Assembly (NCBI GenBank): GCA_037042915.1
Contig: CM073193.1
Location: 5,952,001 to 6,016,000 of the forward strand
Length of the DNA: 64,000 nucleotides
Origin: Auricularia sp. M13
Lineage: Eukaryota; Basidiomycota; Agaricomycetes; Auriculariales; Auriculariaceae
Reading direction: 5' to 3'
Shown here piece after piece: positions 1-64,000 of this stretch. The notes below the pieces were generated by a model that made no database searches, had not been told where the DNA came from, and worked only from the letters and a program-made list of their open reading frames with translations. The translations under genes and the position numbers were made by a program. How positions within the stretch are numbered: the first letter of the stretch is position 1; each line of letters starts with the position of its first letter.

Positions 1-33
1 TCCGCCTCAGATAAAGCTGATCAACTTTCATAG

Positions 34-766
34 CTACTGGCCATGCTTACCAATGGGGAAGGGAATCACAATTTCGTGAGCAATACGTCTTTGTGTTCGA
101 ATGAATGTCGTTAACAATACAATGATTAGCACGTGCGATACTTCCAGCTATTATGTCCAGACTCTGAGATCATGTAGCACGCGTTCCCGCACGACTTCAG
201 AGCCGGAATGCACGCCTCAGAGTACGACCCCAGCAAATGGTTACTCCTGTTTCTGCGCCGGCTGCGTCTTGTTTGGGGTCTTCGACAGGCACGACAGGAA
301 GACATAGCATGGGCTGTGGAGGATATGAGACGTCGTCACAGTGATGTCAAACCCCTCACCAATGGCTGTGACAACGAGCCTGATGCACCTTCAATGGCGA
401 TGCCGACATGGAGTCTCCACGACGTACAAGACTTTGTGCACACTGACTGTCGCTGTGCGCTTTTATTAGATGGTTTCGTAATCGACGCAACATCACTCCT
501 GGGAGACCATGTGCGCTTGCCCCGTTCGTCCTTCTCATCCGCTGATAGTATTTCAGCCTGGCGGGGGCTCAATCATCCGAGCGTATGCCTATCGTGGCGG
601 ACCCCATACGCAGGGTCAGCATTGCGCCCATCCGGACAAGTGGCTTGAAGGCCAATGGGCGTTTCACGGCGGGTTGAATAATCATTCCCGTGCGGCTAAT
701 AGACGTGTGAGGGAACTCCGTGTAGCTCGTTTCCAGAGCAGTGCAGAGGACGCTGGATCCGGCTAG
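34..766 (+). CDS. OLE1: Delta-9 fatty acid desaturase, C-terminal part (5' end outside window)
   Basis: Membrane-bound acyl-CoA desaturase of the ER that introduces the delta-9 double bond; fungal versions carry a C-terminal cytochrome b5 domain. Exons read 34-75, 178-510 and 557-766, with introns 76-177 and 511-556 in phase. The first exon gives the end of the third histidine box (GEGNHNF), the next continues FPHDFR and YDPSKW, and the tail is a cytochrome b5 domain with both haem histidines: GDH joined across the second intron to PGG, and NNHSRAA near the end. The catalytic core lies upstream of the window. Odd point: the spliced third box reads HNF-H-AFP, one residue shorter than the usual HNFHH. 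The call is firm from the b5 tail and YDPSKW block; whether the enzyme is active is not decided here. Confidence 0.85.
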
Positions 767-1008
767 ACAAACTATATGCTAGCACCTTTGCGGTGCCTTG
801 AACAACTTGCTTCGATCCGCATATGATCTGTCCCAAATTTATGGTATACGAAGTCCGATTGAATACCCCCCAAACCCTTATAAGCGCTCCTCGATGCGTT
901 CGAAACGAATTCTCGTCTCTCAAATCTGCTGTCCGCGCTGGTATATTTGGCTGAACCCGTCGCTTGACTCTGACTAAACTACAACACCACCGCAGATCGA
1001 AGACGACC

Positions 1009-1732
1009 ATGTCAGTCGCACCGCAATACGACCGCGTTCCCATAGACGAAGGGGCGCTGGCAGCCATATCTGGGAACGCATCGGCCAGCGTGAAGCGCAC
1101 ACTGTTACAGATGCTGGCGACCCAATGTTTTCCCGGCCTTTTCGGGGCGTCCATAGCGCAAAGCATGCGCATCGTCAAGATCGACCTTGTACCACGTATC
1201 GGAGATCCATCTCGCATTGAGAGCGTTGTGGTTTGCGACGTTACTGTCACACCAGGTTATCGCTCAGACTGCTAATTTGTCACACTGTTTCGACAGCTGA
1301 TAGGACGTCTGACAGATATGATCGACGAGCGGGGTAACTTGGCACACGGTTGCGTTGCTTTCTTCATCGACATGTTCTCAACGTTTCCTATCGTTGTGCA
1401 AGGCGCTCACAAAGGGATGTCGGGCGACCTCATCGGGGTCTCACAGTCTATGAACTTCGTCTTCCACGCCACAGCTCATGTGTACGTCCCATCTTTGGGC
1501 GTCCCTTAACAGTGCTGAAAAATCAATATGTAGAGGAGCGCAGCTTCGAGCGGTATCAACATGCCTGTCTCGTGGAAGTCGCACTATGAGCGCTCGCTGT
1601 GAAGTAAGTGCGTGCCGCGCGCGTCCGCTGGGGCCGACTAATCCCTGATTCCAGGTATGGGACATAACAGGAAATCAGATTATCTGTTCTGCTGTACATG
1701 TTAAGATGGCCCCCTCTCTCCCCAGACTGTAA
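1009..1732 (+). CDS. ACOT13/PaaI-like hotdog-fold thioesterase
   Basis: Probable acyl-CoA thioesterase of the hotdog superfamily. Four exons (1009-1255, 1316-1481, 1534-1603, 1655-1732) join in phase to 186 residues. The family signature is clear: DERGNLAHGC followed by a helix AFFIDM, then GVSQSMNFVFHA, and late strands SRGSRTMSARCEVWD. The helix normally contains the catalytic acidic residue; here the D of FIDM is present. The usual HGG reads AHG. The start at 1009 (MSVAPQYDR) is chosen because the 15 codons from the upstream in-frame ATG-like start look like 5' UTR. It lies 240 bp downstream of the desaturase on the same strand, so both neighbours act on fatty acyl chains; co-regulation is only an inference. 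Substrate is not predictable. Confidence 0.85.
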
Positions 1733-2495
1733 CGTCAGTAATCACCAACCTGATCAAGTCCAGTGGGTCAGCTCAGTCGGCGGGAGAACGTAGCATTGAT
1801 GGCGGTTGATCTGAGGAGCTATCACGTGATGCGGAACTTCATGTCGAACTGTCGGAGTTTGCACCGTCACGTTACCCCGCTGCGTCAACTCAGTGCAGTA
1901 TCTTATATAATCATGTGCTATCCTTGTGTAGACTATGTGGCTATTTATGGCTAAAGGTTTGCCTACGGCCACTTGTAATACGAGGAACTCGCTTGTCAAA
2001 TATTTCAGCAAAAAATTTAAAGCTGGTTCTTGGAATCATGCGATTCAGGCTCAAGAATGGCAGTCCTCTTTGTTGTTGAGCCCTATCTCAGCACGCGTCG
2101 CTCTGGTATCGCGGGAAGGCCAGTGTAAGTAAGCTATCAATACCTATTAATGACATGTCGAAGACCGAAATTTCCCGGAAGACGCACACTGGGAGCCAAC
2201 GCTAGGGCCAGCCGCGAGCCGTATGGAAGGCTACTATGGACAAAGCTCATTTAGGGGACTTGCTGGATGCAAGGTGTCGATCATGTGCGCTGTTGAGGTC
2301 CCCCATATCATTACTACCGCCGGGCGAAGGAAACGTATCCCACAGCTGCGCCAGATCGCGTTTGCAGGCGCACATCTGAGATGCTGAGAGCCTCCTGGTT
2401 ACCTTACTGCTGCTCGTAGATTGGCGCGCTGCGTCGCGACTGTAGGCTGGAAGCATCATGCTTTCAGGAAGGAATGCGCACTGCCCGCGTCGATA
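1733..2495. other. Intergenic, no gene recognised
   Basis: Short open frames on both strands show no recognisable domain and no in-phase splice chain. The stretch separates the thioesterase from the 3' end of the arrestin-like gene, so it probably holds the two convergent 3' UTRs. Confidence 0.4.
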
Positions 2496-3760
2496 TCAGT
2501 TGTTGGTGCACGGGTATACTAAGGAGTGGCCTGCACGTACAGAAGATATCTCCAGCGGCGCCGTCATTTGGGCGGACCGCACCTTGCCATGTGGCGCCAG
2601 GAACTGAACATCGACAATTACATCGTGGGTGACCCTGATGGGTCCTGCCGCTGCATCGCTGGAGGTTGAGGGATGTAGGAAGTCGTGAGTCGGCACGCGC
2701 GCATGGTACTCGAGCTCAAGGCCAGTGCCCGGGTCAATCGTAGCGAGAAGGGACGTATCGTGCGGCCGTGAGGTCGAAGTGATCATCGTCTGAGGGTGCC
2801 ATGCACTCGAGGACGCAGCAGGATGAACGCGCTGCGTTCCGCTGTCCAGCCGGAGGAGCAGGTGGTTCGAGGCAGCCTTAAACGTGCGCCTAGGGTCCGC
2901 AAGCGAGCAGAGCGTCAACTTCTCTTTAACGATCGCAGAGATCGAGCGAATCCGTAGTTCCTTTGGGACGGAGGGCAGAGCCAGGTGGAAGTCGACAGCA
3001 CCGCCGACCATTAGCATGGGCGCAGTCAGCGTGACGCAGTAGGGCTGAAGGGTTTCAATCGTAAGCTCAACGGCTACTGGAAAACAAAACGGGGCGTACA
3101 CCGAGTTCCTGAACAACGCCGAGCAGACGGCGCTGCCAATGAAGAGAAAAGTCACTCTCGCTGCTGCTGAGGTGAATGTTCATTCAGTCTTCCCGAGCCG
3201 GTATCGAGAAGACATTCCTCGATAAGTTCTTCACGACGAGGACCTCCTTCTCATCCCTCAGAACCGCGTCCGCAGCCTTGATTGTCGCTTCAAGATGATG
3301 ACTCACGCTCCCCCTGACGCAGTGCGCGCTTGCTACTGTGTCTGGTGGAAGCTGTAGCGACCATGGGAATCTATACGGCAGGTTGCGGGTGAAAACGTTG
3401 CGGGTGAGTAAGCTTGAAAGGCAACTCACGAATGTTGGCCTTTCGGCAGGTACGGGGGAATGGGGATGTGCGTTTCTGTTGACTGCAGCACGCCAGTTTC
3501 GCGTCTTGTTCGCGCGTCAGTCAAAAGTATCATTTGATTAAGGCGACGATTACGCACGGAGAACTCGGTATGGCCACAGCGTAGCGTACGACGTGTCGCA
3601 CGACGATCGCATCTACTTGTCGTGCGGAGGGCAGAGAGAGGTGTACTTCGCCATAAAGGTGGGGTTGTGTGGAACTCGATATGCCGGTATTGTGGTTGAG
3701 CACAACGAGACCTTGATGGTCGACGAGCGTGAGTGACGCTGCGGACTGGAGGAGGATCAT
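2496..3760 (-). CDS. Arrestin-like (alpha-arrestin fold) protein
   Basis: Alpha-arrestin family proteins are adaptors for ubiquitin ligases and cargo trafficking. On the minus strand exon 1 is 3558-3760 (start MILLQSAASL), exon 2 3430-3504, and exon 3 starts at 3370; the junctions give PSSP-RETGV and LPKGQHSFPWSLQLPP, the N-terminal arrestin pattern. Further on, PQPYCVTLTAPM, GGAVDFHLALP and PKELRIRSI match the second half, and the end has a strand THDVIVDVQF typical of the C-terminal lobe. The junction between about 3155 and 3210 is not resolved: the frame changes and at least one more intron is needed. No PPxY motif is visible in the parts I can read, so a Rsp5-adaptor role is not supported directly. 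The family call rests on pattern, not alignment. Confidence 0.65.
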
Positions 3761-4168
3761 GGAGGTAAGAAAAGAGAGGCAGAATGCACATGGGGGATGC
3801 GGGTCGTACGTTAAATAAAGTCCGGCGGGGCCCTCAGAGCCCAGAAGTAGTATATGACTCGATCGGTGATGGATTTTTGTATGACTCCGGCGGCGTGGCG
3901 CCTAGTAGTATTTCGCATTCGCGAATTCCGCAGCTGCAAGGAGGTGCCTGTCGCCTCATTGCGTACATCACGGGGCCATGCTTGGTCATCGCGCCAGCAA
4001 CTCGGGACGATACGTATCTCTGCGAGGAAGAGAATATCCTTCACACATGATACGCATTATAAGGGCACTGTTGATTGAGTTTTAGTGGCACCAGTGTCGT
4101 GCAGATGAGATGCGCTGAAAATTAGTCCGGCGCGTAGCCTAGGTATATTGATATAGCAGTACAAAGGT

Positions 4169-5467
4169 TTACGCCTCCATCTTCAACTTTGTAAGCGCAC
4201 ACGAAGAAGAAAAATTATGGTGCGAACTCACGTCTTCATCTCGACTGCGCGGACGAATCTGCCACACGCGAACGACTCCGTCGTCACCGGCGGTTGCGAG
4301 CAAGTCTCCCGCGCCAGCTCGCGGACACCAGCGAACAGTGTTGACGTCACATACGCCGTGCGCTTCCTCTAGTCTCGCAATGAGCATCATCTCCGGCGGT
4401 GCCCTGTTCTCTTCCGCATCCTGCCACTGATGTAGAACGATGAGCACGAAGACGACGAGAACTGAGACAAAAGTGTCGCACAGAGACATCCCAGATGTTG
4501 ACCCGCCCGTCGCCTGCGGCACTCGCAATGCGGCCTCTCCGCCCAGTTTGAGGGTCCCAATTAGGGCCTTTTGTCCACGATATGGAGTAGATGGGGCGGG
4601 AATGAACATCAGAAAGCACGGCGACACACGTCCAGACGCGTAGATTTCGGTCGTCGGTTCGCCATATGCGAATCTACGATGCATCCATGTCAGCAAAAGG
4701 GAATCCCGTATGGAGGGAGCTTTACGGTTAGATCGTCGCTTGCACTCGCAAGGAAACGGCCACACGGGGAGAACGTGACATCCCATACCGTGCTCTGATG
4801 GTCGGTCAATGTCGCGAACGAGTACCAGTCGTCGGCGGGGTCGTCCAGATATAGCCGGATAGAGTCGTCGTAGGAGGCTGAGGCAAGAATGTCATGCGTC
4901 GGGTGCCAAGCGACGGCTTTGACGTCCTGACTATGCTCCATTTGCACGCTTAGGCACTCGAAGTCCGCATCCTCGTGGACCTCCCATACCCAGACGCTCT
5001 TGTCGCGTCCGCAAGTCGCTAGTAACGTCCCGTCGCGGTTGAACGCGACGCGTTTGACCTCCGTTTCGTGGCCTTCGAGCGTGGCCGAGCATTCCCAGAG
5101 CTTCTCCGCAGTAGAATATTCCCAGATTGAAATCGTCGAGTCAAACGAAGCAGCGGCCAGCGTACGGCCGTTGGGGGTCCAGGCGATGGAGCGTACGGTG
5201 CGCTTATGCCCTGTTGCTATCCGCTCGATGTTCTGAAAGTTACGCTGGGCAGAGATGGAGTACGAGGCTATGCGTATCGTTTTGTCTGCGCCGCAAGAGG
5301 CCAGCAAATTTTGCTCAGGGTTCCAGGCAATGTCCCAGACGCGGTCGTCGTGCCCTGGAACCAGGAAAAAGTCGTATAAGCGGCTAGCAGGCAGCAGCAA
5401 CGACCAGCGCACCCTCAAGGGTGGCGACGAGCTCTAGGACGTGCGAGGTGGTGGTATCAGAGGCCAT
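4169..5467 (-). CDS. CIA1: CIA1/CIAO1 cytosolic iron-sulfur assembly WD40 protein
   Basis: Scaffold WD40 propeller of the CIA targeting complex (with MMS19 and CIA2), which delivers Fe-S clusters to cytosolic and nuclear apoproteins. Five exons on the minus strand (5413-5467, 4726-5354, 4488-4673, 4232-4426, 4169-4186) join in phase to 360 residues, close to the 330 of yeast Cia1. Seven WD repeats are visible: GHDDRVWDIAWNP, GHKRTVRSIAWTP, GHETEVKRVAFN, HSQDVKAVAWHP, DHQSTVWDVTFSP, HSRPIYSISW and a last repeat with DVNTVRWCPR and GDDGVVRVW. The start at 5467 gives MASDTTTSHVLEL just before the first repeat. The second-to-last intron (4427-4487) has a GTCTCT donor, weaker than the rest. Identification is confident from repeat order and the DLLATAGDDGVVRVW end. 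Confidence 0.92.
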
Positions 5468-5713
5468 TCGACGTGTCCGAAAGTTGGGACGGTGAGCGCA
5501 GATTGCAAATCGTCATCTCGGCTCAACGGGGCCGATCCGGGCGATCCTAACCGTGTTATGTAAGGACGGGAGAAAACCTTAAATTTTGCTCGCTCCGCTG
5601 GGTACCTACGAGTACACCATCCCACCGGACAAATGGTAGCATTTGCCAAACTGAACCCACAGCAGTCAGGTGTGACAATGACGGCCGGTTGAGGAATACA
5701 TGGATTATGATTC

Positions 5714-5884
5714 CAGCTATTTTCGATGGTGTAGAGCATAAGAATTTCGTTCACATAGTTGATTCATCAGTGATCTGCCTTTTTCGGTGGTCTGGGCACT
5801 GCTTGAGCTACCAGAAAAGGCAGATCATGATGGATTTGCTATGTGAAAGGAATTTCTTATGCTCTACACCATCGAAAATAGCTG
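5714..5884. repeat. 171-bp near-complete inverted repeat (hairpin / MITE-like)
   Basis: The sequence from about 5714 reads into its own reverse complement ending at about 5884, centred near 5799. The outer 30 bp of the arms (AGCTATTTTCGATGGTGTAG onward) are identical, and pairing continues through CTGCCTTTT/AAAAGGCAG with a few small gaps and mismatches. No open frame explains it. It lies between the divergent starts of CIA1 (5467) and the F-box gene (6282). No clear target-site duplication is visible. It could be a fold-back MITE or a transcribed hairpin. Confidence 0.8.
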
Positions 5885-6281
5885 TCAAGATCAGCGATTC
5901 CGCAGTTCTCTCGCCTGATTCTCAGCATTGTATTTGTGATCTCAGGATCTTTCTCTGGGATTTACCAAGATCGACTCAAGCTCTTTGTCCACGGAGGGCT
6001 AGGCCAAGGGCTGGGCAGTCTCTCAGTGAGACATTGAGAAGCAGAGAGCTCGCAGCGCCAGGTTCGTGGATCATCAACAGGCGTCCCAGCTGTCTGTGAG
6101 AGAAATATGTTCAGGCTGGGATGCGACTCTATGTGGCCGCCCCACGTCCCACTGGTGTGAAAACTTTAAACCCCGCTCGATCAGCCACCGCCTCTCGTTC
6201 GCGTGCCGCAGTTGGCTATTCTGCCTGACCTCGCACGTTTCGGAAGTCCTCTACGTACCATCTCTCTCGCCCTGCTACTAG

Positions 6282-8237
6282 ATGTACGTCACGACCATGT
6301 CCTCGTTGCCGCCAGATCGCGCAGCGTCTTTGGATAGAGTTATTGCTGGAACCTTGCGCGACTTGCCCGAACGGCTCGGAAGGTCTGAGCTGCTCCTTGC
6401 GTACTCATTGAAATCTGATTGGCTTAGACCGCCGACTGTTACAGAGACCGAAAAACGCGTTGAGCAAATCCGCGCAGCCTTTTCTCACGCTCTTGCGAAG
6501 GAATTGCGCCAGATGAACCAGGCCGCATCGACCATTTGCACGCTCCCAAGCGAGATTATTGCCCTTGTTGCTGCGCAGCTAGTATTCCTCGACGTCCTGC
6601 TAGCCGCATCCATCTGCTCGCGACTGCGCCAGATCATCGTGACCACGCCGAGCCTGTGGACAGAAGTTTCAGTCATATTTCACCCCGATTCACCGGATAG
6701 TGCTCAGCTCAACGCATTCCTCATGCGATCAGGCAAGATGCCTGTGTCCGTGAGCCTAAAAGGTCCATCGAACGTATCCCGGCGTCTCGACGACCTTGTG
6801 AAGCTGCCGTTGTGTATCTTCGAGCACCTGGATCACATTTCGCGCCTGTCTGTCGATTTCCAGGATCTTGACTTTAGCGTTGCGGATATGACGCGTCCCG
6901 CGCCACAGCTACAGTCTCTGACACTGCGCGCCCCAAAGTTCCGCTATTATTTACAACACCTACCGGGCAGGTTGTGCGGCGGGGTTCTTCCCAACCTCAC
7001 TTCTGTTGACCTCAAAGGCTTCGCTCTTCCCACGGAGCCGGTCGAATTCCCTTCAGTCAATCAGCTTCAAATTCACTGCATGCCGCCCGTGGACGGCTGG
7101 GACACAGACCATCTCCAGATGCGGCGTATCGCACAGACATTCCCTAACCTGGCTCGACTGTGTCTAGGCGAAGGTCCGTTTCCCAATCATCCTGTCGAGC
7201 GCCTGCACAAGGCCGAAGGACTCGAAGAAGTCCTCATTGGCGAAGAAAGCCAGTTGGCATTTGGAACATGCAGCCTGCAGCTTGACCTTATCCCTCGCTT
7301 AGTCGCATTGTCCAAATCGCCGGGGATGGATCTTCTGTGCCGCAGCCTGCCGACCACGCACTTCTTCAAGAATGCCATGGAAGGACTGGCCGACGACGGG
7401 CGCATCATCAGTGTGGCTTGGCCAAAGAAGATAATCCCTATCCAGACGTCCTTCTGCGAGAACATCCGTTCAGTCGTCGTGCACATCGATCACCTTCGCT
7501 GGTCCCTTGACGTGGACTGGCCTCTGCTAGACTCGCTGGAATTCGACATCACGCGTCCCTCACCGGCTGCAATCAAAACAGCGTTCTCCATGCCTGCACC
7601 GCATGCTGAATGGAATACGCCTGTGCTCAGAAGCATGCGCCTAGTCTTCACAGAGGACTCCCGGGGTCGCGGCACCCGCGTCGTCTTTCCGTCGGAGCTG
7701 CTTCACTTCTTGCAGCGCTTCAAGATCGATCCACCTGTCTTTGCCAAGCTCGAACTTATCAGACTGCATCTATGGAAAAAGTCGCGCGCTCTGTCAGCCC
7801 TCGTCACAGAGCTTATTGTCAATGGCCAGCCATACGACGAACGCAGTATAGGCGGACAGGACTCCATGCATCTGATTCCTTCTCTCACGGACGATGCCGC
7901 CATGGACGAGGATACCGATAAGGAGGACTACACGGACTACGCAGCCTCTGGTTCGAACTGCTCGACATCGCAGAACGATTCATCTAGCGAAGATGCGACG
8001 GGCTCAGACTCCTCGTCCGGGTCGTCCCCGTCTGAATCCTCATCCGATTCACACACATCTCCCTTGTCCTCCCCGTCTGATTCCTCATCCGATTCATCCG
8101 AATCTTCCTTGTACTCGAGCGACGCCTCGTATGAGAGCGCGAGGCTCAGGCTCAAGGCAACGGCGCAGTCTGAGTGGAAACTGCTGACATCCGATTTTCC
8201 AGCGAGGAAGATTAGGGACCTCCTCATGGACTCATAG
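6282..8237 (+). CDS. F-box protein with Ser/Asp-rich tail
   Basis: Intronless 651-residue protein. F-box proteins are substrate receptors of SCF ubiquitin ligases. An F-box lies around residues 80-120 (ICTLPSEIIALVAAQLVF, then ICSRLRQIIVTTPSLW), followed by about 400 residues of LRR-like alternating hydrophobic segments, and a C-terminal region of Ser/Asp/Glu repeats (about residues 535-625) encoded by imperfect repeats of TCCTCATCCGATTCA type. The last 30 residues (SEWKLLTSDFPARKIRDLL) are again ordered and are conserved in the second copy at 23759-25438 on the other strand. Starts at 6282 and 6297 are both possible; the copy does not decide between them. Substrate unknown. Confidence 0.8.
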   Translation: MYVTTMSSLPPDRAASLDRVIAGTLRDLPERLGRSELLLAYSLKSDWLRPPTVTETEKRVEQIRAAFSHALAKELRQMNQAASTICTLPSEIIALVAAQLVFLDVLLAASICSRLRQIIVTTPSLWTEVSVIFHPDSPDSAQLNAFLMRSGKMPVSVSLKGPSNVSRRLDDLVKLPLCIFEHLDHISRLSVDFQDLDFSVADMTRPAPQLQSLTLRAPKFRYYLQHLPGRLCGGVLPNLTSVDLKGFALPTEPVEFPSVNQLQIHCMPPVDGWDTDHLQMRRIAQTFPNLARLCLGEGPFPNHPVERLHKAEGLEEVLIGEESQLAFGTCSLQLDLIPRLVALSKSPGMDLLCRSLPTTHFFKNAMEGLADDGRIISVAWPKKIIPIQTSFCENIRSVVVHIDHLRWSLDVDWPLLDSLEFDITRPSPAAIKTAFSMPAPHAEWNTPVLRSMRLVFTEDSRGRGTRVVFPSELLHFLQRFKIDPPVFAKLELIRLHLWKKSRALSALVTELIVNGQPYDERSIGGQDSMHLIPSLTDDAAMDEDTDKEDYTDYAASGSNCSTSQNDSSSEDATGSDSSSGSSPSESSSDSHTSPLSSPSDSSSDSSESSLYSSDASYESARLRLKATAQSEWKLLTSDFPARKIRDLLMDS

Positions 8238-9985
8238 TAGCTGTAACAAGTGTGTACTCTAGTATAAAACGTGGCAGCGGTATGAGCACGCTTACAGCCT
8301 GTCCGTTAGTCGCCACAAGGTGGAATCTCAAAGACTCAGCGGCAGAGGTGTCGCCGCTCGTAGAGCCCGTGGCACATGACACACCCTGCAATGCTTGACC
8401 CATTGAATGCTCAAGCTTAGAGCCCCTGAGACGGCTAGGCTCTGGGTCCGGCGTGAACAACGTGCGTAGCGCTCTTGCTAGGTTCTCCAGTCAATGTAAG
8501 CGCCTGTGGACGGGGCCGGAGACTGGAGATTCGACGACACGTGGAGAACGCCGCGCAGGGCACCCATATTCGTGATACGGTACGCTTGATGCTTCGCGGG
8601 TCCAGATGGCGCGGGCCTTCAGGCTTCTCTGTCCATGCTTCATCCAAGTACAATGCAGCGATTCAAGCCACCGATTTCTCAGCAGCGTACCGGTGGTTCT
8701 CCAAAGATAGAAGGCAGCAGTACAAATCTTCCGCTTGCACCGACGCGGGGGTGTTGATAGGTGACTATCTAGTGATTGTGATAAGAACGCGCCCGGCGGA
8801 GGTGCGTACAGCAGCACCCTTACCACGAAAGGCCGGTTCCCCGCGCCGTCTGCCTGTCTGAGAGATAGCGCAGGGACTGACTCAGCAGCGTCATCTCCCG
8901 TCTCCGCAACCCAACCCGTTTGTTTGCTTGAGACTGTATACGGATAGTAGCGCCTTGGTCGCAGGGCCGATTATATGGGAGTTACACACCTTTCCAGGCG
9001 AAAGCTCTGTTTGACACTGCTGTAAACGCCCGCGCAACTCTTCATCAACTTCACCACCTGCATTAGAGTACATTCCGAGTCGTTATAAGTAACTTGTTGT
9101 AGAAAGCTGCCCGCGATGGACCGGACTCTCACGGCCTCGGAGTTGTCAAGCCAATCTGAATATTGTACAGTAGTACAACGACGACAGGATCAGCTTTTCT
9201 CTCCCAACCCGCTCCCGTCCTGAGCGGCAATTAGGCTGACACAGAGAACAGTTAGTCGTAAACCTCCAGGGATCGACTGCATTACAAGTACTACTGTCCC
9301 CGGAGCCGGCGCTCAGTGCTCACTCACGGACAGGGTACTCTACCCTCTCACAGCCTCAGTACCGTACAACCTACTAAGCAGCCAGCGCTCCAGCCCAGCA
9401 ACGTCAACGTCAACAGCGACAGCGACAGATACGATGAATGATGCATGCGCGCCGGCGCGGGGCCTTTCCAAAATCGTACCTGTCGCCCACACGCCTCGCT
9501 CCTTTGCTGAGCAATGCAATGCGCTGTCTCCAGGAGACTCAAGCGCACGGAGACCTTGGCGATCCCGCCCCAAATATGTATTTAGCGTAAACACGTGGCT
9601 GGGGAATAATTATCCAAGCATTAGCATAATCCGGGGTGCAAATCGCAAACGTGTGCAAACAAGGGCCAAATAATATCCCCCTCCCCCCCGCACACAACTC
9701 CGAAGTCCAGCTCATCGCTAACAGAATCGAGCGAGAAATGAAACAACCGACAGCGAGCCAACTCGCGTAGTGTGAAGGTGTCCTGTATAGTGTTCTATGA
9801 CAATAGGAGTAAACGCAGTCAGTACCTACTACTACCTATACTTTGCTCGATTCAGATCATACAAGAAAACGACAGTCGCCCCCAAGTCAGTCAGTCACAC
9901 AGCGCACCAAAAGCGCAGTCTCAAAGCGCACCGAAAGCGCAGTCTCACAGCGCGGTAAGGGCAAAAAAAGCCAAGACACAAAAGT
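8238..9985. other. No gene recognised
   Basis: Overlapping short frames on both strands (for example 8475-8861 plus and 8435-8653 minus) lack domains, and I could not chain them by in-phase introns. The part near 9885-9960 is a run of short direct repeats of the form AAAGCGCAGTCTCA/CACAGCGCACC just before the end of the SREBP gene. Confidence 0.35.
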
Positions 9986-12900
9986 CTAAAACGCCAGTGC
10001 CGCCCGGCGCCCCGTGCGCCCGGCAGCGCGGACCATATCCACCAACCGATCGCGCGCGTCCTCGAGCGCGGGCGCGTCGAACGCCGCGCGCCCGAGCACC
10101 TGCTGCAGCGCGAGCATCGCGCGCGCGTCGCGCGGCGCGGGGCTCGGCGGCGGGCTCGCCAGCGCCAGCTTCCCGCTGGCCGCCTCGTCCTCCTCGCCGT
10201 CCTTGGGCGCGAGACACGCTGCGGGGAACGCGCGGCGGAAGAGCAGCAGCGCGCGCACGACGTCCTCCGCCTCCGCGTCGCCCAGGTCCAGCAAGTCCGC
10301 CTCGAACGCCACCGCGGGCGGCGCCGTCAGCGTCAGCGCGGACGCAGCCGCACACACCGCCAGCGCGAGCCGCGCCTCGCGCCCGCCGAGCTCCGCGCCC
10401 ACCGCGCGCAGCTCGTCCACGCGGTCCGGGTCCGGCGCAATCGCCCGCGCCGCGCACTGGAACGCCTCGCGCGCGAGCGCCCGCGCCTCCGTGCGCGCCC
10501 AGTCGCGCGCCAGCCGCGCCACGGCGCCTTCCTGCTCCTCGTCAGATAGCTCCAGCAGGCGGTCATGCGCGGCCTCGACGCCCATGCGGCCCAGCACGAC
10601 GCGCTCGCACGCCGTCTCCGGGTGAATGCCCGCCCACGCCGCGTCGGCGTCCGGCATGCCCAAGCTATGCGCGAGCAGCGCGAGCGCGGCGCGGTGCGCG
10701 GCGCTGCGCGGGCGGGACGCCGAGAGCGTGAAGAACGTCTGGAAGCGCTGGCTCAGCGGAGCGTCTTCGCCTGTAAGCAGCAACAACGAATCAGCCAACA
10801 GCTAACACAACGATGAGCGATAGCAAAAACAAACGCACCCTCAACGACAAGCGCCTCCGCAAGCCGGACCCACGCCTCGACGCGCGCGGCATCCTGCTCA
10901 GCCGGCGCGGCGCGCCCAAGGCCGGGCACGCGCACGCTCGAGAGCGCGTACCCCACACCAGACGCCAGCACGTCCGCGACGCCGCCATGCGCGCCGAGCG
11001 CGCCGGCCAGCAGCGCGGACGGGGGCGGGTTCTTCTCCGCGCGGCCGTCGCGCGGGTGCTTGTACGGGAACGTCGTCTTGACCTTCGCGTTGACCTTGGA
11101 CGGGATGACGATGCCCTCATCGTCGTCGGACGAGACCGAAGCAACAGACGCAAAGTCCGCATCGGCCTCGAGGCTGGGCGTCGCGGGCCCGGCGGAGGAC
11201 GCGGCGGAGACGATAGACGCGCTGAGGTCAGCATCCGACTCGCTCGCACTGAGTTCCGATGCAGTTGTTGATGCAACAGCCTTGGGTGCGGGTGCGGCGG
11301 CGGTGGCAGTATGCCGGGCGGCCCAGCGCCGCCGGATGAAGGGGATGGCGATGCTGGCGAGGATGGCAAGACTGGCGATGACATGGACGGCCTGCACGGC
11401 GTGTCCCCATTGGAACCCGCTGGCAGCAGAGGCATCGTCTACGCGAACATTAGCCACGACAAAGCCCTCGTGTCCGGAACCAGAAGCTTGCTGTCCCGAA
11501 GACGAAGACGATGAGCCGGGCGCATTATTCCACAGACTGAAGAGCGCAAAGCCGGCAAGGAGGTACTGCGCCTGTCCGGGCGCGTGTTGCTGTTGTTGCT
11601 GGAGCTGTTGTTGGTGAGAAACCGGGATCTGGAGTTGCGGCGCCGGCGCGGGCGCCACGAGCGGGTTCTTGCGCGGGCGTCCGCGCTTGCGCTTCTCGCC
11701 GGTCTGGGGGTCGAGCGTGGGCGCGCGCGACTGGGCCGGCGCGGGCGCGGGCGCGACCTTCTTGGGCTTCTTGGCCGGCCGCGCCTGCTCCTCGTCGTCC
11801 GACTCGTCCTCGTCGCTGCCGCCGTCGCCAGCGATGAGCGCCTCGTCGTCGCGCTCCGAACCATATTTCTCACGCCACGAGTGCTCCCAGGCATCCAGCA
11901 GCTGCGGGCCGCCGACGAGCGAGCTGACGAGCGCCTTGAGGCCGTCGTTCTCCTTGCGTAGACGGTTCTCGCGGGCCTTGAGGATGCTGATGTACTCGAC
12001 GGCCTTGGCGAGGATGGTCGCCTTGGAGCCTTTGCGGGCGGCCTTGACGCCGTCGACGTAGCCACGCTCGTCGACTGCGCACGGCGGCTGCGGGTGCGGG
12101 TCGAGGATGCGGGTAGCCGGAATGGCGTTGCGCAGCGCGAGGATGCGGGCGTTGAGGTTGGTGCGGTAGCGACGCTCGATCGTCGTGTGGGAAGTCTTCG
12201 GCCGCGTGCCCTTGGCCGCCGGCGCAGGTGCAGCTGGCTGCGCGGCTGCTGACGGCACGGCAGCGTCGAGCGGCGTGATGGGCGGCGGCGAGCCACTGGA
12301 CGAGCTCGAGGCCGACGACGAGGCGGGCTGGTGCTTGTGCGGGATGGGGCGCGCGAGGCGTGGGACGGGCATTTGGGCTGCAACAATATAATATTATTAA
12401 TTCGCTGGCTGCGCAAGACGACTGGCACGATGCTCACCATGGGGTAAAGAGCCGGCGACGATGGCCTGGACGACGCCGACGCTCTCGCGGGCAAAGCGGG
12501 CAATCTCGTCCTCGGAGGCCGTCATGCTGCTGTCGCTCTGCTCGGGGCTGGGGCTGGGCACGAAGGCCTGGCGGGCGTCGGCGGCGCCAGGCTGCTGCTT
12601 CATGACGGGGAAGCCGGCGGCGTCGAACGTGAACGGGAACGCGTCGAGCAGCGGCGCGAGGCCGGCGAGCTCCTGGGCGGTGGCCATCGCGTGCCCGTTG
12701 CCGCTGCCGAAGACGTCCTGCGCGGGGTGGCCGTGGGGCGCGAATATCGAGGCGGGGTCGACGAACACGCCGTCCTGCCCGACGAGCTGCGGGTCGATCT
12801 CCATGTCCGCCGCGCCGCCCGCAGGCCAGCCGCCGCCGCCGCCGTGCTGCCCGGCGTCGGACCACAGCAGCTGGTTCCAGTCGTGGCCCGCGGCATACAC

Positions 12901-13143
12901 GTTGCTGACCGGCTTATGCTGCTGCTGCTGCTGCTGTGGTTGCTGCTGCTGGGGCTGGGGGGCGTGGTGGCCGTGGGCCTCGGCGAGGAAGCTGACGGTC
13001 TCGCCGTTGCCGAAATCGTACGAGTTCATCGTCGGCGACGGCGGCAGGGGAAGCGAGTCAAAGTCGGAGCGCGGGCTGTCGCTGTCGAGCTCTGTCGTGC
13101 TCGTGCCCGCGGTCTCGCTGGGGCTGCTCGTGCTCGTGCTCAT
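9986..13143 (-). CDS. SRE1: Sterol regulatory element-binding protein (bHLH, membrane-anchored)
   Basis: SREBP-type transcription factor, normally held in the ER and released by proteolysis to activate sterol and lipid genes. Exons 12438-13143, 10839-12377 and 9986-10770 (introns of 60 and 68 nt) join in phase to 1009 residues. The N-terminal 235 residues are an acidic, Q/S-rich activation region with a polyQ tract. The bHLH is at about 295-372; it contains ERRYR, whose tyrosine is the SREBP hallmark (arginine in other bHLHs). An AT-hook-like KRGRPRKNP lies near 466-474. Two hydrophobic segments follow at about 506-519 and 562-583, with a luminal-loop-sized gap. The C-terminal third is Ala/Leu-rich and helical, in the position of the DUF2014 domain of fungal SREBPs. 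A start 15 bp upstream (13158) is also open. Confidence 0.88.
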
Positions 13144-16100
13144 GGCGGGCGTGCGCAAGGGCCTATTTCAAGTCACGCCACTTTCGTTACCCCCCTTTGC
13201 CTCCGTCCGGACCCTATTCCGCGGACGCCCTCCCATAACCCCCTCCAACCCCCGAAAAAACTCCCTCTCACCTCACCAACACTCTTTCTCACCCCCCACA
13301 ATGCCTTCGACGCCCTCGACGACGTCGAGAGCAGCGAGGACGCCCCGGAAACAACCGTTGTGACCGCCCGCCTGCCCGTTGCGTCCCAGATCTGCGAATC
13401 CACACCTACCGTCGGCGCAACCACAGGATAAGGCCCCCCTGCACAGCCCGCACCTCGTCCTTCCCTCTCGCCCAAAAGTTGCCGCATCAGGAAAGAAGCA
13501 GCCCATGTCTGTCACGCCCGCCCGTCGCTGATAGACATATGTAAGTATGCATGTGAGAGTGACGCTGCGCCTGCATTCTGTCAGATCTGTCGTCATCCAT
13601 CCGTGAATCTCCTTTTCCATTATAATCTATCTCTGTTCTCTGTTGCCTGCAGTGCCGAGAATAATCCCAACTGCTGCGACTCGACTCGGAGCGAATCGGC
13701 ATTGACTCGAAAAGACGCCGCAGCACCTTCCATCGTGTTCTCTGTTGTCTAATCTCAGTGCGTACAACTTACTTATCATACCCTCGACGTGCGGCGGTCC
13801 TCTGCTTGTGCGCCTGGTAATACCCCGGGCGCGTCGACGTTTCCATTCATATGAGAATGACGCAAAAAGTCCAGCCTGAGCGTTCCACCCAGTCCGCCTC
13901 TCCGCCGCCGGTGAGGTCCTCCCAGCGCTTGTCCTGCCAGTGCCAGTCCGAGTGCACACGCTGCCGTACCTATCATTCCAAGATTCCCCGGACATCTCTG
14001 AGTGAGGTCAGTCTGTCCCAGCGCGGGAAATGATGTGCTCGTTTCGGCCTGGGATTCCTCATTCGCACTGCCCACTGCGCCGTGACACTGACACTTTCCC
14101 CCCTGGTCCGAGTCTGGAGTCGGGCGCCTAGATGAGATTGAGTGCCGGTAACCGTACACGCTGTGCTCGATACATAGAATACAGCCAAACACAACAACAG
14201 TCTGAGTGATCCCGCCGAGTTCGGACTCGGGCCCCACCCACTGTCAGTGTGTGGATGTGGACTTCCGACTAATAGCAAACTGCCAGCCGCAGTGACTCTG
14301 GCCCGGAGACGCTCTTCGGCACCCCATTACCACGAACGGAGAACGGAGAACGGGGACAGGCTGGATGCGCCTAAAAGCGGCATATCCCTCTGCTAGCGCT
14401 CTAGGCAGTCTGCGGGGGGCAGCGTCATCGATGCAGTACTGCAACGGCTTTCTGTCAGATTCCCGACCGCCGATTCGCCACAGTCACTCGCACTCGCAAT
14501 CCGCAGCAAATAAGGCCTTTCAATCGCCCGTAACTGTCAGCCTGAGCGGCAAGCGCCCATGGAAATCCGGAGGTGCATATATACATGATACATAATGAAC
14601 TAAACTACTTCGGGGGACAAGCAGCTGCCAGGTCCCTGACAGTGACACTTGCCAGCCGATCAAGACACGGAGATACTTATCTCATATCTCGCAGCAGAAA
14701 TCCTCAGGGTACTTACATATGGCCGGGGTAACGGTACACCCGATCCGTCGCAGCGCTCAGACCAGACTGAGCGTTCAACTACGACTCGGAATGTCTGCCA
14801 TTGAAGGAATTCCGGAACGCGAGCCGCCCTGAAGTTGAAGTTGGTGTACTTATTATAAGCGAGCTGCAGACGCCAACTGTTACTGGCCTGATAGAACGTG
14901 GGGAAGAGCCGTGCACGGAGGATTCAGAGTGCTCAGTGGGTCGCGGTAATCTCAACGACCCTGGCCCCGGCGCCGACTCAAAACCGAAGCGACGTAAGTG
15001 GCGGAGAGGTCACGGTGCACCGCTCACTGGCAGGATGCTTCCCGAATCCAATGGAACAACGATTATGATAGATTCTGTCACGGTGACCAGTCACCACCGT
15101 TCACGGGACTCCGATGTTGACAATGCGACGTTGAATTTGAAGCTCCCCCCTATCCTTATCCGGGGCTACCCAATCCAACCAGCATGAAGTTATGAGCTAC
15201 TGGTTCGACCGCGCGCACTGACAGTGAGAATCGCCGACCCAACGCGCCGTTACTGTACTGACAGATAGGTACTGTAATAGTCGTGGACAACCTCAGGCTC
15301 TTCCCAGCGGGCGCCATCAGGAGCCGCGAAGCATCAACCGTTCTCTGCCAGTGATTCTGAAGAGCTCCTGAACTTGTACTAGACAGTCACACTCACATAG
15401 GAGCACCGGACGGTGACCCCGACCTCCGACCGCACAACGAATCTCCGAGCGCGCGCCTGCCGTGCGGGGAGGCCTCGCCGTTTTGGCAGCCGCGACGCAG
15501 TGAGAGTGATAACGGATAAGCTGGGCCTGCTGGATGGCGTGCTTCCCGCGAGTCATCGCGTTATGGTGATTCTGCGGATAGATATGTAGATCCAAACTTC
15601 CAAGATTGTCTCTGCAAGTGGCCTGGCTGACGGATCACCGATGCGAGACTGAGACTGAGACTGAGATTGTGAGACTCCGAGCCGCCGGGATTCTAGAAAT
15701 GGACGTGGACTCCCTGCCAGTGCCAGGGAAGTTCTATTCTATCTATTTCTAATCTGAGTGTCACGGTAACGGTCAGGGGGAGAAGACGGACGGAGGTTGC
15801 ATGTGAGACTGAGGAACGTACGTACACTGGCACGCAGCTCAGCAGACTGGAACTGTAATTGCCCCCTTCCATGAGGCAGGCTTCTCAATCGGTAGTCGGG
15901 AGGTGTCCCTGTTGGGACAGAATGAAGCGCGTACCGAATAGAAGGCCTTCGGGAATGCATGAGGATAGGGACTCGGAGTCGCTTCTTCTGAGTCTCCCAT
16001 ACCGGCGCGCGGCGCTGCTCGTATCTCAGACACGAGGGACCACTGAAAGAGGCCGCGGAATTGCGAATTGAATGTGGGCTGGGTAGCGACGCGCGCTTAG

Positions 16101-17576
16101 TTAGCGATCCAGTTGCTTCCTTGCTTCCTGTGAGTCAGAAATGATGTGGAGGAGTTCTAAGAAACTCAGACTGTGTGGGATGCATTCGTCCATTCCCCTA
16201 GAACCAAGCTTGTGCAGGAACAACGATCTCGCGGTTGCCGCGGCCGCTGCCTCCGCCGCTGTTCTCACGTTGGGAGACGCTAGGTACAATTGTGCTTCTC
16301 AACTCGGAACGGCAAAGTGATTGTCTAAGAATTTCTGCACACACCGTCCGCCCTCGAGCCTACGCAGGAACAACAATCTTACTGTCCCCGGCGCCTCTTT
16401 CGTCATTCAGTGCCTAGTCTGAATGAGCGCTGAGATAATTGGAGGCGCCCGCTGACTGGCTTGCGAGTTTTAGTCAAGAATCCAGGGCCCCCCGCACGAT
16501 GCAGCGGGATCGACGTGTGCGCGGAGCGTTGCTGAGCATGCCTAATTCGGCAATTCGGGCCTTGGATCCTAAACAATAACGAGGAGATCTTACGATAGAT
16601 TCTTCAGGATACAGTAGTGTGATTGAGAATTCATCCTTTTCGGTCATCCCGGCATCAAGATCACCACAGGCCAAGTACATAGCATCGCCCCTGTCAGTGG
16701 CGAGTTGCACCGGAACCAGTGAGAGCTGCGCACTGAACGATGTTCCTCGTGTGGAACGAGATCTAGGCCATTCCAGGAGATAGAAGGGCCATTCCCAGTG
16801 GCAGAACACCAATCACAATGGCTGGTAAGAGCAACAGAGCTGCAGAAGATCGCTACTTCTAGGTTGACGGCTCCTCCGACTACATGACAGAATGCAGGGC
16901 GCTGGCTTCTCTTAGCAATGATAGTCAGCTTCGGGCCAGTTTCTGTTAGATTCCCTTGTTCCGCACTTGCCTGAAACGTAAGTCGCCGGAATTGCCTCGG
17001 ACTGGCGGGAGGTTGGCGAGAGAGAGAGCTAGCGGTATCAGTGCCATGCTCCGACGGTGGCCACCAGTGCCAATCGTCTTCCTGCCGCTTGGACGCCGGC
17101 CCCGCGCGAAGCGGCTGTCGCAATGTGCTGGCCATGTTGCTCTGTTCGCTGTTGTCGAGATCTAATTTACTCACTGGAGGCCGTTGCCCAGGCGCACGCC
17201 ACCGGCGCCGCTCAGGCTCCTGCTGCACCATCACTCGCAGCCCCAATTTGGGACGAAGAAGCAAGCGTTAATTCAATCTTCGACCCAAAGTGGCCAGAGA
17301 ACGGATCCTGACAGTGTCGATTAGTCGATTACAACACCCGTGGCATCTCCTCCGCGGCGGGCCCGCTATGAAAGGCAATGGTATATGACAAGTTCCGCGG
17401 AGAAGCGTTCTTCTGGCGTACGAAGCCTCTGTCGCCTCCCACGCCCAACAGGGAGTGTCTCCTGAGCGCAGTGTTGGAACTGTCCCGCAGCCACATTAGT
17501 ATCGACGAATTTGAAGCGTGCGATCGCACCGATTGCAATTGGAGGATAGGACTCTACATCAGCCAGCGTTCGACGC
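13144..17576. other. 4.4-kb gene-poor stretch
   Basis: No domain-bearing frame or convincing splice chain on either strand. The first few hundred bases upstream of 13143 (pyrimidine-rich near 13160-13290) are the likely SREBP promoter and 5' UTR. Short tandem sequences occur: a GAGACT-type run near 15643-15680 and three GAGAACG units near 14337-14358. Many scattered CAGTGAC/GTCACTG-like words are present. I see no terminal repeats or transposase remains. Confidence 0.4.
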
Positions 17577-18938
17577 TCACGCAGCGTCGAGCCTGATGGC
17601 AGAGAAGAACCCCCAGATCAAGTTTGGATCTCCGTCGAGGTTGCAGCGTTTCAGTACGAGCGACAGGTTGCGACGAGTCGTACAGCGAAGCGTGTGGCCC
17701 ATGAGCTTCGCGACCCAAGTGACATGGACTAGACCACCGCGGCTGCTCGATACCTCAACGCTTCTGAGCTGCGGGCAGTTGACAGGGGCGAGTGTCGGGC
17801 CATCGACTGCCGCAATTCCGTACTCCACATAGATGGTGACGTCCGTTACAGAAGGCAACTCCGTCGCCAACATGAGCATGTTGTCCCAGTGTCCCGGACT
17901 AACAGCAATGCGCGTGATGCGGCCGACGACGATGGGAAATACAGATTGCAGATTCCCTGGCACCTCGGAATCGAACAAGCCCGCAAACGAGACGTCGACA
18001 TAGTCCATCTGGCGCACACGCCCGTGCCCATCCTTCAGACGGACAAAGTACACGCCGGATCCTGCTTTCAGCGCCATCTCGAGAGTCAGCGGGCCGGCTA
18101 GGTGCTCGACCAGGAACGTGAAGCCATCCCGACGGAGGTAAGATCCAGTTGTGGTAATAACCTTGGTGTCGGGCGAAGTCAACGCCTTGAACAGTGCGAC
18201 CGGTGTCGGTGATACGCCGGCAAGTTCAACAGTGTGTGGTACTGGCCGCAGCGTGAAGTCATTCCAGCTTCCCTCCCAGCATTGGCCTCTCAGGCTCAGC
18301 TTGTCGATATTGGGCAGGAACCGCAACATACGCTGGAAAAATGCGCAGTCCTGGGGCGGTTTATGAACTAATGGCCCGTATATAAGCACGCTGACAGACG
18401 CAAACGCGGGGATCGCTGACGTGCCCGCAGCGCAGGCGAAGCCTCGAGTAGTGAAGGCCGTCAGGCGCGGTGCAGATCCTCCAAGAAACGACGAATCAAG
18501 TTCAAGAATGGTCAGTCTTGTCTGTGGATCGTCCAAGTCCATATGCAGCCGCTCGAGGCGTGGTGCAGGATGACTGGTGGCTTTGACAAGGTCTGCTGCA
18601 TACGACGGGTGCACGCTGACGCGTAGTTCCACAACACGGTCCATGAGTTCGCTGATCAGTGGCAGCATCACGTCCTTCACGAAGGCAGATGGCTTGGACA
18701 CATGTAGCTTCAGGTTGACAATGCCAGTGGTCGAGCGCGCGCGAGTGACCAGCAAATCTACAACTGCAGCCGAGGGACCAGCATCATCGTGATTCACGAG
18801 CCATATGTCGCGAGCGAAATTGGGATGAGCGTGCGCTATAGAGCGCCATGTACGAGAAACATGCGAGCAGAGGACGATGGAGGACAGCGACAAGTGGTCG
18901 AAAATACGCTGTACCAGATCGGTTGGCACATCAGCCAT
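17577..18938 (-). CDS. F-box protein
   Basis: Single-exon protein of 453 residues from the ATG at 18938 (MADVPTDLVQRIF). An in-frame ATG at 19079 would add 47 low-complexity residues and is less likely because the F-box then sits unusually far in. The F-box is immediate: VPTDLVQRIFDHL, then CSHVSRTWRSIAHAHP. The rest is LRR-like without strict repeats, containing SKPSAFVKDVMLPLI and ending WVAKLMGHTLRC and a final Leu-rich strand. Both the middle and the end (AKxMGH) match the F-box gene at 27175-28545, so the two are paralogues. Role as an SCF substrate receptor is inferred from the family; substrate unknown. Confidence 0.75.
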   Translation of the reverse strand: MADVPTDLVQRIFDHLSLSSIVLCSHVSRTWRSIAHAHPNFARDIWLVNHDDAGPSAAVVDLLVTRARSTTGIVNLKLHVSKPSAFVKDVMLPLISELMDRVVELRVSVHPSYAADLVKATSHPAPRLERLHMDLDDPQTRLTILELDSSFLGGSAPRLTAFTTRGFACAAGTSAIPAFASVSVLIYGPLVHKPPQDCAFFQRMLRFLPNIDKLSLRGQCWEGSWNDFTLRPVPHTVELAGVSPTPVALFKALTSPDTKVITTTGSYLRRDGFTFLVEHLAGPLTLEMALKAGSGVYFVRLKDGHGRVRQMDYVDVSFAGLFDSEVPGNLQSVFPIVVGRITRIAVSPGHWDNMLMLATELPSVTDVTIYVEYGIAAVDGPTLAPVNCPQLRSVEVSSSRGGLVHVTWVAKLMGHTLRCTTRRNLSLVLKRCNLDGDPNLIWGFFSAIRLDAA

Positions 18939-19301
18939 TGGTGCAGGGGTATCAGCAGCAGCAGCTTTCTGTGAACCTATTCGGTCAGGATCGTTGGCTA
19001 GCGGTGGAGGTAGAAGAATTACGGACTGAGGGTTTGTGACTAAGCGACTGACCTGCGGACTCCAAAATATTCTGATCACATCCGTGTCTTACTCTGGTCC
19101 CACGTTCAGGGTGCGCTCAGATCTGCTTGTCCTGATATGCTCCGCCTCATAGCTAGCCTCTAGAATGAGGGAGGGAACACTTCAATATTGAAATTGCCAA
19201 CAGCTGAAGTGAAACAACTCATAGAAATGCATGAAATCCCTCCAGAACATCGGCAAAGATGTATACTTTGACAACCAATCTCTATATGTTCTCCACAATC
19301 T

Positions 19302-20698
19302 CTATATACTCTCCAAGGCCTCGCGTAAGCGTTTCAACAGCACCTCGTTCTCCTCCGCAGTGCCAACCGTTATGCGTAGGCACCCAGCGCAGCCAGGCTC
19401 GAGACCACGAAACCGCACGACAACCCCCTTCTCCTCCGCAAGTGTTTTGTATATTTTCAGCGCTCGTTCGCTGTCAGGCTTGCCTGCGGTTTGTCAGAGC
19501 TTTGCGCAAACTCTATCGAAAAACGCGAACACATACCGATTTTTCGATTCAGGATGGGAAGCAGGATGAAGTTGGCAGAGTTGCCGCCGAGCGCTGCGCC
19601 GACGCCGAGCTTTTTGAAGGCCGGCGTAGAAAATTCGCGCAGCAATGCTTCGCGGGACGTTATGAGCGTCTTTACGTTTGCGCGCATGCCCTCAAGGCCT
19701 TTCGGTGACAGTGCTTGCAAGGCGAGCATTGCGGACGGAGTGGAGATGTTGTATGGCGCTTTTGTGTTGGTAAGAACTTGTATCAGAGCCGGGTGAGCGA
19801 TCGCAACGCCGAGCCTGTCAAAATTGATCTGCAATGAATGAACCATGACGAGAAATATATATTATCCATACCGGATGGCTGCAAGACCAAAGCTTTTACT
19901 CAACGTCTGAAGCACGCAGACGTTCGAGTACTCTGTCGCCAATTTGGCCGCACTCGATCCATCTTCGGCAAAGTCGATGTAAGCTTCGTCGACGACGACA
20001 AATCCTTCGAAGCCAGGGTTGTCGAGCAGCTCCTTGATGTCCCGTAACGGGATGAGAGTACCCGTAGGGTTGCCCGGAGAGCAGATGAAGACGAGATTTA
20101 TCGCCGGATTCAAGGAGCACGCGGCCTTTATCTATATAGGAAAAACGCGTGAATACATTGGACCAAGCAGAGATAGATAGATGAGACTAACCTCATCAAC
20201 CTGGAGCTGGAATGCTCCGCCCTCAGTGAGTAACGGGATCCTGGTTACTTGCAAGTCGTTGACCTGCGCGCAAACAGCATACATGCCATACGTCGGCGGG
20301 GTCGTCAAGATGCGGTCCTCGCCAGGTATGCAGCACACGCGCATGAGGAGATCGATGACCTCGTCCGAGCCGACACCGAGGAAGACATGGTCATGTTTTC
20401 TTGCATCCCCTAGCCGCATCTCCGCGATACGCGCCTTTATCTCCACCTGCGCCGGATCGGGATACCGGTGTAGGTCGACGTTGAGCATGTCGTCCACCTC
20501 GCGCGTTGCTCCGGAGCGTGGGATAGCGTGTCCGAGCGCGTTCTCATTCGCGTCCAGGAGGATGCCGGACTGATAATCATCGCGCGCGCAGCGATACGGA
20601 TGAAGCGCCAGGATATTCGGCCGTATCACGCGCTCGATGTCGAAATGCGCAGGCTTGGGGGACGCCAGGAGCGCTGGGTTCAGTCCGTGGATAGGCAT
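19302..20698 (-). CDS. HIS5: Histidinol-phosphate aminotransferase
   Basis: PLP-dependent class I/II aminotransferase (EC 2.6.1.9) converting imidazole-acetol phosphate plus glutamate to histidinol phosphate in histidine biosynthesis. Exons 20192-20698, 19872-20131, 19537-19814 and 19302-19483 join in phase to 408 residues. Motifs in order: LDANENALG near the start, RYPDPAQ, GVGSDEVIDLL, TTPPTYGMY, CSPGNPTG, VVDEAYIDF, the PLP-lysine motif TLSKSFGLAAIR (Lys about 248), NTKAPYNIST, and a C-terminal RFRGLEPGCAGCLRITVGT carrying the phosphate-binding arginine. The start at 20698 (MPIHGLNP) is chosen over the upstream in-frame ATG, whose extension is not family-like. Complete and apparently functional. 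Confidence 0.93.
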
Positions 20699-20850
20699 GC
20701 TGGCGGTACGCAGACAAGGTGCAAATCGGCCCGCACCGGCCGACCGCACAATGACTCGAGGGCACCGCGAATCCTTGTCTAGACTCAATCTCGACACAAC
20801 ACTGACAAACATTAATTCCCACTGTGCAGAGTCAGTACATCCTTTGCATT

Positions 20851-23103
20851 TCAATTGCCGTCCTCGAGGAGCCCGTTCTTCCTCAGCCTCTCCTCGACGC
20901 CATTGAGTAGCGCGAGGTCGACGCCCGCGCCGGCCTTGTTCGCGCCGTTGCCATTCAGACCGCCACCTCCCTTGAACCCAATGCCGCTCCGCGGGCTGCG
21001 CGAGTTCACGACCACCAGACCGCCGTCGGTGGCAGGCACGACGGTGCCGAAATGCGACGGCGGCCGCTGCGTGGGCTCGCCTTCGTCATCCTCCTCGTCG
21101 CCGAGAATCGTGGCAACGAGGCCCTCCTCCCAGCCATCCCACTCGATCACCTTGTGCGCAACCCGAAGAGCCTGCCCTTCCTGCTCCGCCTGAGCCCACT
21201 GCGCACCCACGCCGGCGATTTTCGACGCCTCCTGCCAAAAGACAGAACTCGCGGAGACGTTCGGGGGTAACTGCGGATGGGGATACGCGTGCTCGAGAAA
21301 CGACGGAACATGCGCGCAGAACCATAATGGCCGGACTGTCGTGGACTCCCAGTCGATCACACAAGTCTGCACGACCAAAGTCAATCTCAGAGTGACGCCA
21401 CGAAGGGGATGAAGAGCACGCACGATTTTCGAAGGATCCTCCTCGTCCACAAAGATATTCTGCAGACTGATGTCGTGCATGTCAAGTGAAAACTCCTCCT
21501 TTGCCTTTCCGTCAGACGGATAGGCTCCTAACGACTCCATAACGCGAAGGAACCGTGCCATCTCATTCTTACACTTCTCCACCCGCTGCATCGTATGTGC
21601 AACGAGGAAACTGCCCCGCTGCGTGCGCCGGTAATCGCGATACGCCACTTCGCCCGGATCCGAGTCCGAATCGCTAATTCCGCCCGCGCCACGGGCCCAG
21701 CGTGCGGTGCGCCAGTGCTCGTCCTCGTTATCCGAGACGTCCGTGCTCGAGTCGTACTCATAGTCCTCGGGCGGCAGGTGCGGTCTGTGGTGCGCATGGC
21801 CGGACCCCTCGGCGCGTACGGCATCAATCTCGCGTTCAGTCGCAGAAGTCAGGTACGCCTTCGTGGACGACCACGGTCCGCGATCGATGGACGATTCCTC
21901 GCCGCGCCCGCCGCCAAAGAACGCCCACGAGACGATAGGGCCCACGAAGAACTCGTCGCCGGTCGGCGGCACGCCCGTCGGTGCTCGCGTCTGGTAGTAC
22001 TTGAGCGGACGGCTCATGTATAACGAGCCTGTTTTGGGGAACCGGTGCGAGAAGAGCGGGATGAGCAGTTCTGCGACGTTGCGTAGTAGCTTCCGGAGCG
22101 TGTCGCCAGAGAGATGATAGTAATGTTTGGACAGCGGGACGCCTGGTGCCTGTAAATGCAAGTCATGTCAGTCAGACGCGGTAAACATGTGTATTGTGCC
22201 GCCCATGCATTCCCGTCTGGGCGATGGTGGAATCCTCGCACGGCACGGATCCCGAAATATCTCGTGTTCTGCATTCAGAGAAGAACACAGACCTTAGACA
22301 TCAGGATGTACTCGCCGCCTATCCGATTTATCGGGTTCGCGTCGTAATGGTGAACAAACGGGACAGGGATCGCGGTGTGCAATCGGACGTAGTTCAGCGT
22401 GGCGACCTGTCCAGAACGTGAGACAGCACGGGGACAGCAATACAGCACCACGCGCCTCCGACTCGGTCTTGAGTCGCGGCATGTGCCGCCGCGCGATACG
22501 AAACACCAGCTCGCGACCGTCGCCGAGCATAATCAAATATGCCTGAAGGGGTTGTGCAGTCAGCTCCATGCTTAGGGGACATAATGCGCGCGTCTGAGTG
22601 AGGGGGTCGATTCCGAAGAATTGGAGAAGGTGTCTACGAGCGCCAAGAGCGTCCAGAAGCACGACAAGCAACGCGTCGTCACAGCCAGCGAGGAGTGTGG
22701 CTGAGTGCAGATACCGGCGCGTGGGAATGAGCGTCTGTAGCCGCTGGCTGCCACTGTCGGCGCCTATGCTTGCGCGCGCTGAGTGGCGGCCAGCGCAACT
22801 GTCGATGCCATTCACAAGACAATACAAACGCGTCCGATCTTGCACAAAAAAGGCCGGAAATTCGCTTACTTTGTGGAAAGTGCCTATAAGAGCATCAGCA
22901 GAGCCTAGTACTGCGATTAGCTGAGTGGGCGCACCCGAGCTGAGAAAACGAATGGTCTGTACGTTTGAGCCCATCTTGCCCTCGACTATGTCCCGCATGA
23001 TGCGCCTATCGACGTGAAACGGGTGCTCGCCGTCGGCCGCGGCCTCGCGCTCGGCATCGTCGTAGTCATCGTGCGTTTGATGCTGGCCATCTGAATGAGC
23101 CAT
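20851..23103 (-). CDS. APH/choline-kinase-fold phosphotransferase-like protein
   Basis: Protein of the aminoglycoside phosphotransferase-like kinase fold, a large family in Agaricomycetes of mostly unknown substrate. From MAHSDGQHQ at 23103 the exons are 22935-23103, a 14-nt exon 22870-22883, an exon beginning at 22542 (AYLIMLGDGREL), one with VATLNYVRLHTAIPVP and GGEYILMSK, and a large last exon from about 22152 to the stop. These give the N-lobe strands and the ATP-binding ExAT-like helix. The last exon has the catalytic loop LDMHDISLQNIFVD (H-x-D-x4-N) and the metal-binding VIDWES. A roughly 110-residue acidic insertion (YDSSTDVSDNEDE region) precedes the catalytic loop and the tail is Gly-rich. 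The boundary between the third and fourth exons (about 22440) is unresolved. Confidence 0.7.
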
Positions 23104-23758
23104 ACGCCGGGAGGTGTCACAGGGTGCGCAGGTTAAGCAAAATGCAAGTAGGAGGTAAGAGGAAGAGAGGCACCAGGCTATCGGTCACGCACATGTGACG
23201 CCCGGAGGAACATCCGCAGATACCGGATACAAACTCCGGGATCTCCAGGAAATGTCGGGCATGGGTAGTCTGTGAACGCTGGTGGGCGTCTCTCAACGGT
23301 GGAAAGAGTTGCCGTGAGTCTTTAAAGGTTGGAGATGGTATGAAGGCTGCCCGCATGATTATGTCTGCGGCCCCGATGGACAACCGCTCTTGCTGTCCTC
23401 TCTCACATTCATGGGCTTGGCACCATTTCTGCGAGACTCAGGTCCAATCACCAGTCAAAGATGTTAAGCGCCACATTCTCGGACCCCTTGACCGGGTGCA
23501 GTGGGAGGATCTGCAGCCTAAATGTCAAAAACTCGCGATGGCAACCATTCGCCGCGTCCGGCCTCACTCTCGGGATGCGGCTACTCTCTTTCAGCATTCA
23601 CGGGGTCAATTCCTCACTAGACACACGCGCAATGCTCAAATTCAGATGCTATATTCTCAGAGAGCATCCCACGCCTCGGACTGACTGGCCGCTCTGTCGC
23701 GACAATGTATGTTGTGCATTTTATCGTTACAGGTCGACACCGTGATGTCCAGCCTCTA
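23104..23758. other. Intergenic, no gene recognised
   Basis: It contains the promoter side of the APH-like gene and the 3' flank of the F-box copy. A stretch of about 30 bp near 23449-23477 (GTCAAAGATGT then AGCGCCACATTCT) recurs with few changes near 41908-41937. Otherwise nothing is recognised. Confidence 0.35.
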
Positions 23759-25438
23759 CTATATTGCATTTATGAGAAGATCTCTAATCTTCCTTGCAGG
23801 AAACTCGGATGTCAGCAGCTTCCACTCAGATACCGCCACCGCCTTCAACTTGAGTCTCGCGCTCTCGGTAGTAACATCGCTCGAGCCATGTGACAACGCA
23901 GATACGGCCGAATCGTATGAGGGGTCAGACGGAGAGCTCGATCCCGTATAATCCTCGCCAGATGAATCATTCTGCGACGACGAAGTATCAGTGCTGCTCG
24001 ATCCAGAGTCCGAGTAGTCCTCGTCCTCCGAGTCATCGTCCTCGCCGACTTCGTCCATTGCGGCCTCAGTCGTTATAGGAATGAGACACATGCAGTTTCG
24101 TGCGTCCTTCTCAAGTTCTTCGTACGGCTGGCCGCTGACGAGAAGTTCAGTGACGAGGGCTGACAGATTGTCAGATAGTTCCCATAAACGCAAGTTGACG
24201 AGGTCGAGTCTGGCGATAACAGGAGGGTCGGTCTTGAAGCGCTGCAAGAAGCGCACGAGCTCGAACGGAAAGACCACGCGGGTGCCGCGACCTCGGGAAT
24301 CTTCGGTGAAGACTATGCGCACACGCCGGAGTATTGGCGCATTCCAGTTGTCCAGTCTCGACATGGCGAATGCTGCTTTGAGCGCGATTGGGGAGGGATG
24401 AGTGATGTCGAATTCCACAGACTCCAACACAGGCCAGTCCAGCGGCCGCACAAAGCGCAGGTAATCGATGTGCACGACGACGGAGCGAATGTTTTCGCAC
24501 CAGGATGACCGAATAAAGCACTGCTTGCTCGGCCAGGCTACGTTGATCACTCGCCCGTCATCGGTGACCCCTTCCATGGCGTACTTGAAGAAATATATCT
24601 TGGGCGGGCTGCGACACAGAAGAGCCATCCCTGGCGTTTCTGACAAGGCGACTAAACGAGGGATAAGGTCAAGCCGCAGGCCGCATGATTCGAAATCAAA
24701 CTGGCTTTCGTCGCCAATGAGGACTTCGTCGAGCCCTTTCCCGTGGTGCAGACGCTCGACAGGATGAGTGGGAAAGGGACCTTTGCCTAGACACAATCGA
24801 GCCAGGTTAGGGAATGACTGTGCGATACGCCGCATGTGGAGATAGTCTGCGTTCCAGTGGTCCACGGATGGAATGGCGTGGATCTGAAGCTGTCTGACGG
24901 CAGGAAATTCCACAGGCTCCTTCGGCAGAGCAAAACCCTGTAGATCAACAAAAGTGAGGTTGGGAAGCACCCCGCTGCACAGGTTACCCGGTAGGCGTTG
25001 GAGATAATAGCGGACCATTGGGGCGCGGAGCGTCAAAGATTGTAGCATGGGCGCGGGGCACGTCATAGCGGTGACACTGAAGCCAAAATCCTTGAAATCG
25101 ACCGACAAGTGAGAAATGTGATCCAGATGCTCGAAGATACACATAGGCAGTTCCACAAGTTCGCGAAGTTGGGGTCCGTCCGAAGAACCTTTTAGGCTCA
25201 CGGACACAGACATCTTGGCTGATCGCGTCAGGAATGCGTCGAGCTGAGTACCATCCGTAGAATCGGGGCGAAAGATGACGGGAACATCTGTCCATAAGCT
25301 CGGCGTGGTCACGATGACCTGGCGGAGACGCGAGCAGATGGATGCAGCGAGCAGGACGTCCCGGAAATCAAGCTGAGCAGCAAAAAGGCCGATTATCTCG
25401 CTTGGAAGCGTGCAAATGGTCGATGCCGCCTGGTTCAT
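23759..25438 (-). CDS. F-box protein, second copy of the 6282-8237 gene, with N-terminal nonsense codon
   Basis: Clear paralogue of the gene at 6282-8237 on the opposite strand: the F-box (ICTLPSEIIGLFAAQLDF), LRR-like body, acidic Ser/Asp tail and final SEWKLLTSEFPARKIRDLL all align, by eye at roughly two-thirds to three-quarters identity. Upstream, homology continues to an ATG at 25660 (MDTLSLPLLRAAS, GTLRDLPEQL), but a TAA at 25544-25546 interrupts that frame 38 codons in. The frame is open again from just after the stop, so a shorter protein of about 559 residues could start at the ATG at 25438 and would keep the whole F-box. It is either a gene that lost its first ~80 residues or an early pseudogene; the long intact frame after the stop favours the former. 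Confidence 0.7.
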   Translation of the reverse strand: MNQAASTICTLPSEIIGLFAAQLDFRDVLLAASICSRLRQVIVTTPSLWTDVPVIFRPDSTDGTQLDAFLTRSAKMSVSVSLKGSSDGPQLRELVELPMCIFEHLDHISHLSVDFKDFGFSVTAMTCPAPMLQSLTLRAPMVRYYLQRLPGNLCSGVLPNLTFVDLQGFALPKEPVEFPAVRQLQIHAIPSVDHWNADYLHMRRIAQSFPNLARLCLGKGPFPTHPVERLHHGKGLDEVLIGDESQFDFESCGLRLDLIPRLVALSETPGMALLCRSPPKIYFFKYAMEGVTDDGRVINVAWPSKQCFIRSSWCENIRSVVVHIDYLRFVRPLDWPVLESVEFDITHPSPIALKAAFAMSRLDNWNAPILRRVRIVFTEDSRGRGTRVVFPFELVRFLQRFKTDPPVIARLDLVNLRLWELSDNLSALVTELLVSGQPYEELEKDARNCMCLIPITTEAAMDEVGEDDDSEDEDYSDSGSSSTDTSSSQNDSSGEDYTGSSSPSDPSYDSAVSALSHGSSDVTTESARLKLKAVAVSEWKLLTSEFPARKIRDLLINAI

Positions 25439-25660
25439 CTGGCGCAGTTCCTTCACGAGAGCCTGGGAAAAATGGGCGCGGATTTGCTGTACGCGTTGTT
25501 CAGTCTTTGCAATAGTCGGCGGTCTAAGCTGATCAGCTTTTATTTAGCACAAGTGGTGCACCTCAGACCTTTCGAGTTGTTCGGGCAAGTCGCGCAAGGT
25601 TCCAGCAATGAATCCGTCCACAGACGCTGCGCGAAGTAGCGGCAACGACAGCGTGTCCAT

Positions 25661-26433
25661 ACGGAGTATAGTACGTTCGTCTACTAAGGCGAGCAAAGAG
25701 GCGCATAGATTCCTTCTGCCGGGTTAGGAGGAATAGCGCACTGCGATGCGCGGAAGTCGAACGAGAAGCACTCGAGCGGGGTTTGAACATGCACTCGCGA
25801 GAAGAGCCTCCGCCAAACGTACCTAAAACTTTCGAGCTTCAAACAGGGTATACTGGCAGGCAGAATGGGCTATATGTACTTTTGAGAAGAGAACTTCCAT
25901 AAAAATGCAGTACTGTGCGCATCAGCAGCGTTGACATTCACATTAGCGTTCACTGGCCCCGTTCTCACAAAGGAGACGACTTGACACTGTCCCGTCAATC
26001 TTTCCAATTGATTTACAATTAAATTTCAGGCCTGCATGTCTTCCCCCCAGGCTCTGGCATACGTTTTCCAGCTTCCATACATGGGAATGACATCGCATGC
26101 AATGAAAATTAGAGATTGTGATATTGGCTAAGACCCTCTGACCTCTGATCGTTGGCCCATTCCTTCGGCACAAGCTTCTCAGGTTGCTCCTCATGCACAC
26201 CTTATTTCTCTCCCCTGATGAATTAGTACACTTTAACATGAAGCTGCGCGGCTTGTCGTACTACGAGCACCGGAACCGCTGTCATAGAGTGGCCGCGGAC
26301 AGCGCATGAGTATTTCATTTCACGATCAGCGATTACTATGCCCGTTTATGTTACACGCCCGCGGCTCCGTTAGCGAAGCAGTCTGCATGCGAAAACCTGA
26401 ATACATAGAGCCCGCTGCTGAGCGCGCGGAGTA
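25661..26433. other. Intergenic, no gene recognised
   Basis: AT-richer than its surroundings; the frame at 25943-26239 (minus) has no recognisable domain. It holds the upstream region of the F-box copy and ends at the TA dinucleotide bordering the palindromic element. Confidence 0.35.
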
Positions 26434-27161
26434 TCCTCCTTATACTGTACAAAAATTATTTTATCCAAAATCAAGCCCACATCCAAATTTCCAAGGTGTT
26501 TTCCAGAATCTCACCCCTCCATCCAAGACTTTGTGAGGGATCCAAGCTGGAGCACTTGTCATCCAAACTGATGACACCGGATCCAAATCCGGTGCCGGCA
26601 ATCCAAACATGGCACACCCCAGATCCAAGAAATACTTCCGGTCATCCAAGTGCAATCCAAACTCATTCCAAATATCTTTGAGCCCTGATGAGAAAAATCG
26701 AAGCCATTATCTATCTACACAGTGAGTGTCGGAGTCTGTGCTACTCCGGCCCGAAGGTCGGTCGGACACGGCCGACCTTCGGAGCAGCTCAATAGCTGAG
26801 GAAACGGACCCTTCGGACATGCTCCGGAGACGGCCGACCTTCGGGCCGGAGTAGCACAGACTCCGACACTCACTGTGTAGATAGATAATGGCTTCGATTT
26901 TTCTCATCAGGGCTCAAAGATATTTGGAATGAGTTTGGATTGCACTTGGATGACCGGAAGTATTTCTTGGATCTGGGGTGTGCCATGTTTGGATTGCCGG
27001 CACCGGATTTGGATCCGGTGTCATCAGTTTGGATGACAAGTGCTCCAGCTTGGATCCCTCACAAAGTCTTGGATGGAGGGGTGAGATTCTGGAAAACACC
27101 TTGGAAATTTGGATGTGGGCTTGATTTTGGATAAAATAATTTTTGTACAGTATAAGGAGGA
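26434..27161. mobile_element. 728-bp palindromic (fold-back) element with TA flanks
   Basis: Two arms, 26434-26761 and 26834-27161, are reverse complements over 328 bp with no mismatch that I could find, around a 72-bp spacer. Both outer ends abut the dinucleotide TA (26432-26433 and 27162-27163), which fits a Tc1/mariner-type target duplication. Termini begin TCCTCCTTATACTGTACAAA. Each arm carries about ten ATCCAA motifs, mostly 18-22 bp apart. The spacer repeats part of the inner arm (CCGACCTTCGG words). No transposase is encoded; the mirrored 64-codon frames in the arms are a by-product of symmetry. Likely a recent non-autonomous DNA transposon. Confidence 0.85.
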
Positions 27162-27174
27162 TAGCGGAGAGCGG

Positions 27175-28545
27175 TCATGCGCGAAGCAGTTTGATTTCGT
27201 CCAAGAAACCCCATACCAGCTCTGGATCCCCAGCCAGCTGGCAGCCTTTGAGGTGTAAGATCAACTTGCCGCGCGCGACGCAGCCAAGACTGTGCCCCAT
27301 AAATTTCGCCAGCCAGAGGACATCGACCGGCGCGCGACAAGGACTCGATATCACGATATTCTTGATCCGCGGCCATTTCACTTGTGAAATAGCATTGCGT
27401 GTCGATCCTGGTTCGGGGATCGATAACTCCAGTGTTTCAAGGCTAGAGCTCTCGGGAACGACCTCAGCGATATATTCCCACAGCATAATGTCGGCCGTGA
27501 CGCGAGCGATGCGAGGGGCGAGGGGCAAAAACATGGGAACAAGGTGTGTGATGTCCAATGTCAACTCCAAATCGTCTTCTTCCCACAAATCCAGCTGCCG
27601 TGCTCGGCCGTCCGCATTGGTGAGCTGGAGATGCCATAAACGGTCGATTCTGGGACTCCACGCAAAGCTCAGCGCAAGTGCTCCAGCGAGCGAAGAGACC
27701 ATGAGCTGGAAAACGTCTTCATCGATCCCATCTCCGGGGACACTGGTGTGTTGAGTGTCTGGAGAGGATAACATGGCCAGAAGAAGAACGGAAGTGGGAT
27801 CTTGGAGCTCCAATCTGCGCAATGGTGGTGAAGCACTATAGCCGTCCCACATGTCCTTGTCCAGCCATTCCTCGGAGGCGCGTAGGCAGAGACATTCGAG
27901 GTTCGGAAGAAGGCCCAACATCGTACGGAGAATGTAGTATTGTCCAGGGACGTCGGACGGCTCATATATGAGCTTCTTCGTGGCTGCAAGCCCAGGTATG
28001 ACGGATGTTTCGGACACAGAAACAAAACCCGTTGTGAAAATGGTGTCTAGCAGAGGCGCAGTACCTCCGAGGAAACTGGGAGAAAGTGTCCATATCACAG
28101 ACGCTGATGACGTCAAAGCTTCGAATCTGAGCCATTTGAGGCGGTGCGCAGGATGTTCCAGGGACTTCAGAAGGTCAACGGACAAAGACGAATCCACCAC
28201 GATCCGCAGATCCTCGACTCGGTGCAAGCACATGCCGACCAGTGGCAACACAACGTCCTTCACGAAAGCGGAAGGCTGGGACATATAGATGCATAGATTG
28301 GTGATGCCTGAGGTTGCTAGGGCTCGCGTGAAAAGATAGTCGGCAGCAGCAGGTGGTGGGTCGATGACGCTGTGGTGAATAAATTGGATGGAGCGTGAGA
28401 ATGTGGGGTGACCATGAGCAGCCATACGCCAGGCCCGGGAGACGTGCGATGCATCAAATAATGATTCGAGTTCCAGTTCGTCAAATACGCGCCGTAAGAC
28501 GTCGCCGGGCAGCAGCATCGTCGCTTCGCTGTCGCAACCCGTCAT
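27175..28545 (-). CDS. F-box protein
   Basis: Single-exon protein of about 456 residues from the ATG at 28545 (MTGCDSEATMLLPGDVL); an ATG 24 bp upstream is also in frame. The F-box is at the N-terminus: LLPGDVLRRVFDELELES, then ASHVSRAWRMAAHGHP. The body shares SQPSAFVKDVVLPLVG, LSPSFLGGTAPLLD and the C-terminal WLAKFMGHSLGC with the gene at 17577-18938, so they are paralogues about 9 kb apart on the same strand. The palindromic element lies only 13 bp beyond its stop codon, so any 3' UTR must run through that element. Substrate unknown. Confidence 0.78.
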   Translation of the reverse strand: MTGCDSEATMLLPGDVLRRVFDELELESLFDASHVSRAWRMAAHGHPTFSRSIQFIHHSVIDPPPAAADYLFTRALATSGITNLCIYMSQPSAFVKDVVLPLVGMCLHRVEDLRIVVDSSLSVDLLKSLEHPAHRLKWLRFEALTSSASVIWTLSPSFLGGTAPLLDTIFTTGFVSVSETSVIPGLAATKKLIYEPSDVPGQYYILRTMLGLLPNLECLCLRASEEWLDKDMWDGYSASPPLRRLELQDPTSVLLLAMLSSPDTQHTSVPGDGIDEDVFQLMVSSLAGALALSFAWSPRIDRLWHLQLTNADGRARQLDLWEEDDLELTLDITHLVPMFLPLAPRIARVTADIMLWEYIAEVVPESSSLETLELSIPEPGSTRNAISQVKWPRIKNIVISSPCRAPVDVLWLAKFMGHSLGCVARGKLILHLKGCQLAGDPELVWGFLDEIKLLRA

Positions 28546-28864
28546 TGGCGGGCGTTGGAATGGGCACATAACCGCTACCGCTAACCTTAAATTGCTCTGT
28601 ATACGGGCTTAATCTGCTACAAATCCTGCGAGACGCGACTTGGTAGGTACTTGGGCGCGGAAGGTGAAAACGCGGAGATAGCCGCGTATGCATCCGAGTC
28701 AGGGTTGACTCCGACTCCTCGGGACCACGGTGCGATGTAACGCCGCAATAGTATAATTCTAAGTGCGTCTGAGCGCGGTATATATCTACTATATGTAATG
28801 CAACAATAGATGACTGATGTTCTCTCCAACGAAAAGCAGGGAAAATCTCACACAATCGGCGACT

Positions 28865-30372
28865 TCATGTCCGTGTCCCTCGACGCCTGCTGGAAAACAT
28901 ATTTCTATCAGCCTTCCGCTCGAAAAAAAAGGAATCTGAACCAAGGGAACACACGTCAAAGTCGTCGCGGTCGCGGTTGCCCGGGGTGCCAGTCGTGAAC
29001 TTGACGGCGGTGGGCGAGTTCTCATCGTGGTCGCGAGGGTCGGCAAACTGCACGGTGTTGGTCGTGACGTTCACGGCGACGTTGGTGCGTCCGACGTTGC
29101 TCGACATGTGGTACGAGTTCTCGCCGCTCACCAGGCTCTGGCGCGAGTTGAGTGTGTACATCATCGAGACGCAGTACAGCTTCGGCGCGACCAGGTCGAA
29201 ACTACACCAAGGACAATTTGCCAATGTGAGTGCGCACCCGGTCACTTGTTTTTGCTAAAATAGGAACATACGCAATGAATGTGGCGTCTCCGCTCGCGGA
29301 AAGAGTGACATAGGTAATGAGGTTCAGGAGGGACGCGATGGTGGGGAAGGCGGCGGTGACCCAGGTCAAATGCAGCAATCGGCCAATCAACGAGTCCGTC
29401 CTGAAAGATATACGCCTGGTCAGTCTCACTGTCTCATATACGACGGGGTTGGACTGACCGCTTGAAGCCCGTCTTCGAAGCATGCAGGTACCACGAACCT
29501 GCCAGTGAACGCATCCAAGTCAACACATGCGGCTGTACAGTAAGCAGGGATGATTGTGCAATGCTTACTGGCGAGCGTGACAATGACATCGGAAGCGACG
29601 ACGCCAACAAGGGCCACGTAACTCGTTGTCTTGAAGCTGGCGAGGTCTTCCAGCGTTTTCAAGTGGTAGACTTGCACCGTCAGGGCGATATGGCCCGCAA
29701 ATCCCATGAGGATGGCTGGAACGAGCGGCAACAACAGTAGGCGGAGTCCACCCAGCATCCTCCATAACCGGATGACGAAGAACGACTGCGCGATGAGACA
29801 AAGGAGCTCAGTCTACGATTCAGACGCCCTCAGTCAGAGGCGATACGCATGTGCAAACGACTCGGAGGACGCACGAAGAGCGGCTGGATGGCGAAGAACC
29901 ATGGCGAGGAGTACGCCGCGGCGTAGTAGTCGCCAAATCCTATGACCATCTGCAGTCGGGTGAGTACACGCTCGATTCAGCACGATGACTATTCGCCTTG
30001 TGCCAGCAGATAGCTGCTGTCTGGATTGACCGAAGGAGGCTCATCACGAGGCAGATGTCCACGAGGATCTTGTAGAGCAGCGTGTCCGATCTCCGGTACC
30101 GCTGCCAATAGTCCGCGATCTTTATACATGGGTATATGGTCAGCGTTCGGCGTGCAATCTGTCATTGAAATTGGCGGAGCTCACCATCGAAATGAGCGCG
30201 CCAGTGAGGATGAAATCGCCAACGCCGCCGCCTACCAATGATCCGCACGCCATGTCAATTCCTCGAACAAAAAAAAAAGAATAGACGCACAGAACCATGC
30301 ACCAAAGATCTTCTCGGGGTGATCCACGATGTACTGAACGTTGGGCGGATACTCGGTCACGTTCGTCGACAT
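28865..30372 (-). CDS. DUF6534-like multi-span membrane protein
   Basis: Seven-span-type membrane protein of a family abundant in Agaricomycetes and of unknown function. From MSTNVTEYPPNVQYIV at 30372, recognisable exons give GSLVGGGVGDFILTGALISM, IADYWQRYRRSDTLLYKI, IGFGDYYAAAYSSPWFFAIQ, AQSFFVIRLWRML with LLLLPLVPAILMGFAGH, FKTTSYVALVGVVASDVI, then the family's C-terminal module RTDSLIGRLLHLTWVTA, LLNLITYVTL and PKLYCVSMMYTLNSRQ. Introns are short and many, so frames change every 100-200 bp; I have not fixed every junction. The cytosolic tail is hydrophilic and ends at 28865. A second member is at 56898-58525. Confidence 0.7.
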
Positions 30373-30398
30373 GTCGGCAATGGATGTGGGTATTCCTG

Positions 30399-31585
30399 TC
30401 TTGGAAAGTCCTGCCCACACCTAGTGTATTTATGCGTCGCAGACGAGACGGCTCGCCCGCGCCGGTAGCCAAAGTAGCTAACGAGCAGACGTCTGGAGCG
30501 GACGAAAGGGGTCAGGGCTGGAGCGACGCTAAAGCTCCAGTGGGCTACTGTACTCGCCGCGCGCCCGCCGTGTGACCCTCGCTCGTGAGAATTTGTGCAC
30601 GCAGGCTCTAGCCTTCTGATTGAGGCTTTTGCGTGTTCGTATAGTTTCGCCTCCAGGATGCATGATGGACGCACAGCGGCAGCTCTACTCTTCGCAAGAT
30701 ATATGGCTCAGGATCGTCGTGATTTGCAGGCCTACTAGGGTCTCCTGGCCCCTGAGCATTTTGAAAGACGGGTGAATTCGGGGGATATCAGGAACGCAGT
30801 GCCACTAGTAGCGAATACCTCTGTCGATCTGTTGATATCATGGGTATCGCACTAAGACGGACTTGCTAGAGTGTCAGGAACGCGCTCCTCACACCCTCAG
30901 GCCGGATCTCCCAAGACGCTCAGTAGATCTCAGCCAATGTGGCAAGTGGAAAACTAATTATCTCACTCCAATGACGCTGGAAAGTTGTACGAAATGGCAA
31001 TCAATCCAGAGCAATTGCTATGCTACATAATCACCCCGCACCTCGTTTTACAGCTATCCAGGGTATTGGTACACCGTCTGCGTAACCGCGATCGACCGGT
31101 TGACGTCGAGCGAGAGGTTGTGCACTTTCGCCTTCGCAAACATAGAGCAGGCCATGCATGGACTGGGTCACAGCTATAGAGAAGGCGCGTCAGAAAGTGC
31201 GCCCTGCTTATTGCGAAGTCTTTCCGACGGATGCATACGGACAGACCAGTCAGCATTCAGTTCTCTGGGCATATCCATCGCCACTGGCTCTCGCAGGATG
31301 TAATATAGAGAGTTGCTTTCTCCGTTCCTCGAGGATCCTTGCTGTGCGACTTGCCAGGGGCCAGGGGGTTTCTCAATAGAATCGTCCGCCTATGGCTCGC
31401 CTCGCCAGTGTCTGTTCGATTGATTATTTGGCAATGCGCTCATACATTTTCGCCGACGAACGATGACGAAGAGCATATCGCTGCTGTGAGCATTGCGATA
31501 GCCACATTCACGACCGGTATAGGTGTCACGGGTTGATACGAGAGCAATATACAATGTACCCGGGCCGTAATATGTACTACATACA
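30399..31585. other. Intergenic, no gene recognised
   Basis: Roughly 1.2 kb between the starts of the membrane-protein gene and the 3' end of the Zn2Cys6 factor. Short frames only; no domain, repeat or splice chain found. Confidence 0.35.
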
Positions 31586-34500
31586 TCAGGACGCATATCC
31601 ACTATTGCTACTATCCTGCTGCCGTCGCCGCTGATCAACCCCTATATGAGACATAAGGAGCTGCCATGGCATGTCCAAGTTGCTCGATGTGGGTACTTGC
31701 GGCATCTGCGCAACGCCGTCCATTTGTCCCCAATCTACCTGCGGCATGCTGAAGGATGCAGGCACACCGAGACCTGGGGCGTGCTGTAACTGCGATCTTG
31801 CAGGAAGAGCCGGCACGATTGGCTCGAGATCCCACGGGTATTTCGGTTGCTGAGGTTGGTTTGAAGGACCAGGAGGACCAGGGAACTGAAGGTTGCCAAA
31901 ATGCCATGAATACGCCTCGGCGAACACGTCTGAGCCAGGGGCCCCCGCTTGCAGCGAAGCGGTGTTTGCTCTACTGGATAGTGTCGTGTCCTGTGCGATT
32001 GGGAGGGCAGAAGGCGAATGTGACGTGCTCGTGCACGGCGGCGTGCAGCTGTTCATAGAGCTCGGCGAATGCGACTTGCTCGCGTTTTTTACGAGTCTGG
32101 AACAACAGCTCCCAAACCGCTTTTCCATCTCCACGAATTCGGTGTCCACGGGGCGCGGCGCGCCATCCGAAGCGGCCGTGAACGCCGTGTATGCTTCCTG
32201 CGCTTTCATCTTGAGAGCTCTCATCTCGGGCTGTACGTAAATGCCAGTAATGAGCAAGCGCGTTGACCGCGGGCAACAATGCGCACCATGATACGCGCAG
32301 CACTGCGCGACGTCGGCGTGAGCTGTTCCAACCATTCATACGCTTTGTTAAGCTCGATCCACGCAGGCGGCGAGAGCCCGCTGCTGGGCGACTTGATGAC
32401 GATGGAGACGAGCACGAAATACGAGCTTAGGACCGGGGTCCAGAAGGCGGAGAAGCGCAGCGCAAGCGGCGCCTGGGCGTGCAAGCCGCGCAAGCTGGTT
32501 GTGATGTATAGCGCACAGCGGAAGGCAGCCAGCACGGACTGCGCGTACTTGCTCTTCAGCGGGTCTTCCGGGCACTCCGTCAGCGCGCGCGCAAAAAAGC
32601 TGCGATGCAGGAACAGCAGCACTTCAGCACAGTCAGCCTGGCGTTGTCCTCGTCGATAAAACCGCAACGCGCACCTCTCTGCGTGAGCGTGAAGGCCAGG
32701 TACCGCTGCAGGACAAGCGACTCGGGGACGCCGGCCTGGCTAGCCTCGAAGTTGACGATGCGCAGCCCGTCGCTGATAGGGTGCTCGCGAATGAGTCGAT
32801 CAAGTCGCAACACGACGTCGTATGTAGGTGGCTTGACACCAAATGCCTGATCCAGGACCTTGAACATGACTTCGTGCGTAAATGTCTGACACCAGTGGCG
32901 GACTGTACATATTCCTGGTCACATCAGGCCGTTCGCAGATAATGGGGGTGGAAGGACAAACAGGATGACTGCAATTTCCCATCGGGGCCCAGAAATTTCT
33001 CGTTGTCCTCGGGATGCTTTGCATCTACGCGGGCCGGCGAAAGGCAGGGAGGTCGTCCATACGCGAAGCCTGACCAGTAATCTTGAACAGCAACTTCCCA
33101 CTGTCGCATTTTCAGCAGGCATATGCTTAAAGTTCTAGAGTAGCTTACGAATAAGTAACGTCGCTTTTGTTGCTCGCTCTCGGGCAGATTCCAGGGCGTG
33201 TCGTCGCGATGCAGGCCGAGCTGCGCCCCAAGATCAGACTCGTCAGGGTGATAAATTCTCTGGCATACGCTTTGAGCGAACCGCGTCATGAGGCCGACTA
33301 GGCCATAGCCAATCGTCGGGCTATCTTGATGCTCGTACAACTGCAAAAACTTCGACATCAAGGACTGAACAGTCTGTGAGCTAGGTTCTGCAAAAGTTGG
33401 CGTTGAAGACACGTACGACGGCTCGAATGCAATGTATTGAAGGGTTGTCAATGATGGACTCAATCGCAAGTGCAGCGCGACCGAGTTCGTAATAGCTTGC
33501 TGCCTCGGGATTTTGGCACGGCCGTTTCGGGTCCACGACACAGGCAATGGCCAGGATCACTGTGTTTCCGAGCTCATCAGTCATGTCCTGCAAGAACTGC
33601 CTGTCTACGTACTGAAGAACATTCCCAATTCATGCGTGGTGATACGTGAGGCACAGGGAGCCCCGCCCCTGTAAAGCGGCGTAAGAACCGTTTGATTGAG
33701 CTCATCTTGAGGAATAGGCATGTGGATCCAGGTCGCGTGCCGGTAGTAGATGTCGACGAGCTTGCTGGCCTCAGGAGCGGGAGGTAGGCGGCTAGCGATC
33801 TGAACTGTCATAAACCCGCGAGCCTCACGAATGCTGGACATCGGGAAGCCGCCAGAAAGAAGCAGGATGTCGAGCGGGAGCGAAGAGAAGGACTCCGTGG
33901 TTTCCGGTACATCGTCATCCTGCGCAATGGAATGGTTCAGATATTATGTGTGGTGCGATGAATCGCAAAACGGACAAACCGAGTCGATCAGATACTGAGA
34001 GAATGCGGTTAAAGACGTGTCCTCAGCTGTATGACGCAAAGACTCACGTCTGCAACAGCATGTTGGCCGAAGAAGTGCTCGCGTTTGCCGAGTGTGAGCG
34101 TCCCGAGGTTGTACGTCAGGGCATCGCTCGAGCTTTCTGCGGCATTCTCGGGGAATTTCTCCTGGGATGATGGCGGGGCCTTCGACCGGTGCGCATCTGA
34201 AAGAAGCGGGTGCGGCTTGTCTGATATCTGGGCTTGCAGGGCGGCAAGGGCCTCCTCGAGCTCTGCTATTCTTCTGGTCATCTTTGGACGGCGTCATTGG
34301 GGATCTAAATGTGTCGACCAACGCTTCACATACTGCCTCAACCTTGTACTGCAAATACTGGGTGCCTGACGTTGAAGTTCTAGGTGAATGCGCCACTGTC
34401 AGAAGGGAAACATGCTGTAGACTGTGCTGCACCTCTGTTCCGAGCCCAGCGTCCCTAAAAAGCAGGTACCAAGTTAGAATGGCCTCGCATATTGCACAAG

Positions 34501-34709
34501 CCAGCCACACCATCCGGACATATCGCAGCGCAGCCGCGCCTGAAACATGTCCCGCACGGCAAGCGTCTGTCGCACTTGAGCTTGAGCCTGCGGCACTCTG
34601 CGCACACCACCGGATCAGGCCCGCGTCGTTTTCTGGTTTCGTCTTGCATGTTCGAGGACAAGGAAGGATAGCGCAGCCGGTCGTCGCCGGAGGCTTGTTG
34701 AGGCATCAA
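31586..34709 (-). CDS. Zn2Cys6 transcription factor with fungal_trans domain
   Basis: Nuclear DNA-binding regulator. The N-terminal exon (34709 downward) has a full binuclear zinc cluster at about residues 36-64: C-x2-C-x6-C-x5-C-x2-C-x8-C within CAECRRLKLKCDRRLPC. A coiled-coil exon follows near 34281-34200 (TRRIAELEEALAALQAQI). The middle region on 32924-33547 and neighbouring exons is the fungal-specific transcription factor domain: LVDIYYRHATWIHMPIP, GLHRDDTPWNLPESEQQKRR, and the GRPPCLSPARVDAKHPED signature. The C-terminal exon (31586-32335) is Pro/Gln-rich and ends PWQLLMSHIGVDQRRR. Several junctions (34281-34455, 33605-33560, 32924-32867) are not fully resolved. Target genes cannot be read from the sequence. 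Confidence 0.75.
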
Positions 34710-35411
34710 AGGAGAATCCTCTACCGCGATCGGTGCAACGATTAGTGATTCTCGGACTGATCCCGTTCTGGTCTCAGCGACTCTGACCTCATTTTGCTTG
34801 AGTCAAAGTCTGCTCAGATCGTCTGCGGAAGTCAATAGTATCTCAGAAAATCTAGCGACGTTGTCACAATATTAACGGCCCCCAGTTGCGGCACCAAAGC
34901 ACTGGCCTTCTCACGCTGACCGACCGGGTCGAGGCGCGCCCCGGACGGGCCTGTCATAGGTATCAATATCACATTACCCGCCAGGGTCAGAAGCTGTTCA
35001 ATCTTGGAGGACTTGCGCTGCGGAATGATCTGGGAATGATGACCGGCTCGAATCGTAGTATAATTATAAGCGTCTATACTGTACTCGAGCTCAGACCAGG
35101 TTGCCTTCATTTAAAGTGCATGATACCATGCAACGTGGCGGCGAGGGTATCGACAAGCTGTCGTTGTTGATTCAGTGGATTACCCCGCTACAGACTACAG
35201 GGTATCGACAAGCGACTTCCATCGCTTTATGCGAACGAAGCGCGATGCGGCAGAAAATCCAGGCGGAAAACGCATAGAAATGCATAATCTCATGCCATTG
35301 TGTATGAAAAATTACTTTGGGAACAGATACAGATAAACCAAATAATGTCCTTCGTCGAGAACGTCGACTGCATCACTCGACACCACAGACACATGCCCAG
35401 AGTCATCCTTC
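34710..35411. other. Intergenic, no gene recognised
   Basis: Promoter side of the Zn2Cys6 gene and 3' flank of the LRR-type gene. The phrase GGGTATCGACAAGC occurs twice about 50 bp apart (near 35144 and 35200). No gene seen. Confidence 0.35.
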
Positions 35412-36452
35412 TCAATATTCGCCGCCATACCCATGATCATCGTCGACGTCGTCCGTCTCATATCCGTCATCAGCAGGGTTATAGTCGTACTCCGGGTCAA
35501 TCACTCGTTGTCGCCGGATGACGCATCGTCCAGGTTGGGCATACACTGTTTTCCACACCGTTTCCGGTGGATCGATCCATGGCTCCTCGCAGAATTGGAT
35601 GTTGGACATCGCACACACGTGGGCAACCTGGGCCGAATACGAGTCGCGCAGTGCGGGACGGATGGTCAAGCGGCGAATGGGCCGGCCAACCCCCCGGGCC
35701 GCCAGGTGGCTCACGAGCTTTAGGAGCCTCGGGATGTCCGCTCGCAGTAGCTCAGAAGAAGGGAACGCGAGGTCGAGATGAACGATGCCTGCGGGAAGTC
35801 GACGCGCCAGATCGTCGTCGTCGTCCTTCGCGAACGCCCTCAGGGGCAGTGCAAGATGTTTCAGGTGGTCGCATCGGCTGAGAGCAGAAAAAGGTGCGCT
35901 CTCCGCATTGCGAACGCGCTCGGGGCTGCAATATCTCGCACCGCTTCGGTACTCGGCGGCGGTGAAGCTGCGTAGCGTTGGGCGGCCGATGAGCTTGTCG
36001 AATAAAGCGTAATTGAGGGGCAGGATCTGCTCGAAATACACCTTCTCAGGCGCAGCAAGCATCGACAGGATCTGAGACAGCACGTCCGGCACGATGTCTA
36101 CTCCGCGAAGCTCGATGTGCGTGACTCTGGAGCGGCCTGCCAGACGCTCCATTTTCACGGACTCGGAGGACCACCGATCGTCTACGTAGCAGTTCTGCCA
36201 GATTCTGGGGTCGCCGTCGTCCCGGCTAAACGACAGCGTGCGCAAGCTGGGAAGAAGGAGCGCGGAGACGAGCTTGATGTGCGCGAAGCCCACGCCATCG
36301 TTCATTTCGCTGATCTTCACCACCTCGCCCTCGTCCCACCGGTCATCCCGATAATGAACGGCGAGTGTTTCATATGGAAAGCCGGACTGACCAGCTTCGG
36401 ATCTGATGCCTAGCTGGCCGCGGAGCAATCCGTCGAGCGTGTTCCGACACAC
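35412..36452 (-). CDS. LRR-type protein, probably an F-box-family gene lacking its N-terminus
   Basis: Open frame of 346 residues without a recognisable F-box. The body alternates short Leu-rich segments (LLPSLRTLSF, VTHIELRGVDIVPDVLSQIL, LRSFTAAEYRSG, HLKHLALPLRAF, GIVHLDLAFPSS) as in the C-terminal part of Agaricomycete F-box/LRR proteins, and the end is strongly acidic (DDGYETDDVDDDHG). The first Met (MCRNTLDGLL) is probably not the original start: no F-box precedes it in any frame of the upstream few hundred bases. A segment of its first 30 codons recurs in inverted orientation at 40925-41036, overlapping the end of another F-box gene. It may be a fragment left by rearrangement, or a gene with an undetected upstream exon. 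Confidence 0.5.
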   Translation of the reverse strand: MCRNTLDGLLRGQLGIRSEAGQSGFPYETLAVHYRDDRWDEGEVVKISEMNDGVGFAHIKLVSALLLPSLRTLSFSRDDGDPRIWQNCYVDDRWSSESVKMERLAGRSRVTHIELRGVDIVPDVLSQILSMLAAPEKVYFEQILPLNYALFDKLIGRPTLRSFTAAEYRSGARYCSPERVRNAESAPFSALSRCDHLKHLALPLRAFAKDDDDDLARRLPAGIVHLDLAFPSSELLRADIPRLLKLVSHLAARGVGRPIRRLTIRPALRDSYSAQVAHVCAMSNIQFCEEPWIDPPETVWKTVYAQPGRCVIRRQRVIDPEYDYNPADDGYETDDVDDDHGYGGEY

Positions 36453-38450
36453 GAATCAACGGTGCGATGATCCAACGATGATCTGAACGGGGGTAACACG
36501 TTATCACCGCAGGTACGTCCGGTTGCTTGCCTCAGAGCGACGGCGTTGTCGTCGGCGACGACGGGGCATACCCTGAAAGAGGCTGCAGCTCTTACAATGG
36601 GGCGTCATGAGCTTTAAGCGTTGATATTGGAATTATGGAGCCTTGGAAGGGTAAGAAAACCCCAGGCTCTACAGCCTCTACTTGTACCGTAGTGACGATT
36701 CCAGAATGGCATAACTTGAAATCCTAGGTGGAATTTAAACAGTGGAGGTCTTCGGCATCTTCCTCAACTCTGCTTTCAACCTGCACGACCTATAATCCGC
36801 GGCGGACACTCCGCCGCTTCTCTCCCTTCGCCGTTTCGGAACATGCTGTCTTCCGTCCGTCAATGTTGCGCCTCTGCAATCTGGGTAGCTGACGTTCGTA
36901 TGGGCACCCGGCATTCCGGCTTTTTGACTGGGTCTGTTTGCTGTCCAGTGTCTGCCGTTGCTCATTGCTCTGACACGCCGATAGAGACCCGGGGTTCTTT
37001 CCTGCATAATCGCAAGTGGGAATGTACACTTGCTCTGTGAAATTCTATGAGAATTACAGCTCACACTTAATATTGCGCGGCCAATCTTTCTGAACCACCG
37101 ACACTGTATTCATTTCAGCCTGGTGACGCTGCCTCCGTTTGAGTTTGAAGAACCTCAGTTTGTGCACTACACCATTTTGGCCTCCTATTTGATTTGCATA
37201 AAGTTGCACCGCGCGACGTGTCTCAAGATCACGGCTGGCTTCGTTGCTCTGTTCAACTCTCTCGTCAGACTCGGTCTTCCGACGACAGCAGAGCGAGGTG
37301 CAAGAGACCCAGCTCTACATGAAGCTCATTCACCGCTGGAACCAACTTGTGATCGGTGCTTCCCCACGAGAGCGTGGACCGTTCGCTCGACCAATGCACA
37401 TCCCGCCAGTCTCGTCACAAACACTAGCGATGAACGCGCCCGTACCTCCCGCGCTTTTCATGAAATCGCAGTCTCAGCGTCCTCCCGATTCATCTCTTCT
37501 CCTGTACTGCGAGGGCCGCGGGCCTCCACGCCCGCAAACGTTAGTCCTGGTCCCCCCAGCCCATTCCTCCATTGGACGACAAACTTCTTACAATGCAGAA
37601 TCCATCTGTTCAGCTTATTGCCTCTACGGGTGCTCGGGGCTGTGTTTTCGACTTGCACCGGCGAGGAGCGTCCGATATGAGCTGCTCGCGGTGGGACAAG
37701 GTCAACAATTCTGCTTGCGTCTTTTCGCCGTTCTGATTCTGTGCATACAGCTGAATTCTCCTCCATGCCGTCACTCCTGCTTTCATGTATGTACTGTCGC
37801 CTCCGACTTTGAGATCCTTATCCCGCTGTCGTCGTTCTACCGCTCTTCTATCTCAAGTTATTATCGACGCTCAGATCTTCTCAGCAACTCATAAACCTCG
37901 GCAAAGTGGCCAAGCTCCGTAAAGACATCTTGTAGAGAGTCGAGACTGGTAATCACCGACTCCTTATTAGGTTAGACGAAGTCTTACCTGATAAGGTAAT
38001 TCGGTTTTCCTGAGGGTGTCCTCCGTTGAAACAGTGAAAAATCTCGGTCCGAACGCCGGTCCAATGGGATTTCGAGCTTTGCGTCCGGACCGCCTGCCTA
38101 TTTGGTAACTCATCTCGAATCTTGCTCTCATCTTCGCGCCCGAGACTCTCACTACGCTAATTTTTGCTGGCAGCTCGAATAAAAACTTGACCTTGCGTCT
38201 CATTTATGTTCCTTGCTCCGCTATCCCTGTCTTTTTGCGGAATGGCTGCGGTCTGCTGACTGCCGTCCGGCGCACAATTGCAATTTATTGGCGTTCAAGA
38301 CTTACTTATATCAACCATAAACATATACTTCGCAAGCTTGAATGAAGTTCTGACTCAACGTTGCGGGCTATACATCATACGAGGTCAAACCTTGTGATTG
38401 CGGGCGCTTGTCAACTCCGCCTCTTGGCTGCTGCCTCTTCTTAGCACACA
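36453..38450. other. Gene-poor stretch
   Basis: The longest frames (37123-37680 and 37244-37894, plus) overlap each other in different frames, lack domains and show no codon regularity, so I do not call them. Pyrimidine-rich tracts occur near 37780-37880. Nothing else recognised. Confidence 0.35.
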
Positions 38451-38932
38451 ATGCTACGTCCTCTGTTGCGCCCAGGTGTTTGGTCGGCTATAGGAGCTAT
38501 AGAAGCCAAATGTAGGTGTTCAAGCGCCATTTTTCACTCGCTGTGACTGACCAGAGCGCTTCGAAAGTCTAGTGCACTGAAGTTGGATTTAAAACGACCT
38601 TGGGACCGTGAGTATTGACGAGCGTCACAACCTTGAATGACCAATATCCCAATTCTTCAGGTCGCGATGTTTTCCAAGGTCAACTGGGATACCCACAGGT
38701 GCTGCGGGTTCATGTGCAGGTTCGCGTGACTAGCAGCTGGCGCAGCAGTTCACCGCGCTGAACCAGCTCATCCGACACACATTCCTGGCTGCAGGCCAAA
38801 GCTGCCCCGATTTCAAGCTCTGTGCGTGAGATTGCCAGTCTGAAGCTGCATTACTAACATGAATCCAAACCTCACAGGCGCATGATGACCCGGCTACGAG
38901 ACGCGTGTGACGGCATGCAAAGACAAGGGTAA
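38451..38932 (+). CDS. Small spliced gene of unknown function (97 residues)
   Basis: Not recognised. Five short exons (38451-38511, 38557-38607, 38661-38698, 38737-38825, 38878-38932) join with matching phase at every junction from an ATG (MLRPLLRPGVWSAIGA) to a TAA. Donors are GTAGGT, GTGAGT, GTGCTG and GTGAGA; the last intron has a perfect TACTAAC branch site at 38851-38857. The product is basic and partly helical (LAQQFTALNQLIRHTFLA, then FKLCARMMTRLRDACDG). The first acceptor is the weakest point (AGAG after ACTGACC). The Arg/Leu-rich start could be a mitochondrial presequence, but that is a guess. The chance of four in-phase junctions arising by accident is not negligible, so confidence is moderate. 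Confidence 0.35.
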
Positions 38933-40924
38933 CGTCTATGGCTCTATCCTGGATCTACCAAGACCCAGCATTATCACCAGCATTGCCTTTGACTCATAAC
39001 TACTCATAACTATCTGCGGCGTGCGTTCCCCGCTCCCCGGTCGACTCGGCGGACCTCAGCCACTGCGCTGAGTATTGTCCTCTTCATCTTCGCCATGGAC
39101 AAAGGTGACCGGCCACTCGCAATTGGAGAATGAGGACGGACCGGGACGGCAGATGCGCGGCAGCAGCGACTCAACGCTCCGCGACGAGTGGAACGGCACA
39201 GGAGCCGAACGACGCTGCGCCTAGGATGCCCATGCGCGGCTGAAACTCCCAGGATTGTGCGCACCTCTGGATGCGTTGTCGGTGGTCGATGTGTGTCGCA
39301 GACTGAGCGGCGGTGGTCGATAGCGACGTCCCGCAGCGCGCGGCACGGCACAAACAGGCCACAACGCGACGCATGCCTGCACCCTTCTTCAACGGCTGGG
39401 CCAGCTTTCTGAGATCGTCCAATTGCCTGTGCTTCACGACAGTGTCTACCACCCTCCTTATCCTCTATTCCGCCGTAGTGAGCGCGGCAGGGCTCGATGC
39501 TCGTATCTCCTGCGCAAGCCGATTCCGACTGTATCGAGGACGGATATCACATTGGGACTCTTGCAACTGGTTTATTTGGGTAAGCATTCAATACAACATT
39601 GGATCCTTTCTACGAATTGAGTTCATGATCCAGCAGTGGAAAGAGTAGGCGACAGGGAAGCAGCAACAGCAGTGACCTCTTTTGCCGGATCCTCGCCGCT
39701 AACCTCTTTGCCGAGCAGCCATCCGGCAATGTATGGCAGGATGAGTGCGACGCCCGTGAGCTTTACGCCCATGCCGTGCTTGACATGGCGCTGCACCGCA
39801 GCGACCGCGCTGATGCCGCCGAGGACAAAGCACGCGCACAGGTCGGCGCTGAGCATTGTGGCATTCGCAGGCTGTGCGAGCTCATGTAGCGTGCCGCACA
39901 CGTCGTCTGCTGCTGCGGGTCGGGTGGTTGGGCCTGGGCGCAACGATGGCCGCTGCGTCGACGTCTATCGGGTCGCCCATTATGAAGCCGCCGCTGTGGT
40001 GACAACGCCACGAGCGGCACGTCCTTGGGTATGCTGTTCGGCTTGTAGACGTGCGGGCGACGGGCGGATCTCCAGCGCCCTCTCCGGTGCGGTCATCGGC
40101 AGCGCCTGGCGAGGAAGTTGGCGGCCTCCTCGATGCCCCAGAATTGATCAGCTAGCGAGCCTGGGTTCATTCAGATGCACACATTGCCTCAGCGAGCTCA
40201 GGGCTGCGTGCTGCGTTACCTTGACTGATTGCCCGACGGATGCAGTTCACTCGGTCTTTCTGAACCCCAGCTTCAGAATGGCTTCCCAGCCGCGTCGCGC
40301 TCGCGGGCGAGGCGTCATGACATCGTCAGTTGAACGTCGAATACTCAGTAATCAATGGCCACAGACTACGGAATTTACTGTATGTGGGTCGCAATGTTGC
40401 TGTACGACGTCCATGATCTTGCCGACAGTGAACCCCTTTTGTGAGCCAGTATGAACCTCATTCTCTGCCGGCGCATCACTCGGATGCTACTTGTACACAG
40501 ATGCTCAGTCATTAGATGTTTTGTCGCGGAATCGCACTGTAACTCGGCGCGCATGGCACGCATCGTGCGCAGCTGCTGCACAACTTGGTCAATGAGTAGG
40601 ATAGCGAGGCAAATGTACGGTATATCAGGTGTTCCAACGCAACAATGATCAGTTTTCTCTTTCAGTACAGTAGATAGGATTCCGTCTTCCAAGGAGTCGG
40701 TGACTGCCGCGAATCTAGCGGCGCTACGATATTGTTGCGCTTGTGGTGTTCACCGCATCATTAAAGAGAGTGCGGATTTGCGCCTTCCCCCCGGCCATTT
40801 GTCTGGCACTCCTCTTGAAATACCGTGTCTTACAGCCTAATTGAGTCCAGTTGCAGTACACCAGCCTTTGCTAAGCAGCGCCCCATCGTCTGCCCCCGAA
40901 CATACTGACGGTCATAGCACATTA
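38933..40924. other. Gene-poor stretch with a possible membrane-protein fragment
   Basis: On the minus strand, 39623-39943 encodes two hydrophobic segments (CACFVLGGISAVAAV and GVALILPYIAGWLLG) ending at a stop, which could be the last exon of an unrecognised membrane protein; I could not connect it to upstream exons. A long plus frame across the same bases (39636-40454) is Cys/Ala/Arg-rich and looks like its antisense. The rest shows no gene. Confidence 0.3.
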
Positions 40925-41036
40925 CCTCCGCGATGATTTTGCGCCCGTTGATTCGTCTCTCGGAACACACTCGATGGATTGCTCCATGTTGCAATCAGCA
41001 TCAAATCCGAAGCTGGTCAGTCCGGCTTTCCATAGT
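40925..41036 (+). repeat. Inverted fragment of the 35412-36452 gene family
   Basis: On the plus strand this piece reads NTLDGLLHVAISIKSEAGQ, matching NTLDGLLRGQLGIRSEAGQ of the gene at 35412-36452 (minus), and then stops. DNA identity is high from TATGGAAAGCCGGACTGACC outward past the end of the F-box frame on the other strand. It overlaps the last 12 codons of that F-box gene (41001-41636) antisense. Confidence 0.65.
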
Positions 41037-41636
41037 TTCAAGCGACAGCAAGCCTTGTGGCAGCGGCTTCGGTTTCGCCCCGTCCTTCGCGCAGGGGTCG
41101 GGGAATGCGGCCCAGAACCAGTATTCGACGAGAGACGGGACAACGTGCAAGGATTTGAGGTTCGGCAGCATATCCAGCAGCATGACGACGTGCGCTGACG
41201 GCACGAGCTGCCGGATGGCGAAGCTGATGGAATCTGACAGGTTGCGGGCATCGGCAGCCTGGTCGATGACCGTTGTGTTCTCCAGGACGTAGGCGGTCAG
41301 GCTCTCCGGATGCTTGTCCCCGTAGACTCTCCACTCGCAATGGAACCACCGGAAGTTGGTGCCAAGCTCCCCTGCGTCCTTCTCTTCTTTTAGGTCGCCT
41401 GACCAGTCGACGTATAATGAGACAACAGAGGTACAGCGTCCAGGGCTGGCTAGGAGCGCGAGAATAAATCTCCGTATCTGGTTAATGTCTGTGAGCGACA
41501 CCGTGGTGTACAAGACGGGCTCTGCGATGGCGCGAAAACAATGACAGGCGCTACAGATGCGCGCAAGGTCGCCAGAGCCGAGGTTCGCGCGGAATATTTC
41601 GAGAAGAAGCTCGGACGGTAGATGCTTGACGTTCAT
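41001..41636 (-). CDS. Truncated F-box protein (211 residues)
   Basis: F-box at the very start from the ATG at 41636: LPSELLLEIFRANLG, then ARICSACHCFRAIAEPVLY, a classic Agaricomycete F-box. About 170 residues of LRR-like sequence follow (LIALLASP-like segment, HVVMLLDMLPNLKSLHVVP), then the frame ends abruptly at METMESRTDQLRI-type codons that are antisense to part of another family member. Relatives in this window are 450-650 residues, so this one has probably lost its C-terminal half by rearrangement. The in-frame ATG at 41816 would add 60 residues rich in Arg/Ser, with no sign of being coding. Confidence 0.65.
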   Translation of the reverse strand: MNVKHLPSELLLEIFRANLGSGDLARICSACHCFRAIAEPVLYTTVSLTDINQIRRFILALLASPGRCTSVVSLYVDWSGDLKEEKDAGELGTNFRWFHCEWRVYGDKHPESLTAYVLENTTVIDQAADARNLSDSISFAIRQLVPSAHVVMLLDMLPNLKSLHVVPSLVEYWFWAAFPDPCAKDGAKPKPLPQGLLSLETMESRTDQLRI

Positions 41637-42992
41637 GGAGATGGCGGGGGTGCCACCGAGATGAAAGGAAGGACGAGAGCGTGGTACGCGAAATGAAACT
41701 CCGCGCTCGTGCGCTGACCACAACCTCCTCGGTATCTGGGCGCTGATTGACGCCCCCGCTGCAGTCCTCCGCCGCGCATGGTAACGGGCAAGCTTTCCTT
41801 TACTGTAGCAAAACACGACAACGAAAGAACACGCCCATACCGACCGAGCGCGATCACAGGCTACGACTTTGTGGCACCCGGGTCCGCCGCGCCATGCTCC
41901 AGTCCGTCTGCCAGGTCAAAGATGTAGAGCGTCACATTCTTCAGCCACACCGTGAGTTTGGTTTTACGCGATCATTGATTTGGAGGCCCTGATTCGTTCG
42001 TTCATTCAGCCATTTAATTCTGGGGTGAGGAATACATGCAGAGCGCGCGATGTGCTCATTCGTTGTGCCCTGGCGCGCGCGTACGCATTGTCTCGTCCTA
42101 AAGCCATATCTACGACCGTCAAATACTGCATGCCCTTCATCGCCCGCACATGAGTAGAGTACAGTATAACGCTGCCTCGTTTCATCGCGATCGTCGCCCT
42201 GCTTCGCTGTGCTTTCACTCAGGCTCCCGCTCATGCTCACCCCACTCTCCTCATTTCCATATACATGAGCGCTGCGCGTGCATGGCTGAGACCGTCGCGC
42301 ATTTCTACGGGTGGCCAGAGGTGAGCTCGCTGCGAGTTTTGGGGCGCGAGGATATGTCTGACAAGTTGCGGACTTCCAGCTTGAGTGAGTCTGCAACTAG
42401 CGGTTGAGGAAGCCCGACATGGCAACAGCGCCTGGCAGTGCTGCGAACAGCGTAGGCGGTGAACAGTGCGCACTGCGCATTCCTCCCGTGAGCCTTCGAA
42501 CTCGTGCCGTGCTCGCGCCGCGGTAAAGACGCCCTGACGTCAAGCTAAGCAATGGACGCGTCATTCAGCAGCATCGAGGTGTTGGCATATTTTATGCATC
42601 AGCGGTGGGATGCAAAACAACTGCAAAAGAGACGTCGAAAGTGGTCGCTTTGAAAGTTATTTGTCACCTGCAAGCAGGCAAAGAATATCAAGTGCCAGAC
42701 GGAATAAAGCATATGCATTTACAACCTCAGAGATGTATTCCAGTGCAGATGAGACGGTGCTTGGACGATTTAACCCATCAGCAATGCATACCAAGAGTAC
42801 CCTACGCTTTACCGTTACCTGGAAAATGTGCTCGACTGTGCTTGTCTGAAGTTCCAGCCTGACGGCTTCGCAAATAGCCGACGGGGTCACGTGAACGTGT
42901 TCTCACGGGCCCGGCGCGAGTTGGGGCACGGCGATAGCCAGACGCACCTTTCCCCGAACCCGATACCGTCGCGTGGGCAGACACGCGCGCAC
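41637..42992. other. Intergenic, no gene recognised
   Basis: It lies between the divergent starts of the F-box gene and the Ser/Pro-rich gene, so it should hold both promoters. Near 41908 it shares about 30 bp with 23449. Frames such as 41941-42396 (minus) show no domain. Confidence 0.35.
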
Positions 42993-45900
42993 ATGGCCGC
43001 GCACGACGAGAACGCGCAGCCGTCGCCTGGCCAAGCCGCGCTGCCGACCCTGGCGTCCCTGACGCGCTCGCGGCCGCGGCGCCCAGGCAGCTTCGGCGTC
43101 GAGCGGCTCAACAGCCCCGCCGCGGCCAAGCTGCGCGCAGCCGACGCCAAAGGCGTCCTGTCGCCGCCCCCCGAGGAAATCATACAGCAACAGGTGAGCG
43201 TGGTTGGCTGAGCGTGGTTACGGGCCAGCGCGCCTTTTGAATTGAATTTTGAATTTTAATCTTGGGGCTATTGTCTTGTCGCTTGTCGCTTGTGCGCGCT
43301 GCCTGTGCTTATGCCCGTCCCTTCTGCCCAGATGTCTACAACCCCCGCCCGCGACAGCAAGCCCAGCTCTGGCGGCAGCAGCGGCCGCAAACGCGTGCGG
43401 TCCCTGAACGCCCTGGCCCACGCCGAATCCGCGCCCAGCCAGCCAGCACCCGCCAGCCCGAACCCGAAATCGCGCAAGCAGCAGAAGACGGTGTCGTCCA
43501 GCGCCCGCGCCGCAGCGTCAACTTTGGGCAGCCCAACGAAACCGCGGCGCAAGGCCCAGCAGTCGGGCAGCAGCAACGCGGGTAGCAGCCCCGTGCGCTA
43601 CAGCCCGCCGCGCGAGCAGTTCACGCCGCCGCGCATCGTGTATCTGCCCGTCGAGCAGCCGGCCTCGCGCCGCCGCGGCAGGTCGCGCTCGACGAGCCGC
43701 GCACGCTCGACCACGCCCGCGAAGGCGACCCGGGCCCTGCGCAGCCCGACGCCCGGCCGCCGCACGGCGCTCATCCCGCCTGGAAGCCCCGGCGACGACC
43801 CCATCTTGCTCGTCGGGCCCGAACCAGATTGGTCTGCCCATGCGCGCGACCTGGAGCCGCAGCCGAAGGAGGAGGAGGTCGACGTCGCTATACCACCCAC
43901 GCCCTTGAAGCCCGCGCGCACGACACCTGAAGATAGCCCCGCCCAAGTATCCATCTTCGAGGCGCCCATCGCGCCCGACGATGCGTTCGCGCGCATGGGC
44001 AACGATACGGCCGCGTCGTGGGACTCGACGGACGACGAGCAAGAGGAGAACGAGCACCCCGCATCCGACGTCGTCGAGGAATTCGACGTCCCTCTTAAGC
44101 AGGACCCGCCCACGGCGCGCACGAAGGCGCGCATGGACCGCTTCGGCCGCCCGACGTCGCCGTACCCGCTGCAGCGCGGCAACAACTCTGTCATTGCCGA
44201 AGACGAGGAAGACGAGGAAGAAGACGAAGACGGGGACAAGAAGATGACCGTGCTCCCGGACCCCGACTCGCCGCTGAGCAGCCGCCACTCGCACTCGTCG
44301 CACAGCAACACGGCCACGCCGTCCAGGCGGCTGTCGGGCATCCGGCGCCTCTCGCAGGCCCGTCTGCGCTTCAGCTCCGTCGAGGGCGACGACGCCCAAC
44401 CCGCCGCGCAGCCGCCCTCACTTCCGGCCCTGGATGAAGATGTCCAGATGTCGGACGAGCAGGCGCCGCCCGTCTCGACGTCGCCCGAGGAGACGCCCGC
44501 GCAGCGCGGGCCAGGCCGCGTCCCGCTGTCCGAATCGAGCAGCGGCGACTCGTTCACGAAGCACGGCGAGCGTGAGCCAGACGTATCGACGGCGGCTGCT
44601 CGGCCTGCGACGCCGCGCGGACGGCGGACGCTGCGCGAGATGTCGTTCGACTTTGACGGCGTCCCCCCGCGCAGCACGCAAGACTCGATGACGCGAAGCA
44701 CGCAGGACTCCATGGTGGCGGTCGATGCCAGCGACGACGAGAGCGAGGTCGAGACGGGTCCGGGCGTCATCCAGATATCCAGCAGCGACCCCATCGCAGC
44801 CGCACGCGCTGCTGCTATTTTGAAGAAAGTGAGTTGTGTGCTTCGATCTCTACCATTTTTCTTCTTTGCTGCGCGGAACGTTCATGCTGACGTCTGTCTA
44901 TCTTCCTTGTAGCACCACCAATATATACAGGAGGGCATCCGCCGCCGCCAATCCCGCTCGCATTCGCGCTCGCGCGCGTCGTCTGCGGGGAGGGGCAGCC
45001 CTGCCTTCAGCGTTGTATCCAATAACGATCTGCTGCGTCTTACCGAAGCGGAAATCGAGCTCGAGTCGGCGCTGGGCTCGCCGAGCAAGCCGTCTATGCA
45101 AGCTCCCGTATGTCACTGCTGTGCCGTGCCCTCATCGTCTATTCTGACGAATGTTCTAATAGCGCACGTGGACGAAAGACGACTGGAAGCTCCTCGACGC
45201 GTCCTTCTCCGCCGTGCGCGAGGAACAGGGGCTCGACGTCGACGAGGTCGAGCCCAAGATGGTCGTCGACCGATTCTTTGCGGTTCTAGCTGAGGAAGGA
45301 CGCGGCGTGTCGTTCGAGGAGCTGGCGGGGGAATGGACGTGGTACGTTCTGACTTGCGTTTTATCCGCTGGGAAGCTTGGCTGATGGGTGCGGCAGGGAC
45401 AAGATCCTGCGGCGCGTTATTGCGCTCCGCGCAAAGCAGCGCGGCAACCCCGCGTCGAGTGTGGCGGCGACGCCCAGGAGCAGCCGCGCGCCGAGCGAGA
45501 CGCCGTCGATGCGCGTGCCGGACTTTACGCCGCAAGTGGGCGCGAGGATGTATCCTCAGCTCGGTGGGCGCGTGCAGGCGCTCAAGCGGCCCGATTTCGA
45601 TGCGGCGCGCGGCACCCCTCCGCCGCCTACACGCACCCCTGCTCATGGGACGTTCGAGTTCCCGCGCAAGGTCAGCGCGAACGTCAAAGACGTGCCGCCG
45701 CAGCTTGTCGGGCTCGCGCCGCGGTACAACACCCCCGCGCGGCCGCAGGCCGCCGTGCACCCGCCGCCCGGCGTGTTTGTGCCGCCCTCGACGCCGCAGC
45801 GCGCGCAGGCGGCGGCGCCGGAGCCGCCGCCGAGCACGGCGAAGCGCATGATGGGCTACCTGAGCTCGTGGCTGGGCGTCGCGAAGCCGCAAGCGAAAGT

Positions 45901-46492
45901 CCAGCAGCCGGGGCTCCCGCCGCCGCCGCCGTACCTCCCGCGCGCCGTCGCGACGCCGCCGCGCAGGCCGGGCGAGCGGCCGCCGGCGCCGAGCGTGCCG
46001 CTGCACGCGCCGCCGCCGGCGATCCGCGAGCCGGCGCCCGAGGTCGTGCTCCCGCGCGACGCCGTCGCGCTGCAGCACGCGCAGCCCGTGCGCCGCGAGC
46101 GCGCGCGCGTCGTGCCGCACAAGGAGACCGTCGAGCTGCAGCATGCCGAGCCCGTGCAGCACACGCCCGCGCGCGCGCCGAACCCGCGCGAGATGGTCGA
46201 GCTGCACCATGTCTCGCCCCCGCCGTCCGCGCGCAAGATCCTTGGCGTGGGCGGGGCGATGCGGAATCGGACGGCGAGCGGGGGCAGTGTGAAGGATATG
46301 GTGAAGAATTTTGAGGCGGTCGCGCAGGAGAAGGAGCGGCGGCGCAATGCGGACCTCGAGGCGGCCAAGGCGAAGATGCGGCGCACGAAGAGCCTGCAGA
46401 GCTTGAGCGGGCTTGCGCAGGGATCTGGCGCTGGCTCCGGAATGACGAGGACGGCGAGTGTGAGTGGGATCCCGAGGCCTGCGTGGAGGTAG
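42993..46492 (+). CDS. Large Ser/Pro/Arg-rich protein with one ordered block, function unknown
   Basis: Not recognised by family. Five exons (42993-43193, 43332-44828, 44913-45107, 45163-45341, 45397-46492) join in phase to 1055 residues. The N-terminus (MAAHDENAQPSPGQ) and the next ~560 residues are basic and Ser/Pro-rich with acidic clusters and many SP/TP sites (candidate CDK or MAPK targets). Around residue 590 is an RS-rich patch (RRRQSRSHSRSR). The only clearly ordered block is about residues 620-710: LTEAEIELESALGSP, RTWTKDDWKLLDASF, VVDRFFAVL and WDKILRRVIALR. The C-terminal 330 residues are proline-rich with a short helix VKDMVKNFEAVAQEKERRR. Composition suggests a phospho-regulated nuclear or cytoskeletal protein, but that is inference only. 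GC content is higher than in neighbouring genes. Confidence 0.75.
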
Positions 46493-46938
46493 AGGGATGA
46501 TGCGCGATGCGTGCATGAATTGAGTATATGTGCCCCCTATTGCTTATATCTTGTTTATTAGCGTCTTGCTCTCCCTCTCCCTTCCTCTCCCCCTTCCTCT
46601 CTCTCTCTCTCACTCTCAATCTCTATGGTCCACCGTCAGCCGGCTGCTCGTCCCCCGTCCCTTCTCATTCTCGTCTTCTTGTCTGGTCTTCTCGTCGTCG
46701 CTCCTTCGCTCGTCTATTGTCTTGCTTCTTGCGTCCTGCTCTTAGCTGTCCTCCATGCTCTCGATGCGGCGTTAACGATACCGCCCGCGCTAGGTGCTCG
46801 CTTGCCTCTGATACATATGCACATGAATGTCTTGTACTTCTTCTACACCTATGGCTATACAGTGATGTTGTCTTCTACGCGTTCATCCGCATGATACAAT
46901 GGTGTAGACACATAGTCAGACTCAAAGTCATGCAACTT
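46493..46938. other. Intergenic between convergent genes
   Basis: It contains a TC-rich tract (46560-46625, CTCTCCCTCTCC-type). The gene upstream ends at 46492 and DcpS ends at 46939 on the other strand, so both 3' UTRs fall here. No gene seen. Confidence 0.45.
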
Positions 46939-48153
46939 TCAGGAAGCAAGCTCCGCCTGGGCCGCCTGCATGGGCGCGTAGAGCGCGTGCTGCTCGCCGA
47001 GGTTGTACGTGAGGGTGAGCTTCGTGAAGATGTTGCCGTCCAGCTCCAACTGGAAGCTCGTGAGCAGGCTGAACGTAGAGCACGTAGACAAACTGTACTT
47101 ACCAGCGAGATGATTTCGTCCAGAAGATGAGCCTGTCCGACCGATTGGCCCGGTAGGCCCGTGTAGTTGGCGTTCACGATGTGAACGTGGAAGTGGTCTG
47201 TGATTGCAGTCAGTCAAGAGTCCGCCATCTCTTCGATAACGCAAACGTACAATACGAGGGCTGATAATGCACGAAGACGCGGAGCCCGCCGTCTGGTATT
47301 CCCCAGCGTTCCTTCGCGACGCGGGCGCCCTCTCGCCGTATGTTACGGAGGAGCGGGAGATGCTCGGCTCGGAGGTCGCGTAGGGATCGCAGAGCTTTAC
47401 CGGGCGGGACGTGGACGAGGGCGACGAGGTAGAGCGAGGATACGGTGACCAGATCCCATTTCATGTCTGGGATTATCAGGAATCCGAAGGTGGTGTCTTC
47501 AGAGGGCTGTTCGTAGAGGATTTTATGGGCTTCTTTCTTGTGGGCGAGGATATTCTGGACCCTGTGTTGCAATCAATGTCAGTACGATGAGACCTGAAGG
47601 AGGATAGGAAGGCTGACCATTCTGTTCGTGAAGGCGGGAAGGCCGCGATGTATGGCTCGACGATGCGGGTGTAGAGTTCGGGCGTCTCGCGTACGAGGAT
47701 CAGACTTTGTCGCGTGTATTTCCGCACGTGGACCTCTGTAGCTGGAAATATCACGTTTATCTTGAGGTCTGCGTTATCCCGCGGTTTCAAGGAGCCCAGA
47801 AGCCATGAGTACTGTCGGAAATTGAGATGATCAGCAATAGAACTGAGGACGAGATAACAACGCCTACAATGTCGTTAGACTCAAGCAACTTGACTGAGCT
47901 AAGAAGCTTGTTGAGCTGTTCGACTTCCTTGGCGTCAAACGCGGTTTTTTGAAGAGAAATAATGGCCTGATCGCGCTCATCGCCGTTGCCAGTGGGAAGA
48001 GTGCCCAGCAACGTCACCGAATGGGCTATAGGATCTGAATTCTAGGGCGTGAAGCGCCGCTCGTGCACAGGCAAGGTATTGACCTTCATTGATGATCTCT
48101 TTGAGTGTGAACGAGGCTAGCACGGAAAGATCGCGTCCTTGTCCAAGTGACAT
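46939..48153 (-). CDS. DCS1: Scavenger mRNA decapping enzyme DcpS (HIT family)
   Basis: Hydrolyses m7GpppN cap remnants after 3'-5' mRNA decay (EC 3.6.1.59), releasing m7GMP. Six exons (48084-48153, 47868-48034, 47618-47811, 47251-47561, 47103-47197, 46939-47049) join in phase to 315 residues, near the 337 of human DcpS. The N-terminal domain shows the IIPDMKWD cap-side motif and strands around KINVIFPATEVHVRKY; the C-terminal HIT domain has FVHYQPSYYHFHVHIVN, with the triad at His249, His251 and His253 (the middle His is the family nucleophile), followed by a LGEQHALYAPM tail. The start MSLGQGRDLSVL is 72 bp from the divergent HEN1 start. Apparently intact. Confidence 0.93.
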
Positions 48154-48225
48154 TGTGCAAAGACGCGCTTCGAAGTCCGCTCCCGCTCCTCTTCCTTCTG
48201 ACTTTCTCTCGTATCTCAGACTCTG
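48154..48225. promoter_or_regulatory. 72-bp bidirectional promoter/5' leader between DcpS and HEN1
   Basis: The two ATGs are only 72 nt apart on opposite strands, so transcription must start within this stretch or the two transcripts overlap. It is strongly CT-rich on the plus strand (CCGCTCCTCTTCCTTCTG), typical of fungal core promoters, with no evident TATA box. An inferred feature; start sites are not mapped. Confidence 0.5.
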
Positions 48226-49911
48226 ATGTCGTCCACGGTCACAACGCCAGAGCCAGACCAGTCTTTCGAGGAAGACAAATTTTTGCGCGTCACTTTCAGC
48301 CCAGAGCTATACTTGCAGCGGCAGGCTTGGATCCTGGACATCCTGCGAGACAGGAAGGTCACATCTGTACGTTTGTTTTCTGTCAAGATATAGTGTGATT
48401 CTTACTCGCTTCTTAGGTACTAGACATTGGATGCGGTGAAGGTGCCCTGCTGTCTTGCCTGCTCGAACCGGCTCAGACGGTAGACTCTGAACCATCTGGG
48501 GCCGATCCTCCGCTTGACATCTACCCCGATCTGCACCTGAAAGAGGTCGGCGCCGTAGATGTGTGCTTGGAGAGCTTGAAAGTCGCATCTCAGCATGTGC
48601 TTTCGCCGTCACGCGTGGAGAATCCTTCTGGAAAGCGTGATCCATGGCAACATGCTCACTTTCGTTGGGAACCTCTCACTGTGAAACTATGGCATGGTAG
48701 CTTTGATTCGTTCAATCTCACTTTTGCTTACGATGCCCGCTCTGGAACTGGCTATCAGGCTATCGTTGCCCAGGAAGTGTACGTCCTGTTGTGATCGACT
48801 CTTCGCTGCTGAACGTTGCATAGGATCGAACATCTTATGCCTGAACATTTGGATAACTTTGCTCCTGTGCTCCTGGGGCTCTACCGCCCCCAATTCTTGC
48901 TTGTAACCACGCCCTCCTTCGACTTCAACGCGCGCTTTACGGCTCCTGGCGTAGAAGATCCAAGAGCATACCTCGACCCTACGAGTATGTACGACGCGGT
49001 TCATTCTTATCCGATACCTCCTCTCATACCGCTCGCTTTCAGACAGAACTACGCGTCGGTTCAGACATGATGATCACAAGCTCGAGTTTACTCGTGCCGA
49101 ATTCCGCGAATATTGCACTGAGGCCGCTCGCACCTTTGCCTACACCGTGACCATTGAGCATATCGGGCTCCCGCTGGAGGTCGATCCGTATGCCCATCTC
49201 CGCGACGTCGGAGCTGCCACCCAATGCGCCCTCTTTGTGCTGGACGAATCCTCTTCCGCGTCTTCTCGCGTCGCTTCCCCCGCGGCGGGGCCGTCGCCCC
49301 TCGTCCTGCACTCGGAGCGCTTCTTCCCCGCCCACCCTAGCCCTCCTCTCTCGTCTGCAGAAATTCTGGCACTGATCGCGGCACGCCTGACCTTGCTGAA
49401 TGAAGACTCTTCGGAGTTGCACGCCCTGTGGTACTTCGCGGAAGGCGTCTCTACTGCGTGTGCAGGGAGTCTGCGTCGGCTCGTCCTTGCTATCCGCAGC
49501 AAAGCTGACGATTGGGAGATTGTCCCTTCTACCAGCGCATTGGCATGGTCCTCCGTCGTGCGCTGGAAGTCTTTCGTACCACGGCCCCACAAGGACGAGG
49601 GAACATCTAGCCCTGCTGACTGGGAAACTGGCTCTGCAAGGTCATGGACGATGTCGGACGGCCCCGCATTCTCTGACGCGGAAGAGCTCATTGTTCCTGC
49701 CAGCGATACGTTCGACCCGCGTCACGATATCGATGGCTACGCCACCGAAACGTCCGTACCCGGGCCTGCCAGCAGCGGCAGCGGATGGGACGATAACCTG
49801 ATATACGATGGCCCACAACCGTGTTGGCCTAGCACTGCATTCGACCCTGGCGCTGCGTCTTCGGGCGCCAGCGACTGGTCAACCTGTGATATAGAACCCG
49901 TTCGCGCTTGA
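48226..49911 (+). CDS. HEN1: HEN1-type small RNA 3' terminal 2'-O-methyltransferase
   Basis: SAM-dependent methyltransferase that 2'-O-methylates the 3' end of small RNAs, protecting them from tailing and decay. Exons 48226-48366, 48417-48778, 48824-48984 and 49043-49911 join in phase to 510 residues. The SAM motif VLDIGCGEG is at 48-56. The metal site of the family is complete: E167, E170 and H171 in EVIEHL, and H233 in FRHDDHKLEF, matching the E-x2-E-H...H arrangement of Arabidopsis HEN1. TTPSFDFNARF lies between them. The last ~250 residues (from SSAEILALIAARL) are a less conserved acidic Ser/Asp extension. No dsRNA-binding or La domains are present, as in animal and bacterial HEN1. A decayed copy of the C-terminus lies at 55533-56290. 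Confidence 0.92.
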
Positions 49912-50257
49912 CGTTGCTATCGCGCTTGTGCTGCTCGCTTTTTTTGCGTTGTCGCTATCCTGCTTTTCTTATCGGCTTCAACGCTCTGAATTACAACCAC
50001 TTCATAAAAGGCCCCGACTCGAATGCTGAGCAGTCTTGCATCATCAATGTTCAACCCGTAAGAAGCTGAACCGTTCCAGAATCGGAAAAGGGTGCACTCT
50101 CGGGCGCGCGTTCTACACGTCCGTGTGTCCCTAAAGGCTATGATCCCCTTCACACTACGCCTACTGTTCTCGACATAGACAGCAACAGAGGCAAAGCATT
50201 ATATATCCATCCTGCAAGCATATAAGTGTCAAGTCTCCAACGAAGGGTGAGAGAAGC

Positions 50258-51909
50258 TCACGTCTGCCCATGGGCGACTGTATCGTGTTTCGGGGTGAAA
50301 AGCTGCACCAGCTCGACGCTACCATTCCGCTGCTCGACGGACCACATCCGCCAATTGTGTGTCCCATCGCGCGTCAGGACACAAACGGCGTCGAGCCACG
50401 GCACGGCCTGGGCGATGGTCTGCGCAATCACACTCGCGTACTTGACACCGTCACGCGCCCCGACGCTGCCGTAGGGCGTCATGGAAAATTGCTCCCACGG
50501 GGTATCGATGTTGAGTCTGACTACGCGCAGCGCGGGGAACGCGGAAAGGGCTTTACCGAGGGCGTCCTTCGTAGACCGACAAAAGGCATTCTTCAGCAGC
50601 ATGCGCGGCAAGAGTGCGGCAGTGACTAGTGACTTACGAGGGAGACGGCCAGCGGCTGGTGCAAGAGCTCGAGTTCTTTGTGCGCGTCCCGGTAGCAGTG
50701 CAGCTCGAAGAAGGCGAGACGGGGGCAGGCATAGGCAATGTACGCGAGGAGATCGAGCTCGTGCGCGTCCTCTATGACAACGAGCTCAAGACGGCGGAGT
50801 GTTGCGCAGCACCGGAGCGACCGAAAGATCGACAACGCCTCTGCACAGGAGAGAACGCATGCGCTGTACGCAGCGTCCAGGTAGGCGCAGAAGTTGGGGT
50901 AGCGACAGAATCGGTACAAACGCGGCATGTCGCGGAGCGAGATCTCCTCGAGCTCCGGCGGCAGGTGGGCAAATATATCGTCTTCGAACGATGGAGACGC
51001 GAGCGTGAAGCGCCGGAGGCCAGAGATGTCGGGAGACGCGCGAGAATCCCGTGGCCATAGCACCAGAGGTGCACGGCCACGCTCAAGGGCGGCGGCCAAG
51101 GTGAACGCGCACAAATTCGGAAGCATATCGAAGATACTCAGTAGAGGAGCATCTACGGCGGTGCAGGAGCCGTACAGTGCTAGCTCCCGGAGCTGAGGCC
51201 ACGGAGCTGCCGCAATGAGGGACGTACGAATGGAGCCTGCCGGCAAAACAAGGACTTCGAGCGTTGAGCGCGTCTGAGACACCAGCTTTTCAACCAATTC
51301 AAACTCGCAAGTCAGGTTTGTCTGCCCGCCAGTTAACTCTTCCGGGCGATCTAGAACGCAGATCCGAAGGACACGCAGCGGCGCCAAGATATTCTCCAAT
51401 GGGAGCGTGTCCTGAATCAACTCCCACCTGGCCTCGGAAATATTGAGCACGTCAAGGCCCGGAGACTGCAGCAGCTGCGGAAGAAGCTCTACGTCGCACT
51501 GGAAACTGACTTCTCGTAGGTTTGTTGCGAGGCTGAGAAAAGCGGGCACGCCCCGGGCATCGAGTGCTGGACCGTTGAGGAGAATACTCCTGAGGGAAAC
51601 TCAGATTCGAACAGCGATTACTCGAAGTTGGACTGACCTGGTGTAGGAAATCGCAAGGGGCCATGGGCCAGGCGGACAGGTATAGTTCAGATAGATGAAC
51701 CTGAATATACGTGGAGCACACAATCGCCGAAGTGCTCTGCAGGTTGCTGACAGATTGATAAGCGGCCGTATGAATCCACCCATAAGGAAGGTAGCCCTGA
51801 AGTGCTCCTCGAACCGGGCTACGGATGTGACAGGAAACCATTTTTCAAGCTCCAGCTGATCACAGATCAAGAAGAGGACGTCGTAAGGGAGATCCAGGAA
51901 GCTACCCAT
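50258..51909 (-). CDS. F-box/LRR protein
   Basis: Exons 51638-51909, 50638-51589 and 50258-50590 join in phase (TR-SILLNG at the first junction) to 518 residues. The N-terminus is a divergent F-box: FLDLPYDVLFLICDQLELE, then a short insertion (WFPVTSVARF and following) before INLSATCRALRRLCAPRIFR. The body has typical LRR-like strands (LREVSFQCDVELLPQLLQ, LRVLRICVLDRP, LEVLVLPAGS, LRELALYGS, LRRFTLASP, LRRLELVVIE). The C-terminal exon (NAFCRSTKDALGKAL then RVVRLNIDTPWEQF) completes it. The second donor is GTAAGT. Its 3' end lies about 350 bp from the end of HEN1, so the two genes are convergent. Likely an SCF substrate receptor; substrate unknown. Confidence 0.75.
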
Positions 51910-52410
51910 GTGAACAGGTCGGAAAAACAGCGTTGCGCGAGACTGGAGAGCACACGCCTTCTTCGACGCCCGGTCTGGCTTGATTCTTCCATCTGATGAT
52001 GCTGCTTACCGTCTTGAAACCCGGTACCAAGACGAAAGGAAACGTGGTTCGAGTCATGGACGAAATCGGCACAGGCCGGCCGAGTCACGGGATGTATTCT
52101 CACGATTGAGGCCAGATGGGCTCTCGTGGTGGCAAGTGTGCCCTTGTTAGGTACACGTGCGTATCACCTCGTGGAACTGGGATGGCGTTGCCTCCGTCGT
52201 CCTGCAGGCAGCAGGCTGCGGACATTGAATTGCGCACTTACCTGTACCTACCTACCGTGCATATCATGTTGTCTCCAACTCCACAAGACCCCACAACGCG
52301 TCCGGTTCCCATTGACGCCAGCGGCAAAAACTCTGTGTTAATGGACCTTCGCACATCCCCTACTCCTCCGACGTACCTCGAAGCGGTATGCTAGCGCCTG
52401 TCTCAACTCA
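51910..52410. other. Intergenic, no gene recognised
   Basis: Promoter side of the F-box/LRR gene. An ATG at 52266 opens a 42-codon frame (MLSPTPQDPTTRPVPI) that might be a first exon of the following gene, but no in-phase junction was found. Confidence 0.3.
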
Positions 52411-52731
52411 TTGCCCGCTGACGGAGCCCAGTTTCGCTTGGACATCATACGTGGCGTTGACGCGGACGTAACTGCAGCTACTGCAGAGGTGGCGCGCCCA
52501 CTACCAGGTCCGTGGACCACTGAGATTGATCATCGTAATGGCGCCCACGCCTCGCATCGTCCTATAGCTACACCTAAGGGCGGCGCCATTCCGCGGAGGA
52601 TGCGTAGGGAATTCTATCAAGAGGTTCCGATCGAGCGGCCCCTCGAAGAGGAGCGTAAGGTCGACCTGCGAGCCATAGATATTGTATACGAAGACAAACC
52701 CAAGTCATACGGTGCGTCCTCCTCGCATTGA
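52411..52731 (+). CDS. Hypothetical exon, possibly the 5' part of the aspartic peptidase gene
   Basis: Open frame of about 105 codons with no recognised domain (RLDIIRGVDADVTAA, PIERPLEEERKVDLRAIDIV). It sits where the propeptide of an A1 peptidase would be expected. A GTGCGT donor near 52712 and the TCAG acceptor near 52758 exist, but the phases do not match the next exon, so the link is unproven. It starts without an ATG in frame. Confidence 0.25.
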   Translation: MPADGAQFRLDIIRGVDADVTAATAEVARPLPGPWTTEIDHRNGAHASHRPIATPKGGAIPRRMRREFYQEVPIERPLEEERKVDLRAIDIVYEDKPKSYGASSSH

Positions 52732-54543
52732 TGGCCCCTTCATTTACGATCATCGGTCAGTGGGTTACTGCATCGAAGTCGTTCGTGCTGGATCGTTCTA
52801 CTGCGTCTTTCAGCCTGACTCCACGCACTGCGCAGGAAATCCTTGTCCCGCAAAATCTTCAAAGTCACGAGAGGATGACCAACTGGACTCCTCAATTTGT
52901 TATAGTCGCGGATCGCAATGTTCTTCCTCTCAAATTTCTCCTTCTAGCTGACACAGGCACGTCCATCTGTTCGTCTTTCCTCGCTCAGGATTAACTCTGT
53001 TTTAGGCACGCCAGCAGACTCGTACGAGCATCGTCTTCGGGTCATATTTTTTGGTCGCTCAGGGAAGCACGTAGATGGGTATTTTGCAACCTGCTTTGGG
53101 ACGACGTGGACAAGCTTCAAGGCGACTTCACGTCGCATCATGAGAAGCGGTATCGTAACAAGAACAGGATCCGCGTTCCGCCCGAGGGCCATTTCGACGA
53201 CCTTGACAACACCGCAACTCTGATCTACGGACTCAATGAAGCCGAAGGCCGCCCAATAGGTTAGTGGACCTACTGCATTCGACAACCCAATCACGAGTAT
53301 ATCCTAGGCATCACTCAGACGTTGGTTCAATTCACATACAAGACGAGGCAACACGACCCTGTTACCTTGCCGGAGTTTGCCATTGGAGCAGTGTTTGGTG
53401 TCTCGCCTGAAGATCTCGAGCGAGGCGAGGACGGGCTGATTGCACTGGGAAGACAAAGGCGCGTTAGCTCACCCGCCAGCTCCGATCGCCAATAATCCCT
53501 GGGATGTAGCAACGCGAGATCTCGGTTCAAGTCCCCTGCACATGATGGCTCCAGTGGCGTTCGCTGGGCATCTCAGGTGCGTGGTTGGGCAACCTCCTTG
53601 ATTCATTGATTGACCGACATCTCCAGACCCTTCCTAACGTTTTGTTTCAACAAGGCCGAATCACGGTCTGTTTGGCCCAACAATCAACAATGTGCAGGCA
53701 CGTAACTGAAACACGCCTTGTTCATAGCACGACATTTTCACCGTCTTCATCGACCACCCGCTGCTTGTGAAGAAGTGAGTTCAAAGAGGATGGCGTCACG
53801 AAGTTGACTCGCAAACAGCGCTGACGCGTGCATCATTTTCGGCCCGATTTACAATCCCGTGTATCCTTCGATCCTCATCGACCCAACTTCCTGGACGAGC
53901 ATCCCAGCTCTACCGGGAACGGGACATTGGAAAGTATATCTCGAGACGATTACGTTTGTGCCTTCGGGGTCGCGGAACGCCCAACCCATCCCAGTCGGCG
54001 CCGAGGTAATTGTTGACAATGGTACGGCTAAAGTGCAGAATGTGATGAGATATAACAGTGGTCTCCATATAGGGACGTCGCAGACGTATCTCCCTGCGGA
54101 GGCAGTCTCCACATTGGACAAAACGCTGGCCTCCCAGGCAGGAAGTCTACCGAATTTCTCCCCGGGTGACGAAGTCCACCTCCAGTTCGCTCGAAACGCT
54201 ACAAGCCTCGCCGACCGCATCACCATCGTGGGACAGGCAAAGAGGTTTTTCACAAGTCCCTTTCTCAGACATGATGGTGCGCACGCCCGGTGCGTCGCGC
54301 CTTCGGTGGACACCTACATCCTGGGCTTGGTCAGTGTTGCATTGACTACTATATTGGCCCCCGTTCACTGACGTGCATCAGAATTTTTTTACAACATTCA
54401 TAGTCTCATTCGAAGAGACACAGGACCCAGATGCCCGTATTCTCACGCAGCCTCATCCGTTCGTCGCCGATCCCGCGGACATAGTCTCCTTAAAGCAGGC
54501 CGCCGCGTCCTTGAACCAGCGAACAGGCGGACGCATTGCGTAG
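52728..54543 (+). CDS. Pepsin-like (A1) aspartic peptidase, divergent, 5' end uncertain
   Basis: A1 aspartic endopeptidases are usually secreted and use two Asp residues in D-T/S-G motifs. The first site is in LKFLLLADTGTS near 52935-52965. Following exons give TLIYGLNEAEG joined across an intron (about 53263-53310) to ITQTLVQFTYKT, then FAIGAVFGVSPEDLERGEDG (the usual FDGVxGLG region), LQTLPNVLFQQGRIT, and the second half HWKVYLETITFV. The second site reads VDNGTAK, joined across an intron (54032-54087) to TYLPAEAV: the Asp is kept but Thr/Ser is replaced by Asn. The end has YILGL joined to NFFTTFIVSFEE, the conserved WILGxxFF element. I could not establish a signal peptide or start, and some middle junctions are open. 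It may be catalytically altered or a decaying gene. Confidence 0.6.
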
Positions 54544-54912
54544 CCCGCGCACAGGGCATGAGTTCGGTGTCGCATCCGTTGTAACGCACGTCTCTCTCGC
54601 TTGACAATAACATCCATTTCTCCGGCTATCGTTCATTAGAGCTTTGACCTAGGGTTGGGCGGCCAGAGAAACTGCACGCGGGTTGCACGCAGGTGGAGGA
54701 GCACGCAGGGAATGTTCAAAAAAGCGGCGCCCAATACTGATCGCGAGCCCGGAAGTGGTCATCGAGAGTCGTTCTCTGAGACGACGCCATGAAGAAGTGG
54801 CAATGGGAATAGCCTCGTTCGGTACAGCGCCGAGAACCTTGAGCCCAAGTTAGCATCGTGTGCACCTGACCGCAACATGAAATCGATCCATTGAATATCG
54901 CACGAAGAGCGT
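54544..54912. other. Intergenic, no gene recognised
   Basis: 3' flank of the peptidase and 5' flank of the following hypothetical gene. No repeat or gene seen. Confidence 0.35.
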
Positions 54913-54950
54913 TTGGTCGAAAATAGGGAAGCCCGGCCTGGAATATTTCA

Positions 54951-55440
54951 GTGTCCGCACCTCGTACTCGTACCCACTCCATCTCGCCTAATACATCTTC
55001 TTTCTCCCCGCGAAGCGTCTTGCACGCGCCCATGGAGCGCCCGATGCACCTGCTTGACCAGCTGTGGAACCTACGAAGCCAGCCCGAGTTCTACAGCACG
55101 GCCGACAGCGACGACGCGTCCGAGCCTCTGCCGGACATCCTGGTCCGCCCGCGTAAGGGCGCTACCTGCAAGCCGCCGCACCTTAACGCGCCTGTGGACG
55201 ATTCAAGGAGTCTCCGTGCCACGCTGCAGCTCAACTGCTGCATCGCGACTGGCGGTGTCGTCCCGCGTGAGTTCCAGCTGGCCGTCGGCGAACTTCGAAG
55301 TCGTGCACCGCAAGCACGATGTTATCGTCCATGCATTCATTGGCCCCGGAAAAGTGGCGGCCACTGTTATACTGCACTTTATTTACCCTGATAAGTTCCT
55401 GATAATGGCTTCACCGCTAAATAATTTACAAGAAAGCATG
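54951..55440 (+). CDS. Hypothetical protein, probably two exons
   Basis: Not recognised. The frame from 54951 contains HLLDQLWNLRSQPEFY, PDILVRPRKGATCKPP and LRATLQLNCCIATGGVVPRE; in the last 150 bp a different frame looks better (NFEVVHRKHDVIVHAFIGP, KVAATVILHFIYPDKF), which suggests an intron near 55270-55295 or a frameshift. The second part resembles alternating beta strands. An ATG at 55033 (MERPMHLLDQL) is the likelier start. It is followed after about 90 bp by the HEN1 C-terminal pseudogene. Confidence 0.3.
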
Positions 55441-55532
55441 GTGCGATGAATGTGTGCATGCGCTCGTCTCCCTGCTAATAATATCAACAGTGTGACGGCT
55501 TCGTGAAATGGGGCCTTTTCTCCTATGCCTCA

Positions 55533-56290
55533 AGCCCTGTTCTCTCGTCTGCGGAAATTCTGGCGCTGATCGAGGCACGCTTGACCTTGCTGAATGAAGA
55601 CTCTTCTGAGTTGCACGCCCTGTGGTACTTCGCGGCGTCTCTGCTGCATGTGCCGGGAATCTGCGTCGGCTCGTCCGTGCTCTCCTCAGCAAACCTGACG
55701 ATTTGGAGGTGACTTATCCCTTCATTGCATTGGCGCGGTCCTCCGTCGTGTACTTGAAGTCTTTCGTACCACGGCCCAACAAGGACGAGGCGACATCTGG
55801 CCCTGCTGAATGGGAAACTGGCTCTGCAGGGTCATTGACGATTTCGGACGGCCCCGCATTCTCTGACGCGGAAGAGCTCATTGTTCCTGTCAGAGATACG
55901 TTCGACGCGCACCAAGAAGATGCCGATGACCGCGGGACCGACCTCCGTGCCTCGGGCTCCCGCTGTTCCAGCAGCGGATGGGACGATGACCCGATATACG
56001 ATGGCCCTCAACCGTGTTGGCCTATCACTGCATTCGACCCTGGCGCTGCGTCTTCCAGTGCCAGCGACTGGTCAACCTATGACAGAACCCGTTCGCGCTT
56101 GACTTTGCTATCACGCTAATGCTGCTCGCTTTTTTGCATTGCTTATCGCTGTCCTGCTTTTCTTACTAGCTTCAATAATCTGCATCGCAACTACTGGACG
56201 GTCCTGACTGGGATGCTGACGATCAGATTTGCATTGTCAACCCGTAAGAAGCTGGACAGTTCGAGAGAGGGACCCGGGTGCGCTCTCGGC
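55533..56290 (+). pseudogene. Partial copy of the HEN1 C-terminus and 3' flank
   Basis: From CTCTCGTCTGCGGAAATTCT on, this stretch matches 49348-50105 (the end of HEN1 and about 190 bp of its 3' flank) in the same orientation. Shared peptides include LTLLNEDSSELHALWYFA, DGPAFSDAEELIVP and YDGPQPCWP. It has a 4-nt deletion near 55636 (GCGGAAGGCGTC in the parent, GCGGCGTC here) and a 2-nt deletion near 56081, both shifting the frame. No methyltransferase domain is present, so it cannot encode the enzyme. It is a segmental duplication about 6 kb from its source. Confidence 0.85.
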
Positions 56291-56897
56291 TGCGTTGCGC
56301 TCGTTGCGTGGAGCTACTTCTTGAAGGCATGCCGGACTTTAAATGCGCCCGTGTCATGAAGGGCACCGTTCATCCACAAGTACACTGGCTACTCCAGATG
56401 GGACAGCGGGGCCTGGAGGGCCCGGACGCTGACTGCCCCACTCCACACTACCCGCCTGCACTACAGGCTGCTGCCAATGAGCATCACCCGTAGAACTCCG
56501 AGCCTCCAGGTGCAGCGCGGGCCCGCGGCTGCGCCGGGTGTAAGAGTCCCGGTGCGCGTCTATTACATAGACTACTATGATCGCGGGCTCTGACATCCTG
56601 GTCGTTTGTAGAGTACAGCCTGCAGCGCGCTCGAACCAATTGTTGGACAGCAGAAACAGCCAACATGTCGCTCCAATGAGCCGCAGAGTCGCTGAGGGCG
56701 CGCGCGTAGCTTCTGCGGGAGGAGTCGCGCTCCCTTGCGCGTACTAAACGAAGCATCCCTCTTCCTCAATAGTACGATGCATCAAAGGCAATCTGCGGCG
56801 CCATTCGTCTGAGTAACTAACTGAACCGGCAGCTATAGAAGTCGGACCCTGGTAGAAAAGGGAGCGGAAACCGCTTGTCTCTCTTTTCCCATTCAAC
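56291..56897. other. Intergenic, no gene recognised
   Basis: It lies between the duplicated HEN1 fragment and the second membrane-protein gene. Short frames only. Confidence 0.35.
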
Positions 56898-58525
56898 ATG
56901 GAAATACCCTCTCTGGAACAGCAGCAGCAACTTCAAGAGGCCTTGCGCCTCGTGAAACTCAGCGCCGGAATGCTCGAGCTGGGCACGGCACTGGCGCTAG
57001 TGTACGTACATCTTTTCTCTGCGATACCATTTACTAATCGCCTGTACAATTCCTACAGTCTCACGGGCATCGCGACCTTGCAAGTCTGGAATGTACGGGT
57101 ACCTCTTGATGGGTTTGGCTGTGGCTGAACACCTGATTGACAGTACTATCGCAACTTCCCGCAGGACGCGGGGAGCGTGAAGGCGTTGGTGCGTGCTAAG
57201 TTTCCCAGCCTTCAGCCTCCCACTGAGCTCATCCGCCCCAGGTTGCTACAGTGTAGTCTGTATCCGAGCGTTCTCACGGCGCTGCAATGTTGCCACTGAT
57301 GTCGTGATAGCTGTGCCGACACCCTGCACACGGCGCTCCTCCTGCACGCAACGTTTTATTATAGTATCACCTCATTCGGGAACTTTCCGGCGCTCGAGCC
57401 CCTGGTGTGGAGCCTCAACTCCTCCGTTATCCTCAACGGGATGGTGGCTTTCACCGTGCAGGCAAGTTACATACTAGCTTTCTTTGAATCGACATCCGAC
57501 TCGGCAAGAAGTACAACAACTGACCACTGGATGCAGACATATTACTGTCTCCGGGTCTACCGCCTCACTACAAGCGCCATAGCGGCCCTGGCATGCTGGA
57601 CGCTGGCGGTGCTTCGCCTGGGTTTTACGATCGCCGAGACCATCACGCTCTTCAAGTCCGGGAACCGCAGCGTCACGTCGACCCCCCTCTTCCGCTGGGA
57701 AATCACCGCGACGCAGGTCGTCGGCGCCGTCTCGGACATCGCGATCGCCACCTTCATTTGCCAGTCGCTCCTACGCCGGAAGACTCAGATGTCGCACACC
57801 GATAGGATGGTCGATAAGATCGTCGTGTTTACCGTCGGTACGTCGCCTGAGGCTTTCGATGAACCGCGCTTTCAGGCGGATAACCCCGTTCCATGATTAG
57901 GTTCTGGCCTCCTCACTGGCGTCGCTGCTCTGGCCGAGTGCATCACGGTATGTATTGTCGCGCTCAGTGTACCGGTCTCTGATCCTCGGACTCACTATGT
58001 ACACTTGCAGTGCCTCAAGTTTCCCGATAACTGTCAGTCCCGTCGTTTTCGTCACTGTCGTCTGCAGCAGCTTCCAGCTGACTCCCCGGCAGACATATTC
58101 CTCATCCCGTACAGCGCCGTCGCCAAGCTGTTCAACAACTCCATGCTGGCGTCGCTAAACGAGCGCGACTTCACACGCCGGGAGATCGCTACGCTCAGCT
58201 TCAGATTGGTCTCGTCGTCGCAAGCAGACAGCCGGCCTACGTTCAAGAAGGTACGTTCAGAGTCTGTGCAGGAGGGTGACGATTTGGATTGATAAAAGTC
58301 GCAGCCCGAGAATGCTACGATTGAACTGCGCGGACCGGGACAGAACACAATCGAGCTCACTACGATCCGTAGTTCTGAGCGGTCGCGGACGGTATGTCCT
58401 GCAGTGTACGAAATCCTCGCCCAGGGGCTTATGCTGACATCCTGCAGCTGGGCCAGAGGAGCCAGACGAGCATGGACAAGGCTTACGACCTGGAAGATGC
58501 GGATATCGCACATCAGCTGAGGTGA
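56898..58525 (+). CDS. DUF6534-like multi-span membrane protein
   Basis: Second member of the family seen at 28865-30372. Start MEIPSLEQQQQLQEALRLV; exon 1 ends at 57001 and intron 57002-57058 contains a TTACTAAT branch site. Hydrophobic segments in order: ELGTALALV joined to LTGIATLQVW, a span near 57300-57370 (HATFYYSITSFGNFPALEP), VILNGMVAFTVQASYI, TSAIAALACWTLAVLRLGF, TATQVVGAVSDIAIATFIC, then GLLTGVAALAECIT. The cytosolic C-terminal module has LFNNSMLASLNERDFTRRE, the position of LNARK in the family, and a hydrophilic tail ending DIAHQLR. At least seven introns; the last three junctions are tentative. Function of the family is unknown. Confidence 0.7.
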
Positions 58526-58814
58526 CGACTGGGAGTCCACCTCGGGTCCAGGGAAAAATACAAAGGTATAGCAGATCCGTCTCAGTCTCAGTCGTTATGT
58601 ATTATGGACGCTGTGGAATGTGTACATCGCTGGCAATCTGGTATTGCGCGTTCTTCGGGACTGTAACTATGTATTTGATTCGATATTCGTAGACACGCCG
58701 TGTAGCCCGTATGTTTTCTAACTGTATGCTTCGAATGGATGTTGTATTCTATGTTTCTGACATGGATCGCTAGCCTCGGAATGCTTGGATTAGAGTCGGT
58801 GTCTGACCGGCACC
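58526..58814. other. Short intergenic
   Basis: 3' flank of the membrane-protein gene, ending at the left terminus of the TIR element. Nothing recognised. Confidence 0.4.
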
Positions 58815-60110
58815 CACTGTGGGGGGAGCACCGGCTGCTGAGCAGCCGTCAAACGACTGTAAACGCACAAACAGCAGTTCACCTGCTGCTTTTGGCGCCG
58901 GCTGGTTTCCGGCTGGTTTTGTAGGCTGCTGAAAACGAGTCGGATGCCGCATGATTTTCAAACCACATACAAAACCTCCAGGAAAATATGAGAGAGATGG
59001 TCTATGACTCATTTCAAGCGAAATGGCAGGCCTCTGAGCATCAACACATGCTGCTCGCGCTACGAAACAGCAAAGTCACGTAGACCCGGCTGAACGGCCG
59101 GCATCACATCACGGACTCTACTTTCAGAGTCCGATTCAACCACTTTGTGCTCCCCGATACCCAGCCGACTCGTGCATTGCCCGCAGCGCTTAGCCGGCGC
59201 TATCTTGCCTAGCCAATACAGTGCAGCATTGCAGCCAAGACTCACGGCTGGCCCCCGTGCGCTTGACTGTAATGCGGCGCTGTCTCTGCGCTGGCGGCCC
59301 AGTCCAAGGAACTCCCCATTTCAGCAGCCCTTCAGAGCTCTAAGCAGGCCTCCGGTGCTCTCTTCTCTTTCTGTATGCCTTGCTTCTATTTCCTGCACTT
59401 TATACTCCCTGACATTTTCTGTTACAGTCTTCTTGTAGGTTCGTCACGGGACGTCGCAGACCCAGTAAGCACCGACCCTTCCGCCTAAGCGCAGCCCATG
59501 ACCTCGCTTTTTCAGTTCCACATGGTTGCTTCTGTACAAGGCCTCTCGTGGTCCTTGGTATTCGTTGTAGACATGCATCTGACCCGCGTCGAATCCAGCA
59601 TCGTCAACTTCGCTATCTACCTTTGTAAGGTCCGTGCTCACTTCTAAAAGCCACACTTGTCTCATGCTGACGTTGGTGTAGCATTGTTCATCCCTTATTA
59701 CCCCTGCACCGGTGACCGCGGACGCCAATGAGCGCGCTGGATGCAGATTGCAGCGCGGGCGCGAGCGTGTGCGGCCTGCTGGTAGTACACTCCTTTGTAC
59801 ATACATAGTGCCCCCATGTCATGCAGCAATACATTAAATTCACTTCTATATCTGTTTCATGTATCTGGACGAGCAAATTGGCTGAAATGAGCTTTTCCAG
59901 TCGCCAATCTGCGTTAAACCAGCAGGATTCGAAAATGCAACACCGTCTGATTTGTTTCATTTTCCGGCTGAAAATCCACCGGCGGAAACCAGCAGCCTGC
60001 CTGCTCGAATCAAGTAGAATTTGCTGAAAACAAGTCGGGTGCCGATTCGGAACCAGCAGGTTGACGGCTGGTTTGCCGTATGCTGACCAGCCGGTTCTGC
60101 CCCCACAGTG
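58815..60110. mobile_element. Non-autonomous DNA transposon with CACTGTGGGG terminal inverted repeats
   Basis: The left end CACTGTGGGGGGAGCACCGG and the right end, read on the minus strand, CACTGTGGGGGCAGAACCGG pair over about 29 bp with few mismatches and bound 1296 bp. Subterminal zones are full of GCTGGTTT/AACCAGC words, as in hAT-like elements, and TGCTGAAAAC followed by AGTCGG.TGCCG occurs near both ends in direct orientation (58926 and 60022). No transposase frame is evident and no clean 8-bp target duplication is visible (the flanks share only ACCG), so the element is old or composite. Family assignment to hAT is tentative. Confidence 0.6.
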
Positions 60111-60857
60111 ACCGCTGTGCCGCGGCGCGAACGGGCGCGCAAATCCTTGCAGTTGCAAACAAGCTCAAAGATGCCCAGGCACTCAGGCCAGAGTTGACAA
60201 GTGGCTGAAGCAGTTGCATCGAAGGCTCAAACTGTTTAATCCTGCATTGCGCTCGAAGAATTTCATGACTTATGATCCAGATCGATTTGATTTTAGAAGC
60301 ATTGAAATTGAGAAGCCTGTGCTCCAGACTGTGCATACTGTAACGGCGGTACAGACATGTGTTCCGTGTCAAAACGGCGGCGATAAGCGGACATAGCGAT
60401 TCGAAGCCGCGGACCGCCTGCGTCCCGCTGCGTGCAGTGCGCACCGCCAGCCGGCTCTTCAACTACCCGCCCGACTCTAGGAAGCGCAGCAGGAGTAGTA
60501 ATCGTTCCACTTGGATGTGAGACTCCCTAGGAAGCCCATCCCGTTGATATTCGAGGCGATTTACCTTACATGATCACTAGGATAATAGTGAGAAACCAGG
60601 CTTATAATTAATCCCCTTGCTTTGAGTTCTCACAGTACCCAAAGGCCTTGTGCAAGAGGTCCGGGGCTATCAATGCAGCCGCGAATCAGGAATTCGCGAC
60701 TCCGCACCATTCCCGCTGAGCCCGCACCGTCATCCCAGGCATAGACTGCCGCAGCACCCTCGTCCGCTGCACGGTGCCCGTTATAACACCCTCTTGTTTC
60801 GAACACCGACCCCTTCTTCTGTTGTTTCTTTTTCTCTTCCTCAACTCCTAGACTCCA
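60111..60857. other. Intergenic, syntaxin promoter side
   Basis: No gene recognised. The last 90 bp before the syntaxin start are pyrimidine-rich (TTCTGTTGTTTCTTTTTCTC), a usual fungal 5' leader. Confidence 0.4.
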
Positions 60858-62285
60858 ATGGCAAATAGGGACAGACTTGCGCAGCTCCGGGTACGCCAGC
60901 GTCTGCGCTCTGGGCGCTCATTGCTCACGGCAGTATGCAGGCTCAGCAGCAGGGCGGCGGCGGCGGCGGCCCAGGCTATGGCGGTGGTGGCGGCGGGTAC
61001 AACGAGTGCGTTACTACCGCCAGCGAGACAGCTTGAGTGACTGACGCCGGCCAGCTACCAGCAGCAGGGCTACGGCCAGCAGCAGCAGGGTTATGGTCAG
61101 CAGCAACAAGGTTACGGTCAGGAACAGGGCTATGGTCAGCAGCAATACGGCGGCGGCGGTGCCGGCGGCTACGAGCCGCGGCGGGCGAACCCTTACGCTC
61201 AGCAGGACGGCGGCGCGTACGAGATGAGCTCGCGGCCGTCCAACTACACGACCCCGCAACAATCTTACGCCACTGCCAATGGCGGCGGCGACGACCTGAG
61301 CGCATTCTACGCCGAGGCATGTCATATCTCAAAAATAAGGGGAAATGCTGACGGTCCGAATTTCCATGCAGATTGGGAGCATCCAGGACGATATCAAGCG
61401 CTACAACGAGAACGTCGGCGCCATCAGCGATCTGCAGCAGCGCTCGCTGAATAACATGGACGACAACGCGGCGCAGCGCAACCAGCAGCAGCTCGAGCAG
61501 ATCGTCGGCGAGCAGAGCCAGCTCTCGGCCTCGCTCAAGCGCCGCATCAAGGACCTCGAGCGCCAGGGCGGCAGCGGGCGCGACGCGCAGGTCAAGAAGC
61601 AGCAGACGGCGTTCGTCAAAGCCAAGTTCGTCGAGGCCATCCAGAACTACCAGCAGATCGAGCAGCAGAGCCGCACAAAATACAAGCAGCGCATGGAGCG
61701 CCAGTTCAAGATCGTCAAGCCCGACGCGTCGCCCGAGGAGGTCCGCGCCGTCGTCAACGACGAGTCCGGCGGACAGATCTTCTCGCAAGCGGTCAGTCGC
61801 TCATGCGCCTTTAACGCCGCATTGTGACACTCATTTGGCGTATCTAGTTGATGAACTCGAACCGCTATGGCGAGTCGCGAGCAGCGTACCGCGAAGTGCA
61901 AGAGCGGCACGCGGATATCAAGAAGATTGAGAAAACGTTGACCGAGCTCGCGCAGCTTTTCCAAGACGTTCGTCAGCTGCTGTTCCACGTTCGACGCGGT
62001 GCTGAATTTGCTTTTTTTCTGTAGATGAGCGTCCTCGTCGAGCAGCAAGACGAGACGATCAACGTCATCCAGAACAACGCGGTGAACATCGACCAGGACG
62101 TGCAGATGGGGTACAAGGACACGGAAAAGGCGGTCGACAGCGCGCGCGGCGCACGCAAGAAGCGTTGGATCTGCTTCTGGATTAGCGTCGTCATCATCAT
62201 CGTCGTCGTGTTAGTCGTGCTCTTCACCGTCAAGCCATGGGAGATCAAGAAGGCCGTGAGCAACAACAACGGCAACGGCAACTAA
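60858..62285 (+). CDS. SSO1: Plasma-membrane syntaxin (SSO1/2-like t-SNARE)
   Basis: Qa-SNARE for fusion of exocytic vesicles with the plasma membrane, acting with SEC9 and SNC. Six exons (60858-60890, 60941-61005, 61055-61316, 61372-61791, 61848-61967, 62025-62285) join in phase to 386 residues. The N-terminus MANRDRLAQLR is followed by a Q/G/Y-rich stretch with repeated GYGQQQ units, prion-like in composition. Then the Habc three-helix domain (DDIKRYNENVGAISDLQ, SLKRRIKDLE, KFVEAIQNYQQIEQQ), the SNARE motif spanning the last two exons (ELAQLFQD-MSVLVEQQDETI; zero-layer Gln about 308), and a C-terminal transmembrane helix at about 348-367. The third intron (61317-61371) begins GC rather than GT. 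Length is longer than yeast Sso1 (290) because of the N-terminal extension. Confidence 0.92.
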
Positions 62286-62838
62286 ACGAGAGCTTGACTC
62301 TGTGATCTTCGCGCAAATCGCGACACCATGCCAGTTCGTTACGGCGGCGACGACGACCCCTCATACTTGTACACAGCACGATCATGGACGTGTTTCACGA
62401 CTCAGACCCGACTTGTCCTGCACGGCCTGTCCCCCTCCCTCTCTCAGCCAGGCTCTATTCCTTGTCCCAATCCTCATCCTCATCCTCATCCTCTTTGACT
62501 TTGCTATTTTTGTCCCTCGTTCTTGGATATTGTCACGGTATATATTACACACGTCGCCGTCTCGTCTCGCTCCTGCAATCATCTCTTAATGCCCGCCTGC
62601 GGTTCCATGCATTCTCCAGGATGTCTGACTTTCATGGAGCCGGTCTCTCGCCCTGCTCTCGCTGCCGCCGCCACAGTATGCCCACCGGCGATACGGGCGA
62701 AAGCGCCTCCCCCGAGCATTGCTGACTACATGTAAACGTGCGGGCGCTCCGAATCCCAGTCTATCAAGGGTAGATCCACAGCGACACTTCGGTACATACT
62801 CGCGATTCCGCACAAGCCGGGTTTAACGGTAGCTGACA
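62286..62838. other. Intergenic, no gene recognised
   Basis: 3' flank of the syntaxin, with a short CTCATC tandem run near 62470-62492, and the upstream side of the decayed acetyltransferase. No start exon for that gene was found here. Confidence 0.4.
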
Positions 62839-63742
62839 TTGGCTGACGCTGGGCTGATATACCCTCTCAAGATCGACGAGACTACGGGCGAGCCGTACCT
62901 GCAACTCGCGCCGCCGTTCGAGCACATCGTGCTCACCCCGCAGCGGCTGAGCGACGTCCCAGCGGCGGTGCGCGAACGACCCGCGCGTATACATGTACAT
63001 CACATGCCCGCCGCTGCCGTACACCGAGCAGCACGCGCTAGCGTGGTGCGAACGGTGCACCCAAGAGAGCCGGGACACCCTCGAACAGCTGCGCCGCAGC
63101 CAGCAGTTCGTCGGCGCGTGCCCCGTGCGCGCTATACGCGATATCAGCGCCGCGCCGTTCGCAGAGGCGCCGCTTATTGGGGATTGTGGGTTTGACCGCC
63201 TGGCGGTGTTTCCTGGCCAGCCGGAGGAGGAGGAGAGGCGGCTCCGGGAGGAGAATTTGGCGAGGGAGGTGGGCGATCCGGGTATTATTTGGACTATTGC
63301 CAGCTGTGAGTTCGCGTTCAGCGTTCAGTCTGTCGAGCTCTCAGTGCAGCTTGATTCTGACCTAATGGTGCCCATGCGATCGCAGACTATATGGACCCGG
63401 CGCACCATGGGAAAGGCATCATGATTCGGCCGTCGTGCGCGCATTCATCGAGCAGTAGGCTGTCCCCTGCTCGAATGCGCACCATATCGTCGTCTCGGCT
63501 CTCACAGGCAACCGCGGCAGCGTGCGTGTGTTTGAGAAGAATGGGTTTACAGCGCCGCCGGATGTGCCGGACGTCGTTCAGATGACGGAGGCGGGCGAAC
63601 GGGTTTACACGTTCTGGAATGGAGATGTAAGCATCGGGCTGGCGGTAGCGGTGAGGAGAGGAAAACGAGAGTATGACTCGGTAGATTGGTCTTATTCTAG
63701 GTCGTCCATTTTGCAGCTGTTCTGAAGTTAGAAGGACTGTAA
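62839..63742 (+). pseudogene. GNAT-family N-acetyltransferase, decayed
   Basis: The GNAT pattern is clear: DETTGEPYLQLAPPFEHIVL and TPQRLSDVPAAV, then NDPRVYMYITCPPLPYTEQH, a strand IIWTIAS joined across an intron (63309-63396) to YYMDPAHHGKGIM, then VVRAFIEQ, HHIVVSALTGNRGSVRVFEKNGF (acetyl-CoA-side motif), and a last exon from 63707 (VVHFAAVLKLEGL). Three lesions break it: a frameshift at 62971-62976 between SDVPAAVR and NDPRVY, another at 63421-63424 after GKGIM, and an in-frame TAG at 63456-63458 where Trp is likely in the intact gene. There is also no ATG in frame at the 5' end. Splice sites remain good, so decay is recent. Sequence errors in GC-rich DNA could mimic part of this. Confidence 0.65.
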
Positions 63743-64000
63743 TGTATTTGGTTCATTTCGTTGGAGGGCTCCCCCCAGCGTCTAAGGCTACAGATGCGCA
63801 GACAGTGGAGAGAGCTGAGGAGAGGTGCTACAGAAACAGGTAAGGAACGTCGTGAGGGTCTGAGCGCACAGCGCGAAAGCAAGTTGAGAGCATAGTAACG
63901 AGCGGTAGATGTGCATGACAGCTGGAATGATGGAAAGGCAGGAGTAGGATGGAACAGAATGAGCGTGTGAAGTATATGATGGGGTGAGAGATTAGAGGGG

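Follow-up and report, generated by a model that had tools for sequence, protein, structure and literature searches.

The window, a stretch of 64,000 nucleotides (C1:5952001-6016000) in a 52.1-Mb genome of 14 contigs, holds a small palindromic mobile element whose arms carry the motif ATCCAA at steps close to two turns of the DNA helix. Judged from sequence comparison, such phased arrays appear to be general to the element's group, with six terminus types and four motif variants sharing one period of 20.5 bp. We think it rather probable that the group's rve-type (DDE) integrase uses the phased motifs as a docking lattice, the window copy being an IS3EU/GingerRoot-type, MITE-like element.

The element spans positions 26432 to 27163 (732 bp, TATCC..GGATA), as delimited by its inverted repeat, its genomic relatives and its target-site duplication. 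The terminal inverted repeats of 333 nt occupy 26432 to 26764 (plus strand) and 26831 to 27163 (minus strand); 332 of the 333 arm bases pair, the lone mismatch being at 26762, and the unpaired centre of 66 nt (26765 to 26830) is entered by a short inverted repeat (26751-26764 / 26769-26782). The earlier note had recognized this palindrome but gave it identical 328-bp arms, a 72-bp spacer and a start at 26434, which is 2 bp inside the true start at TATCC. Both edges bear the 6-bp direct repeat GCGGAG (26426 to 26431 and 27164 to 27169), and the terminal sequence TATCCTCCTTATACTGTACAA (26432 to 26452, plus strand) is partly common to the termini of other families. Given the GCGGAG duplication, the TATCC..GGATA ends, and eleven other copies in the 52-Mb genome, the palindrome is a small non-autonomous (MITE-like) mobile element; it encodes no integrase itself. 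An inverted-repeat assembly artefact is unlikely, because the flanking sequence is non-palindromic and the copies elsewhere have their own duplications. The palindrome is best explained as a transposon end present twice, the two copies facing each other head to head across the 66-bp centre. The right end of the element lies 11 bases from the end of an open frame (27175-28569) that forms, with frames 6282-8237, 17577-19079, and 23759-25456, a cluster with F-box or F-box-like matches. Two of these four frames score only near the cut-offs, and frames 6282-8237 and 23759-25456 are inverted relatives, mostly 74-83 percent alike.

Motif counts placed a phased array in each arm, at 26463 to 26671 on the plus strand and, in mirror image, at 26924 to 27132 on the minus strand. 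A recount returned exactly the ten left-arm ATCCAA starts of the earlier note (26463, 26481, 26521, 26540, 26561, 26581, 26601, 26623, 26644, and 26655), and the mirror repetition that it described corresponds to ten TTGGAT starts in the right arm (26935, 26946, 26967, 26989, 27009, 27029, 27050, 27069, 27109, and 27127). The left arm has no TTGGAT and the right arm no ATCCAA; the remaining 63269 positions of the window contain 10 ATCCAA and 15 TTGGAT. Successive left-arm spacings are 18, 40, 19, 21, 20, 20, 22, 21, and 11 bp, so that 7 of 9 fall within 18-22 bp, in agreement with the mostly 18-22-bp spacing already reported; when ten sites were thrown at random between the first and last real site, 3 of 100000 placements matched this. 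The 40-bp gap is filled, as had been proposed, by a degenerate site on the lattice, TTCCAG at 26501 (arm position 70). Half-steps of 11 bp lead to the array's site at 26655 and on to a degenerate TTCCAA at 26666 (arm position 235), and a further plus-strand TTCCAA at 26489 (arm position 58) lies off the lattice. Across the window, the 30 best of 3184 windows of 340 bp all fell in the element or in a GC-rich, apparently coding repeat at about 60960-61100.

A one-arm query against the genome gave 27 matches, which form family A. This family has 11 two-ended copies including that of the window (two with large inserts and one internally deleted), as well as a copy at C2:4789849 that is truncated on the right and a fragment near C11:1330179-1330637. 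Inside one family A copy sits an insert of 3.7 kb (L032:861-4528), whose direct terminal repeats of 177 bp are identical. Searches with terminus patterns, for ends of the same type, added family B (ATCCHA motifs), family C (CGACAC-like motifs), and four giant elements of 17.3, 22.6, 36.7, and 40.4 kb (G1 twice, G2, and G3), each with an exact 6-bp target-site duplication. A motif search contributed the palindromic family D (C4:124717), which carries ATCCAA and is flanked by GTCCAA on both sides. The window element and its relatives end in TATCC or TATGC on the left and GGATA or GCATA on the right, and identical 6-bp flanks were found for 25 of 29 two-ended elements, or 26 of 29 with the corrected right end of family D. 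Further listed termini, including pairs on C1, C3, C5, C6, C8, C10, and C11 and also L054, lie outside the analysis. Genome-wide, phased ATCCAA triples gave 39 matches, 35 in family A and 4 in the family D element. When the motif was reversed to AACCTA as a whole-genome control, with sites 18-23 bp apart, it gave 263 matches, exceeding the real pattern.

A profile search found integrase-core matches (PF24764, rva_4) inside all four giants. D, D, and E motifs were seen by eye in the G1 and G2 integrases; the G1 open stretch has an HTH match over the cut-off, and a structure model of it contains two three-helix units (residues 54-89 and 101-146). The signature published for IS3EU combines TA..TA ends with 6-bp duplications (PMC10045372). 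On its ends, its target-site duplication, and the rva_4 matches of the related giants, the window element would be assigned to the IS3EU/GingerRoot type, with TA..TA termini, 6-bp duplications, and an IS3-like DDE integrase that resides in the larger relatives. The ends are TATCC or TATGC, unlike the TAYGG..CCRTA termini of the TET-bearing IS3EU subgroup of rust fungi (PMC12730594). The active, IS3EU-related Styx of the fungus Zymoseptoria has in common a 6-bp duplication, an IS3EU-type transposase, and a fungal host, and is set apart by a 36-bp inverted repeat and a length of 7.9 kb (PMC10853768). The earlier note had envisaged an autonomous relative with matching inverted repeats; the ends of the 17- and 40-kb elements do resemble family A, and those of G1 align with it near the terminus, but they carry another motif, and a genome-wide search for phased ATCCAA triples found none in an element that bears an integrase. 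The 17-kb element also includes a weak Tet_JBP match (L036:8457-8942, E 0.063, below the cut-off), of interest as some fungal IS3EU elements carry TET/JBP genes. Five other rva_4 integrase genes (L061:2137-4023, L076, L077, L078, and L079) had neither TA..TA ends with a 6-bp duplication nor strong arrays in the stretches analysed, and may belong to a different lineage or be host-like genes. The rva_4 matches at C10:3584803 and C13:98273 have the same score and the same frame length and are perhaps a recent copy or duplication.

The spacing recurs throughout these families. In 46 arms, 5-mers repeated at set distances were counted against 200 dinucleotide shuffles per arm, and counts peaked at 19-22, 39-43, and 59-65 bp, with an additional peak at 54-58 bp in family A. 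At lag 19-22, none of the 200 shuffles scored as high in 42 of the 46 arms, and 1 or 2 did in three more; the exception (146 of 200) was one arm of the internally deleted copy. A high lag score is not sufficient to identify an end array, because internal tandem repeats of the 40-kb element score equally high.

Motif positions were counted from the terminal T, with degenerate sites included (for G1, CAGAW or TCAAA; for G3 also CGATAC and CGACTC). Family A has sites, in the window copy, at 32, 50, 70, 90, 109, 130, 150, 170, 192, 213, and 235, and the left arm of G1 on C6 has them at 34, 52, 73, 92, 111, 132, 153, 173, 195, 216, and 237, continuing to 341. Those of family D lie at 69, 91, 109, 130, 150, 170, 192, 212, and 255, those of family B (L070) at 91, 109, 129, 151, 171, 212, 253, 273, and 315, those of family C (L058 left) at 109, 130, 152, 172, 191, and 211, and those of the left end of G3 at 110, 131, 152, 173, 192, 213, 234, and 255. 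A joint fit to these six arms, which were hand-chosen, one per terminus type, and fitted without positions 58 and 224 of A, 2 of D, and 381 of G1, gave a period of 20.52 bp with an rms residual of 1.17 bp over 59 sites. The register counted from the cut end was 7.1-10.2 within the period, agreeing within about 3 bp, an agreement that does not represent independent events as the families are related.

Rather than the irregular spacing against which the earlier note had cautioned, 20 of 22 family A arms (one of them counted after allowing for a truncated end) have sites 32 through 213 in places that are constant to about 2 bp, although some of these sites are missing; the other 2 both belong to the internally deleted copy. 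Shifts of 4-15 bp affect several arms of the other families. Register breaks occur at C1:4196939 (left, 9 bp short), C2:3012157 (right, 4 bp), C6:562583 (a shift from the seventh CAGAW site), and C3:907058 (sites at 124 and 166), and the G2 left and G3 right arrays begin only near 210-231. Sixteen extra terminus matches, taken after the pattern had been seen and judged by counts without shuffles, included 13 with 19-22 bp repeats and family motifs, weakly so in two of these 13 (C3:907058 and C1:4901390). Of the remaining three, C1:5862268 and C5:35931 look like chance pattern matches, even though C1:5862268 has a count similar to those of the 13 (12 at lag 19-22, with 11 over 24 other lags). 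The third, at C4:3918656, departs from the family sequence after about 100 bp.

Arrays of this kind might be decayed tandem repeats, grown by slippage in foldback-style arms, in which case even spacing would be a functionless leftover of the repeat unit. Neighbouring spacers are alike in the G1, C, and G2/G3 ends, so local tandem duplication has happened, and the Foldback-like Galileo (PMC3573991) and the foldback element Tetris (PMC4079207) have long internally repetitive arms. Such arms around a short non-coding centre, found in Foldback elements and palindromic MITEs alike, are also a likeness to the window element; here, in contrast, what repeats is a short motif, and families that differ in this motif still agree in its register relative to the cut end. 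We regard simple decay of repeats as unlikely, since family A spacers differ from each other in the alignment while the motif recurs, the motif columns are more conserved, and the register agrees across six terminus types and four motif variants. Majority identity in family A was 0.968 in motif columns versus 0.882 in spacers, with 0 of 239 rotations of the site mask as high, for sites chosen on the window copy, which favours the motif columns. These values come from 20 family A arms; the deleted copy (C9:2194045) contributed neither of its arms, and the two insert copies contributed only their left ones. A motif-free test, from which the truncated right arm of C2:4789849 was additionally left out, gave 20.0 bp as the top period of conservation for both A and B, a signal equalled by block shuffles in 48 of 1000 (A) and 83 of 1000 (B); the G2/G3 pair peaked at 21.25 bp (150 of 1000 shuffles as high), and this test gave no support from C (top period 32) or G1 (39).

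The earlier note had also raised a long hairpin RNA, which could trigger RNA silencing. With 333-nt arms that pair almost perfectly, the element would form a single hairpin, and an Rfam search gave only matches far below gathering scores, three of them miRNA-type matches at the centre that reflect the fold. That the palindrome works as an RNA source is nevertheless very improbable, given that like arrays stand at ends 17-40 kb apart and that arm symmetry is not kept, arm-to-arm likeness in eight full-length family A copies running from 100 percent down to 82.6 percent.

Between the arms of a family A copy on C11 lies a different element (L035:2790-4499 plus L031:1-130), in which TGCGCACGCA recurs at 21-bp steps close to each end. 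The TGCGCACGCA pair pattern has 94 matches genome-wide versus 0 for its reversed control; no TATCC ends were seen, and CTGCTCTCG was found by eye on both sides. This is a second element type with two-turn phasing, and it allows that the period is set by a shared constraint, either physical or imposed by the host. It is accordingly conceivable, though we would put it a little below tandem-repeat decay, that the arrays bind some other protein (a host factor, a chromatin component, or another element-encoded product, the giants carrying further open frames) that silences, insulates, or positions the ends. Against this, the motif varies by family, as expected for a co-evolving partner, whereas from a host factor one would expect a preference for a single motif.

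We return to the integrase as the putative binder of the arrays. Sites that all point the same way, recur every two turns, and keep register with the cut site are what identical DNA-binding subunits arranged in a row would require. In this model, two tandem HTH domains of each integrase subunit would hold one unit of roughly 20 bp, and successive subunits, spaced by two helical turns and all on the same face of the DNA, would follow one another head to tail in a register fixed by the cut end; the row, presumably bound cooperatively, would pair the ends and set catalytic subunits at TATCC. The repeated spacers in G1 and C suggest that the arrays were probably built by local tandem duplication, and selection on motif and spacing may then have kept them. 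A G1-like integrase, or that of a lost relative, may move family A. The protein platform on one helix face suggested by the earlier note is in this way supported indirectly, by spacing that recurs in copies and in families with other motifs, by the two-turn period, and by integrase-encoding kin, while binding itself is putative.

We know of no study of how IS3EU/GingerRoot transposases recognize their ends. A literature search, largely without subscription papers and Repbase and covering the top entries of its longer lists, found no description of such phased arrays in IS3EU/GingerRoot, and the word "subterminal" was absent from the searched text of three IS3EU papers, including PMC12730594 and the Styx paper (PMC10853768). 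By analogy, Tn7-like ends appear to be the closest precedent for a docking lattice. The ends of Tn7/CAST and Mu have several sites for their transposases, TnsB and MuA (PMC9371665 and PMC9527255); the first two 22-bp sites of ShCAST TnsB overlap by 1 bp, which makes a 21-bp step (PMC9371665), and TnsB and MuA bind through pairs of N-terminal domains that precede the RNase H-type core (PMC9527255). Compared with those ends, the row here is longer and more even.

If the lattice model is true, the many-site end architecture of Mu and Tn7 would be extended to a eukaryotic group, and the lattice would be a motif-independent route to the ends of giant elements. More tentatively, IS3EU-type transposases could read a spacing code, forming at each end a nucleoprotein filament whose subunits, one every 20.5 bp, occupy as many as 16 sites (about 350 bp) in register with the cut site, with the lattice under selection, the motif free to change, and families insulated from each other. 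A lattice period that outlasts motif change gives a direct, testable model of recognition, and, were such a code true, related families would become mutually insulated without any change in the architecture of their ends.
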